48,257 nucleotides of DNA, from assembly GCA_913045895.1 (NCBI GenBank), contig CAJWSQ010000002.1, positions 1 through 48,257 on the forward strand, written 5' to 3'. Source of the stretch: an uncultured Flavobacteriales bacterium. GTDB taxonomy: Bacteria > Bacteroidota > Bacteroidia > Flavobacteriales_G > Salibacteraceae. The translations under genes were made by a program, and so were the position numbers. Below, in pieces: positions 1 to 48,257 of the stretch; the first letter of the stretch is position 1, and each line of letters opens with the position of its first letter. A model generated the notes under the pieces. That model was not told the origin of the DNA. It searched no databases and saw nothing but the letters and a program-made list of their open reading frames with translations.

Positions 1-8
1 ATATTCAT

Positions 9-776
9 ATGACTATATCGAAAAAAGCCATTTTATTTTTATTCTCTACACTAATCACTTGCAGTCAGTTAGTAGCTCAAGTAGCAGGAGGTAAAGAACA
101 AAAACTCTTCGACATGTACGTTATGGGCGAGTATGAAAAATGCGCTGACAGAGCTATGAAAATGACTGAGAATGATAAAACAAAATATGATTCAGAACCA
201 TACTTGTATGTTGCTCTCAGCATGTTGAAAATTAATGACGATCCCGAATTAGCTGAATACTATCCAGATGCATTAAGAGATGCGTTAAAATATGCTGCTA
301 AATTCACTAAGCGCGATGATCGCTTAAGAGACAAAGAGGAAGAATATATCTTAGACCAGAACATGGATCACATCAACATGTTTAAGGAAATTGCACTACG
401 TGAAGGGAAAGGATATTTTGTGCAGGAAGATTATCGCAAAGCTGTGTATTACTATAAGTTAGGTCAAAAAATTGATCCAAGAGACCCTGTAATGCAAATG
501 ATTAAAGGTGTAGGTGACCTATATTCAAGAAATACACGTACCGGACAAGAGGAGATTGATGAAGCCATAGCTAAGTTTAAAGAACAAGCTCAAAACGGAA
601 CATTTGAAAAAAATGAAAGTACAGTAATGGCTTTCGAAGATGCTTTCATTTACTACGGAGAATACCTAAAAGAAAAGGGAGACCGTACTGAGGCTCAAAT
701 GGTAGCCAAGCTAGCTCGTGAATTAGACCCAAAGAATGCGAAATTTGAACGTCTACAAGAAAATGTAGGTGGATAA
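9..776 (+). CDS. Exported TPR-like protein, function unknown
   Basis: This is a 255-residue protein with an N-terminal signal peptide: a basic start, a hydrophobic stretch to about residue 20, and a likely cleavage after the VAQ motif near residue 24. The remainder is helical with tetratricopeptide-like pairs; a clear one runs around residues 135-160 (GKGYFVQEDYRKAVYYYKLG), and a last helix pair lies near 215-245. It therefore probably acts as a periplasmic or envelope scaffold. No catalytic motif is visible. It ends in a strong hairpin terminator before trmD, so it is not co-transcribed with it. The start lies 8 bases from the window edge, so its promoter and upstream neighbour cannot be seen, and an earlier start cannot be excluded. 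Confidence 0.75.
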   Translation: MTISKKAILFLFSTLITCSQLVAQVAGGKEQKLFDMYVMGEYEKCADRAMKMTENDKTKYDSEPYLYVALSMLKINDDPELAEYYPDALRDALKYAAKFTKRDDRLRDKEEEYILDQNMDHINMFKEIALREGKGYFVQEDYRKAVYYYKLGQKIDPRDPVMQMIKGVGDLYSRNTRTGQEEIDEAIAKFKEQAQNGTFEKNESTVMAFEDAFIYYGEYLKEKGDRTEAQMVAKLARELDPKNAKFERLQENVGG

Positions 777-807
777 TTTTCGTCCATATATTCTTAAATG
801 ATTTATA

Positions 808-843
808 AAAGCCCTCTCAGTTTACTGGAGGGCTTTATTTTTG
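808..843 (+). terminator. Intrinsic terminator after the TPR gene
   Basis: A 9-bp perfect stem (808-816 with 828-836), extended by a CAG/CTG pair with one bulged T and a TTTA loop, is followed by a T-rich tail. The tail also contains the trmD -7 element, so termination and initiation are packed together. Confidence 0.8.
836..843 (+). promoter_or_regulatory. Putative -7 element of trmD (TATTTTTG)
   Basis: This matches the Bacteroidetes -7 consensus TAnnTTTG. Its last G lies only 5 bases before the trmD ATG at 849, so the transcript would be leaderless or nearly so. No good -33 TTTG was identified because the terminator stem occupies that region. Confidence 0.45.
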
Positions 844-848
844 CACAC

Positions 849-1529
849 ATGCGAATAGATGTGGTTTCCATATTACCTCAGTTAATGCAAAGTTGGTTTG
901 CTGATTCGATCATGAAGAGAGCTATAGATAAAAGCTTGGTTGAAATCCATTTTCATGACCCCAGAGACTATACCAAGGATAAGCACAAAAAAGTTGATGA
1001 TTATCAATTTGGTGGTGGTGCTGGTATGGTTATGATGGTTGAGCCTCTTGCTCTACTTTTAGATGAATTAAAAGCGAAGAGGAAATATGATGCTATCATC
1101 TACATGACACCAGACGGCATACCTTTTAAGCAACAAATAGCTAATCGGTTCAGTCAATTTGAGAACATTGCAATAGTTTGTGGTCATTACAAGGGTATCG
1201 ATCAGCGCATCAGAGACCATTACATCACCCATGAGATATCAATTGGTGATTATGTACTATCTGGAGGAGAACTTGCCGCAGCAGTCGTTTCGGATGCCAT
1301 CATCCGATTAATTCCAGGTGTATTAAATGATGGAACCTCTGCATTGACCGATTCTTTTCAAGATGGACTATTAGCTCCTCCTGTTTACACTAGACCTGCA
1401 GAGTATAATGGATGGAAAGTTCCCGAGATACTTACAAGTGGAAATTTAAAAGGCATTGATGATTGGCGTCATCAACAAGCTGTAGAACGAACAAAACAAC
1501 GCAGACCCGATATATTAGGGGATGAATAA
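849..1529 (+). CDS. trmD: tRNA (guanine-N1)-methyltransferase TrmD
   Basis: It methylates N1 of G37 in tRNAs that read codons starting with C or G, using S-adenosylmethionine, and so prevents frameshifting. The 226-residue length is typical. Visible family motifs are GGGAGM at 55-60, CGHYKGID at 111-118, EISIGDYVLSGGELA at 129-143 (the trefoil-knot SAM site) and TDSF with the likely catalytic Asp168, followed by the PVYTRP motif. The ATG at 849 was chosen over an in-frame start at 798 because the latter would place the upstream terminator inside the gene. rplS follows after 87 bases, as in many bacteria where trmD and rplS are linked. Confidence 0.97.
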   Translation: MRIDVVSILPQLMQSWFADSIMKRAIDKSLVEIHFHDPRDYTKDKHKKVDDYQFGGGAGMVMMVEPLALLLDELKAKRKYDAIIYMTPDGIPFKQQIANRFSQFENIAIVCGHYKGIDQRIRDHYITHEISIGDYVLSGGELAAAVVSDAIIRLIPGVLNDGTSALTDSFQDGLLAPPVYTRPAEYNGWKVPEILTSGNLKGIDDWRHQQAVERTKQRRPDILGDE

Positions 1530-1556
1530 AAAAAACAATAAATAATTTCGCAAAGG

Positions 1557-1589
1557 TTGTGCAATATTGATTTTGTTTCCCTAATATTG
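1557..1589 (+). promoter_or_regulatory. Putative rplS promoter
   Basis: TTG at 1557-1559, a 22-base spacer and TAATATTG at 1582-1589 (one mismatch to TAnnTTTG) lie 27 bases before the rplS ATG. Confidence 0.4.
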
Positions 1590-1616
1590 CAGGCTCAAAA
1601 TTCAAAGGCATTCAAG

Positions 1617-1967
1617 ATGGATCAGAGACTTATAGAATTAACAAAAGAAGTTAGTCATACTAACGAATTGCCTGATTTTAAATCCGGTGACACCGTTACC
1701 GTACACTATAAAATTAAGGAAGGTGGAAAAGAGCGTATTCAGAATTTCCAAGGCGTTGTTATTCAACGTAAGGGAGCTGGACACACTGAAACATTCACTG
1801 TACGTAAAATTTCTAGTGGTGTTGGTGTAGAGCGTATTTTCCCAGTTTCATCTCCTTTTATCGACAAAATCGATATCAATAAGGTTGGTGTAGTACGCAG
1901 ATCTCGCATTTTCTACTTACGTGGATTACGCGGTAAAGCTGCTCGTATCAAAGAGAAAAGATTCTAG
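1617..1967 (+). CDS. rplS: 50S ribosomal protein L19
   Basis: This 116-residue protein is a structural component of the large subunit at the 30S-50S interface. It has the standard L19 features: [15 protein letters not shown] near residues 22-36, the [12 protein letters not shown] segment, and the C-terminal basic [19 protein letters not shown] region. The start at 1617 (MDQRLIEL) matches the family. An in-frame extension to 1557 would run through the promoter and adds no family sequence. A perfect-looking terminator follows directly. Confidence 0.98.
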
Positions 1968-1994
1968 TCGTTTAGACAACTTCATAATGAATTG

Positions 1995-2025
1995 AAGCTT
2001 CGCACCAAGTGCGGAGCTTTTTTTA
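1995..2025 (+). terminator. rplS terminator
   Basis: An 11-bp stem (AAGCTTCGCAC with GTGCGGAGCTT, one mismatch), CAA loop and a run of seven T. Confidence 0.85.
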
Positions 2026-2074
2026 TGAACTCTTTTAAAGCACTCCCTTGGTCTAATCACTAACTTTTAGTCAT

Positions 2075-2106
2075 AAAAAAAGCCCTTGAAAATAAATTCA
2101 AGGACT
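2075..2106 (-). terminator. Terminator of the guaA-to-cytochrome operon
   Basis: Read on the minus strand, a stem of AGtCCTTGAA with TTCAAGGgCT (one mismatch) is followed by TTTTTTT. It lies 28 bases past the last gene of the operon. Confidence 0.8.
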
Positions 2107-2133
2107 CATATTATCCAATCTGACTATTACGAA

Positions 2134-2595
2134 TTACTTCGAAATTTTCAACTTATTGATTTTTTTAATTGGTCCAGTACAAAAAGATTGATGACATGTT
2201 ACACAAGCATCAACTGTTTCATTGTATGTCTCAATATCTGGATTATTGATGGTTTTCTCTAAATGGGCAAGAAAGGCTGATGCCATACCATCAAAAGTAT
2301 TTTTCTTCTCTCCCATTGGTTTGGTAGATTGAGCCGTTTTAATGGCTTCAAAATCCCATTTTAATGAATCTGGAATTGGCTGTCCAGCTTCTATGTACGA
2401 TTTAGCAGCTTTTAGCTGATCATGCATTTGAAGCATTAATCCAGTTAACTCACTTGTTTTACGTACGCGAGCCACACTTGCTCCAGGATTAGACTCTGTA
2501 GCAGTTTCAGCCTTTGTTTGAACTTGTTCTTCAGTATTTGAAGAACAAGCCCAAACCAAAAAGCCAATACTTAATATTGAGAGTGTCTTTTTCAT
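2134..2595 (-). CDS. CXXCH-containing lipoprotein (cytochrome c-like)
   Basis: This is a 153-residue lipoprotein with a lipobox (LVWAC, acylated Cys17) and a low-complexity linker to about residue 45. A helical domain carries a single C-terminal heme-c motif CVTCH at 131-135, followed by a further Cys at 138. One heme motif near the C-terminus after a helix bundle resembles the cytochrome c-prime arrangement, but I cannot confirm the family. It would sit in the periplasm as an electron carrier or sensor. It is the last gene of the operon and starts 1 base after the DUF4920 lipoprotein. hemF upstream in the same operon fits a heme theme. Function is inferred. Confidence 0.7.
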   Translation of the reverse strand: MKKTLSILSIGFLVWACSSNTEEQVQTKAETATESNPGASVARVRKTSELTGLMLQMHDQLKAAKSYIEAGQPIPDSLKWDFEAIKTAQSTKPMGEKKNTFDGMASAFLAHLEKTINNPDIETYNETVDACVTCHQSFCTGPIKKINKLKISK

Positions 2596-2596
2596 C

Positions 2597-3136
2597 TTAC
2601 TTTACAAGAACACCGCTAGCTTCAAATGCTAACTTTACTTTAGGTTCTGTAATTTGTGCAATGCTATCTGCGTCAGCACCTGCATCTTCAGCATAATGCT
2701 TAAGCTCGTCAACTGAAATGGTATCTCTAAATACCTTACCAGAAACTACCGTTTCGTGACCATCTGCATTAAGAGGAACAAAAAATTCATAGTCTTTAAA
2801 TCTAACCATCATTTCCTGATCAGATTCACCCATGTCTAATGTCATCCAACACCCTTTTGCTTTACAACACTCATTGATATTTGTTGAAAGTGTTGTATAA
2901 AGCGTGTCGCCATCAAATGACTCTAATTGAGCTAATAATTCAGCTGGTCCAACAGCTTTAGAAGCATCAAATTCAGCTCCTGCAACATAAGGATAAGTTA
3001 CTTCCTCAGTTTCGGTTTCGTGCTCGGTATGAGCTTCCTGCTCTGTTGCTTCTTCTTGAGATTTTTCTTCGTGATTTGCGTCTCCACAAGAAGCCACAAA
3101 AAAGGCCAAAGCCAATGGTAAAATAAGTTTTCTCAT
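2597..3136 (-). CDS. DUF4920-type lipoprotein
   Basis: This is a 179-residue lipoprotein (lipobox FFVASC, Cys17) with a Glu/His-rich linker at residues 22-47 that could bind metal. The C-terminal domain has the CCKAKGCWMTL signature (Cys90, Cys91, Cys96, Trp98) that I associate with the DUF4920 family of Bacteroidetes. No biochemical role is known to me. The Cys triad next to Trp-Met suggests metal binding or redox chemistry in the periplasm. It follows hemF by 10 bases and precedes the CXXCH lipoprotein by 1 base, so the two lipoproteins are almost certainly co-translated. Confidence 0.7.
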   Translation of the reverse strand: MRKLILPLALAFFVASCGDANHEEKSQEEATEQEAHTEHETETEEVTYPYVAGAEFDASKAVGPAELLAQLESFDGDTLYTTLSTNINECCKAKGCWMTLDMGESDQEMMVRFKDYEFFVPLNADGHETVVSGKVFRDTISVDELKHYAEDAGADADSIAQITEPKVKLAFEASGVLVK

Positions 3137-3146
3137 ATCTGATATA

Positions 3147-4055
3147 TTACGCGTTCAAATCTACCCAATTAATTCCTTTCTGCAACATACTCAAGGTTTT
3201 GCCTTCGGCCGATTCATCATCAACTTGTACATTATATTGCCAAGAAGCTAATTCAGGTAAACTCATTAAAATACTTTCAATTCTCCCTGAAGTATCTAAT
3301 CCAAACTTGGTTCCTTTATCGTAAACCAAATTGAATTCTACATATCTACCTCGTCTTATCAATTGCCAGTTTTTTTCTTCCTCATTGTAAGTCTCATCTT
3401 TATGAGCTGCCATAAATCGAGTATAAATTGGAGCGAAAGCACTGCCAACGTCTTTTACAAAATCAAAGATTTGTTGCTTGGTAAGCTTCTCCGATTCTTT
3501 TAAACGATCAAAGAAAATACCACCAATTCCTCGAGTTTCATCACGATGAGGAATAAAGAAGTAGTCATCTGCCCACTTTTTGAATTTTGGATAAAAGTCC
3601 GCATCGTATTTATCGCATACAGTTTTCAACTGCTGATGAAAATACTGAGCATCTTCTTTTACAACATAATGTGGTGTTAAATCAATTCCTCCACCAAACC
3701 AATAGGTTCCATCTTCTAACTCGAAATACCTTGTATTCATATGAATAATAGGAACTTTCGGACTAATCGGATGAATGACAATACTTACACCAGTTGCCAA
3801 AAACTGATTGGATTGAACTCCTAAGGCATTCTGAATTTTTTCTGGGAGTGTTCCTTCAACTGCTGAGAAGTTAACACCTCCTTTTTCAAGTACATTACCA
3901 TGTTGAATTATGCGGGTTCTACCTCCGCCTCCACCTGGTCTTTCCCAGAAATCTTCTTGAAATTTCGCTTTTCCGTCTTCTTGTTCCAAAGCCATGCAAA
4001 TAGAATCTTGCAATGACTTAAACCAATCAATTATCTCTTCTTTCTGAACTGACAT
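3147..4055 (-). CDS. hemF: Oxygen-dependent coproporphyrinogen III oxidase
   Basis: It converts coproporphyrinogen III to protoporphyrinogen IX with O2 in the cytoplasm, a late step of heme synthesis. The 302-residue length is normal. Diagnostic segments are the Gly-rich WERPGGGGGRTRII at 37-50, PIIHMNTRYFE near 103, FGGGIDLTPHYV near 119, and HRDETRGIGGIFFD near 171. The ATG directly abuts the stop of the LysM gene (TAAATG), indicating coupling. Use of the aerobic enzyme implies an oxygen-using organism. Confidence 0.96.
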   Translation of the reverse strand: MSVQKEEIIDWFKSLQDSICMALEQEDGKAKFQEDFWERPGGGGGRTRIIQHGNVLEKGGVNFSAVEGTLPEKIQNALGVQSNQFLATGVSIVIHPISPKVPIIHMNTRYFELEDGTYWFGGGIDLTPHYVVKEDAQYFHQQLKTVCDKYDADFYPKFKKWADDYFFIPHRDETRGIGGIFFDRLKESEKLTKQQIFDFVKDVGSAFAPIYTRFMAAHKDETYNEEEKNWQLIRRGRYVEFNLVYDKGTKFGLDTSGRIESILMSLPELASWQYNVQVDDESAEGKTLSMLQKGINWVDLNA

Positions 4056-5870
4056 TTATTTCACTAACTCTAGTTCGTAGTCTTTAATGTGATAGATAAA
4101 CATCCCTTGATTTTCGTAACCGGATTCGGCTCCAACTTGAATAAAATCAAAGTTTGTTGTTACACCTTGCCACTTTAATTCTGGCAAATGTTTATCAACA
4201 TAAGGCCCATAAGCCATTAAGGCTTTGCCAAAATAATAACTAACATCAAAGCCAAGCATCGAAAACTCGGTTGGCTCGGCTTGGTACCTATTTCTGTATG
4301 ATCTGATGAAATCTCGCATTGATTCATCTTGATAATTGACGTAACGAATAGTTGCTACGTGTATATCTAGATTCATCCAATAAGAGGTTTCTAAGTTGTC
4401 GTAAGTTGACCATTTTTCAGGACCAAAAATGCTAAATGTTATACCTCTTCTTGAAAGATAAACGTCATTTAAAACCGTTAACAACTCACTAACGTATGCT
4501 TGATTTTCGCTGATCATCACAATGTTGTAATGTGTTGAATCTTTTAGCGTTTTTAAAATACGTTGCTTAGAAACAGTGTACATCGGAAACTCATTTATAG
4601 TATCCGTTCTACCCATTTCAATCAATGTCTGATTAGCATGTTTCTTAAACAGCTTAGCATTATCTTGCTCAGCAAATCGAGCAGTATTCAGGAACACCAA
4701 ATTTGAATCTGCAAACTTGTTTACAACATATTTGGCCAAATGGATAATCTGAGCTGGTTCGCCCGGATACACCTTAATGGTTTTAGATTTATCCAATAAT
4801 ACTCGAGAAGATATTTTTACTGGAGACACTACAGGAATATCAAATTGCTGTGCAAATTGACTCACATACTCGTAATTGGTTCTGTAAAGAGGGCCAACAA
4901 ACAAATCAAATGTATGCATGGAATCTTGAGCCATTAGAGCTTTAATCGTATCCATGTTATTTTGAGTGTCGAAGAAATAAACTTCAGCCCAAAAGTTGGT
5001 ATCGTTCTTTAATGAATCTAACCCCAACTTGGTTCCCCAGTAATAATCTAATGCAATTTTAGATTTAGGGTTTACATAGCCATCTTCGTGTTTAACGGTA
5101 TCATCAACAGTTGAGTAAAACGGTAGAAATACCCCAATTTTGAAAGCTTCTTTTTGAATCCAATTTTCTTCCCGGATAGAATCTTCTAACAACTCTACTT
5201 GACGGTTTACAACAAAATATTTTGGATTTTGCTTAGGAACACGAATCGCAGCTCCTACTTTTAATCCTTCAGGCAATCCGTTGTTTACCAATTGTAATGA
5301 ATCTATACTAACGTTGTATAGTTTTGAAAGCGAATAAAGGGTTTCTTTTGGCTTTACAATGTGAAACTGCAAACTGTCTTCACGAGCAAATTTGATACTT
5401 TTCTCATCTGCTTCTTTACTTTGAGTGTATGGAATTTTAAGCACCATACCGATATCTAGTCCATCTTTAACCTCAGGATTAAGCTCTTCGATTTCTTTAA
5501 TATCGATAGCGTATTTTTTAGATAACGAGTAAAGCGTTTGTTGTTTCTCAACTGTATGGTAAATCGTATCGCGCTTGATAGAAATCTCACTTTTCTTGAT
5601 CTCTTTCTTATCTATCTCATCTAACGGTATACGCAAAGTTTGACCAATCTTTAACCCACTTATATCCACGTTTGGGTTAGCTTGAACAATGGCATCAACG
5701 GTTACAGCGTATTTTATAGAAATAGCATAGAGGGTTTGCCCCTGCTCAACTAAGTGCACGTAATACTTACCAGACTTATCTTTTACAACTTCAGGTAATT
5801 CCTGTGCATATGAATGCAGAGAAGCTGAAATTAAAAAGATGCTTAAAAAAAACAGTTTAAATATTCTCAT
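4056..5870 (-). CDS. Triple-LysM protein with periplasmic-binding-protein domain
   Basis: This 604-residue secreted protein has a signal peptide ending in SYAQ near residue 23. Three LysM repeats (about 34-80, 103-148 and 169-213, each with a QTLYxxS or ETLYSLS core and a LxIGxxLxIP end) bind peptidoglycan. From about residue 240 (FKIGVFLPFYS) a type-1 periplasmic-binding-protein fold follows, as in receptor or ABC-substrate domains. It may be a cell-wall-anchored sensor or binding protein, but no ligand can be named. The ATG at 5870 overlaps the guaA stop as TAATG, so I prefer it over a GTG three codons earlier. The fusion next to guaA is, to my knowledge, common in Flavobacteriales. Confidence 0.85.
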   Translation of the reverse strand: MRIFKLFFLSIFLISASLHSYAQELPEVVKDKSGKYYVHLVEQGQTLYAISIKYAVTVDAIVQANPNVDISGLKIGQTLRIPLDEIDKKEIKKSEISIKRDTIYHTVEKQQTLYSLSKKYAIDIKEIEELNPEVKDGLDIGMVLKIPYTQSKEADEKSIKFAREDSLQFHIVKPKETLYSLSKLYNVSIDSLQLVNNGLPEGLKVGAAIRVPKQNPKYFVVNRQVELLEDSIREENWIQKEAFKIGVFLPFYSTVDDTVKHEDGYVNPKSKIALDYYWGTKLGLDSLKNDTNFWAEVYFFDTQNNMDTIKALMAQDSMHTFDLFVGPLYRTNYEYVSQFAQQFDIPVVSPVKISSRVLLDKSKTIKVYPGEPAQIIHLAKYVVNKFADSNLVFLNTARFAEQDNAKLFKKHANQTLIEMGRTDTINEFPMYTVSKQRILKTLKDSTHYNIVMISENQAYVSELLTVLNDVYLSRRGITFSIFGPEKWSTYDNLETSYWMNLDIHVATIRYVNYQDESMRDFIRSYRNRYQAEPTEFSMLGFDVSYYFGKALMAYGPYVDKHLPELKWQGVTTNFDFIQVGAESGYENQGMFIYHIKDYELELVK

Positions 5871-7396
5871 TATTCCCACTCAATGGTTGCTGGTGGCTTA
5901 GAGCTTATGTCGTAAACTACGCGGTTTATTCCTTTTACTTTGTTAATGATTTCGTTTGAGATCTTTGCTAAAAAGTCGTAAGGCAAATGACACCAATCTG
6001 CTGTCATTCCATCGGTAGAAGCTACAGCTCTTAACGCAACAGCTTTCTCATATGTTCTTTCATCACCCATCACACCAACAGATTGAACAGGTAATAAAAT
6101 CACACCAGCTTGCCAAACATCGTCATACAAACCATGATTTTTCAATCCATTAATAAAGATTGAATCGGCTTCTTGCAACAACTGAACTTTTTCAGCAGTG
6201 ATATCTCCTAAGATTCGAATGGCAAGACCTGGACCAGGGAATGGATGACGGCCTAGAAGCTCTTCTGGTAAACCCATTTCGCGACCAACTCTTCTAACCT
6301 CATCTTTAAAAAGTGATTTTAAAGGTTCAACCACTTTCAATTTCATGAAATCAGGTAAACCACCAACATTGTGGTGAGATTTAATAGTTGCTGAAGGCCC
6401 TTTAACACTCACGCTTTCTATAACGTCAGGATAAATAGTTCCTTGTGCTAACCATTTAACATCTTCTAATTGACCTGCTTCTTCATCAAACACCTCGATG
6501 AATACACGACCAATAATTTTTCTTTTTGTTTCAGGATCTGATACTCCTGCTAATTCAGAATAAAACTCATTCTTTGAATCAACACCTTTTACGTTTAAGC
6601 CTAACCCTTCGTATTGTTTCAATACTTGTTCAAACTCATCTTTTCGTAAAAGTCCGTTATCAACGAAAATACAATGCAAGTTATCTCCAATAGCTTCATT
6701 CAAAAGCATAGCAGCAACAGAGCTATCAACTCCACCGCTCAAGCCTAGAACAACTCTATCGTTTCCTATTTGAGCTCTTAATTCTTCAATTGTTGTTTCA
6801 ACAAAAGAAGCTGGAGTCCAATCTTGAGCACAGCCACAAATATCAACCAAGAAGTTTTGTAGCAACTGTTTACCATCTACAGAGTGATACACTTCCGGAT
6901 GAAATTGAATTCCATATGTATTCTCACCTTTTACATGATATCCAGCTACTTTAACATCATTTGTACTACAAACAATTTCAAAATTATCTGGAATATTTTT
7001 GATGGTATCACCATGCGACATCCACACTTGTGATTCACGAGGAATAGATTTCATCAATGGATTGTCAGTAATCAAACTCAAATTAGCACGACCATATTCT
7101 CTAATCGTACTGCGTACAACTTCTCCTCCATTTGATTGAGCTAGGAATTGAGCACCATAGCAAACACCTAACAAAGGAAGTTTACCTCTAAATGGAGTTA
7201 AATCTGGAACAGGAGCTTGTTTATCATATACTGAAAACGGGCTACCAGATAAGATAACACCTTTAAAAGATTCATCTATTTCAGGGTAATCGTTGAAAGG
7301 ATGGATTTCGCAGTAAACATTTAATTCGCGGACTCTTCTTGCTATAAGCTGAGTGTATTGCGAACCGAAGTCGAGAATGAGTACTTTTTCTTGCAT
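5870..7396 (-). CDS. guaA: GMP synthase (glutamine-hydrolysing)
   Basis: It aminates XMP to GMP using glutamine and ATP. Residues 1-190 are the class I glutamine amidotransferase: GVCYGAQ holds the nucleophile Cys and FHPEVYHS the His/Glu of the triad. The ATP-pyrophosphatase domain follows, with P-loop [13 protein letters not shown] near 219-231. The C-terminal dimerisation domain ends with [11 protein letters not shown], as in all bacterial GuaA. The ATG at 7396 ([11 protein letters not shown]) fits the family. A TTG two codons upstream overlaps the putative -7 element and is less likely. It heads the five-gene operon. Confidence 0.98.
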
Positions 7397-7399
7397 GTG

Positions 7400-7407
7400 C
7401 AAATGTA
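7400..7407 (-). promoter_or_regulatory. Putative guaA -7 element (TACATTTG)
   Basis: A perfect TAnnTTTG on the minus strand ends 3 bases before the guaA ATG, predicting a leaderless mRNA. Possible -33 TTG motifs lie 16 or 25 bases further upstream, neither at the ideal spacing. Confidence 0.4.
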
Positions 7408-7585
7408 GAATTTCGGGCTAATTCAATGCCTTCAAAAATGAATTTGAGTAAACTCATTTATCCACATGATATCAATAAACAAACCAATTTAATAAATCGA
7501 AAAATAAAATTTAGATCGATTTTATATAGCAATACGAACTCCCTCCTGTATAAACTAGTTGTATTCAGCTATTTACACTAGCTTA

Positions 7586-7618
7586 TTTTGCTATTTTTGA
7601 TAGAACTTACTATTTTCG
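7586..7618 (+). promoter_or_regulatory. Putative promoter of the 7652 lipoprotein gene
   Basis: TTTTG at 7586-7590, a 20-base spacer and TATTTTCG at 7611-7618 (one mismatch to TAnnTTTG) lie 33 bases before the ATG. The rest of the 255-base gap from 7397 is AT-rich with no ORF or hairpin I can support. Confidence 0.45.
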
Positions 7619-7651
7619 TGCAACTTAATATCCGAACTAAACTTATTAGCT

Positions 7652-8194
7652 ATGAGAATTAAATACAGAATTGGACTACTTGCTTTAGCTCTTTCTTTCA
7701 CTTTTATGTCGTGTGAAGAGATAGAAGAATTGACACAAATTGAAATTGATACTGAAGTTTCAGAAACGGTAAACATCGTTATTCCTGATGACAGCTTAAC
7801 TAATTTTGAAGGAACTTCAACAATTAAGCTTGAAAACAGCGAAGAAATGAATCAGTACTTACTAGATCTGAAAGATCTGAATGTCACTAAAATTTCATAC
7901 AAGATCACAAACTATATGGGTCCAGATGAAGGTACACTTTCTGGAAATCTATTCTTTGAAGAGATGGGGTTTGAATTAGATATACCAGAAACTCAATTGA
8001 AAGAAACATCAGATAATGAAATCCTAAATACTATTGATGCAACTGACGAGCAACTTGATCAGATTGCATCTTACTTGATTGCTAGCAAACAAGCTACTCT
8101 CACAGCTAGAGGAGAAGTAAGTGAAGCTCCTATGGAGTTTGATTTTACAATTATCGCTGCTCTTTCAGCTACTGCTGAATTAGAGAAAGATTAA
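7652..8194 (+). CDS. Putative lipoprotein, unknown function
   Basis: This 180-residue protein starts with a signal sequence and lipobox (TFMSC, Cys21), followed by an acidic linker. The mature part is rich in Glu, Asp, Thr and Ile, with alternating hydrophobic residues suggesting a beta-sandwich. An acidic region at about 105-140 is helical. I recognise no family. It has its own predicted promoter and a strong terminator, so it is a monocistronic unit. Confidence 0.7.
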   Translation: MRIKYRIGLLALALSFTFMSCEEIEELTQIEIDTEVSETVNIVIPDDSLTNFEGTSTIKLENSEEMNQYLLDLKDLNVTKISYKITNYMGPDEGTLSGNLFFEEMGFELDIPETQLKETSDNEILNTIDATDEQLDQIASYLIASKQATLTARGEVSEAPMEFDFTIIAALSATAELEKD

Positions 8195-8213
8195 CTGAAA
8201 TAACATATTACAT

Positions 8214-8251
8214 AAAAAAATCCGATGTGGTTTCACATCGGATTTTTTTTT
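8214..8251 (+). terminator. Terminator (bidirectional) after the 7652 gene
   Basis: A perfect 9-bp stem (8221-8229 with 8234-8242), GTTT loop, is flanked by A7 and T9. It can stop transcription from both directions. Confidence 0.9.
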
Positions 8252-8287
8252 GACTTTCTCATAGGCTATTTAGAGAAGGAGTCTTAA

Positions 8288-8860
8288 TCAATCTACCTCA
8301 ATATGGCCCCAATTTTCACCCTTTCTGATCCTATTGAGTTGGGTGTGAGTAATACCAAACTCTTTAGCGATTTTGTACAAAGGGTTATTGCTTCTTTTAA
8401 GCTTCTTCTTCAACCGAATAACTTGCGTTTCGGTTAATTTAGAATTGGTAACCTTACCTTTTATTTTATCTAACGCAGCTTGAACTCTTGGGTTCTTTCG
8501 GTTATGGTCAGTGAGTTCTTTTCTGTTGACCCAAATTAAGTTTGTTGCGCAGTTGTCGAGCAAGTTAAAATTTTGATGGATAACAAACCTATGTTTAGGT
8601 GATTTTTTTTCGCAAAAAGCTTCAGCTACAATTCTATGGACAGCCTTTAGCGATCGGTTTCGTGAGACACTGTCATTCGTTTTGAATCCTGCATATCTGT
8701 ATCCATTGCCAATGTATTGTTTCATAATCTCCCATTCTTCTATGTGGGGATTAAACCAACGGAGGCGACCTTGATTTGAGACCTCATATACTTCAGTCTC
8801 CAATATGCCATCAAACGAAACCCTTCTCCACAATTCGTGGGTAAAGTTGAGATCTTCCAT
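8288..8860 (-). CDS. NUMOD4/HNH endonuclease-like protein with C-terminal HTH
   Basis: This 190-residue protein has an N-terminal NUMOD4-like segment (W11 and YEVSNQGRLR at 25-34), which is a DNA-recognition module of homing-type nucleases. An HNH-like domain runs from about 73 to 120 (VHRIVAEAF with His75, His95, N-L-x-W-V at 107-111, His119). A Lys-rich helix-turn-helix region at 140-185 (LYKIAKEFGI then TQLNRIRKG) completes it. The central HNH core reads IHQNFN where relatives usually have NHIDGN-like residues, so activity may be altered. It is free-standing; no intron, intein or recombinase is nearby. Such genes occur as single inserts in Bacteroidetes chromosomes and phages. A mobile origin is likely but not shown. 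Confidence 0.8.
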   Translation of the reverse strand: MEDLNFTHELWRRVSFDGILETEVYEVSNQGRLRWFNPHIEEWEIMKQYIGNGYRYAGFKTNDSVSRNRSLKAVHRIVAEAFCEKKSPKHRFVIHQNFNLLDNCATNLIWVNRKELTDHNRKNPRVQAALDKIKGKVTNSKLTETQVIRLKKKLKRSNNPLYKIAKEFGITHTQLNRIRKGENWGHIEVD

Positions 8861-8950
8861 TTGGGGTAATTCAGGTTTTTAAACAAGTACCGCTAAGGAA
8901 CGGCTCTGCAATATAGCAATTTAGGTGATTATGAACAAGTTATAAAACGC

Positions 8951-8986
8951 AAAAAGCCCGAGCGACAAGAATCACTCGGGCTTTTC
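8951..8986 (-). terminator. Peroxiredoxin terminator (bidirectional)
   Basis: An 11-bp stem AAAAGCCCGAG (8952-8962) with CTCGGGCTTTT (8975-8985) around a 12-base loop. T-runs occur on both strands. It lies 20 bases past the peroxiredoxin stop. Confidence 0.85.
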
Positions 8987-9006
8987 TATATGTTGTAAAT
9001 CAACTC

Positions 9007-9636
9007 TTAGTTTGCAGCTAAATAATCTGCTACGCCATCGTGAGTCGCTTGCATTCCAGATTTACCTTTTTCCCAGTTTGCTGGACATACTTCTCCGTTT
9101 TCTTCGAAGAATTGTAAAGCGTCTACTACACGTAAAGCTTCAGCAACGTTACGTCCTAATGGAAGATCGTTTACCAATTGGTGACGAACTACACCTTCAG
9201 TATCGATTAAGAATAAACCACGGTAAGCAACTAATTCGCCATTAGCAGCTAACTGATCGTTTTCATCATAGAAGAAATCACCAGCTAATACATCGTAATT
9301 GTAAGAGATAGTTTTGTTAGTATCAGCTACGATAGGGTAAGTAATACCTTGGATACCACCTTTATCTTTTGGTAACTGTAACCATCCCCAGTGAGATTGC
9401 TCAGTATCTGTAGATACAGCAACAACTTCAACGTTACGAGATTTAAATTCTTCTAATTGCTCTTGGAAAGCGTGTAATTCAGTTGGACAAACGAAAGTGA
9501 AATCTTTTGGGTAAAAGAATAACACTACGTATTTTCCTTTGTATTGTTCTAAAGAGAAATCTTCAACGATTTCCTCACCGTTTACAACGGCAGCAGCAGT
9601 AAATGCTGGAGCTTTTTTTCCTACTAAAACAGCCAT
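9007..9636 (-). CDS. Typical 2-Cys peroxiredoxin (AhpC/Prx1 group)
   Basis: This cytoplasmic thiol peroxidase reduces H2O2 and organic hydroperoxides. Of its 209 residues, the peroxidatic Cys50 lies in FTFVCPTEL and the resolving Cys184 in GEVCPANWEKGK, both as expected for the typical 2-Cys group. The helix motif around 92-99 reads KGGIQGIT rather than the GGLG of over-oxidation-sensitive enzymes. It stands alone, with its own promoter (TACATTTG at 9673-9680, minus strand) and an inverted repeat just upstream that could be an operator. No AhpF gene is adjacent. Confidence 0.96.
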   Translation of the reverse strand: MAVLVGKKAPAFTAAAVVNGEEIVEDFSLEQYKGKYVVLFFYPKDFTFVCPTELHAFQEQLEEFKSRNVEVVAVSTDTEQSHWGWLQLPKDKGGIQGITYPIVADTNKTISYNYDVLAGDFFYDENDQLAANGELVAYRGLFLIDTEGVVRHQLVNDLPLGRNVAEALRVVDALQFFEENGEVCPANWEKGKSGMQATHDGVADYLAAN

Positions 9637-9672
9637 TTTATCTTTTTTTAATGGTTTTCAAATAATGTTATG

Positions 9673-9680
9673 CAAATGTA
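9673..9680 (-). promoter_or_regulatory. Putative peroxiredoxin -7 element (TACATTTG)
   Basis: A perfect TAnnTTTG on the minus strand, leaving a leader of about 30 bases before the ATG at 9636. A CAAA (TTTG on the minus strand) lies 24 bases upstream within an inverted repeat. Confidence 0.5.
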
Positions 9681-9700
9681 ACGTTGAAAGCATATAAATG

Positions 9701-9715
9701 ACCCCAAAATGGGGT
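9701..9715. repeat. Inverted repeat ACCCC-N5-GGGGT, possible operator
   Basis: Perfect 5-bp G/C arms around AAAAT in an otherwise AT-rich gap, positioned at the -33 region of the peroxiredoxin promoter. No T-tract follows, so an operator is more likely than a terminator. Short repeats can arise by chance. Confidence 0.35.
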
Positions 9716-9750
9716 TAATCATTTTTTATATGTCTATTAAGTGGAATTAT

Positions 9751-10479
9751 TTACTCAGCCTTTTTGGCTATTAAAATTATTCTTGGACTTAGACTTGAGT
9801 CGTATTCCGATAGCTCGTAATCACCAAAACAATGCATCACCTCAAGTCCACTCGACTCAATTAACAACTTCAATTGATTTTCTGACAACGCCTGAACCCT
9901 CTCCTGAAAATCAAATGATTTATCTCCATCAAAAACTTGAATGTTTTTGAATATGAATCCAGACAGAATCTCTTTGGTGATTTTAAATATTAAACCGTCT
10001 ATCTCTTTTACTTCTGATGGATTCAAGCGATCAATGGTTTGATGAATATTCAAAAAATCGAGAACAAAAACTCCACCAGGTTTCAATTCTTTTGAAACAG
10101 CATGAAGTACTTTTTGATTATCAGAATCATCTTTAAAATAGCCAAAACTGGTGAACACATTAAAAACAGCATCAAATGCATTCTCAGTAATTACCTCTCG
10201 CATATCATGCTTAATAAATCGAAGAGATTCATTCGCATTTAAAGAAGCTTGTTGCACATTGTATGATGATAAATCAGCACCTGTTACTTGATAACCCAAC
10301 TTGTTAAGGTAAACCGAATGCCTTCCTTTACCACAAGCTAAATCAAGGATATGAGATCCAAGATCTAAGTTTAAAAATTGAAGTAAGTTATCTAAAAAAT
10401 GTTGGGCCTCATTGAAATCTCTATTCTTGTATAGAACATGATAATAAGGCGACTCGAACCAAGACTCAAACCATTCCAC
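9751..10479 (-). CDS. SAM-dependent class I methyltransferase, substrate unknown
   Basis: This 242-residue Rossmann-fold methyltransferase has motif I as ILDLACGKGRHS (residues 44-55) and motif II VTGADLS near 65-71. Motif IV lies around FDAVFNVFTSFGYF, followed by a post-IV LKPGGVFVLDF segment. The substrate cannot be read from sequence. The only in-frame start is GTG at 10479, because the nearby ATG is out of frame. A -7 element (TATATTTG) ends 4 bases before it. It lies 17 bases after mpl on the same strand and may also be read from that gene. Confidence 0.85.
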   Translation of the reverse strand: MEWFESWFESPYYHVLYKNRDFNEAQHFLDNLLQFLNLDLGSHILDLACGKGRHSVYLNKLGYQVTGADLSSYNVQQASLNANESLRFIKHDMREVITENAFDAVFNVFTSFGYFKDDSDNQKVLHAVSKELKPGGVFVLDFLNIHQTIDRLNPSEVKEIDGLIFKITKEILSGFIFKNIQVFDGDKSFDFQERVQALSENQLKLLIESSGLEVMHCFGDYELSEYDSSLSPRIILIAKKAE

Positions 10480-10483
10480 AGCG

Positions 10484-10491
10484 CAAATATA
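10484..10491 (-). promoter_or_regulatory. Putative -7 element (TATATTTG) abutting a GTG start
   Basis: A perfect TAnnTTTG on the minus strand, 4 bases before the methyltransferase GTG and within the 17-base gap after mpl. Confidence 0.45.
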
Positions 10492-10496
10492 AGTAC

Positions 10497-11870
10497 CTAC
10501 ACAGATTGATTTGGTGATATTAATCCAGTACCAAACTCGTTTAGATTAATTCCATCAAAATTTCCGCTACTCATCAAGAGTAAAACTTTATCGTCCCAAT
10601 CAATTCCTTTGAGGTAATTCTGCAATTGCTCACTGTTTGTTCTCACCATTAAGTCTTCTCTACCAAATGCCTCTTTAACCTGCCCAACAGATATGGGGTC
10701 TAGCTTTTTATGAGCGATTGTTTCTGGATTGAAATAGACAATGGCCTTATCGGCAGCATTCATAGAACCTTGATAAGTTGCTAGGAACTCGGCATTTAAA
10801 CTACTGAAAGTATGAAGTTCCATTACAGCGTACAATTCCTTGTCTGGAAACTGCGTTTTAACAGCTGAAGTTGTGGCCTTCAACTTTGAAGGTGAATGAG
10901 CAAAGTCTTTATAAACAACAGATTTGTCATTCTTAGCGATCAACTCTAGCCTTCTAGCTGCACCACCAAAAGATTGAATAGCCTCATAAAACTGTTCATC
11001 TGAAATGTTAAGTTGATTCAACACCAAACGAGCACCGTTTAGGTTTTGCAAATTGTGTTGACCAAATACATGAAGTGGAACTTCACCCGTATCTGTGGTT
11101 AAAAATGAAACTCCATCTACAATTTTATGAGCGGGTGTTCTGTAGGCGATTTTCTTCAATTGGTGTTTGTTGTTTTCAACCAATTTCTTCACTTCTGAGT
11201 CAACCTCACAATAAACAAGTACTCCATCAGCTCGCATAGAGTTGATGAATTGCTCGAATTGATCAACATATTCCTCAAATGTTGGAAATACATTAATATG
11301 ATCCCATGCAATTCCAGAAATAAGGGCTACATGTGGCTTGTACCACAAAAACTTTGGACTTGGATCGATAGGCGATGAAAGATATTCATCACCTTCTAAA
11401 ATCATTATTGGGGCTTTATCAGTGATTCGGACCATGGTATCGAAATTCTCTAACTGAGCTCCAACCATGTAATCAAAATCGCGATTAAAGTATTTCAATA
11501 CATGCATCACCATAGATGTGATGGTAGTTTTACCATGACTTCCTGCAATTACAACTCGAATCTTTTCTTCGCTTTGATTGAATAAATATTCTGGATAAGA
11601 ATAAATAGACAATCCCAATTCTTGAGCTTTTAACAACTCAGGATTGTCTTTTCTAGCATGCATCCCCAAAATAACAGCATCAATATCGCTGTTTATTTTG
11701 TTGGGAAACCACCCCATTTGCTCGGGCAATATTCCAGCTTTACTTAAACGAGTTCTCGATGGCTCAAAAATTTGGTCATCTGATCCAGTTACCTGATACC
11801 CTTTTTCATGAAGAGCTAGAGCTAAGTTGTGCATTGCACTTCCGCCAATAGCAATAAAATGTACTCGCAT
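10497..11870 (-). CDS. mpl: UDP-N-acetylmuramate:L-Ala-gamma-D-Glu-meso-DAP ligase
   Basis: It reattaches the tripeptide salvaged from old murein to UDP-MurNAc (peptidoglycan recycling), in the cytoplasm with ATP. The 457 residues comprise a Rossmann N-domain (MRVHFIAIGGSAM at 1-13), the HARKDNPE segment near 71-78 typical of Mpl rather than MurC, the P-loop GSHGKTT at 110-116, EGDEYLSSPID near 170 and a C-terminal ligase domain with DFAHSPSK. The ATG at 11870 matches the family start. Ten upstream in-frame codons show no family similarity. Confidence 0.93.
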   Translation of the reverse strand: MRVHFIAIGGSAMHNLALALHEKGYQVTGSDDQIFEPSRTRLSKAGILPEQMGWFPNKINSDIDAVILGMHARKDNPELLKAQELGLSIYSYPEYLFNQSEEKIRVVIAGSHGKTTITSMVMHVLKYFNRDFDYMVGAQLENFDTMVRITDKAPIMILEGDEYLSSPIDPSPKFLWYKPHVALISGIAWDHINVFPTFEEYVDQFEQFINSMRADGVLVYCEVDSEVKKLVENNKHQLKKIAYRTPAHKIVDGVSFLTTDTGEVPLHVFGQHNLQNLNGARLVLNQLNISDEQFYEAIQSFGGAARRLELIAKNDKSVVYKDFAHSPSKLKATTSAVKTQFPDKELYAVMELHTFSSLNAEFLATYQGSMNAADKAIVYFNPETIAHKKLDPISVGQVKEAFGREDLMVRTNSEQLQNYLKGIDWDDKVLLLMSSGNFDGINLNEFGTGLISPNQSV

Positions 11871-11981
11871 AATCGATAAAGCTTTCAACAAAAAAAGCAC
11901 TTCTTAAAGGCTGAAATACCTCTAATTGGTTAAAGTTCTAAACAAAGCATTGCCAAAAACCCGATTAAAAAGGAACTGTCT

Positions 11982-11989
11982 TACTTTTG
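11982..11989 (+). promoter_or_regulatory. Putative thioesterase -7 element (TACTTTTG)
   Basis: A perfect TAnnTTTG, 21 bases before the ATG at 12011. No good -33 was seen. Confidence 0.4.
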
Positions 11990-12010
11990 CCGCCAAATTC
12001 AACATTGAAT

Positions 12011-12397
12011 ATGGAACTGATAACAAAGAAAATCTGCATGGGTAAAGACCTTGGTGTACAAGGTTATTTATTTGGTGGTATCATGCTATCGTGGATCGAT
12101 GAATCTGCTGGAACACTTGCTGCTGCAGTTTGTCGCTCACCTTATGTAGTAACAGTTAAAATTGAAGAAGTGATCTTCAAAAAAGCTGTTAAAGTTGGTT
12201 ATCAGATTCGAATTTATGGTTCAGTTGAAGAAATAGGTAACTCTTCAATCAGACTTTACGTTGAGGCTAGAAAGTATAACGTAGAAACTCAAGAAGAAGA
12301 CGTTGTGTGTTATACCCGAATTACCTTTGTAAAAATTGATAAAACAGGTAAGCCATCACCGATTTCTGAAGAGGTGAGAGCACTTTACGCCAAATAA
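12011..12397 (+). CDS. Acyl-CoA thioesterase (YciA/hotdog family)
   Basis: This is a 128-residue single hotdog-fold protein that hydrolyses acyl-CoA to free acid and CoA. GYLFGGIMLSWIDESAG (residues 18-34) matches the active-site helix of YciA-type enzymes with the conserved acidic residue. A downstream VEEIGNSSIRLYVEA stretch forms the central sheet. Start at 12011 (MELITKK); an in-frame extension to 11987 overlaps the -7 element. It is 5 bases before the permease gene, so probably co-transcribed with it. Confidence 0.88.
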   Translation: MELITKKICMGKDLGVQGYLFGGIMLSWIDESAGTLAAAVCRSPYVVTVKIEEVIFKKAVKVGYQIRIYGSVEEIGNSSIRLYVEARKYNVETQEEDVVCYTRITFVKIDKTGKPSPISEEVRALYAK

Positions 12398-12402
12398 TAA
12401 TC

Positions 12403-13644
12403 ATGCAAGTTTTAGTTGATATCATACTAGCATTTTGGGATCTATTCAAAGAAATGGCTCCTTACCTGTTGCTCGGTTTTTTATTGGCTGGAATTTTACA
12501 CGTTTATTTCCCTCAAGATAAGGTTACCAAATACTTAGGTAAAAACAACTTGAGATCTGTTATTAATGCTGCTTTAATTGGAGTTCCTCTCCCCTTGTGT
12601 TCATGTGGCGTTATTCCTACTGGAGTCTCATTTCATAAAAATGGAGCTTCAAAAGGCGCATCGGTTTCGTTCTTGATTTCAACGCCTCAAACAGGAGTTG
12701 ATTCTATTTTGGTAACATACTCACTTATGGGGTTACCATTTGCTATAATTAGACCAATTGCTGCATTGATTACAGGAATTGTTGGAGGAGCCTTTACCAA
12801 CAAGATTGATCCAGAACCAGAGCATGTTGCTCCACCTCAAAAAACAGTGGGGCAAACACCTAAGAATAAGTTCATAACGATGTTGCGCTATGCTTTCATC
12901 GACTTTTTGCAAGATATTGCTAAATGGTTATTGGTCGGACTTGGGATAGCTGCACTCATTACGGTATTGATTCCTGATAGTTTATTTGAAAACTATTTGA
13001 GCAACCCGTACTTAAATATGGGGCTGATTTTATTGGCTTCTGTTCCCATGTATGTTTGTGCTACTGGATCTATTCCTATTGCTACAGCACTTATGTTGAA
13101 AGGGATTTCTCCTGGAGCAGCTTTTGTTTTTTTAATGGCTGGCCCAGCAACCAACGCAGGTACGATAACCGTAATTGGACAGTCTTTAGGTAAAAAAGCA
13201 TTGGTTGCTTACGTAGCATCTATTACAATTGGAGCTGTAGTTTTTGGAATCTTAATCAACGAATTTTTACCAGCTGAGTGGTTTACAGGAATGATCTTGA
13301 AACACGTTCACAGCCATGTTTTACCTGAGTGGTTAACAATTAGCTCTAGCTGGATACTTTTGGCATTATTAATCAATGGAACCATCATCAAGTATATACC
13401 CAAAAAACAAACCGAAACATTAAATTTTGATGGAATGAAAAAAACTTTCACCGTAGACGGAATGACTTGCAATCATTGTAAAGCAAGTGTTGAGAAAAAT
13501 CTTTCAGCTTTAGAAGGAATTAACCATGTTGAAGTAGACTTGGTTCACAAAAAAGTATTTGTTGATGGCGATAATGTAGACGCCAACACTGTACAAAAAA
13601 CAGTTGACGATTTAGGTTATAAATACCTTGGCCAAGAAGCTTAA
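12403..13644 (+). CDS. SO_0444-type metal permease with C-terminal HMA domain
   Basis: This 413-residue inner-membrane permease has about eight hydrophobic segments. A first half carries PLPLCSCGVIP (Cys66, Cys68) and a second half ATGSIPIATAL, the paired signatures of the DUF318/ArsP-like permeases annotated as Cu/Zn exporters. Residues 346-413 form a heavy-metal-associated domain with GMTCNHC (Cys356, Cys359), the ferredoxin-like fold that hands Cu+ or Zn2+ to transporters. The fusion of carrier domain and channel supports metal efflux. Which metal is unknown, and no regulator lies nearby. Confidence 0.85.
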   Translation: MQVLVDIILAFWDLFKEMAPYLLLGFLLAGILHVYFPQDKVTKYLGKNNLRSVINAALIGVPLPLCSCGVIPTGVSFHKNGASKGASVSFLISTPQTGVDSILVTYSLMGLPFAIIRPIAALITGIVGGAFTNKIDPEPEHVAPPQKTVGQTPKNKFITMLRYAFIDFLQDIAKWLLVGLGIAALITVLIPDSLFENYLSNPYLNMGLILLASVPMYVCATGSIPIATALMLKGISPGAAFVFLMAGPATNAGTITVIGQSLGKKALVAYVASITIGAVVFGILINEFLPAEWFTGMILKHVHSHVLPEWLTISSSWILLALLINGTIIKYIPKKQTETLNFDGMKKTFTVDGMTCNHCKASVEKNLSALEGINHVEVDLVHKKVFVDGDNVDANTVQKTVDDLGYKYLGQEA

Positions 13645-13687
13645 AAACTTCATTAAGCATTTAATTTACAGACTTTAACTTAAGAAC

Positions 13688-14449
13688 ATGAGCGTATTAG
13701 CTATCATATTAATTTTCTTTTTTGCGCATTGGTATTTATCACTGTTCACACAAACTTTTTTCAATCACAGATACTCTGCTCACCAGATGTTTACCATGAG
13801 TAAAACGTGGGAAAAAGTATTCTTCGTATTAACATGGGTATTCCAAGGATCAAGCTATTTAAGCCCTTATACCTACGGTGCGATGCATAGAGCTCACCAC
13901 ATGTATGCCGATACTGAAAAAGATCCACATTCTCCTAAATTTTCATCAGGTATGTGGGACATGATGTGGAAAACCAAATTATTGTATTCAGATATGTGGC
14001 ATGGTCGCATTCCATACGACAAACGTTTTACGCGCGATTTACCAGAATGGTGGGCTTTTGATAAGTTTGCTGATAGCTGGCCAATGCGCATTATGTGGGC
14101 GTTACTTTACATTGCATTCTATGTTTATGTGATCAATTTCTATGGCGATGGATCATTCTGGTTCTTGTATTTTTTATTGCCAATTCACTTCGTGATGGGA
14201 CCATTTCACGGTGCAATTATCAATTGGTTTGCACACAAATTTGGTTACGTAAACTACAAGGTGAATGACACTTCAAAAAACTTGATGCCATTAGATGTAT
14301 TGATGTTAGGTGAAGGTTATCACAACAATCATCATGCACATGGATCTGATCCTAACTTTGGTAAAAAGTGGTATGAAATAGACCCTGTATACATTGCTAT
14401 CATAGTCTTTAACGGAATTGGGATAATCAAACTCAGACCGAAAATATAA
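13688..14449 (+). CDS. Acyl-CoA/acyl-lipid desaturase
   Basis: This 253-residue membrane di-iron fatty-acid desaturase introduces a cis double bond (delta-9 type by family). All three histidine boxes are present: HRYSAH (27-32), HRAHH (67-71) and HNNHH (212-216). Four hydrophobic helices surround them, at about 1-20, 42-60, 133-150 and 156-180. Oxygen-dependent desaturation fits a membrane-fluidity role in an aerobic organism, possibly a cold-living one. It ends in a strong bidirectional terminator shared with the convergent gene. Confidence 0.93.
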   Translation: MSVLAIILIFFFAHWYLSLFTQTFFNHRYSAHQMFTMSKTWEKVFFVLTWVFQGSSYLSPYTYGAMHRAHHMYADTEKDPHSPKFSSGMWDMMWKTKLLYSDMWHGRIPYDKRFTRDLPEWWAFDKFADSWPMRIMWALLYIAFYVYVINFYGDGSFWFLYFLLPIHFVMGPFHGAIINWFAHKFGYVNYKVNDTSKNLMPLDVLMLGEGYHNNHHAHGSDPNFGKKWYEIDPVYIAIIVFNGIGIIKLRPKI

Positions 14450-14452
14450 ATT

Positions 14453-14480
14453 AAAAAAGCCTCGCAATGCGGGGCTTTTT
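14453..14480. terminator. Bidirectional terminator
   Basis: A stem of AAAAAGCCTCGC with GCGGGGCTTTTT (one T-G wobble) and AAT loop lies between the convergent desaturase and outer-membrane protein genes. T-runs occur on both strands. Confidence 0.85.
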
Positions 14481-14484
14481 CATT

Positions 14485-15615
14485 TTAAAAAGCTTCACCA
14501 ACGTTTACATAGAATCCACTGGTATTCTGCCCCACTCCATAATCAACTCGGATGTATAGTTTTTCATCGGGTTTGAAAGTAAATCGAAATCCAGCACCTA
14601 CTGTTGGCCTTAAATTTTGAGCAATTACATCTGGGTTATCTCCAACTCCACCTATTGCACTAAATAATCGAAATGCAACGTGGTGCCAGTATTGCTTACT
14701 CCTAAATTCAGCCTGTAAAATTGCTTGCTGTTTATCTCTGTAATTTCCCCGTAAATAGCCGCGCATTCTAAATGGACCACCTAAAGGACTCAACCGATTA
14801 AAAGGAACATCTCCGTCTTGAAATTCAGTAAATAGATTCAGTGCTACTGAATGTTTTTTCAATACTGTTTTATACCACCGAGCATCTAATGTGTATTGAT
14901 TAAACGCGTAATTACTACCCAGAAATTCAGTAAAATGCAAGGTTGAATACTTGACGTACCAACCTTTTGTAGGCAATAGTTGATCGTTTCTGGTATCTAC
15001 AAAAAACGAGAGCCCAATTCCAAATGTGGTACTCCCTTGCGCCCCAGGTATGTTTGCAGAATCTAATAGCCCACCTCTTTCAACTTCTGTAATGGTTGTA
15101 TTTTGATAAAAGAAGTTTCCACCTCCATATACAGAACCCGAAATTCTACGCAAAATATCTGAGTTAAATCTGGGAAAGTAAGCAGAGTAATTTTCAACTT
15201 CATCTACCTCATGATCATTACCAATACCACCAAAAACATACGGATATCGGTAAAAGGCTAATTCACCATTCAGGTACCATTTGTTGCTGTCTAAAAACAC
15301 CTGAAATGGGGCATTCAACAGAATTTGATCATTGAGTGTATAAATGGCATTCGCGATAATTTGAGATGTTTTACAAAGTGAATCTTTAGGATTTGACTTG
15401 AATGTGATCATAGATGTAACACCACCTGCCAAATTGGTTTCTGGTGTATAGTAAATCGCTGGTAAAACCAATAAAGAGTAGTTCATATCTAGCTTGCGCT
15501 TTTCACGCTCGATTTTACGAAGCAACTTCGCTTTTTCTTTATCTGTTACTTGAGAAAATGCTGAGTAACTGCAAAGCAGCAAAAGGCCTAAAATCAGACA
15601 ACGGAATAATTTCAT
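14485..15615 (-). CDS. BamA/TamA-family outer-membrane barrel protein
   Basis: This 376-residue protein has a signal peptide (cleavage after AFSQ near residue 22) and no clear POTRA domains. It therefore looks like a barrel-only surface-antigen (Omp85) protein. The SFFVDTRNDQLLPTKGWYVKY stretch (about 208-228) and the RMRGYLRGNYRDKQ motif resemble the conserved strand and loop-6 (V/M)RG(F/Y) region of Omp85 proteins. The last residue is Phe, as in outer-membrane strands. The ATG overlaps the Nudix stop (ATGA). The role in assembly or secretion is unknown. Confidence 0.85.
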   Translation of the reverse strand: MKLFRCLILGLLLLCSYSAFSQVTDKEKAKLLRKIEREKRKLDMNYSLLVLPAIYYTPETNLAGGVTSMITFKSNPKDSLCKTSQIIANAIYTLNDQILLNAPFQVFLDSNKWYLNGELAFYRYPYVFGGIGNDHEVDEVENYSAYFPRFNSDILRRISGSVYGGGNFFYQNTTITEVERGGLLDSANIPGAQGSTTFGIGLSFFVDTRNDQLLPTKGWYVKYSTLHFTEFLGSNYAFNQYTLDARWYKTVLKKHSVALNLFTEFQDGDVPFNRLSPLGGPFRMRGYLRGNYRDKQQAILQAEFRSKQYWHHVAFRLFSAIGGVGDNPDVIAQNLRPTVGAGFRFTFKPDEKLYIRVDYGVGQNTSGFYVNVGEAF

Positions 15616-16037
15616 GCAGTTTGATTTTGAAGCATTTCAAGAACTTTCTGATCAATTGGAAAAGTTAAATCATCAGCAGATAAAGATTTCAATTCTTCCC
15701 ATCTGAATACCTCGCCTTCGGGAGATTGATATCCATATTCAATGGCTCTTTCTAATCTTGCCAGATAATAAATACTGATCACTTGTTTTGTGGCATCAAA
15801 TGCAGATTGCACCATAAAATCTGTGGTATAGAAATGAGAGATAACTTCACAATTAGAATTTAGCTCTTCAAGAACTTCTCGTTTCAAGCAGTCAATTGTT
15901 CCCTCACCAAACTCTAACCCTCCACCGGGGAATTTGGTGAACTGTTTTCCTGCATAATCTTCATCAGAAAGCAGCACTTTCCCCTCTTCGATGAACAATC
16001 CATAAACACGAACTGTGAATCCTTTTATCTCTTCCAT
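15612..16037 (-). CDS. Nudix hydrolase
   Basis: This 141-residue protein has a complete Nudix box: GGLEFGE, then GTIDCLK, then REVLEEL (about residues 39-59), which binds the metal and pyrophosphate of nucleoside-diphosphate-X substrates. The substrate cannot be assigned. The start overlaps the mnmD tail by 13 bases and its stop overlaps the downstream barrel gene by 4, so these are co-translated. Confidence 0.9.
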   Translation of the reverse strand: MEEIKGFTVRVYGLFIEEGKVLLSDEDYAGKQFTKFPGGGLEFGEGTIDCLKREVLEELNSNCEVISHFYTTDFMVQSAFDATKQVISIYYLARLERAIEYGYQSPEGEVFRWEELKSLSADDLTFPIDQKVLEMLQNQTA

Positions 16038-16684
16038 GCTCGTATCATTTCTCGTTTACCGGGAGGGCCTTTCAATTTCTCCACTTCAAATCCTATCTCA
16101 ATAAGTGTTCGTCTAACAACTCCTTTTGAACTGTAGGTCACCAAAACCCCACCTGATTGCATATTCGAATATACGCGCTCAAACAATTCCTTTTCCCATA
16201 AATGTGGCTGAACACGATGTCCAAAAACATCCCAGTAAATTAGGTTATAGTCACTATTAATGGGAGCGGTATAGAAATCGCCTTGAATTTTTTTAAGCTG
16301 AAAACTAGTATTGATTTCCTCTAACACGTTCCACTCAGCTTGATGAATTTGTTTGAATAGTTCGTTTTCTGAACTAGAATAACCAGCTGTATAATTTAGC
16401 TGTCGAATCAAGTCTAACTCTACTGGATATTTCTCAATACTGTGATATTCCACAGGCTTAATTGTATGAATAGCCGTTAACCATGCGTTCAGTCCAGTTC
16501 CAAATCCCATTTCCAATACTTTAACCGATTCTGAAGAAACAGCTTTTAAACCGGCTTCAATAAACACATGCATCGACTCACGCAAAGCACCATGTTTACT
16601 GTGGTAATGCTCGTCTAATTCTGGCACGTAAATGCTTGACGAACCATCACTGGTTTCAACTACTCGGTTATTGGATTTTGACAT
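16025..16684 (-). CDS. mnmD: MnmD-like tRNA (mnm5s2U34) methyltransferase
   Basis: Free-standing MnmD methylates aminomethyl-2-thiouridine at wobble position 34 of some tRNAs; in other bacteria it is fused to the MnmC oxidase. Of the 219 residues, GFGTGLNAWL (about 60-69) is the SAM-binding loop. DYNLIYWDVFGHRVQP is the family's active-site segment, and GPPGKREMIRA near the C-terminus is characteristic. The ATG at 16684 was preferred to a TTG three codons upstream. No MnmC oxidase domain is present, as is usual in Bacteroidetes. Confidence 0.88.
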   Translation of the reverse strand: MSKSNNRVVETSDGSSSIYVPELDEHYHSKHGALRESMHVFIEAGLKAVSSESVKVLEMGFGTGLNAWLTAIHTIKPVEYHSIEKYPVELDLIRQLNYTAGYSSSENELFKQIHQAEWNVLEEINTSFQLKKIQGDFYTAPINSDYNLIYWDVFGHRVQPHLWEKELFERVYSNMQSGGVLVTYSSKGVVRRTLIEIGFEVEKLKGPPGKREMIRAWKR

Positions 16685-16706
16685 TATGGGCAAATCTAAC
16701 AGTTAT

Positions 16707-17300
16707 CTATTTGATCTCGTTTTCCTGAAACCACAATTCGGTCATATCAACTAAATCTGGAAAAAAAGCTTTGAATTCCTGCTCAAATTCAGCTTCATGA
16801 AGTCTTAAGAAATCAGCTCCATTTTCCATTCCTGAGTTAAATGAGGCTCGCCTAGACATCCCTTGAAAAACCAAATGAATACCATCTAGATATTGGTAAT
16901 TAAACAAAATATCGTTTTGAAGCATATAACTCAAAAACTGTTTAGCTCGAACAGGAAAAATAGATTCGTTTTCTTTTAAAAATTGAGAAGTTTTGGTTGT
17001 AAAATCACGAAAATTATGCTCGTGATAATCATCCCAATTTTTGGCTAAAAAGTAATCGTAATAAATATCAGAAAGTACCGGAGCATACTTTCTAAATTGA
17101 GGTCTTAGTCGAGCTTTGCTCTCTTCTACCACTTCATGTTGATCAGTGTATTCATCAATTTTTCGATGCAACTCTATTCCCTTTTGTATTTGAAGAGTTA
17201 ATTCATTTAAAGCTGAACCTTTGATAAAATCTCCCATGAAATTACCCAATAGAATTTCTGGATGATTTTTAGATAAATAGATATGTGCGAGAAAATTCAA
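16707..17300 (-). CDS. Acyl carrier protein phosphodiesterase (AcpH)
   Basis: AcpH removes the 4-phosphopantetheine arm from holo-ACP. The 197-residue protein begins with MNFLAH, the family signature, followed by GNFMGDFIKG and IELHRKIDEYTDQH (an HD-like metal site). SDIYYDYFLAKNW at about 97-109 is also conserved. The start is a TTG at 17300; no ATG is available and the MNFLAH signature fixes it. A -7 element (TATATTTG) sits 19 bases upstream on the minus strand. Confidence 0.9.
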   Translation of the reverse strand: MNFLAHIYLSKNHPEILLGNFMGDFIKGSALNELTLQIQKGIELHRKIDEYTDQHEVVEESKARLRPQFRKYAPVLSDIYYDYFLAKNWDDYHEHNFRDFTTKTSQFLKENESIFPVRAKQFLSYMLQNDILFNYQYLDGIHLVFQGMSRRASFNSGMENGADFLRLHEAEFEQEFKAFFPDLVDMTELWFQENEIK

Positions 17301-17319
17301 ATGAAATTAACTTGATTGT

Positions 17320-17327
17320 CAAATATA
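17320..17327 (-). promoter_or_regulatory. Putative acpH operon -7 element (TATATTTG)
   Basis: A perfect TAnnTTTG on the minus strand ahead of acpH-mnmD-Nudix-barrel. No clear -33 was seen. Confidence 0.45.
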
Positions 17328-17347
17328 ACTGCAAAAGCCAGGAAAGG

Positions 17348-17382
17348 TTCGACTAAAAAGAAAAAGAAATTTACTACGTTTG
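17348..17382 (+). promoter_or_regulatory. tRNA-Leu promoter
   Basis: TTCGAC at 17348-17353, a 21-base spacer and a perfect -7 TACGTTTG at 17375-17382, 13 bases before the tRNA 5' end. Confidence 0.5.
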
Positions 17383-17395
17383 CACTCCATTTTTA

Positions 17396-17479
17396 GCCCT
17401 GGTGGTGAAATTGGTAGACACGCCATCTTGAGGGGGTGGTGTCTTTATAGACGTGCTGGTTCGAATCCAGTTCAGGGCA
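17396..17479 (+). tRNA. tRNA-Leu (anticodon GAG)
   Basis: The 84-base gene folds as a class II tRNA. The acceptor GCCCTGG pairs with TCAGGGC, and the discriminator is A. The D-loop is AATTGGTAGA. The anticodon stem CCATC/GGTGG carries loop TTGAGGG, so the anticodon is GAG. A long variable arm GTC-TTTATA-GAC follows, and the T-arm is GCTGG/CCAGT with loop TTCGAAT. CCA is not encoded. A terminator follows at once. Confidence 0.96.
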
Positions 17480-17487
17480 CAAAAAAC

Positions 17488-17517
17488 AAAACCCAGACTT
17501 TTATAGTTTGGGTTTTT
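17488..17517. terminator. tRNA-Leu / bshC bidirectional terminator
   Basis: A stem of AAACCCAGACT with AGTTTGGGTTT (one G-T wobble) and TTTAT loop, with T5 on the plus strand and T-rich sequence on the minus strand. Confidence 0.8.
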
Positions 17518-17522
17518 CTATT

Positions 17523-19109
17523 TTAAGGATACATCAACTTCAATCTGAAATCAAGCACATCTGAATGCTTACGCAGCTCAACCATTAACGGCCAACCAAA
17601 AATCATTAATAATTGAAGGATATTCCAATAACGCTCTTGAACTTTACCGTCTGGTTCTAACAAAGCTTTAACTGCTGCAATACGTTCTTGTGTTACATGA
17701 GCTTGCTTTTTCTCCGTTCTAATCAATTTCTTCAGTAAGCTATCCATCCGGTTCAACTGATCTACCTCTGCAGCTTTGGTTGATTTACCCAAATTAGAAT
17801 CTACAGCTGATAACTTTTGATTGATTTCAGCAAAAAGCGATTGAATTTCTTTTTTCTTGTCTTCGAAGAAAGGTTCTGAGTCGGAATCTTCTTGAACTTT
17901 GAGTTTTAACAATTCATCAGCAGATTGGAAAATTTCTGTTGCTGATAGTTGCAATTGATTCATTTTTCGAACCTCTTTATCATTCAAAAAGGCAAATGAA
18001 TTTCTCAAAAGAACTACTGGATAAAATACATTGAGTGATTCAAAAGTAGATTTCAATTGCAACCAATAAGCTACTTCTGCTCCACCACCAATGTATGCTA
18101 AATTCGGAAGGATCATTTCCTGATACACTGGCCTAAGTAGTACATTCGGGCTGAATCTTTCTGGGTAATTTGTGTACTCTTCTCTGATTTCTGAATCGGT
18201 GAAATGGATATCAGTACCTACAACTTGAAATCCAGTTTCGGTCTTTACAATTCGATTTCTGAGTTCATCAGTCAAGTAAAACAAATTCAATTCTCGACCG
18301 CCAACCTGCTCTTTATAACCCAATTCTTTCCAAGTTTCTAGAGTAGATTGAACCGAATTTTCAGAAACCTGTTCGAACAATTCTTTCTCAATTGCAGGAA
18401 TGAAAACACGTTTGAGTTCACGGTCATCTCCATCCACACAAATCAACCCATCGTGTGGAAATAAAGCATGAACCAATTTACGGGTTGCGTCTGCTAGATT
18501 TTTTCCTTGTTGATACGCTTGAACAAAAGGTTCCCAAGCCTGACAGGCATGTAAACTATCGCCCAAATGATCTTGAACTTCTTGGATCACCTGATCCATT
18601 CCATCCAAGTTTAATCGACCGACAGCACTGTTACTTTCTTTGTTCCATCGGATGGTTTTTCCTTCTAAATGAAAATGATTGATTTCATCAAAATCATGAT
18701 CTTCGGTCGCCATCCAGTAAACTGGAACAAATCGTTTTTCAGGATATAATTCGCGTAAATCTCGTGCTAAATTTATCGCTGAGAAAATCTTGTAAATGAA
18801 ATACAATGGGCCCGTAAACAAACACAATTGGTGACCAGTAACTACTGTGAAGCAATTGTCCTGCCCCAATTCATCTAAAGCCTCATTGACATTTTTAGAT
18901 TCACTTCCAGCGTACTGCTCTCGCAGTTGTTTCACCAAAAGAGATCTATCAACTGGAAATTTATTTCTGTTATCAATAGCTTCCTTCAGGCCTTTTGCCG
19001 ATGGACCGTACTGAAATAAAGATTGAATTTTAGGATCGTTGTTGATGTAGGCTCTCGTAATTGGATGCAACATCCCGATGTCCTCATAGTCAACAAAATC
19101 TACGTTCAT
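17523..19109 (-). CDS. bshC: Bacillithiol biosynthesis cysteine-adding enzyme
   Basis: BshC adds cysteine to GlcN-malate, the last step of synthesis of bacillithiol, a low-molecular-weight thiol. The 528 residues include TVVTGHQLCLFTGPLYFIYK (about 88-107), VYWMATEDHDFDEINHF (about 129-145) and IGGGAEVAYWLQLK (about 341-354), all family hallmarks, plus a C-terminal coiled coil. One difference is TGHQLC where relatives often have TGQQLG. Its ATG overlaps the rimO stop by 4 bases. BshA and BshB are not in the window. Confidence 0.93.
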   Translation of the reverse strand: MNVDFVDYEDIGMLHPITRAYINNDPKIQSLFQYGPSAKGLKEAIDNRNKFPVDRSLLVKQLREQYAGSESKNVNEALDELGQDNCFTVVTGHQLCLFTGPLYFIYKIFSAINLARDLRELYPEKRFVPVYWMATEDHDFDEINHFHLEGKTIRWNKESNSAVGRLNLDGMDQVIQEVQDHLGDSLHACQAWEPFVQAYQQGKNLADATRKLVHALFPHDGLICVDGDDRELKRVFIPAIEKELFEQVSENSVQSTLETWKELGYKEQVGGRELNLFYLTDELRNRIVKTETGFQVVGTDIHFTDSEIREEYTNYPERFSPNVLLRPVYQEMILPNLAYIGGGAEVAYWLQLKSTFESLNVFYPVVLLRNSFAFLNDKEVRKMNQLQLSATEIFQSADELLKLKVQEDSDSEPFFEDKKKEIQSLFAEINQKLSAVDSNLGKSTKAAEVDQLNRMDSLLKKLIRTEKKQAHVTQERIAAVKALLEPDGKVQERYWNILQLLMIFGWPLMVELRKHSDVLDFRLKLMYP

Positions 19110-20431
19110 GCCTCACCTCCAGAAACAACATTACCATACAAATCAAAGTGCTCTGCACGATCAATTTTCACAGTAGAAAAATCTCCGATTCGAACGTAAT
19201 TATCAGCTTTATGAACTAATACTTCGTTATCTACATCTGGTGAGTCATATTCTGTACGACCAATGAAGTAATCGCCTTCAACTTTATCGAACAACACTTT
19301 AAATTCTTTTCCAACGTGGCGTTGATTACGCTCGAATGAAATTTCGGCTTGCATTTCCATAATGGCTGTTGCGCGCTCTTGTTTCACATGCTCAGGCACG
19401 TTATCTTCCATGTTGTAAGCAAATGTGTTCTCTTCATGAGAGTATGGGAACACACCTAAACGATCGAACTTAGTTTCAGAAACCCAATCATACAATTCTT
19501 GGAAATCTCGATCAGTTTCACCAGGAAAACCTGTGATCAATGTTGTTCTTAAAGCGATATCAGGATGGTTGGTACGAATATGATCTACCAATCCTTGAGT
19601 CTTTTTGCGCGTGATTAACCTACGCATAGATTTAAGCATGTTATCACTGATATGCTGCAACGGCATATCTAAGTAATTACACACGTTTGGATGATCTTTA
19701 ATAACATCTAAAACATCCATTGGGAAACCAGCTGGATATGCATAATGCAAGCGAACCCAGTCGATTCCGTTGACATCTGCTAATTTTTCAATCAGCTCAG
19801 CCAAGTTTCTTTTCTTATATAAATCAAGACCGTAATAGGTTAGGTCTTGAGCGATAAGCATTAATTCTTTGGTACCATTTGCAGATAGCTTTTCAGCTTG
19901 GGCAACCAATTCTTCCATAGGAGTTGAGCGGTGTTTACCTCTCATTAATGGAATAGCACAAAATGCACATGGACGATCACAACCTTCAGCAATTTTCAAA
20001 TAGGCATAGTGAGCTGGAGTGGTTAACAAACGTTCTCCAACAAGCTCATGCTTATAATCTGCTTTCAGCGTTTTAAGTAAACGAGGAAGCTCACGAGTAC
20101 CGAAGTAAGCATCAACTTCTGGAATTTCTTTTTCTAAATCAGGTCTGTAGCGCTCACTCAAACATCCGGTAACGTATACTTTTGATACAGCACCTTCTTT
20201 TTTTGCATCAACCCAATTTAATATGGTATCAATTGATTCTTGTTTGGCATTCTCAATAAAGCCACACGTGTTAATTACAACAACTTCAGAATCCAATTCC
20301 TCTGATTCGTGTTCAACCTCAAAGTTATTTGCTTTGAGCTGTCCCATTAAAACTTCAGAATCATAGATGTTTTTAGAACATCCTAAAGTCACTACGTTAA
20401 CTTTATTTTTTCGCAGCGTTTTTGTCTTCAT
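19106..20431 (-). CDS. rimO: Ribosomal protein S12 methylthiotransferase RimO
   Basis: This radical-SAM enzyme adds a methylthio group to an Asp of ribosomal protein S12. Its 441 residues show an N-terminal UPF0004 domain with cluster-binding cysteines (TLGCSKN, NTCGF, VTGCLSERY). The radical-SAM motif EGCDRPCAFCAIP (CX3CX2C) lies near 150. A C-terminal TRAM domain begins about residue 375. The SKNIYDSEVLMG start distinguishes RimO from MiaB. It follows ftsY by 28 bases. Confidence 0.96.
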   Translation of the reverse strand: MKTKTLRKNKVNVVTLGCSKNIYDSEVLMGQLKANNFEVEHESEELDSEVVVINTCGFIENAKQESIDTILNWVDAKKEGAVSKVYVTGCLSERYRPDLEKEIPEVDAYFGTRELPRLLKTLKADYKHELVGERLLTTPAHYAYLKIAEGCDRPCAFCAIPLMRGKHRSTPMEELVAQAEKLSANGTKELMLIAQDLTYYGLDLYKKRNLAELIEKLADVNGIDWVRLHYAYPAGFPMDVLDVIKDHPNVCNYLDMPLQHISDNMLKSMRRLITRKKTQGLVDHIRTNHPDIALRTTLITGFPGETDRDFQELYDWVSETKFDRLGVFPYSHEENTFAYNMEDNVPEHVKQERATAIMEMQAEISFERNQRHVGKEFKVLFDKVEGDYFIGRTEYDSPDVDNEVLVHKADNYVRIGDFSTVKIDRAEHFDLYGNVVSGGEA

Positions 20432-20459
20432 GTAAGTCCCCTCTACTTGCCTACTCTAA

Positions 20460-21416
20460 TTACTTTTCTCCAAACAACGAATCCACAAATTCTGTTCTGT
20501 TGAACAGTTGTAAATCTTGCATTCCTTCACCTACACCAATATATTTAACCGGAATTTTGAATTCATCAGAAATTCCGATAACAACTCCACCTTTTGCAGT
20601 ACCGTCTAATTTGGTCAGTGCCATTGCGGTAACATCTGTAGCTTTGGTAAATTGGCGAGCTTGTTCAACGGCATTTTGTCCGGTTGAGGCATCCAATACC
20701 AAAAGCACTTCGTGAGGAGCATCTGGAAGAACTTTCTTCATCACATTTTTGATTTTAGAAAGCTCATTCATCAATCCTACTTTGTTGTGTAAGCGACCAG
20801 CTGTATCAATAATCACCACATCGGCATTTTGCCTAACTGCTGATTGCAACGTATCAAACGAAACAGATGCTGGATCTGATCCCATTTGTTGGGTAACAAT
20901 AGGAACATCAACGCGTTCTGCCCATATTTTCAACTGATCGATAGCTGCTGCACGAAATGTATCTGCAGCACCTAAAACAACAGATTTACCTTGCTGTTTG
21001 AGTTGGTAAGCTAGCTTGCCAATAGTAGTAGTTTTACCTACACCATTAACGCCAACTACCATTATTACATAAGGTTTAACATTTGCTGGTACAATTTCTC
21101 GAACCTCATTGGCGGTGTTGTTTTCATCTAACAACGAGCCAATTTCTTCACGTAAAATAGAATTGAGTTCTTTTGTACCAAGATATTTGTCGCGTGAAAC
21201 ACGCTCTTCGATCCTTTCGATGATTTTCAATGTGGTGTCGACACCTACATCAGAAGTCACTAATATCTCTTCCAGATCATCAAGTACCTCATCATCAACC
21301 TTTGATTTTCCGGCAACACTTCTGGTTAGTTTACTGAAAAAACCTTCTCGGGTTTTAGACAGACCTTTATCTAGTGATTCCTTTTTTTCTTTTGAGAAGA
21401 AACTAAATAGCCCCAT
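20460..21416 (-). CDS. ftsY: Signal recognition particle receptor FtsY
   Basis: This SRP-receptor GTPase docks ribosome-SRP complexes at the membrane. Its 318 residues comprise a short basic A-region (1-35, no transmembrane segment), the N-domain, and the G-domain with GVNGVGKTT (122-130), ADTFRAAA, DTAGRLHN, TKLDGTAKGG and a final GVGEGMQDL. The short A-domain is usual in Bacteroidetes. A -7 element (TATTTTTG) ends 8 bases before the ATG, and the upstream ribosomal genes end in a terminator, so ftsY has its own start of transcription. Confidence 0.97.
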   Translation of the reverse strand: MGLFSFFSKEKKESLDKGLSKTREGFFSKLTRSVAGKSKVDDEVLDDLEEILVTSDVGVDTTLKIIERIEERVSRDKYLGTKELNSILREEIGSLLDENNTANEVREIVPANVKPYVIMVVGVNGVGKTTTIGKLAYQLKQQGKSVVLGAADTFRAAAIDQLKIWAERVDVPIVTQQMGSDPASVSFDTLQSAVRQNADVVIIDTAGRLHNKVGLMNELSKIKNVMKKVLPDAPHEVLLVLDASTGQNAVEQARQFTKATDVTAMALTKLDGTAKGGVVIGISDEFKIPVKYIGVGEGMQDLQLFNRTEFVDSLFGEK

Positions 21417-21424
21417 ATGTAAGA

Positions 21425-21432
21425 CAAAAATA
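21425..21432 (-). promoter_or_regulatory. Putative ftsY -7 element (TATTTTTG)
   Basis: A perfect TAnnTTTG on the minus strand, 8 bases before the ftsY ATG. The predicted leader is only a few bases. Confidence 0.4.
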
Positions 21433-21471
21433 GATGAAACAACTGCTGAAAATCAGCGGATCAAATGTAAA

Positions 21472-21506
21472 CAAAAAAGGCTCCTCACCTTAACAGGGAG
21501 AAGCCT
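21472..21506 (-). terminator. Terminator of the rpmB-rpmG-DUF4295 unit
   Basis: On the minus strand an imperfect stem of AGGCTTCTCCCT with AGGTGAGGAGCCT is followed by TTTTTTG. Confidence 0.75.
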
Positions 21507-21528
21507 ATAATACTTTATAGTAGAATTC

Positions 21529-21681
21529 TTATTTATTTAAGAAGTCTTTTACTTTGTCTGTAGGAAGAATACGCTCTTCAAACATGTAAGCACCAGTTTT
21601 AGGTGAGCGAACTGCTTTAATCACCTTGGTCAAATCTTTGGCACCACCTTTACCTAATGTTGCTACGGTCTTCTTTGCCAT
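21529..21681 (-). CDS. DUF4295 small ribosome-associated protein
   Basis: This is a 50-residue, highly basic ORF, begun by an ATG on the minus strand at 21681 (MAKKTVATLGKGGAKDLTKV) and ended by TAA at 21529. The sequence FEERILPTDKVKDFLNK closes it. The DUF4295 family is restricted to Bacteroidetes and sits between rpmG and ftsY, as here. From memory, it was seen as an additional large-subunit protein (called bL38) in the Flavobacterium johnsoniae ribosome structure. It starts 6 bases after the rpmG stop, so it is in the ribosomal operon. Confidence 0.92.
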   Translation of the reverse strand: MAKKTVATLGKGGAKDLTKVIKAVRSPKTGAYMFEERILPTDKVKDFLNK

Positions 21682-21687
21682 GACTTA

Positions 21688-21873
21688 TTACTTAATTTCT
21701 TTATGAACTGTATAACGCTTCAAGATAGGGTTATACTTTTTAATTTCTAAACGCTCTGGTGTATTCTTTCTATTCTTAGTAGTAATGTAACGAGATGTAC
21801 CTGGCATACCTGATTCTTTATGCTCAGTACATTCTAGAATTACTTGAATACGATTACCTTTTTTCTTCGCCAT
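21688..21873 (-). CDS. rpmG: 50S ribosomal protein L33
   Basis: This 61-residue protein starts [18 protein letters not shown] and ends with [15 protein letters not shown], the normal L33 ending. Only one Cys (Cys15) is present, so this is the zinc-free (C-minus) form. It lies between rpmB and DUF4295. Confidence 0.97.
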
Positions 21874-21897
21874 GATACTTCGGTTTTAATAGGTTAA

Positions 21898-22134
21898 TTA
21901 TTTCAAGTAACCTTTTTCTTTCGCCTCTTTCAAGCAAGCGCTAATACCTTTTTTGTTAATAGCACGCAAACCTGCAGCTGATACTTTTAAAGTAATCCAG
22001 TTATCATCTTCTGGCACGTAGAATTTCTTCTTGTGCAAGTTTGGCTTGAATACGCGCTTAGTTTTTCTGTTGGAGTGAGAAACATTGTTCCCAACCATTA
22101 CGCGCTTTCCGGTTATTTCGCAAATCTGTGACAT
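21898..22134 (-). CDS. rpmB: 50S ribosomal protein L28
   Basis: This 78-residue protein carries [20 protein letters not shown] at the N-terminus, then the [18 protein letters not shown] basic segment and a [14 protein letters not shown] motif. All are standard for L28. The ATG at 22134 is used; a longer frame to 22200 would run through the predicted promoter. It heads rpmB-rpmG-DUF4295. Confidence 0.97.
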
Positions 22135-22168
22135 TGTATTCTTTATGCTTCTTTCGAAAACAGGGGTG

Positions 22169-22176
22169 CAAATATA
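22169..22176 (-). promoter_or_regulatory. Putative rpmB -7 element (TATATTTG)
   Basis: A perfect TAnnTTTG on the minus strand, leaving a leader of about 30 bases before rpmB. It falls in the short gap after cinA. Confidence 0.5.
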
Positions 22177-22196
22177 GCTTTTTAATTCTTTAAAAA

Positions 22197-23447
22197 TCAA
22201 GCCCCTTTCAAAATTTCTTTTCTCAATTTATTTAAACCCGTAATTGCACTCACTCTAATGTTGCGTTCACGGTTGTCGCCAAAGTTATACTTTTTAGCTA
22301 CAGTCCTGTCTTTTAAGGCCACTGCAATCCAAACTGTACCTACTGGTTTTTCCTCTGAACCGCCATCAGGACCAGCTATACCACTGGTTGCAATTGCATA
22401 GGTTGTATTCATTTTTTTTCGAATTCCTTCTGCCATTTGGATCACAACCTGCTCGCTAACTGCTCCAAAGTTTCTTAAATTCTCTTCAGAAACGCCAAGT
22501 TCTTTCATCTTTACCTCATTAGCATATGAGACAACGGAGCCTTTATAATAAGCACTGCTTCCTGGGATACTCGTTATTAAATGAGCCAAATATCCTCCAG
22601 TGCAACTTTCTGCAGTTGAAAGAGTCTCTCCCCTTTTTTTCAAGAGGTCACCAACTACAGATTCTAGAGTATCTGTTTCATAACCAAAGATCAATTTGCC
22701 TAAAAGCTGCTCGAGTTCAGCTACTTTCTTATCTACATTCTTTTGGATAAGGTCGTGATCATTTCCAGTAGCAGACAATCGCAAACGAACCATTCCTGGT
22801 GAAGGTAAGTAGGCTAACTTGATCTCTAATTCATCTAATGAGTGCTCCCACTTATCTATCATTCCCATTAAAGTGCTTTCTCCAACTCCTTGGGTCAACA
22901 CGGTTCTATGATACACATGTGGTGTTTTAAAGTGAGCTTTCCACTTCTCAATAAGTGTATTCGTTACCAATCCTTTCATTTCAAAAGGAACTCCTGGCAT
23001 TGATACCAACACTTTTCTATCATCAACGGGAAACCACATTCCAGGAGCTGTTCCATTTTTATTTGGAACTACTTCACAGCCTTCAGGAACTAAGGCTTGA
23101 TAGCGATTTACATCTGGCATGGCTTTGCCACGAGATTCAAAAACATATTTCACCTGCTCAAGCACATCGTTATTCATAACCAGCGGCATATCGAAATAAT
23201 CTGCCAAAGTACGTTTAGTGATGTCATCTCTAGTTGGACCTAATCCACCTGTGGTAATTACCAAATCAACACGATTCAATGCATTTTCAACCGCTTCAAC
23301 AATATGTTCTTTACTATCTGAAATAGACGTAATCTGCTTTACTCGAATGCCAATAGCATTCAGTTGTTTAGCTAGCCAAGCCGAATTGGTATCGACAATT
23401 TGACCAATTAAAATTTCATCGCCTATTGTGATTATCTCTGCAAACAT
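22197..23447 (-). CDS. cinA: CinA: competence/damage-inducible, NMN deamidase family
   Basis: This 416-residue two-domain protein has an N-terminal molybdopterin-binding-like domain ([20 protein letters not shown], then [14 protein letters not shown] near 73-86), which in relatives has ADP-ribose pyrophosphatase activity. The C-terminal PncC domain ([17 protein letters not shown] near 262-278, then [11 protein letters not shown]) deamidates nicotinamide mononucleotide. The ATG at 23447 is chosen. A frame extension upstream would include the -7 element TATATTTG, which ends 5 bases before this ATG. Confidence 0.95.
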
Positions 23448-23452
23448 GGGTG

Positions 23453-23460
23453 CAAATATA
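23453..23460 (-). promoter_or_regulatory. Putative cinA -7 element (TATATTTG)
   Basis: A perfect TAnnTTTG on the minus strand, 5 bases before the cinA ATG. Confidence 0.45.
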
Positions 23461-23484
23461 ACCATGATTTGGGCGTATAATTGT

Positions 23485-23492
23485 TAAGTTTG
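23485..23492 (+). promoter_or_regulatory. Putative nucleoside phosphorylase -7 element (TAAGTTTG)
   Basis: A perfect TAnnTTTG, 17 bases before the ATG at 23510, divergent from cinA. A TTTG 13 bases upstream is too close for a standard -33. Confidence 0.4.
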
Positions 23493-23509
23493 ACACTTGT
23501 TTATAGCTT

Positions 23510-24382
23510 ATGAAAACACCAGCACAATCTGAACTGATTTTAAACGAAGACGGATCTGTTTATCACTTGAAATTGAAAGACAAACACATTGCCGACACCG
23601 TACTGGTTGTAGGCGACCAAAATCGTGTAAATCGAATTTCAAGCAAGTTTTATTCTATTGAATATCAAATTGATAACCGTGAATTTAGGACTCATACTGG
23701 ATTGTACAAAGGAGTAAGATTAACGGTTTTAAGTACAGGAATTGGAACCGATAACATAGATATTGTTATCAATGAACTAGACGCTGCTGTAAACATCAAC
23801 CCTGATACAAGACAGGTCAATAAAACACTTCGATCACTTAATATTATTCGTTTGGGAACTACTGGAGGCATCCAACCCGAAATTCCGATTGATAGTTTAT
23901 TGATTAGTGAGAAAGCTGTTGGACTAGATGGATTATTGAATTTTTATGAAACCTCTATTTCTGAGGAAGACAAAGCTTTTGAAGAAGCTTTTTACAATCA
24001 TGTTTCATTCATCTCTGAGTTAGCGAAGCCATATATTAGGTCTGCCAGCAGCGATTTAATGCAGCGACTACAAGGTGAAGCATTAACTGGATTCACGCTG
24101 ACAGCACCCGGTTTTTACGCCCCACAAACGCGCAGTTTACGCTTACCATTAAAGCAAGCTAACTTGTTTGATAAATATCAAACATTTGAGTACAACGGTA
24201 AAAAAGTGACCAATTTTGAAATGGAAACTTCAGCACTTTATGGGTTAGGTCAAGCTTTAGGACACCATTGTTGTACTATTTGTGCAGTGATTGCAAACCG
24301 TGCAAATGGCGTATTCAGTAAGGATCACAGCGCTGCTGAGGAGAAATTAATCATGTACGTTTTGAATAAGTTAACAGCCTAG
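23510..24382 (+). CDS. Nucleoside phosphorylase (uridine phosphorylase-like)
   Basis: This 290-residue enzyme of the PNP/UDP phosphorylase family cleaves nucleosides with phosphate, for salvage. VVGDQNRVNRIS (33-44) and LGTTGGI (about 115-121) match the phosphate/ribose-binding loops, and FEMETSALYGL (about 238-248) is the uridine/purine phosphorylase signature with the catalytic Glu-Met-Glu. It is longer than E. coli Udp (253 residues). Substrate preference cannot be decided from sequence. Confidence 0.88.
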   Translation: MKTPAQSELILNEDGSVYHLKLKDKHIADTVLVVGDQNRVNRISSKFYSIEYQIDNREFRTHTGLYKGVRLTVLSTGIGTDNIDIVINELDAAVNINPDTRQVNKTLRSLNIIRLGTTGGIQPEIPIDSLLISEKAVGLDGLLNFYETSISEEDKAFEEAFYNHVSFISELAKPYIRSASSDLMQRLQGEALTGFTLTAPGFYAPQTRSLRLPLKQANLFDKYQTFEYNGKKVTNFEMETSALYGLGQALGHHCCTICAVIANRANGVFSKDHSAAEEKLIMYVLNKLTA

Positions 24383-24406
24383 TTGTTAAAAACATACTTT
24401 CAGCTG

Positions 24407-24439
24407 TGTGAAACTTCACTAAACTCTAGGGTAGTTTTG
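24407..24439 (+). promoter_or_regulatory. Putative promoter of the SirB1-type gene
   Basis: TGTG at 24407-24410, a 21-base spacer and a perfect -7 TAGTTTTG at 24432-24439, 17 bases before the TTG start at 24457. This short leader supports that start. Confidence 0.4.
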
Positions 24440-24456
24440 TAGGAAATACTTAACAC

Positions 24457-25332
24457 TTGGCTGATTCGCCTAACATAGATTCTTTAATTAAACTTCTGGA
24501 CGACCCTGACGAGAACATTTTTGTGCATATCAGAAATGAGATCATGCTGATGGGACCAGATGTAATTCCAAACTTAGAAGAAGTTTGGGAAGAAGGATCA
24601 CTAGGCCTTTTATTTCAGACCAGAATTGAGGAAATCATTCATGATATACAGTTCAATTCGGTAAAAAAGGAACTGAATGATTGGCAAAAAAACGACTCAG
24701 AAAATCTACTTCGAGGTGTTTATCTGATAGCTAAATATCAATATCCAGAGCTTGAATTTGAAGAAATCGATAAAACGATTAACCAAATTACTCAAGACAT
24801 TTGGATTGAATTGAATGAAAACCTTACCGCTTTAGAGAAAACCAGAATTATCAACCATATTGTGTTTGATGTATATGGATTTACTGGAAACACCTCTAAT
24901 TATCACGCTCCTCAAAACAGCTACATAAATAATGTGTTGGAGAGCAAAAAAGGAAACCCGATAAGTCTTTCGATTCTATTTATTGTAATTGGAGATAAAT
25001 TAGGCTTACCAATTGAGGGTATTAATCTGCCTCGCCATTTTATAACGGGATGGGTAGATGACTTCTTTTTCCCACACATTACTGATGAGCCTACTCTACT
25101 ATTTTACATCAATCCTTTTAGCAAGGGAACAGTATTTAGTCAGAAAGATATTGAGTACTTCTTGAAGCAAATCAACATTGAAGCGCAAGAAAGCTTTTTC
25201 AAACCCTGCGATAACATTGCCATCATGAATCGAGTTTTGAATAATTTGATTCGCTCTTACTCGCAACAAGGCTATGCTGAAAAAGTAGATGAATTGATGA
25301 TTCTACAACGAGTAATTAATCCAGAATCTTAA
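24457..25332 (+). CDS. SirB1/transglutaminase-like protein
   Basis: This 291-residue protein contains the SirB1-type transglutaminase-like region: HIVFDVYGFTGNT, then NSYINNVLESKKGNPISLSI (about 165-184), then GINLPRHFITGW. The catalytic Cys of true transglutaminases is replaced, as in this family. A HEAT-like helical N-terminus (IDSLIKLLDDPDENIF) precedes it. The start is TTG, the only codon consistent with the promoter distance; the next ATG would delete the N-terminal repeat. Its last 17 bases overlap the convergent sugar transferase gene. Function unknown. Confidence 0.8.
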   Translation: MADSPNIDSLIKLLDDPDENIFVHIRNEIMLMGPDVIPNLEEVWEEGSLGLLFQTRIEEIIHDIQFNSVKKELNDWQKNDSENLLRGVYLIAKYQYPELEFEEIDKTINQITQDIWIELNENLTALEKTRIINHIVFDVYGFTGNTSNYHAPQNSYINNVLESKKGNPISLSILFIVIGDKLGLPIEGINLPRHFITGWVDDFFFPHITDEPTLLFYINPFSKGTVFSQKDIEYFLKQINIEAQESFFKPCDNIAIMNRVLNNLIRSYSQQGYAEKVDELMILQRVINPES

Positions 25333-25903
25333 GGATTGTTCTAACAATCAACTTCACATCAGTACTTAGACTTTTCTCCTGAATATACTTGAGATTCAAG
25401 CTCAATTTATGCGGCATGATTTCTTCAATATAGGTCTTTTCTGGATTGTCAGAAGCAGCTAAAAGTTCGCTCTCATGCACATATTCTAACGAGGCAAAAT
25501 CGGTTAATCCAGGTTTTACTGAAAGGACCTTTTGTTGTTCCTCATTATACATAGCCACATACTTGGGCACCTCTGGACGAGGACCAACAACGCTCATTTC
25601 TCCTTTTAAAATATTCAGTAATTGAGGGAACTCATCTACTTTGAATTTTCGCAGATAATAACCCACACGAGTAACTCGAGGATCTCTATGACCAACCGTA
25701 ATCTGAACCTGATCCATATTGGGATGCATGGTTCTAAATTTTAGCAAGCCAAATTCTTTACCATCTTTGCCAACTCGGATTTGACGGTAGAAAATCCGTC
25801 CTTTTGAATCTAGCACAATCAATATTGCAACTAGAAATAAAATCGGAAAAAGAACAACGAGTACAATACTCGAAGAAACAAGATCAAATAAACGTTTTAT
25901 CAC
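25316..25903 (-). CDS. Initiating sugar-phosphate transferase (PglC/WcaJ-like)
   Basis: This 195-residue polyprenyl-phosphate hexose-1-phosphate transferase transfers the first sugar phosphate of the repeat unit onto undecaprenyl phosphate. One N-terminal hydrophobic helix (10-30) is followed by FYRQIRVGKDGKEFGLLKFRTM (about 38-59) and VDEFPQLLNILKGEMSVVGPRP (about 89-110) with the catalytic Asp-Glu pair. The small size is that of the monotopic PglC class. The ATG overlaps the DegT stop (4 bases), and the C-terminus overlaps the convergent gene. Confidence 0.93.
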   Translation of the reverse strand: MIKRLFDLVSSSIVLVVLFPILFLVAILIVLDSKGRIFYRQIRVGKDGKEFGLLKFRTMHPNMDQVQITVGHRDPRVTRVGYYLRKFKVDEFPQLLNILKGEMSVVGPRPEVPKYVAMYNEEQQKVLSVKPGLTDFASLEYVHESELLAASDNPEKTYIEEIMPHKLSLNLKYIQEKSLSTDVKLIVRTILKILD

Positions 25904-27126
25904 AAAGCTACTTTCTCTAAAACTTTCTCTACTGCTTTGATAGTGGCTTGAATAACTGCTTCTACATCTTCATCAGAAAGATCGTAATATACTGGCAACG
26001 TTATCTCCTGCCTATAGTTTTCAAAAGCTTGAGGATAGTTATCAATATTGTACCCCATATGCTTGTAAAAGCTCAACATCGGAAGAGGCTGGTAATGCAC
26101 ATTTACAGAGACTTCTTGCTCAAAAATCTCATAGATAATTAAGTTACGCTGATGTTCTGAAACACCTTTAATTCGAAGTAAATACAAATGGTAATTCGAT
26201 CTTTTCTCACCATCCTCATAAGGAGGAGTTATAGCCCAATCGTACTTTGATAAAGCCTCTGTATACCTATCAAAAATGCTTCTACGTTTTTTAAGTGTAT
26301 CGTCTTCATAACGCTCTAACTCAACTAGACCTATAGAAGCCAAGATATCTGTCATGTTGTACTTGAAACCAGCTTCAACAACATCATATCTCCAACCACC
26401 TTTTTGAACTTTAGCAAAAGCATCTTTGGTTTGACCATGCAGTGCTTTTACATTCAGTTCTTGATATATTTTTTGTGGATCAAAGCGATTAGGAAGATTG
26501 ATAGACAAAGCACCACCTTCGGCTGTAGTTAAATTTTTAACTGCGTGAAAAGAAAATGCGGTTGCATCTGCCAATGTACCTGAACTAAGTCCTTTGTATT
26601 TTGCACCAATAGAATGAGCTCCATCAGCCAAAATCATGATTCGACCAAGTAGTTCTTGTCTCTCTGTATTAGGAGTGAACTTTCTTCTTACTTCGTCTTT
26701 CCTAACTACATCAAAGATTTCTTCATAATCACACGGCCATCCAGCAATATCAACAGGGATAATTACTTTGGTTTTATCGTTGATTAATGATTCTAAATGA
26801 GTTGGATCTAAATTAAAATCAGATTCCTTAACATCACACATAACTGGTGTTGCTCCAGAATGAACCACTACATTAGCCGTTGCTGTATATGTGTAAGCTG
26901 GAATGATAACCTCATCACCAGGACCAACACCATACCAACTCAACATAAGCTCCATACCAGCAGTTCCAGAATTCAAGCATATTGTAGCCTGAGCTCCCGT
27001 ATACCTCGTAATTTCTTTCTCAAAAAGTTTGGTTTTAGGACCTGTTGTGATCCAGCCGCTTTTGAGTGTATCTACTACTTCTTCGATGATTTTGTCATCA
27101 ATTCGTGGAGGAGAAAACGGAATCAT
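25900..27126 (-). CDS. DegT/DnrJ/EryC1/StrS aminotransferase
   Basis: This 408-residue PLP-dependent nucleotide-sugar aminotransferase has the start MIPFSPPRID, IIPAYTYTATANVV (about 75-88), ILADGAHSIGAKYKG with the PLP-binding Asp, and FSFHAVKNLTTAEGG with the Schiff-base Lys. An insert of roughly 20 residues (about 140-165) is present relative to short ArnB-type enzymes. It could act on a 4-keto or a 3-keto sugar. The neighbouring dehydrogenase and acetyltransferase hint at the 3-keto route, but its sequence does not match WbpE closely. Confidence 0.9.
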   Translation of the reverse strand: MIPFSPPRIDDKIIEEVVDTLKSGWITTGPKTKLFEKEITRYTGAQATICLNSGTAGMELMLSWYGVGPGDEVIIPAYTYTATANVVVHSGATPVMCDVKESDFNLDPTHLESLINDKTKVIIPVDIAGWPCDYEEIFDVVRKDEVRRKFTPNTERQELLGRIMILADGAHSIGAKYKGLSSGTLADATAFSFHAVKNLTTAEGGALSINLPNRFDPQKIYQELNVKALHGQTKDAFAKVQKGGWRYDVVEAGFKYNMTDILASIGLVELERYEDDTLKKRRSIFDRYTEALSKYDWAITPPYEDGEKRSNYHLYLLRIKGVSEHQRNLIIYEIFEQEVSVNVHYQPLPMLSFYKHMGYNIDNYPQAFENYRQEITLPVYYDLSDEDVEAVIQATIKAVEKVLEKVAL

Positions 27127-27148
27127 TATTTACCCTTTAGTTTGGTTG

Positions 27149-27156
27149 CAAAAATA
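27149..27156 (-). promoter_or_regulatory. Putative -7 element (TATTTTTG) before the aminotransferase
   Basis: A perfect TAnnTTTG on the minus strand, 22 bases before the aminotransferase ATG, in the 47-base gap after the ligase gene. No matching -33 was seen, so it may be an internal promoter or chance. Confidence 0.3.
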
Positions 27157-27173
27157 TATAATCAATCGGTGTC

Positions 27174-28385
27174 TTAGTCTTTCCAGGTAAAATACAGCAA
27201 AGACCACATAACACCATAAAAAACATTTCCAGCTTGTGTCTCAAGAACACTCTCTGTCAAAAAGTTAAACCCTACGTTACCTATAAACAACAGGTAAAGA
27301 AAATTGGTACCCTTAAACACAAATTTGAGTGGATAAACCATCGGCAAAATCAAAGCTATAAATCCTATTATCCCGTAGGAAATCAGCACTTGAATGTATT
27401 CATCGTGAACATTCAGGTTTTTTACCACTGCGTAAGCCAGCCTATCCTCTCTAAACTTGGCCTGCATAACATCTTTAGCATCTCCAGCGCCATATCCAGC
27501 TATTGGATGTTCTTTAAAAACCTCATAGCTAGATTTCCACATAGCTAGTCTAGAACCTGCACTGCTACTAGAACTCGTAAGCTCTTTACCTACATCTGAA
27601 ACTCGAGTGGATTTAATAAACTGATATGAAACTGTCAAGCCAGCTGCCGTTATTAAAATAGCAAACATGTATGTTCTAAACTGGTTTCTCCATCTAATTC
27701 GAGGTAAGACCAGAGATAAAACACCGTAAAAAAGCAAGAAAGCTAAGACTATTAAACCAGTACGAGATGACAACTGAAATACGCAGATAATCAGTAAACT
27801 TAAAGCAACATAATAGCGCCACTTTACTTTGTCTTTACTGTGAAAAATGTAAATCAATATAATTGACAGCGCCATGTTTGCGTACATCGCAAAGTACCCA
27901 GGATGTAGGAAATACGACAAATGAGTATAATAAAAGACGGAAGAATCGCCATGTTTGATAAAAGCAACTGTAGCATATATCATACATAAAACGAAAGCTA
28001 TTATTACACCTACAACGTAAGTTTTAAGCAATTCTGGCAATGTGAATTTATTTATCACATTGCTGGTTAAAACGGTTAATGGGATAATGAGCAATGATAA
28101 CTGAACTTCTAACTGAAATAGACCAGCAGGCATATTATCTGTATACAAAAGCCCTATTATGTTCAGGATGTAGAGTGATGAAAACATCAATATGTACTTC
28201 CATCTTTTCTTGAAATAGAAAACACGTTCCGTCCAACTGTGACAAGCTAGATTTGTGATTATGAATAACATCAGAACAGGAGGAACTAACTTGGGCTCAA
28301 ATGGCAGTATAAACAACAAAATATGAGCAACGTATAAGTTGACTCTTTTGGCACTAACTTTATTTGTAAAGCGACTCAAATTCAT
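27174..28385 (-). CDS. O-antigen ligase-type membrane protein (WaaL/Wzy)
   Basis: This 403-residue integral membrane protein has about 10-11 hydrophobic helices. The Wzy_C/O-ligase signature is visible: QLSSRTGLIVLAFLL (about 204-218), a long periplasmic loop containing RLAMWKSSYEVFKEHPIAGYGAGD, and then NVHDEYIQVLISYGIIG. It either ligates the polymer to lipid A core or polymerises repeat units. A second polymerase-like gene occurs at 32.6 kb, so ligase is my preference here. Confidence 0.82.
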   Translation of the reverse strand: MNLSRFTNKVSAKRVNLYVAHILLFILPFEPKLVPPVLMLFIITNLACHSWTERVFYFKKRWKYILMFSSLYILNIIGLLYTDNMPAGLFQLEVQLSLLIIPLTVLTSNVINKFTLPELLKTYVVGVIIAFVLCMIYATVAFIKHGDSSVFYYTHLSYFLHPGYFAMYANMALSIILIYIFHSKDKVKWRYYVALSLLIICVFQLSSRTGLIVLAFLLFYGVLSLVLPRIRWRNQFRTYMFAILITAAGLTVSYQFIKSTRVSDVGKELTSSSSSAGSRLAMWKSSYEVFKEHPIAGYGAGDAKDVMQAKFREDRLAYAVVKNLNVHDEYIQVLISYGIIGFIALILPMVYPLKFVFKGTNFLYLLFIGNVGFNFLTESVLETQAGNVFYGVMWSLLYFTWKD

Positions 28386-28391
28386 TTGTTG

Positions 28392-29450
28392 TCATCTAGA
28401 TATTTCAACCTTTTTAACGCCTTTTCCACGCCAAAAATTAAACGCTTTTCCAAAACCAAGTAAATATCCCCAACCGTAACTCAAGTGGATACTAGGAAAA
28501 GTTATTACGAGATTTAAGAGCAATGACTTTTCGCTATCATCTTTGTCTAATTTTAGACTAATAACAAAAACCAAAAGCAAATATGGCACCCAAATGAGTG
28601 CAAACAAAGCTAGTCCGATTTTGTAATTAACAATTGTAGAAATTAATGCGATTATATTGGCCAAAACAAAAAGTAGTGGAATAAACTGCCTAATGGTAGT
28701 AGGTTGACCAATCTTCATATTAACCAAAGGCTTGAACAAACCGTAATGGTAAAACATCTTCCGCATTTTTTGCAAAGTAGGCCTGGCGAAGTATCTGATT
28801 TTAACCGATGGAATTAAGAATATTCTACCACCAGCTTTTTTAAGCCTGGCATTAAACTCATCATCCTGATTTCTGGTTAGATCATTATCAAACATTCCTA
28901 TTTGTTCGAAAACTGATCTTCTATAACAGCCATACGGAACTGTTTCAACTTCTTTTATTTCTTCGTTTTCTAACCTAAATTCCGAATCACCTATTCCCAG
29001 CGGATGACTTGTAGCCAACGCAATTGCTCTAGCCTCAATAGTTTCATTAGCTGGTTCAGTAATCCAAACCCCACCAGTATTGTCGGCATCTAATTCTACT
29101 AAATAATGAACCAGTTTACTTATATAATCTGTGGGGTAAAGGCTATGCGCATCTAAACGAACTATAACCTCTCCACTACTAGCCTTGATACATGCATTTA
29201 GTGCTGGGGGCACTATTTGCTCTGGATTATCAATCCAATTTATTTGTGAATGTGTATTGGCTAAAGATTCTAATTCATCTCTGGTTCCATCATCACTCAT
29301 ACCATCAGCCACCCAAATTTCAAGTTTATCTTTTGGATAATCTTGCTCCAAAACATTCAAAAGTGTTTTGCTGATATATCCCTTTTCGTTTCTACAAGGA
29401 ATAATCACACTTACAGTTGGAACTTGTGATAGAGCTGATCTTTGAATCAT
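28392..29450 (-). CDS. Family 2 glycosyltransferase (ExoA-like)
   Basis: This 352-residue GT-A-fold transferase has VSVIIPCRNEKGYISKTL at 13-30, WVADGMSDDGT (about 46-56), a LDAHS variant of the DxD motif near 98, and TRNQDDEFNARLKKAGG (about 191-207). Three C-terminal hydrophobic helices anchor it to the membrane. It resembles succinoglycan ExoA-type enzymes. Sugar specificity cannot be inferred. Confidence 0.9.
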   Translation of the reverse strand: MIQRSALSQVPTVSVIIPCRNEKGYISKTLLNVLEQDYPKDKLEIWVADGMSDDGTRDELESLANTHSQINWIDNPEQIVPPALNACIKASSGEVIVRLDAHSLYPTDYISKLVHYLVELDADNTGGVWITEPANETIEARAIALATSHPLGIGDSEFRLENEEIKEVETVPYGCYRRSVFEQIGMFDNDLTRNQDDEFNARLKKAGGRIFLIPSVKIRYFARPTLQKMRKMFYHYGLFKPLVNMKIGQPTTIRQFIPLLFVLANIIALISTIVNYKIGLALFALIWVPYLLLVFVISLKLDKDDSEKSLLLNLVITFPSIHLSYGWGYLLGFGKAFNFWRGKGVKKVEISR

Positions 29451-29465
29451 AATGGAAAAGCCTAA

Positions 29466-30557
29466 TTACTTCGACAAATAATCAACAATATGTTTTACAA
29501 TCTCTTCACCTGCATGTCCCTTTCCATAAAGGTCTACATTGAAGTTAATTTCAGCGTTTAGTAGCTCTTTAACTTTATCTTTAAGATTATCACTTGGCGA
29601 AACAAGCTGATTAAATCCACCCTTAACAAGCTCTACCCATTCTGTTTGATCTCTCATTGTGATGCATGGTTTCTTGAAAAAGAAAGCTTCCTTTTGAAGA
29701 CCACCACTATCCGTAAGAACCAGTTTACAATTTTCAAGAAGATATATCATCTCAAAATACCCAACAGGATCAATTGTTTGAACTTCTAATTTGATGTTGT
29801 GCTGATCTAGTTTCTGTTTCGTTCTTGGATGAAGAGGTAAAACTACGGGACAAACTTCGTGATGCACTTTATTTAATCCCTCTACAAAAGCTTTTAGTCG
29901 GTTGGGATCATCTGTGTTTTCAGCACGATGAAGTGTACAAACGAGAAACTCATTTGGCAAGCCCAACTTAGCTCCATCTACCGTTGAGTTTTCTGCATAA
30001 TAATATGCTGCATCGCACATAACATCTCCAGTTCTAACAACTTGTGAAGATGTATTTGCAACTCCCTCTTTTTCTAGATTTTCTATGGCATTGTCTGTTG
30101 GACAAAACAAAATATCACTGATTCTGTCAGTGAGAATTCGATTGATTTCCTCTGGCATTTCCATATTGAAGCTACGTAGTCCAGCTTCAACATGACCAAC
30201 AGGAATATGTATTTTTTTAGCCGCCAATGCACCCGCAATTGTAGAGTTGGTATCTCCATAAACCAGCATCATATCGGGTTTTTCATCTAATAAAATCTGC
30301 TCAATACCCTCAAGCATTCTACCAGTCATTGCACCATGCCCTACTCCATGAATATCTAAATTATGTTTTGGCTTAGGAATGTTCATTTCAGTAAAGAAAA
30401 CATCAGACATATTAGGGTCAAAGTGCTGCCCTGTATGAATGATTATTTCCTCAATATTATTGAATTGACTAAACGCTCTACTAACTACAGCTGCTTTCAC
30501 AAACTGAGGACGAGCTCCAACAACGGTAACTATTTTGTATGATTTCATTTCAGACAT
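29466..30557 (-). CDS. wecB: Non-hydrolysing UDP-GlcNAc 2-epimerase family, WbpI-like
   Basis: This 363-residue epimerase inverts C2 of UDP-GlcNAc-type sugars. TVVGARPQFVKAAVVSRAF at the N-terminus, HTGQHFDPNMSDVFF, LDIHGVGHGAMTGRML, HVEAGLRSF, LTDSGGLQKEAFFF and TMRDQTEWVEL are all conserved. By my recollection these segments match WbpI/WlbD (UDP-GlcNAc3NAcA 2-epimerase) better than classical WecB, which reads TVFGTRPEAIK. The ATG at 30557 (MSEMKSYK) is preferred to a TTG at 30563. Confidence 0.9.
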   Translation of the reverse strand: MSEMKSYKIVTVVGARPQFVKAAVVSRAFSQFNNIEEIIIHTGQHFDPNMSDVFFTEMNIPKPKHNLDIHGVGHGAMTGRMLEGIEQILLDEKPDMMLVYGDTNSTIAGALAAKKIHIPVGHVEAGLRSFNMEMPEEINRILTDRISDILFCPTDNAIENLEKEGVANTSSQVVRTGDVMCDAAYYYAENSTVDGAKLGLPNEFLVCTLHRAENTDDPNRLKAFVEGLNKVHHEVCPVVLPLHPRTKQKLDQHNIKLEVQTIDPVGYFEMIYLLENCKLVLTDSGGLQKEAFFFKKPCITMRDQTEWVELVKGGFNQLVSPSDNLKDKVKELLNAEINFNVDLYGKGHAGEEIVKHIVDYLSK

Positions 30558-30572
30558 AATCAAGGAGTTTAC

Positions 30573-31712
30573 TTAGTTGTTTGATTTAACGATATCCAAG
30601 TAAAGACCTACTAATTTCTTGAATTCCTCTTCCCAGTTCAGTGTTTTAACGGTTTCAAGACCAACCTTAATCATTTGCTCCTGCTTCTCTTTTGAAGTGA
30701 GTAATTCATCTATTGTACTTGCTATTTTAGCAGGATTTTGAGGATCTGTAAACATAACAGCATTGCTGAAATTTTCTTTCCAATAAGGAATATCAGACAT
30801 AATGATTGGCAAACCAGATGCCATGTATTCAAAGACCTTGTTGGGCAATGCTATCTGATGATTTTTTATTCTACCATCAAATAACACCAATCCAGCCTGA
30901 CCTTTCAATTGCATAAAAGTGTACACCTCTGCGCTATCACGAAAACCCCAAAATTTAACTTTAGACCAACCTTTAGAGCTCATGCATTTTTCTTTGTATG
31001 CTTCTGTTTCCCAGTCGCCAAAAAGATGAAGCACTTTGCATTCTTTAGAATGATGAATCCCTTCAATCATTTCATAAATATTACGAATAGCTGTGAGTCC
31101 GCCAGCGTATATAACTCCTGGTTCAGCATCAGCCAATTCAGGAGTTAAATCTTTACTCTGGAATTTCGTTAGATTGGGAAGATTCCTCAATAATATTTTT
31201 CGCTTGTTCTCAAACCTATCTATGAGCGGTTCAGCTACCGAAATAACACCATCTAGCTGTTTTGCAATTCGAAGTTCAAAGTTTTCGAAGTATTTAGAAA
31301 CAGCATATCTAAAAGGTTTAAGCGGAATCCATTCTTTATCATATATGGATGCTGGAGCATTCTCATGTGCATCATACACAACGTGCTTTCCTAGCTTTTT
31401 CAATTTTAATGCAGTTGGTAATAATTCGGGATCGTGAATTTGATACACGTCTGCATCTACAAGAAGAGCTTCTTCAAATGCTTCTTTTGTTAAATTGAAA
31501 ATTCGATCAATTCTGTTTTTAGGTTCCCGAAGTTGATGAAGCGTTATTATATCTGACTGAGCTTTTCCACCAGTTGCTACAATAAGATGCACATCAAATC
31601 CAAACTGCTGAAGTGTTAAACACTGCTTTTGGTATACCCTGTTATCATCCCAACGATGAACAGTAGACATGTGACAGACCTTAATTCCAGCTCCAGATTG
31701 CTCATTAATCAT
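30573..31712 (-). CDS. Family 4 glycosyltransferase
   Basis: This 379-residue GT-B protein has an N-terminal domain with VYQIHDPELLPTALKLKKLG. A C-terminal nucleotide-sugar domain carries GVIYAGGLTAIRNIYEMIEG and ALPNKVFEYMASGLPIIMSD, where the E of the EX7E-like motif lies in the last segment. It builds the polysaccharide repeat unit in the cytoplasm; its sugar is unknown. It is divergent from the Wzz gene. Confidence 0.9.
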   Translation of the reverse strand: MINEQSGAGIKVCHMSTVHRWDDNRVYQKQCLTLQQFGFDVHLIVATGGKAQSDIITLHQLREPKNRIDRIFNLTKEAFEEALLVDADVYQIHDPELLPTALKLKKLGKHVVYDAHENAPASIYDKEWIPLKPFRYAVSKYFENFELRIAKQLDGVISVAEPLIDRFENKRKILLRNLPNLTKFQSKDLTPELADAEPGVIYAGGLTAIRNIYEMIEGIHHSKECKVLHLFGDWETEAYKEKCMSSKGWSKVKFWGFRDSAEVYTFMQLKGQAGLVLFDGRIKNHQIALPNKVFEYMASGLPIIMSDIPYWKENFSNAVMFTDPQNPAKIASTIDELLTSKEKQEQMIKVGLETVKTLNWEEEFKKLVGLYLDIVKSNN

Positions 31713-31803
31713 AACCCTAAAAGAATTGAACTGCGAAATAACTATTTATTAATGTTTAAAAGAGGAATATCTCCTTGAATTATCAATAATTGAGTGTCAA
31801 CTA

Positions 31804-31828
31804 TACTCTATTCATTTTCTATAGAGTA
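31804..31828. repeat. 8-bp inverted repeat between divergent GT4 and Wzz genes
   Basis: TACTCTAT at 31804-31811 and ATAGAGTA at 31821-31828 are perfect complements around a 9-base loop in a 175-base divergent intergenic region. It could be an operator or RNA hairpin. AT-rich composition raises the chance level. Confidence 0.3.
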
Positions 31829-31858
31829 CATAAGTGCTGGAGATTTAAACACTATGAT

Positions 31859-31866
31859 TAGATTTG
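31859..31866 (+). promoter_or_regulatory. Putative Wzz gene -7 element (TAGATTTG)
   Basis: A perfect TAnnTTTG, 21 bases before the ATG at 31888. No good -33 was seen. Confidence 0.4.
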
Positions 31867-31887
31867 TCTTTTCATAGTGAGACAAAA

Positions 31888-32607
31888 ATGACTGAAGAAA
31901 TAAACTTATCTACTCTATTTGTAGAAGCAGCTAAATACCTAAAAAAAAACCTTCTCTTATTGATTGGACTATTAGCTGTTGGGTCAATTATTGGATACGC
32001 CTATTTCTTGATAAAAACTCCAGTTTTTCAAAGTGAAGCTGTTTTTCAGAGTACTCTTATTAAGCCTCAAGATGTAGATAACATCATTGGTCATTTAAAT
32101 AACTCCATTAAATACGGTTCTAGAAATGACCAATTTACAGATTGGGTAAAGCTTGAGATGGTACAACCTGAAAATCCTAACAACAAATCAGAGTTCAGTA
32201 AAAACTACATAACTATTAAGCTTACTTCTCAAAACCAAGAAGCATTTACAAATGCATCTAAAACGCTTGAAGATTATTTCTCTAATATTACTGAACTCAA
32301 AAAATTAGAAGCAAATAGTTCAGCGATTCTAAATGATTACTCTAAAAGACTAAAGCACCAACTAAATAAAAAATACAACTCCGAAAACTCTTCACTTACT
32401 ATACAAGAACTTAAACTGGAACAAAACTCTCGTCTTGACGAACTAGCTTTCGTTGATTTAACAGTTAAAGAACTATCTATTCTATCTGTTGTTGAACCTT
32501 TTTACACTCCTAAAGGAAGACATGAAAACTTCATTCTTTTTGTTTTAGTAGGAGCTATTCTTACTACAATTATTGGGATTGCTGTAAAAGCTATTTGGTC
32601 TGTTTAG
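31888..32607 (+). CDS. Wzz-type polysaccharide chain-length regulator
   Basis: This 239-residue inner-membrane protein has two transmembrane helices (about 24-42 and 215-235) flanking a periplasmic, mainly helical domain, the polysaccharide-copolymerase topology. A Pro-containing PFYTPKG segment precedes the second helix. No kinase domain follows, so it is Wzz-like rather than Wzc. The ATG at 31888 is favoured over an upstream TTG. It is the only plus-strand gene of the locus, and its last 17 bases overlap the convergent Wzy gene. Confidence 0.8.
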   Translation: MTEEINLSTLFVEAAKYLKKNLLLLIGLLAVGSIIGYAYFLIKTPVFQSEAVFQSTLIKPQDVDNIIGHLNNSIKYGSRNDQFTDWVKLEMVQPENPNNKSEFSKNYITIKLTSQNQEAFTNASKTLEDYFSNITELKKLEANSSAILNDYSKRLKHQLNKKYNSENSSLTIQELKLEQNSRLDELAFVDLTVKELSILSVVEPFYTPKGRHENFILFVLVGAILTTIIGIAVKAIWSV

Positions 32608-33871
32608 CCGTATTCCCTATTAAAAATAACGAAACGAGGATCAGAAAGAATCCACCGTGAGAAAGTAAGGTTGTAAACAACCCTGAACTAAGTAATGTAA
32701 AGATAAATAGGAAGAACATCCCAAAATAGGCTTCGTTAATTTTTAGGGCATCTATTAACTTAAACAACAAAGCAACAAAAAGATAGGTTGGCAATGCTCC
32801 CCAAAAGCCGAGATTTATTAACCCGTCACTTATAAATCCGTTATTAGCATTAACAGTAGGTGATCCAAAATAGGCTTCACCTATTAACTTGGAAGGTTCT
32901 AGGTCGTAAGGATAATCAATTAAATTATGCATAAAACTGTAGCTGTAGTAAAAATGCTCATCGGCAAACAGCTCCATATATGTGTAATTTAAATATGCTG
33001 GAATAAAAAATACACGCCTTACCACCATTGAATTAATCAACAAATCACCATACCAAGAAGCTACTATTCCAACAACAATTACTGCGATTAATCCTCCCAT
33101 CATCAATGGAAGTTGCCAGTTTATTTTTCTCAAAACAGCGAAACCTAAAACAACAACTGCTGAGAAGAAAATACTTTTGTGAGCCGTTAGTGTGAACATT
33201 AACACCATTAGTAAAAAACCAAAACCAGTTAACCAATACCGTTTATTAATGACACCATAAGTCATCAAAAGTGGAATGAGCACTTTTACATAAGGAGAAA
33301 GTAGATAATTTAAAAACGTATTACTCAATTGATCATTCTCTTCTCTGATTTTATAAATGATATCTCCCAGCTTGAACAGACTTAGATTGAAGTGAAAATT
33401 ATAGCCGATTGCAAACGGAATAAAGAACAATACACCTAGTAGAGTCAACAACAAAACCTGTTCGTTTACTGACAAAATGGTTGTTCTGATTCTGGGAAAG
33501 TCGAACACGTTCCATGACATCATGTAAATGAATATTAAAATGGATAAGATCACTGTAAAGGGCATATCCATATGCATCCACAAAACGAGGTTGGGAAAAA
33601 GAAAGAAAAGCTGTACGAGTGTGCATACCGCCCTGATGAATCGAGATTGTTTGGTAATGTAGTGCACGTTTGAAAAAGCAAATACAACCAATGCTATTAC
33701 CCCCTCTAAAAGAGTAACTCCATTTGTCACAAAGCCCATGTAATCATAGTGAACTACAATAAAATCTAAGTATACATAATTGAAAAGTAAGAAGATTATC
33801 CCTCCAAACAGAAACTCAACTATCCCCGTGAAGTGATCGAGCTTTACGATATACTGTTTTAAATTTCTCAT
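32591..33871 (-). CDS. Wzy-like O-antigen polymerase
   Basis: This 426-residue polytopic membrane protein (about 11-12 hydrophobic segments) shows little sequence identity to anything I recognise, as is normal for Wzy. A large loop around 275-345 (YFGSPTVNANNGFISDGLINLGFWG) with Asn, Gly and Asp is placed as in Wzy periplasmic loops. The ATG at 33871 overlaps the flippase stop (TGATG); a TTG one codon upstream is ignored. Its position next to Wzx and Wzz supports the call. Confidence 0.7.
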   Translation of the reverse strand: MRNLKQYIVKLDHFTGIVEFLFGGIIFLLFNYVYLDFIVVHYDYMGFVTNGVTLLEGVIALVVFAFSNVHYITKQSRFIRAVCTLVQLFFLFPNLVLWMHMDMPFTVILSILIFIYMMSWNVFDFPRIRTTILSVNEQVLLLTLLGVLFFIPFAIGYNFHFNLSLFKLGDIIYKIREENDQLSNTFLNYLLSPYVKVLIPLLMTYGVINKRYWLTGFGFLLMVLMFTLTAHKSIFFSAVVVLGFAVLRKINWQLPLMMGGLIAVIVVGIVASWYGDLLINSMVVRRVFFIPAYLNYTYMELFADEHFYYSYSFMHNLIDYPYDLEPSKLIGEAYFGSPTVNANNGFISDGLINLGFWGALPTYLFVALLFKLIDALKINEAYFGMFFLFIFTLLSSGLFTTLLSHGGFFLILVSLFLIGNTAKQTK

Positions 33872-35148
33872 CAACTTGCTGATGCTCTGATTTTATTTTC
33901 ATAATCGGATAAACAGTAAACTGCAACGCCCAGATATATGAGGTAAGATATCACTTCAAAAGAAACCAAGTATTTTAAAAATTGCTCAAAGGGTTGCTCT
34001 GGCATAAAATACAAACTCAGCATCAATCCAAAATAAACTATTGGAAACACCAATGCTAATTTGAGTTGCTTGAGAGCGATTATCAGTTGTCCGAAAGGCG
34101 AAACCATAAATTTAGCAGCAAACCCAATAATTAACACTGCCGATATTTTACCAGAGTAACTCCAATCTTCACCAAAAACAAAATTGAAAATCCACTCTCC
34201 AAAAAAGAAAATAGTGACAATCGAGAGTATTGAAACTGAAATCAACAACACAGAAACTATTTTGAATTCTTTTTTAAGCGATTCTCTCTTATTGATTTTG
34301 CTAGCTATTCGCTGAAAATAGACATTACTCAACGTAACGGAAAGCAGTGATAAAGGCACAAACAAATACTGCCTTGAGAAATTGTAATATCCTGTCTCTT
34401 CTGCAGAAAAAAGAAAAGTAATAACGAATACAGCCATGTAACTTGCTGAATCGTTTAGAAAAGAAGAAACTATATTAAATCTAGGAAAATCGCTGTACTC
34501 TTTGGCTACTCGTTTAATATCTGGAATTGAAATATTGAACGTAAAATCACCAGATTGATGCACCATGTATATGATAACAGAAATGTATACCAGCCAACCT
34601 AAAAAGTAGCCTAGAACCAAACCTTGTTCTAATTGAATGTAGCCTAAAACAAGAGTAAAAGCAGAAATTGAAACACCCTGGGTAATTTTGGCAAGAGAAT
34701 TCTGTTTGTACATCCTATTGCGATTCATCCAAAAGTTGAACGGCTTGTAAATCGCCATGAACCAAAGCAAAACGGGGATCAGCAAAGAATACCAACCCAA
34801 ACTTTGAATTTTAAGCTCTTCTAGAATGAATGAATTGCCAAAAAACAACGCAACTAAACCAATGAGTGCTACAATTAAGGATATGATGCTTCCCAGGTGT
34901 ACCAATGAAGTTGAGTCTTCATTTTTTTCTGGCAACATAACGGCTAGATCATATCTTCCTCCAGCAACGTTACTCAATGAGCTAAGAATAGCCGTAACAA
35001 CCCCTAAAACTCCAAACTGAACTGGAGTAAATAATCTTGAAATAAAAGGAGAAAAAATAAGAGGTAAAGCAGAAGCAATTAGAGCGCCAGAGAGTAACGT
35101 TGAGAAATCTCTGACAAACTCATTTTTGAATAGCTTCTTAGCTCCCAT
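33871..35148 (-). CDS. Wzx-like oligosaccharide flippase
   Basis: This 425-residue MATE/MVF-type membrane protein has about 12-14 helices. The N-terminal FVRDFSTLLSGALIASALPLIFSPFISRLFTP and FGVLGVVTAILSSLSNVAGGRYD are typical of PST flippases in cell-surface clusters (each span quoted is split by a short gap here). It moves lipid-linked repeat units across the inner membrane. Its stop overlaps the Wzy start. Confidence 0.88.
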   Translation of the reverse strand: MGAKKLFKNEFVRDFSTLLSGALIASALPLIFSPFISRLFTPVQFGVLGVVTAILSSLSNVAGGRYDLAVMLPEKNEDSTSLVHLGSIISLIVALIGLVALFFGNSFILEELKIQSLGWYSLLIPVLLWFMAIYKPFNFWMNRNRMYKQNSLAKITQGVSISAFTLVLGYIQLEQGLVLGYFLGWLVYISVIIYMVHQSGDFTFNISIPDIKRVAKEYSDFPRFNIVSSFLNDSASYMAVFVITFLFSAEETGYYNFSRQYLFVPLSLLSVTLSNVYFQRIASKINKRESLKKEFKIVSVLLISVSILSIVTIFFFGEWIFNFVFGEDWSYSGKISAVLIIGFAAKFMVSPFGQLIIALKQLKLALVFPIVYFGLMLSLYFMPEQPFEQFLKYLVSFEVISYLIYLGVAVYCLSDYENKIRASAS

Positions 35149-35153
35149 TTCAA

Positions 35154-35729
35154 TTAAAGCTTAGAAACTTGATTGTTTTCTAATTTGTATTTTTCTTCAG
35201 ATTCTGGACAGATAGCTATGCCATTTTCATCAAACGATAAACGATGTCCATATTCACTCATCCACCCAATTTGCTTTGACGGATTACCAACAACCAACGC
35301 GTAATCAGGCACATGCTTTGTAACAACTGCTCCAGCTCCAATGAATGCATATCTACCAATATCATGTCCGCAAACAATTGTAGCATTCGCTCCAATAGAA
35401 GCTCCTTTTTTCACAACCGTTTTCTCGTACATTCCTCTACGATTAACTCCACTCCTTGGATTAGTGACATTGGTAAAAACGCATGATGGACCTAAAAAAA
35501 CATCATCTTCACATGTAACTCCAGTGTAGATAGATACATTGTTTTGGACTTTAACATTTTCACCTAAAACCACTTCTGGTGACACAACCACATTTTGACC
35601 AAAGTTGCAGTTCTTACCAATTACGCAATTGGACATGATGTGCGAGAAGTGCCAAATTTTGGTTCCTTCACCAATTTGACACCCTTCATCTACAACAGCA
35701 GTTTCGTGAACGAAGAATTTATCCTCCAT
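35154..35729 (-). CDS. WbpD/WlbB-like nucleotide-sugar N-acetyltransferase
   Basis: This 191-residue left-handed beta-helix (hexapeptide-repeat) acetyltransferase has the start FFVHETAVVDEGCQIGEGTK and IWHFSHIMSNCVIG. The active-site segment DVFLGPSCVFTNVTNPRS and the IVCGHDIGRYAFIGAGAVV repeat then follow. It matches the family that acetylates the 3-amino group of UDP-GlcNAc(3NH2)A. It overlaps the dehydrogenase gene by 11 bases. An alternative is another sugar N-acetyltransferase. Confidence 0.88.
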   Translation of the reverse strand: MEDKFFVHETAVVDEGCQIGEGTKIWHFSHIMSNCVIGKNCNFGQNVVVSPEVVLGENVKVQNNVSIYTGVTCEDDVFLGPSCVFTNVTNPRSGVNRRGMYEKTVVKKGASIGANATIVCGHDIGRYAFIGAGAVVTKHVPDYALVVGNPSKQIGWMSEYGHRLSFDENGIAICPESEEKYKLENNQVSKL

Positions 35730-36768
35730 GCTTAAATGATTTTATTGGTCGATCAGCAGCCGCATAAATTCGCTCAATGATATCTACAACTTTCATCCCC
35801 TCAAGGGCATTAGCCGTAATTGTATCTCTACCTTTTAAGGTGTTAACCACATTTTCAATCACATAATGGTGATTAGCAGCTGAACCTTTGAATGGACCAT
35901 AATCATTTGGTGGGTTTGTTTCATCCAACTCCTCCATTTCATAGCCATCAATATGGCAATATTCCACTTCATTTAAATATTGCCCACCTACTTTGAGTGA
36001 TCCTTTGGTGCCCACTACGGTGATTGAACTCTCCATATTTTGATCCCAAACTGCTGTAGAAAAGTTAATTGTTCCTATTCCACCATTGATGAAATTGAAA
36101 TTAACTGAACCAGAATCTTCAAACTCAGTTGAGTTTTGATGCTGGAAATCTGCAAATGTGCTTTGGATATTTTCGATATCTCCAAATACCCAATACATGA
36201 TATCTATAAAATGAGAGAACTGCGTGAATAAAGTTCCTCCATCTAAATCTAAAGAACCTTTCCAACCAGTTGGCCCACCACTTGGTTTTGGCTTGTAATA
36301 TCTATCATCACGGTTCCAATAACAGTTGATTTGAACCATGCTTACATCACCAATAATTTTTTCGTGAACGATTTTCTTCAACCATTTACTCGGAGGACTA
36401 TATCTGTTTTGCTTTACAACAAAAACCGTCTTATTTTCTTGAAGAGCTCTAAAAACCACCTTTTCGCAATTGGCTTTATTTAAACCCATTGGTTTTTCAA
36501 TAACCACATGCGTTTGGTTTTTTAGGCACAGGTTTGCTTGATCTGAATGATAGCCATTTGGAGTACAAATATTTACTACTTCAGGAGATTCGTGCTTCAA
36601 CATCTCCTCTAACGACAAGTAAAATGGAACCCCTTCTGGATACAACTCATGATTTCTGGCTTCAGCATTAGTATCAACAATAGCTACTAATTCTGTTTCA
36701 GGATATTCATTTACAATGGTTGCATGTCTTCTACCAATGTGCCCAAACCCAACTACGGCAATCTTCAT
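35719..36768 (-). CDS. Gfo/Idh/MocA-family sugar dehydrogenase
   Basis: This 349-residue NAD(P)-dependent oxidoreductase has VVGFGHIGRRHATIV at 5-19 for nucleotide binding. VVIEKPMGLNKANC near 91-104 carries the EKP catalytic Lys, and the DLDGGTLFTQFSHFIDIMYW active-site segment has the expected Asp/His. In this context it probably oxidises C3 of UDP-GlcNAcA (WbpB/WlbA role). It is the first gene downstream of the locus promoter. Confidence 0.88.
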   Translation of the reverse strand: MKIAVVGFGHIGRRHATIVNEYPETELVAIVDTNAEARNHELYPEGVPFYLSLEEMLKHESPEVVNICTPNGYHSDQANLCLKNQTHVVIEKPMGLNKANCEKVVFRALQENKTVFVVKQNRYSPPSKWLKKIVHEKIIGDVSMVQINCYWNRDDRYYKPKPSGGPTGWKGSLDLDGGTLFTQFSHFIDIMYWVFGDIENIQSTFADFQHQNSTEFEDSGSVNFNFINGGIGTINFSTAVWDQNMESSITVVGTKGSLKVGGQYLNEVEYCHIDGYEMEELDETNPPNDYGPFKGSAANHHYVIENVVNTLKGRDTITANALEGMKVVDIIERIYAAADRPIKSFKHGG

Positions 36769-36788
36769 TATCTCAATTTTTACAAAGC

Positions 36789-36817
36789 CAAAAGTAGAAC
36801 ATTCTAAATCTTACAAA
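36789..36817 (-). promoter_or_regulatory. Polysaccharide locus promoter
   Basis: On the minus strand, TTTG (36814-36817), a 17-base spacer and TACTTTTG (36789-36796) lie 20 bases before the dehydrogenase ATG. Both elements match the Bacteroidetes consensus. Confidence 0.55.
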
Positions 36818-36842
36818 TTCCTATTTCAGCGATATCTAAAAA

Positions 36843-36873
36843 CAAAAAAGTGCCAGACTTTCATCTGGCACTT
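36843..36873 (-). terminator. rny terminator
   Basis: A perfect 10-bp stem AAGTGCCAGA (36848-36857) with TCTGGCACTT (36864-36873), followed on the minus strand by TTTTTTG. Confidence 0.85.
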
Positions 36874-36896
36874 GAAACTCACAATAATATGTACGC

Positions 36897-38438
36897 TTAT
36901 TTAGCGATTGATACTGATCTTAATTCGCGAATTACAGTTACACGAACCTGACCAGGATATGTCATTTCTTGCTCAATTTGGTTAGAGATTTTGGATGATA
37001 ATTCTCCAGCCATTTGATCGTTTACTTTTTCACTTTCAACCATTACACGTAGCTCTCTACCAGCTTGAATGGCATATGCTTTAGTTACACCTTCGTAACT
37101 CAATGCTAGGTTTTCAAGATCTTTCAATCGTTGAATGTAAGACTCAACAACCTCGCGTCTTGCACCAGGACGAGCACCACTAATGGCATCACAAACCTGA
37201 ACAATTGGAGAGATTAAGCTTGTCATTTCAATTTCATCGTGGTGAGCTCCAATAGCATTACAAACTTCAACGTTTTCGCCATGTTTCTCAGCCATCTTCA
37301 TACCTAAAATAGCGTGAGGCATTTCTGGCTCATCTTCAGGTACCTTACCTATATCGTGTAATAATCCTGCGCGCTTAGCCAACTTAGGATTTAAGCCTAA
37401 TTCACTTGCCATGATAGCACATAAGTTAGCCACCTCACGCGAGTGTTGCAATAAGTTTTGACCGTAAGAAGAACGATACTTCATGCGACCAACCATCTTG
37501 ATTAACTCAGGATGTAAATTGTGAATTCCTAAATCGATACAAGTACGTTTTCCTGTTTCAACGATTTCTTCTTCGATACGCTTAGTCGTTTTCTTAACCA
37601 CCTCCTCAATACGAGCTGGATGAATACGACCATCGGTTACCAATTGGTGCAACGATAAACGAGCAATCTCTCTACGAACAGGATCAAAACAAGAAAGGAT
37701 AATTGCTTCTGGCGTGTCATCAACGATAACCTCAACACCAGTAGCAGCTTCAATGGCGCGGATGTTACGTCCTTCACGACCAATGATTCTACCTTTAACA
37801 TCATCACTTTCGATGTTAAATACAGAAACTGAATTTTCAATTGCATGCTCAGTAGCTACACGTTGAATCGACTGAATCACTACTTTTTTCGCTTCGCGAT
37901 TGGCATTGATTTTCGCTTCGTCCATGATTTCTTGAATCACTTGCATTGAGCGTGAACGAGCATCATCAATTAATTCTTTTTTCAACTCATCTAAAGCGTC
38001 ATCTTTAGAAATGTTAGCCATATCTTCTAACAACTCAACACGTTTAGAGTGCAGTTTTTCTAAATCAGTTTGCTTTTTATCTACAATAGAAAGTTGTTTG
38101 GTTAAGTTAGTTCTGATGTCATTTAACTCGCGGTCTTTTTTATTGACATCAGCTAATTTATTGTTGAGCGTAGTTTCTTTTTGCTTCACGCGTTGTTCAG
38201 CCTGTTGAACTTTTTCGTTTCGTTGAGAAATTACTTTTTCGTGATTCTCTTTCAGTTGAAGGAATTTTTCTTTGGCTTGAAGAATTTTCTTCTCCTTAAT
38301 CATTTCACCTTCAGACTCGGCTTCCTTCAATATGTTTTGTGCTTTGCCTTCCATCGCTTTTTTCATCACCAGAAAAACAACTCCAGCTCCGATAAGAAGA
38401 CCTATTACAACACCTATAATTATTTCAATAGCATCCAT
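36897..38438 (-). CDS. rny: Ribonuclease Y
   Basis: This membrane-anchored endoribonuclease initiates mRNA decay. Its 513 residues comprise an N-terminal transmembrane helix (about 4-24), a long coiled coil (about 30-170), a KH domain with [20 protein letters not shown] (about 215-234), and an HD domain with [17 protein letters not shown] and [10 protein letters not shown]. The ATG at 38438 (MDAIEIIIG) is chosen. Forty extra in-frame codons upstream fall in the structured RNA region. Confidence 0.97.
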
Positions 38439-38454
38439 TTTAGTTATAGTTCGA

Positions 38455-38690
38455 ATTTTAATAAAGCCCGCACAAAACCCAGTTTGTTTGAGTAAAACCC
38501 TGATAAAGTACAGGAACTGAACCTGCCAGATTTCGCAACCTTCCAGTGTCTTTAGCAAGCTAAAAATCTCCTCAGATAAATCTGGGATGGATCAGGCCTG
38601 GTTTTGAAAACCTTAAGCTTGGTTCATAACGTAAAAGTGTTGGTTTTACCAAACGCTTTGGAATCTATGCGGGATAAGTTATCAACGCCC
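38455..38690 (-). ncRNA. ssrS: Probable 6S RNA (ssrS) or other rod-like structured RNA
   Basis: The 271-base gap between zapA and rny has three long nested helices. Positions 38467-38474 pair with 38666-38673 (CCCGCATA/TGTGCGGG, read on the minus strand). 38486-38499 pair with 38642-38654 (13 bp, one bulged T). 38526-38533 pair with 38578-38585 (perfect CCAGATTT/AAATCTGG). A small TTTAG-CTTG-CTAAA hairpin lies inside. A long bulged rod resembles 6S RNA, which inhibits the vegetative RNA polymerase, and ssrS lies beside zapA in many bacteria. The 6S assignment is from position and shape only. Ends are approximate; the strand follows the neighbours. Confidence 0.6.
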
Positions 38691-38709
38691 GCTAAGGCAT
38701 ATCTATTTC

Positions 38710-39015
38710 TTAAGAACGTTCATTTTGTCTTAAGTAGTCTGCTATCCTTTTATTAAGATGCTGGAGTCCTTCTTCGAGTTCATCAACAGCTAATGAGTTA
38801 TTGTTCGAATTCTCAATAGCTTTATTAGCAAAAAATAAGGCAGTCATGGCTAGTAAGTCTTGCTTATCACGTACTGCGTAACTGCTTTCTAGTTCGCGCA
38901 TATTTTCGTTGACCATTTTGGCCGCTTTGCGTATGATCTCTTCTTCCTCCCGCTCTATTGTAAGCGGATAAACCCGATTTCCAAGCGTAACTTTTATGTT
39001 TAGTTCATCACTCAT
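38710..39015 (-). CDS. zapA: Cell division protein ZapA
   Basis: This 101-residue FtsZ-ring stabiliser begins with a beta-strand (LNIKVTLGNRVYPLTI) and a helix EIIRKAAKMVNENMREL. The ZapA-type long helix spans about residues 45-95. It starts 7 bases after a coiled-coil ORF and ends 20 bases before the structured RNA. This resembles the zapA-ssrS neighbourhood of proteobacteria. Confidence 0.92.
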   Translation of the reverse strand: MSDELNIKVTLGNRVYPLTIEREEEEIIRKAAKMVNENMRELESSYAVRDKQDLLAMTALFFANKAIENSNNNSLAVDELEEGLQHLNKRIADYLRQNERS

Positions 39016-39022
39016 AAATCGA

Positions 39023-39313
39023 CTACTTATTTAAAAGTGCAATGCAAGAATCAACTTCTCTGATTAGTTCTCCAACTCGCTTTTTCAACTCCTCACGGTC
39101 TTCTGATTGACCTTCAACCTTACTCACAATTTTCAAAGCTTCGTTTTGCTTTTTTAAAGAGTCGTTCTCTGCTTGTAACACTTCTACTTGTTGATTGAGC
39201 TTTTTTTGCTCTTCCAACAATTGGATTGATCTCTCCTCTGCCTCTTGGTGTAAGTTGATTAACTGCTCTAAACGCTTGCCTAATGCCGCTAATGACAACT
39301 TATACTCTTCCAT
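39023..39313 (-). CDS. Small coiled-coil protein next to zapA
   Basis: This 96-residue ORF consists almost entirely of heptad-repeat helix (about 1-70: GKRLEQLINLHQEAEERSI and onward), with a short C-terminal tail ending LREVDSCIALLNK-like. No transmembrane segment or catalytic motif is present. It precedes zapA by 7 bases, so they are one operon. Its size and coiled-coil nature recall ZapB, a ZapA partner, but no sequence match is claimed. It has the best promoter in the window (39337-39367). Confidence 0.75.
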   Translation of the reverse strand: MEEYKLSLAALGKRLEQLINLHQEAEERSIQLLEEQKKLNQQVEVLQAENDSLKKQNEALKIVSKVEGQSEDREELKKRVGELIREVDSCIALLNK

Positions 39314-39336
39314 CTATCTGATCAATTCAATGGATG

Positions 39337-39367
39337 CAAAAGTAAAGACAGTTATTGAGTTCACAAA
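39337..39367 (-). promoter_or_regulatory. Promoter of the zapA operon
   Basis: On the minus strand, TTTG (39364-39367), a 19-base spacer and TACTTTTG (39337-39344), 23 bases before the coiled-coil ATG: both elements match the consensus at the preferred spacing. Confidence 0.6.
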
Positions 39368-39446
39368 TTTTTAACGCCCACTTTGTGATAACCTCGATGA
39401 ATAAATAATGAAACACATTGACGTATCGTTACTTTTGTTGACAATT

Positions 39447-41174
39447 ATGCGCATGAAAAATTTCAATTGGTTCCTTTTTACCCTATTAATTTTCGCTTTT
39501 TCGAGTCTATCCGCTCAACAAACGGAGTATCCAAAAACCATTTTTAGAGCTCCAGTAGATATTCCGATGTATTTAGCGGGGAATTTTGGTGAAATTAGAA
39601 GTAATCATTTTCATGCTGGAATCGACATTAAAACCAATCAGGTTGAAGGCCTCAACGTTTTTGCTGCCGCTGATGGATACGTATCTAGAATTAAGATTTC
39701 GCTTTATGGTTATGGAAAAGCGTTATATGTCACTCATCCGAATGGATATACCACTGTTTATGCGCACTTACAGCAATTCAATCCAGAAATTGAAGCTTAC
39801 GTAAAAGAACGCCAATACCAGCAACAATCATTTGAAATTGAACTTTATCCTGCAGCAAGTGAGCTCAAGGTCTCGCAAGGAGATATTATTGCGCTTTCCG
39901 GAAACACTGGAGGTTCTGGTGGTCCACACCTTCACTTTGAAATAAGAGACACAAGAACTTCAGTTCCATTAAACCCTCTTCTGTTTGGATTTGGTATTAA
40001 AGATCAAATCAAACCGATTTTAAAAACACTCTCAATCTACCCCATGAATGACACCACTGTTATTAATGGCAAAACAGAACCTTTGCACTTAACATTAAGA
40101 GGTCAAAATGGAGCTTACAGCGTTCCTGGACCATTAAATATTACGGCAAGAGGAGTTGTTGGTGTTGGCCTCGAAGCTATTGACAGATTAAATGGTGTTC
40201 CTAATAGATGTGGCGTTTACAGCATCGAGTTGTTTGTAGATGAACAAAAGCATTACAGCCATTACATGGAGAAAATCCCTTTTGAATTATCTCGATATAT
40301 TAACTGCCATGTGGACTTTTATGAAACCAAAAAGAATAGAAGAAGAATCCAGAAAAGCTATATAGACCCCAATAACAAACTAGACATCTACAGAGATGTG
40401 AAATTGAATGGGAAGATCTTTTGCACGGAATATGGTCACGATCTCCGATACATTGTTAATGATGCATACGGTAATCAATCAACGGTGGGAATTACCATAA
40501 ACCCTGATTCAGTTACGCCATCAATAAAAAAAGTAAATGATGGAATTCTTTTTGCCTACAACAAGGAAAACTCATTTAAAAATGAGGATGTGCAACTATT
40601 CATTCCTGCTTATTCATTGTACAAAAACGAATATTTCAACTACAAACAAGAAAAGCAAAGACCTCCATATTTAACACCAATTCACTATTTCAATGATTGG
40701 TACATGGCATTGCAGCAATATGCTCAGGTTAAAATCAACATAGAATCTATTCCAACGAATTTGAGAAACAAACTCTATGCAGTTTCAATAGACGAAGACG
40801 GAAAAGTGTTATCGCCAGAAGGAGGAACAGCAATGGGTAATTGGTTATCATTCAGAACTAGAAGTTTTGGACCTTATTCTGTAATGGTAGATACAATTGC
40901 TCCAATCATCAAACTGAAAAAGAACTTTTCTACCAACCCACAACAAGGAGATCAAATCATTTTTGAAATTGAGGATGATGAATCTGGAATTAACACTTAC
41001 AATGGCTATATCAATGAACAATGGATCTTGATGGAATACGATGTGAAAAAGAAAAAATTATCTTACAATTTTAGTGATAAAAAATTGGTAGGAAGCAAAC
41101 ATATCTTTAAACTTGTAGTCTCTGACAACGTTGGAAATACGAATACCTATAATGCTACGTTTTATAGGAAATAA
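39447..41174 (+). CDS. M23-family peptidoglycan endopeptidase-like protein
   Basis: This is an exported zinc metallopeptidase of about 575 residues. A signal peptide ends near SLSAQ, and the LytM domain has HFHAGIDI (first Zn ligands His and Asp) and PHLHFEI (the HxH ligands). The sequence between shows VFAAADGYV and TVYAHL, the active-site His region. The large C-terminal part is beta-rich, with an Ig-like tail ending VSDNVGNTNTYNATFYRK. ATG 39447 or 39453 is likely the start; a frame upstream to 39408 is not needed. It probably trims cell wall in the periplasm and is divergent from the zapA operon. Confidence 0.88.
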   Translation: MRMKNFNWFLFTLLIFAFSSLSAQQTEYPKTIFRAPVDIPMYLAGNFGEIRSNHFHAGIDIKTNQVEGLNVFAAADGYVSRIKISLYGYGKALYVTHPNGYTTVYAHLQQFNPEIEAYVKERQYQQQSFEIELYPAASELKVSQGDIIALSGNTGGSGGPHLHFEIRDTRTSVPLNPLLFGFGIKDQIKPILKTLSIYPMNDTTVINGKTEPLHLTLRGQNGAYSVPGPLNITARGVVGVGLEAIDRLNGVPNRCGVYSIELFVDEQKHYSHYMEKIPFELSRYINCHVDFYETKKNRRRIQKSYIDPNNKLDIYRDVKLNGKIFCTEYGHDLRYIVNDAYGNQSTVGITINPDSVTPSIKKVNDGILFAYNKENSFKNEDVQLFIPAYSLYKNEYFNYKQEKQRPPYLTPIHYFNDWYMALQQYAQVKINIESIPTNLRNKLYAVSIDEDGKVLSPEGGTAMGNWLSFRTRSFGPYSVMVDTIAPIIKLKKNFSTNPQQGDQIIFEIEDDESGINTYNGYINEQWILMEYDVKKKKLSYNFSDKKLVGSKHIFKLVVSDNVGNTNTYNATFYRK

Positions 41175-41187
41175 GGACAAACAACAC

Positions 41188-43638
41188 GTGAAAAATATAG
41201 TACTCTTTTTATTTTTGTTTCCAGCGATGATTTGGGGGCAAAAAACATCAATTATTAAAGGATTTGTAAAGGATTCTAAAAATAGGTCTATCGAAGATGT
41301 TTCTGTCAAATTTAACAACATAGGCACCTCCACAAATAAAAAGGGATATTATGAAATACGAATTCCTGTAGATGTAAAAGTTACTTTTAAATTTAGCCAT
41401 TTAGGTTTTAAATCAATTTCTAAAGAATTCTTTAGCAACAGAAGAAGTATTATTCGCTTCTCTCCTATTTTAAAATCAGAAAATGAAATATTAGAGGAAG
41501 TTGTTATAAAAAATGACACAAAAGATGCACAAGGAATCACAACTTTAAAAGCTGAGAAAATTGAAAGAATTCCTGGAGCAAATTCTGGAATAGAGACACT
41601 ATTAATGACACTTCCTGGAGTTAGCAACAATAACGAGTTAAGCACCCAATACAATGTTCGTGGGGGTAATTTTGATGAAAACCTCGTATATGTTAATGGA
41701 ATAGAAATTTATCGTCCTTTTTTAGTGCGTTCTGGCCAACAAGAAGGTCTTAGTTTTGTAAATTCTACCATGGTTCAAAATATTAATTTTTCTGCTGGTG
41801 GATTTCAGGCTAAATATGGAGATAAACTTTCTTCTGTATTAGACATTACCTATAGAAAACCGGTAGAATTTACTGCAACTATTAACGCTAGTTTACTAGG
41901 TGGTAGTATTACGGTTGAGGATGTGTTTTTAGATAAAAAATTAAGTGCTATAGTTGGAGTTAGATATAGAGATAACAGTTTGTTTGTAAATTCTAAACAA
42001 ATAGAAACTAATTTTAAACCTCGTTTTACAGACGTACAAGCTTTTTTATCTTACAAACAAAATGAAAAATTTACCTTAAATTTCTTAGGAAATTTTTCTT
42101 TAAACAAGTATGATTACCAACCCGTAACAAGAAGAACTCGATTTGGAACTGTTACAGATCCGTTAGAGTTAATTGTTTTTTATGACGGACAGGAAAAAGA
42201 CACATATCTTACCAGTTTTGGCGCATTAAGTGCAGATTATCAAGCTAATGATGATCTTAAACTAACTGCTACGGTTACTGCATTTAATACTCAAGAAGAA
42301 GAATACTTTGATATTGCTGCATCCTATAATTTAGGTGAAGTAGATGCTAATATTGGATCACAAACATTTGGAGATGTTACCTTTTCAGAAGGAATTGGAT
42401 CACAATTAAATCACTCCAGAAATGATTTAGATGCTTTAATTACCAACGTTCAAGTAAGAGGAACTTATAAAAAAGATGAAAATCAAATAGATTTTGGTAT
42501 TAAATATCAATCAGAAAATATTAAAGACCGTATTAGAGAATGGGAAATTATAGACTCTGTTGGTTTTTCTATTAGACCTTTAAATTTGGGTTTTATTAAT
42601 GATCAACCTTACAATCCGTTTACTGGACCAATTCAACCATTTCAAAATATCAGAGCGCAAAACACCTTAAAAATCAATAGATTTTCTGGTTTTTTTCAAT
42701 ACAGTAAAAAAGGATTTATTGGTGAGCACAAGGTTTGGTGGAACATTGGAATTCGTGGACATCACTGGTCTGTTGAAGCTAATAATAACCCAATTGTACA
42801 TCAATTCATAGTGAGTCCAAGAGCTCAATTTGCCATGAAGCCTAGTTGGGAAAAAGACATCTTATTTAGAATTTCTGGAGGTATATATTCTCAACCACCA
42901 TTCTATAAAGAATTACGTGATTTTGAAGGAAAAATTCTTTCGAACATTAAAGCACAAAAATCTGTTCATATGGTTTTAGGGAGTGATTATAGTTTTACTA
43001 TCTGGAATAGACCCTTTAAACTAACCACTGAAGTTTACTATAAAAACTTATCTAATATTAACCCGTATAGTGTAGATAATGTTCGTATTCGATATCAGGC
43101 CAACAATAATGCAAAAGGATATGCAACAGGCATGGATGTTAGACTTAATGGTGAATTTGTACCTGGAAATGAAAGTTGGATTAGTTTAGGTGTTTTAAAA
43201 ACAGAAGAAAATATTGACAATCGAGGATATATTGCTAGACCATCAGATCAACGATTTAAATTGGGGATTTTGTTTCAAGATTATGTTCCTAATTTACCTG
43301 ATCTAAAAGCCTATTTAAATTTAGTCTATAATTCTGGAGTACCAGGAGGCGCTCCTACCTATGCAGATCCTTATAACTTTCAGAATAGATTACGAGATTA
43401 CAGGCGTGCAGATTTAGGGGTACTATATGTATTTACTGATGCAAGTAAAAGATTTTCAACTGGTTTTTTAAGTCAGTTTAAAGAATTAACAGCTGGTCTA
43501 GAACTATTTAATATGTTTGATATTCAAAACTCCATCACCAATACCTGGGTAAGAGATGCAGCTACTAAGAACCAGTTTGGAGTACCTAATTACCTCTCTG
43601 GAAGAATCTTAAACCTTAAAATTGGAATGAAATTTTAA
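41188..43638 (+). CDS. TonB-dependent receptor with carboxypeptidase-like domain
   Basis: This outer-membrane receptor of 816 residues has a signal peptide (KNIVLFLFLFPAMIWG). A CarboxypepD_reg-like domain follows (about 25-100, IIKGFVKDSKNRSIEDVSV), then a plug domain (YNVRGGNFDENLVYVNGIEI and then SAGGFQAKYGDKLSSVLDI), and a beta-barrel ending in ILNLKIGMKF. It imports siderophores, vitamins or glycans using TonB; the ligand is unknown. A GTG at 41188 with an upstream AAGGA-like stretch is chosen, because an ATG at 41131 would overlap the M23 gene by 44 bases. It is the first gene after the drop in G+C. Confidence 0.88.
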   Translation: MKNIVLFLFLFPAMIWGQKTSIIKGFVKDSKNRSIEDVSVKFNNIGTSTNKKGYYEIRIPVDVKVTFKFSHLGFKSISKEFFSNRRSIIRFSPILKSENEILEEVVIKNDTKDAQGITTLKAEKIERIPGANSGIETLLMTLPGVSNNNELSTQYNVRGGNFDENLVYVNGIEIYRPFLVRSGQQEGLSFVNSTMVQNINFSAGGFQAKYGDKLSSVLDITYRKPVEFTATINASLLGGSITVEDVFLDKKLSAIVGVRYRDNSLFVNSKQIETNFKPRFTDVQAFLSYKQNEKFTLNFLGNFSLNKYDYQPVTRRTRFGTVTDPLELIVFYDGQEKDTYLTSFGALSADYQANDDLKLTATVTAFNTQEEEYFDIAASYNLGEVDANIGSQTFGDVTFSEGIGSQLNHSRNDLDALITNVQVRGTYKKDENQIDFGIKYQSENIKDRIREWEIIDSVGFSIRPLNLGFINDQPYNPFTGPIQPFQNIRAQNTLKINRFSGFFQYSKKGFIGEHKVWWNIGIRGHHWSVEANNNPIVHQFIVSPRAQFAMKPSWEKDILFRISGGIYSQPPFYKELRDFEGKILSNIKAQKSVHMVLGSDYSFTIWNRPFKLTTEVYYKNLSNINPYSVDNVRIRYQANNNAKGYATGMDVRLNGEFVPGNESWISLGVLKTEENIDNRGYIARPSDQRFKLGILFQDYVPNLPDLKAYLNLVYNSGVPGGAPTYADPYNFQNRLRDYRRADLGVLYVFTDASKRFSTGFLSQFKELTAGLELFNMFDIQNSITNTWVRDAATKNQFGVPNYLSGRILNLKIGMKF

Positions 43639-43678
43639 TTGTATAAACGTATGATTTGTGCTAGCAAGAAAATCAAAA

Positions 43679-44128
43679 TTATAGTATTTGTGCTGCGTGA
43701 TCTTTTGTTTTTACTTTAAAAATTACATTTTCTATGACTCCGTTGGTATCAATTACAAAAGTAGTTCTATGGATTCCATCGTACTCACGTCCCATAAATT
43801 TTTTTGGTCCCCAAACTCCAAAACCATTAATAACGTTGTGGTCTTGGTCTGCTAATAAAGGAAATGGTAATTCATGTTTTAATACAAAATTTTGCTGTCT
43901 TTTTTCTGAATCTGCACTTACTCCTATAATTTCATAGCCTTGCGATTTAAATGTTTGGTAATGATCTCTTAGATTACAAGCTTCTGCAGTACACCCCGGA
44001 GTACTCGCTTTAGGGTAAAAGAAAACCACTAATTTCTTACCGCTATAATCACCTAACTTTCTCACAATTCCTTGATTGTCTTTTGCTTCAAAATTTGGAG
44101 CTTTATCTCCTACTGTTAATGTATTCAT
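43679..44128 (-). CDS. bcp: Thiol peroxidase Bcp/PrxQ
   Basis: This 149-residue thioredoxin-dependent peroxidase has peroxidatic Cys46 in STPGCTAEAC, with Cys51 the likely resolving partner as in the E. coli Bcp group. FFYPKASTPGCT and GREYDGIHRTTFVI are further family segments. A -7 element TATCTTTG (44149-44156, minus strand) lies 20 bases upstream, divergent from nth. Confidence 0.95.
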   Translation of the reverse strand: MNTLTVGDKAPNFEAKDNQGIVRKLGDYSGKKLVVFFYPKASTPGCTAEACNLRDHYQTFKSQGYEIIGVSADSEKRQQNFVLKHELPFPLLADQDHNVINGFGVWGPKKFMGREYDGIHRTTFVIDTNGVIENVIFKVKTKDHAAQIL

Positions 44129-44148
44129 GTATTTTTATTTTATAATCT

Positions 44149-44197
44149 CAAAGATACAAAAGTGTTAGAAGATTCTAAAAGCTAGTTTGTAACTTTG
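44149..44197. promoter_or_regulatory. Divergent -7 elements of bcp and nth
   Basis: TATCTTTG on the minus strand (44149-44156) serves bcp, and TAACTTTG on the plus strand (44190-44197) serves nth. Both match TAnnTTTG. Clear -33 elements are not seen. Confidence 0.45.
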
Positions 44198-44227
44198 TAT
44201 CTAATAAATTTTTGTAAAACAAAAAAT

Positions 44228-44887
44228 ATGACCAAAGCTGAAAAGGTTCAATTTGTGATAGACATACTACAAAAAACGTATCCTAAAATTCCAATTCCAT
44301 TAGATCATAAAGACCCATATACCTTATTAATTGCGGTGTTACTTTCAGCTCAATGTACAGATGTTCGTGTAAATAAGATTACACCTTTGTTATTTGCTAA
44401 GGCAGACAATCCGTTTGATATGGTAAAAATGACTGTAGAAGAAATTAAACAAATTATAAGACCTTGTGGATTGTCTCCAATGAAATCTAAAGGAATCTAT
44501 GGCTTATCTAAAATTTTAATTGATAAATACAATGGTGAAGTACCTCAATCTTTTGAAGGTTTAGAGGAATTACCTGCAGTTGGTCATAAGACAGCCAGCG
44601 TAGTTATGAGTCAGGCATTTGGAGTTCCTGCTTTTCCAGTAGACACTCACATACATCGATTGTTATATCGTTGGAATTTAACCAATGGTAAAAATGTTGT
44701 TAAAACCGAAAAAGATGTTAAAAGATTATTTCCAAGAGAACTATGGAATGAATTGCATCTTCAGATTATTTGGTATGGAAGAGAATATTCACCTGCGAGA
44801 GGTTGGGATTTAGATAAAGATATTATTACCAGCAAAATAGGTAGAAAAACAGTTTTAAATGAGTATTATAAAAAAAATAAGCGTTAA
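44228..44887 (+). CDS. nth: Endonuclease III lacking Fe-S cluster cysteines
   Basis: This DNA glycosylase/AP lyase removes oxidised pyrimidines. The 219 residues show the helix-hairpin-helix ELPAVGHKTASVVM with catalytic Lys121, and VDTHIHRL with catalytic Asp139. The normal C-terminal CX6CX2CX5C iron-sulfur loop is absent. The matching region YGREYSPARGWDLDKDIITS has no Cys, with Ser188 where the first ligand should be. The base-excision core is otherwise complete, so it is likely functional. The ATG at 44228 is preferred over an upstream frame to 44195. Confidence 0.93.
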   Translation: MTKAEKVQFVIDILQKTYPKIPIPLDHKDPYTLLIAVLLSAQCTDVRVNKITPLLFAKADNPFDMVKMTVEEIKQIIRPCGLSPMKSKGIYGLSKILIDKYNGEVPQSFEGLEELPAVGHKTASVVMSQAFGVPAFPVDTHIHRLLYRWNLTNGKNVVKTEKDVKRLFPRELWNELHLQIIWYGREYSPARGWDLDKDIITSKIGRKTVLNEYYKKNKR

Positions 44888-44917
44888 AAAAACCTCGACT
44901 CGTGTCAAGGTTTTTTC
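44886..44917. terminator. nth terminator (bidirectional)
   Basis: An imperfect stem AAAAAACCTcGAC with GTCaAGGTTTTTT (TCGT loop) flanked by A and T runs. It also follows the minus-strand small ORF at 44922. Confidence 0.75.
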
Positions 44918-44921
44918 GAAC

Positions 44922-45065
44922 TTAATTCAAATTCAATTCAATTTTAAAATTTGATTTGGTTTTTACAACTGATAGTGATTTGGAAAAATTAATCAAATAC
45001 TGAACTGTTTCTTGTTTTAGTTGCTCCTGAAATTCAGAAGACTTTTCTGAGTAAATTTGCTTCAT
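44922..45065 (-). CDS. 47-residue small ORF downstream of the sigma factor
   Basis: The ORF starts at ATG 45065 and ends at TAA 44922. It begins MKQIYSEKSSEFQEQLKQET and continues with a Val-Gln-Tyr-Leu helix, then a lysine-rich linker and an FKIELNLN end. It has the same strand as the ECF sigma gene and starts 56 bases after its stop, with the terminator right behind it. It has no signal peptide or metal motif. Similar small ORFs might exist beside this sigma gene in relatives, but I cannot verify that here. Confidence 0.55.
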   Translation of the reverse strand: MKQIYSEKSSEFQEQLKQETVQYLINFSKSLSVVKTKSNFKIELNLN

Positions 45066-45121
45066 ACTGTATGTTAATTATTATCTTTAAACTTAATAAC
45101 GGAAGCATTTTACTTTTATTG

Positions 45122-45706
45122 TTAATCAACTAAAATTATTTTATTTTCTTCTATAATTTTTCTTAAATTAATTAAAGCATATCGCATTCTACCTAGAGCA
45201 GTATTGATGCTTACACCTGTATTTTCACTAATTTCTTTAAAACTCATATCCTTGTAAATTCGCATAACAAGAACTTCTTTTTGTTCGCTTGGAAGTTCTT
45301 TTATTAACTCTCTAACATCAGATAAAATTTGATCTTTAATTAATTGTTTCTCAGCATTTAAACTACCATCACTAATCACAGAAAAAATATCAAATTCATC
45401 TGTGTTTTTAAATGAACGCATTCTGTTTGACTTTCTAAAATGATCAATAATTAAATTATGTGAAATACGCATTACCCAAGGCAGGAACTTTCCTTGTTCA
45501 TTATAATTTCCAAGCTTTAGGGTTCTAATTACTTTAATAAAGGTATCTTGAAAAACATCTTCAGTAATATCTTTATCTAGAACTTTACTGTAAATAAAAC
45601 TATAAAGGCGTTGTTTGTGTTTTTTAATTAAGGCCTCCAAGCTTGCTTCACTACCTTGAATATAATTATTCACTAAAATACTGTCGGGAATTGTATTCTT
45701 ATACAT
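45122..45706 (-). CDS. ECF-type RNA polymerase sigma factor
   Basis: This 194-residue sigma-70 family factor has region 2 with LIKKHKQRLYSFIYSKVLDKD (quoted in part) and the DVFQDTFIKVIR and FLPWVMRISHNLIID segments. Region 4 is a helix-turn-helix, with LPSEQKEVLVMRIYKDMSFK then EISENTGVSINTALGRMR. No anti-sigma gene is adjacent except possibly the small ORF. It is divergent from uvrA, and its target promoters are unknown. Confidence 0.9.
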   Translation of the reverse strand: MYKNTIPDSILVNNYIQGSEASLEALIKKHKQRLYSFIYSKVLDKDITEDVFQDTFIKVIRTLKLGNYNEQGKFLPWVMRISHNLIIDHFRKSNRMRSFKNTDEFDIFSVISDGSLNAEKQLIKDQILSDVRELIKELPSEQKEVLVMRIYKDMSFKEISENTGVSINTALGRMRYALINLRKIIEENKIILVD

Positions 45707-45916
45707 TATATAATTACTTTATAGAAAAGCTTAGTGCTTTCCTGTTATTTTTTAAATAAACTAAAAGTAATTTTATGCTATAAATGTATGTATATAAGAT
45801 TAACAATCCAAATATAAAAAATATTTACTTTTAATTACATCTTTTTTAAATTATAATTGAATTCATTTCAAAAAAAGTGAAAAATTGATTATTTTTATAG
45901 CTTGCTTTCAAAACAT

Positions 45917-48257
45917 ATGAACAAAGATTTATCAAGTGTAAGTCCAAAAGAAAACATCATTATTAAAGGGGCCAGACTCCATAATTTAAAAAATATTGAT
46001 ATTGTTATTCCTAGAAATAAGTTAGTAGTTATTACTGGATTATCTGGTTCAGGAAAATCTACACTAGCCTTTGATACCTTATACGCTGAAGGTCAGAGAA
46101 GGTATGTAGAAAGCTTATCTTCTTATGCTCGTCAATTTTTAGGCAAACTTCACAAGCCCAAGGTAGATTATATCAAAGGAATTGCTCCGGCAATTGCTAT
46201 AGAGCAAAAGGTTAATTCTACCAATCCGCGTTCTACTGTTGGTACTTCCACTGAAATTTATGATTATATAAAACTATTATTTGCTAGAATTGGTAAAACC
46301 CACTCTCCTATTTCAGGTGAATTAGTTAAAAAACATACAGTTACAGATGTAACAAGTTTTGTAAAAAGTTTTAAAGAAGACACAAAACTACTATTACTAT
46401 GCCCAATTGCTATTAATGAAGATCGAGATCTTAAGACAGTTTTAAAAGTTTTATCTCAACAAGGCTATGCTCGTATTAAATATGAAGATCAAATCTATCG
46501 AATAGATGAGCTACCAACCAATCAAAAAAACTACAGTGACTTAAAACTAGTTGTTGATAGAGTTATAGTTAAAGATGACGAAGATTTTTACAATCGTTTG
46601 TCTGATGCTATACAAACAGCTTTTTTTGAAGGTAATGGAGTTTGTGTCATTCAAAATATAACAGATAATACCACCACAGAATTTAATAACAAGTTTGAGT
46701 TAGATGGTATATTATTTTATGAACCAAATACACATTTCTTCAGTTTCAATAACCCTTATGGAGCCTGTCCTACATGTGAAGGTTATGGTAATGTTATTGG
46801 AGTTGATGAAGATTTAGTAATTCCAAATACTGGAATTTCTATATATGATGATGCCATTTACCCTTTTAGAACAGACTCTTATAGACATTATAAAGAAGAA
46901 TTAATTACGCATGCTTATAAATTTGATATTCCTATCCATAAACCATGGTTTGAGCTTACAGAAGAGCAAAAAAACTTAGTTTGGGAAGGTAACAAAGACT
47001 TTTATGGGATCAATCATTTTTTTACAGCACTAGAAGAAAAAAGTTATAAAATACAAAACAGAGTAATGCTTTCTCGTTACAGAGGTAAAACCACCTGTAT
47101 AGAATGTAACGGTAAAAGATTGCGAAAAGAAGCTAATTATGTAAAGGTTGGAAACAAAACTATTTCAGATTTAGTTACCTTACCATTAGATGATTTATCT
47201 GATTTCTTCAAGCAATTAAAATTAAATAAATACGAACAAAAAATAGGAAAGCGTTTATTAACTGAGATTAATAATCGATTGGAGTTTTTACAAAATGTTG
47301 GCTTAAACTACCTAACATTAAACAGAACTTCAAATACACTTTCTGGAGGTGAAAGTCAACGTATAAATCTGGCTACTTCTTTAGGTAGTAGTTTAGTAGG
47401 TTCTATGTATATCTTAGACGAACCAAGTATTGGGTTGCATCCAAAAGATACGGAAAGACTCATAAATGTGTTACAAGATTTACGAGATTTAGGAAATACT
47501 GTTATCGTTGTAGAACACGATGAAGATATTATGAAAGCTGCTGATTATATTATAGATATTGGACCCGAGGCAGGAACTTTTGGAGGTCATATCGTTGCAG
47601 AAGGAAGCTATGATGATATTTTAAAGTCTGATTCATTAACTGCGAAATATTTAACAGAAGAATTTGAGATAGAAACTCCAAAGACAAGAAGAAATTCTAA
47701 AAACTTCATACAAATTGTAGGAGCAAGAGAAAATAACTTACAAAATATTGATGCAAAGTTTCCTTTAAATAGCCTAACCGTAATTACGGGAGTATCCGGT
47801 AGTGGAAAAAGCACCTTGGTTAAGAAAATTTTATATCCTGCTATGCAGAAAAAAATGATTGGATATGGAGAGAAAATTGGCCAACATACAGAGGTTACAG
47901 GAAGTTATGATCAAATAAAACATATTGAATTTATTGACCAAAACCCTATTGGACGTTCTTCTAGATCAAATCCTGTTACCTACATTAAGGCATATGATGA
48001 TATTAGGGCATTACTATCTTCACAGAAAATTTCAAAAATTAGAAACTATAAACCAAAACATTTTTCATTTAATGTAGATGGTGGAAGGTGTGAGGTTTGT
48101 AAGGGTGAAGGCGTGGTAACTATTGAAATGCAGTTTATGGCTGATGTTCACCTGCAATGCGATAACTGTAATGGGAAACGATTCAAAAAAGAAGTTCTTG
48201 AGGTTAATTTTGAAGGAAAAAATATTGATGATATTCTAAATTCTACCATCGATGATG
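45917..48257 (+). CDS. uvrA: UvrABC system protein A (partial, 3' end cut by window)
   Basis: Nucleotide-excision-repair damage sensor. About 780 of the usual 940 or so codons are inside the window; the gene runs off the end in an open frame. Seen are Walker A GLSGSGKST (41-49), zinc-finger cysteines at 284/287 and 394/397, ABC signature SGGE (476-479), a second Walker A GVSGSGKST at about 625, and a later C-x2-C finger (CEVCKGEG then CDNCNGKR). The gene shows low G+C like its right-side neighbours. The ATG at 45917 has no obvious Shine-Dalgarno. No pause or frameshift was noticed in the parts translated. Confidence 0.95.
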   Translation, partial: MNKDLSSVSPKENIIIKGARLHNLKNIDIVIPRNKLVVITGLSGSGKSTLAFDTLYAEGQRRYVESLSSYARQFLGKLHKPKVDYIKGIAPAIAIEQKVNSTNPRSTVGTSTEIYDYIKLLFARIGKTHSPISGELVKKHTVTDVTSFVKSFKEDTKLLLLCPIAINEDRDLKTVLKVLSQQGYARIKYEDQIYRIDELPTNQKNYSDLKLVVDRVIVKDDEDFYNRLSDAIQTAFFEGNGVCVIQNITDNTTTEFNNKFELDGILFYEPNTHFFSFNNPYGACPTCEGYGNVIGVDEDLVIPNTGISIYDDAIYPFRTDSYRHYKEELITHAYKFDIPIHKPWFELTEEQKNLVWEGNKDFYGINHFFTALEEKSYKIQNRVMLSRYRGKTTCIECNGKRLRKEANYVKVGNKTISDLVTLPLDDLSDFFKQLKLNKYEQKIGKRLLTEINNRLEFLQNVGLNYLTLNRTSNTLSGGESQRINLATSLGSSLVGSMYILDEPSIGLHPKDTERLINVLQDLRDLGNTVIVVEHDEDIMKAADYIIDIGPEAGTFGGHIVAEGSYDDILKSDSLTAKYLTEEFEIETPKTRRNSKNFIQIVGARENNLQNIDAKFPLNSLTVITGVSGSGKSTLVKKILYPAMQKKMIGYGEKIGQHTEVTGSYDQIKHIEFIDQNPIGRSSRSNPVTYIKAYDDIRALLSSQKISKIRNYKPKHFSFNVDGGRCEVCKGEGVVTIEMQFMADVHLQCDNCNGKRFKKEVLEVNFEGKNIDDILNSTIDD

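Follow-up and report, generated by a model that had tools for sequence, protein, structure and literature searches.

A divergent, probable 6S RNA in the zapA-rny gap of a Salibacteraceae bacterium and its relatives

The window analyzed here is a stretch of 48,257 nucleotides from an uncultured Flavobacteriales bacterium (Salibacteraceae), whose genome is a draft of 371 contigs. On its minus strand it carries, in this order, a small open reading frame (39313-39023), zapA (39015-38710), a gap of 271 bases (38439-38709) and rny (38438-36897). The original prediction placed a structured RNA in this gap between zapA and rny, and the gap was borne out with both flanking genes supported by Pfam. It had also been described as free of ORFs, which does not hold, as several mechanically called ORFs overlap it: plus-strand frames of 50, 62 and 104 aa, and rny itself when extended to a TTG. 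The 96-aa ORF upstream of zapA matched no Pfam family above its cut-off; it occupies the position of proteobacterial zapB, and the likeness is one of position only. The genes are as follows.

36897-38438, minus strand: rny (RNase Y), with Pfam PF12072 (RNase_Y_N), PF00013 (KH_1) and PF01966 (HD)
38710-39015, minus strand: zapA, PF05164, E 6.1e-19
39023-39313, minus strand: small ORF of 96 aa upstream of zapA, from the ORF list

When 60 genomes were searched at the DNA level, the gap turned up in the remaining species of the genus and across several genera of its family. ZapA matches were found in 54 of the 60 genomes, and 50 of these 54 zapA loci were read (L031-L080). The rny gene adjoins zapA in 49 of the 50, L080 being without rny, and an element of about 207 nt is present in 36 of the 49 zapA-rny gaps and absent from 13. 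One gap (L048) was set aside by eye despite fitting a loose pattern, and the 3' end of one sequence (L061) was set by hand in the alignment. A covariance model, R1, was built from the 36 gap sequences with no RF01685 loci included, and it matches the window at 152.4 bits over its full length (1-207), the window sequence being among the 36 that built it. The parts of the RNA in the window are given below.

38458..38673, minus strand: conserved region of the putative 6S-type RNA, ending in the closing stem and then CUUUAUU (model R1)
38664..38673, minus strand: P1 closing stem, 5' arm (CCCGCAUAGA), from covariation and the window fold
38467..38476, minus strand: P1 closing stem, 3' arm, then the U-rich tail, from covariation and the window fold
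38642..38654, minus strand: P2, 5' arm (GUUUGGUAAAACC; consensus core GUAAACU), from covariation
38486..38499, minus strand: P2, 3' arm (GGUUUUACUCAAAC), from covariation and the window fold
38627..38641, minus strand: central bubble, 5' strand (AACACUUUUACGUUA; AACA invariant), from invariant columns
38500..38517, minus strand: central bubble, 3' strand (GUUCCUGUACUUUAUCAG), unpaired in the curated structure
38621..38626, minus strand: P3, 5' arm (UGAACC), from covariation
38518..38523, minus strand: P3, 3' arm (GGUUCA), from covariation
38600..38610, minus strand: P4, 5' arm, approximate limits, from covariation
38531..38541, minus strand: P4, 3' arm, approximate limits, from covariation
38593..38598, minus strand: conserved GGCCUG at the three-way junction, from conserved columns
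38542..38550, minus strand: conserved GACACUGGA at the three-way junction, GAC and GGA invariant in the 36 sequences
38569..38587, minus strand: apical hairpin A, 87.5% of cells paired, from the window fold with P1-P5 held
38549..38566, minus strand: apical hairpin B, 95.2% of cells paired, from the window fold with P1-P5 held

The span originally proposed for the RNA folds on the minus strand with z = -3.03, and none of 200 shuffles folded as well. For the whole gap the two strands gave nearly equal z-scores (minus -2.57, plus -2.56), so folding energy alone cannot tell which strand carries the RNA. The minimum-energy fold in the window is -64.8 kcal/mol and the fold forced to hold the consensus P1-P5 is -62.0, a difference of 2.8; over the 36 loci the cost of holding P1-P5 averaged 8.0 kcal/mol and was zero for three (L056, L061 and L063). 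Mean single-sequence pair probabilities over the 36 sequences were 0.89 for P1, 0.87 for P2, 0.25 for P3 and 0.29 for P4, which means that single-sequence thermodynamics backs P1 and P2 and does not back P3 and P4. P4 is weak in the unconstrained ensemble of the window as well (0.05).

Comparison with relatives, the check suggested along with the original prediction, was passed strongly. RNAalifold on the 36 sequences gave 33 pairs; for 25 of them, one sequence or more carries a change on both sides. The curated structure for the same loci has 45 pairs, with 93.3% of 1576 cells paired and changes on both sides in 37 of the 45. Cells changed on both sides numbered 288 compared to 87.5 in shuffles, and the covariation score was 0.535 compared to 0.228. 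When the partner column was slid by 1-3 columns pairing fell to 30-50%, a control that flatters P2 and P3 because both were added by eye on the same 36-sequence alignment used for it, though the double changes are independent of that. The alignment also contains invariant words. G-U cells (195) far outnumber A-C cells (22) in the curated structure, which places the RNA on the minus strand, that of zapA and rny. A conserved structured RNA in the zapA-rny gap is thus real.

The support for each helix is as follows. P1 (12 bp in the consensus) has 96.8% of cells paired and 10 of 12 pairs changed on both sides; P2, which is 7 bp in the consensus and 13 bp in the window fold, has 99.2% of cells paired and 6 of 7 pairs changed on both sides. 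P3 (6 bp) has 81.9% of cells paired with 5 of 6 pairs changed on both sides, and P4 (8 bp with an internal loop) 91.1% with all 8 pairs changed on both sides. Above P4 the tip consists of a 2-bp step and two short hairpins in a three-way junction, and a U-rich tail follows P1 in all 36 aligned sequences. The overall shape is a rod with a branched tip. The original prediction of a long bulged rod was thus right in that the sequence folds better than shuffles and the rod body is conserved, and wrong in that the tip is branched. Its three nested helices and inner hairpin are replaced by the supported set of P1, P2, P3, P4, the 2-bp step and the two short hairpins. It had also put the 5' end at 38690, too far out by this analysis: the conserved RNA begins at about 38673, and the outermost helix then proposed lies outside it on the 5' side.

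6S RNAs have a closing stem, a large central bubble and an apical arm, and the tip of the textbook 6S RNA is unbranched. In the RNA described here P1-P4 covary and the bubble sits between P2 and P3, an architecture of the 6S class, but the branched tip is unlike that of 6S/SsrS (RF00013). The public Rfam models did not recognize the element. In a scan of the window only a tRNA reached its cut-off, and a match to the Rfam 6S model, also suggested as a check, was not obtained even at E <= 10: in 38200-38900 no 6S-related family appeared at that level (RF00013, RF01685 and RF01693 all absent). Seven weaker Rfam matches in this interval, to snoRNA, miRNA, lncRNA and plasmid ctRNA families, were chance-like and were rejected. 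RF00013 and RF01685 had no match in the whole source genome, RF01693 had none in it either, and RF00013 had none in 198 genomes of the class.

A connection to known families was found from the other direction. RF01685 (6S-Flavo) matched seven loci in the 198 class genomes, one of them above the cut-off; of the seven, six (all except L087) are located in a zapA-rny gap and run in the same direction as the two genes. R1 matches all seven (L081-L087) with E-values from 3.7e-13 to 7.7e-8, six of them at 9.3e-10 or better and L086 at 7.7e-8. Conversely, RF01685 finds the element of one relative weakly (L049, 36.4 bits, E 0.036). RF01693 (Bacteroidales-1), which carries the Rfam annotation '6S-Bacteroidales RNA suggested', matches 16 of 295 class genomes; it coincides with RF01685 positions in two genomes (G201 and G061) and with a zapA-linked R1 match in a third (G325). 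R1 was tried on ten of the 16 RF01693 loci, matching seven at E <= 0.0044 and missing three. When 20 R1 loci without zapA were scanned with cmscan, RF01693 lay over the R1 match in six, one of them above the cut-off (L159, 90.3 bits against a cut-off of 60); the five below it had E-values of 1.6e-5 to 1.3, the last two being at chance level by themselves, and RF01693 was silent at E <= 10 in the other 14. As R1, RF01685 and RF01693 were made from different sequences, three models converge on the same loci. It should be noted that R1 also scores bare CCCGC-stem terminators (a 44-nt match in L045, E 7.8e-5, and a 34-nt match in G142), so part of its weak scores stems from P1 and the U-run. In four of the gaps without the RNA (L045, L046, L048 and L057) a short hairpin and T-rich sequence were all that was seen by eye; the one in L045, at about 1409-1452, reads CCCGCATTGC...GTGCGGG, like a 6S closing stem without a body, and is scored by R1.

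The likeness to the two families extends beyond scores. Like the window RNA, 6S-Flavo lies in the zapA-rny gap on the same strand in six of seven loci and has a closing stem with a U-run and a GUAAACUCAACA...GAGUUUAC-like core around the bubble. A boxA-like word follows zapA in most of its loci by eye, L086 excepted. However, 6S-Flavo is shorter and has a smaller tip, with R1 spanning 159-182 nt in L081-L086, and the window RNA falls below the RF01685 gathering score, with no match even at E <= 10. Bacteroidales-1 shows by eye the same order of elements, with AAACUCA before the bubble, GGGCC...GGAUUAC at the tip junction and GGAGUUU on the 3' side; its GGGCC sits at the place matching GGCCUG in the window, again by eye. 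It differs in that 13 of its 16 loci have no zapA nearby. Judged from these matches and shared elements, the RNA is homologous to both RF01685 and RF01693, and its sequence is too divergent for the public Rfam models to recognize. This supports the 6S guess, made at first from the position after zapA, and the element is very probably the 6S RNA of this lineage. None of the Rfam models tried reveals a 6S RNA in this genome, which would carry one nonetheless; this fills a gap in annotation, and a single model from the window's kin joins two families that Rfam files separately. According to passages in the papers concerned, RNA-seq of Flavobacterium psychrophilum detected four known RNAs, 6S RNA being one (PMC9723704), 6S RNA and its pRNAs were detected in Bacteroides thetaiotaomicron (PMC7366714), and 6S-Flavo is included among RNAs that carry out the function of a validated class (PMC2864571). 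We infer that the B. thetaiotaomicron 6S RNA of PMC7366714 is RF01693, because RF00013 has no match in the 198 class genomes and RF01693 matches the Bacteroides control genome.

Position tells a similar story in proteobacteria. The original prediction likened the place after zapA to that of proteobacterial ssrS, and this holds: in E. coli K-12 ssrS starts at 3055983, 41 nt past the end of zapA at 3055941 and on the same strand, a short distance as in the window. Passages in PMC7641849 describe 6S genes immediately after zapA in beta- and gammaproteobacterial zapA arrays. The surroundings differ in that the window RNA precedes rny whereas E. coli ssrS precedes fau, and the E. coli zapA-ssrS gap has no GYTCWT word by eye. 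In the literature search no Bacteroidetes zapA-6S link was found, the 6S passages met being concerned with proteobacteria (PMC7641849). The zapA-6S order known in proteobacteria would thus recur in a second phylum, making ancestry or co-regulation of the pair testable.

When R1 was run with stricter filters on 295 class genomes it gave 88 matches in 85 genomes and none in the other 210; in the 13 RNA-less loci and in L080 it found nothing of full length. Sixty of the 88 matches lie behind zapA in the same orientation: 55 of the 83 that were loaded, and L081-L085. Of the 83 loaded matches, 51 are flanked by both zapA and rny, and for 28 tblastn found neither gene within about 1.5 kb. In two genomes (G050 and G054) the zapA-rny gaps are too short (56 and 75 nt) and the R1 match is elsewhere in the genome. 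A scan of named genomes with a tip-specific pattern returned 24 records, with titles naming Bacteroidetes, Bacteroidales, Flavobacteriales, Crocinitomicaceae, Salibacteraceae or Salibacter and one Chlorobiota. One locus (L191, G179:C56; the same place as L087) has both a 6S-Flavo and an R1 match with no zapA or rny nearby, and neither TAnnTTTG nor a boxA-like word was found in the 150 nt upstream of it.

This distribution bears on whether the element could be a cis-regulatory leader of rny, riboswitch-like or an autoregulatory 5' UTR, and not a free RNA. The element stops some 20 nt short of the rny start codon, on the strand of that gene, and rny directly follows 51 of the 83 loaded R1 matches, both of which fit such a leader. 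However, all 36 aligned sequences end in a terminator-like closing stem and U-rich tail, rny is still present at the 13 gaps without the RNA, and eight of the 28 matches away from both genes have TAnnTTTG 9-15 nt before the RNA, which marks them as free-standing genes. A leader of rny is therefore highly unlikely. We give as little credence to another kind of RNA polymerase-binding RNA that would bind the core enzyme and release no pRNA. Ms1 of actinobacteria is structurally related to 6S RNA in shape and yet binds core RNA polymerase, according to passages in PMC9130861, and structure alone cannot tell holoenzyme binding from core binding. Set against this are the homology to 6S-Flavo and Bacteroidales-1 and the pRNAs published from a Bacteroides 6S RNA, reported in a passage of PMC7366714. 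A small RNA derived from the zapA 3' UTR, or a base-pairing RNA of the zapA operon, unrelated to 6S, would suit the likely co-transcription with zapA and the conserved single-stranded words in the tip, but the overall architecture, the conserved P2 and bubble, and the homology to 6S-Flavo in the same place leave it barely credible. A chance fold or a DNA inverted repeat, which the modest whole-gap z-scores, equal on both strands, might suggest, is dismissed by the compensatory changes and strand-specific G-U pairs.

The 6S reading raises the matter of how the RNA would be transcribed. Two features upstream of it are relevant.

38710..38718, minus strand: boxA-like word CGTTCTTAA, overlapping the zapA stop codon (38712-38710)
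39337..39344, minus strand: TACTTTTG, the -7 box (TAnnTTTG) of a presumed operon promoter

Of the 36 RNA-bearing loci 35 have a GYTCWT word at the zapA stop, compared to 0 of 13 RNA-less loci (Fisher p 5e-11, a value that ignores kinship). In a dinucleotide-shuffle control of the same 36 loci, 1.6 were expected and at most 5 were seen in 200 shuffles. More widely, 78 of 80 zapA-linked copies have a boxA-like word in the 150 nt that precede the RNA (7.9 expected), whereas TAnnTTTG precedes 6 of the 80 (5.5 expected), which is chance level. The 27 6S copies away from zapA look different: TAnnTTTG precedes 15 (2.8 expected), in eight of them at 9-15 nt before the RNA, and a boxA-like word precedes 10 (4.0 expected). 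For both sets of copies the expected values come from mononucleotide shuffles, and the 34-nt R1 match of G142 was left out; these counts, like all the others on promoter boxes and boxA-like words, ignore the relatedness of the loci. Among nine Bacteroidales-1 copies that are neither zapA-linked nor R1 matches, TAnnTTTG was found upstream of seven and boxA of one. In control genes TAnnTTTG preceded 14 of 15 rnpB and 15 of 16 tmRNA genes, so the scan does see promoters. This suggests that 6S genes away from zapA tend to have their own sigma-A promoter, though it is possible that variant promoters at zapA-linked copies were missed by the TAnnTTTG scan.

The conserved CGTTCTTTA word (strict form in 49 of 58 loci) was considered as a promoter and rejected, since its distance to the RNA varies from about 22 to 110 nt and it is present in rRNA leaders; for the same two reasons it is read as boxA. 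The 16S leaders of nine genomes were compared. Seven have GTTCTTTGA 68-115 nt before 16S (G002, G010, G012, G013, G017, G113 and G146), and two (G171 and G229) have GTTCAT variants. By family, GTTCTTTGA occurs in 5 of 5 leaders of f1 and 2 of 2 of f35, and the GTTCAT variants in 2 of 2 of f56; in f56 the CAT variant is common to rRNA leader and 6S only in G171, the words differing in G229. By place and word we take GTTCTTTGA to be the rRNA boxA, going by the E. coli and lambda forms. The source genome itself had no 16S match. BoxA-like words also precede 2 of 15 rnpB and 7 of 16 tmRNA genes, and together with those at non-zapA 6S genes this means that the word is exclusive neither to rRNA nor to zapA-linked 6S. 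In 6 of 16 genomes (L252, L253, L255, L257, L260 and L262) GTTCTTT lies between the TAnnTTTG box and tmRNA, 7-17 nt upstream of the latter, and a boxA-like site may precede tmRNA as well. Three loci (L068, L102 and L105) have long insertions between the boxA-like word and the RNA with both elements kept; those in L068 and L102 are repeat-like by eye.

Within 38000-39400 a sigma-70 scan gave two sites compared to 2.6 in shuffles, and terminator-like sites numbered one compared to 0.7. The minus-strand sigma-70 site was rejected as a direct promoter, as it lies inside zapA some 285 nt before the RNA and the scan is at chance level. Of the 36 loci, 24 had enough upstream sequence to be scanned for the operon -7 box. 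Outside genus g10 a TAnnTTTG box lies 612-671 nt before the zapA stop in all 14 loci examined, the window included; in g10 it is present in one of ten loci and absent from nine. Overall this is 15 of 24 loci (6.0 expected, at most 11 in 100 shuffles).

On the whole we lean towards the view that in many Bacteroidota the 6S gene is an untranslated continuation of the zapA operon, by way of a boxA/Nus site at the zapA stop, and not a free-standing unit. Transcription of the 6S RNA would start at the promoter that precedes the unit of the small ORF and zapA, and polymerase would pass from translated zapA into the untranslated RNA over the boxA-like site at the stop codon. That site may recruit NusB/S10, and this could prevent Rho termination, help the distant arms of the closing stem to meet, or both. 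The closing stem and U-rich tail would form the 3' end, and the 5' end would be made by processing. We infer that zapA-6S co-transcription is helped by Nus factors. Passages in PMC5725501 state that boxA binds NusB/S10, that the Nus complex can prevent Rho termination in reporters and promotes it at suhB, and that its main role at rRNA is said to be folding; in a passage of PMC10250234, boxA tethering is proposed to let distant leader and trailer strands pair. Going by these passages, both antitermination and folding are possible roles for the boxA-like word at the zapA stop. Among the papers listed in the literature search, no title concerned a boxA at a 6S gene. If the continuation model is true, protection from Rho, or tethering by boxA so that the closing-stem arms can meet across 200 nt, would link 6S supply both with a gene of cell division and with how much Nus factor and ribosomal protein S10 is available, and boxA, a device of rRNA, would here be used for 6S. 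The boxA-like site at the zapA stop is a concrete and mutable hypothesis for the transcription of a 6S gene with no evident promoter of its own.

6S RNA is a known brake on RNA polymerase, and the roles proposed here for the two bubble strands follow the 6S mechanism. The fold would mimic an open promoter, with the central bubble occupying the active site of the sigma-A RNA polymerase holoenzyme, and the RNA would hold the polymerase back when nutrients fall. The 5' strand of the bubble (38627..38641, running into P2) would be the template-like strand and the 3' strand (38500..38517) the mimic of the non-template strand. By eye the 3' strand also lends itself to a -7-like reading, which is not claimed here. 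On recovery the polymerase would copy the 5' strand into a short pRNA, and this synthesis would open the RNA and free the enzyme. For the RNA in the window, the promoter mimicry, polymerase hold and pRNA release are all carried over from 6S biology.

The survey of Wehner 2014 is reportedly the main one of 6S RNAs and may already list RNAs of this kind. Two genomes have two full-length R1 matches each (L110 and L192 in G086, L153 and L193 in G117). Paralogous 6S RNAs are known in Bacillus, and it is possible that these paired copies are paralogous 6S RNAs as well.
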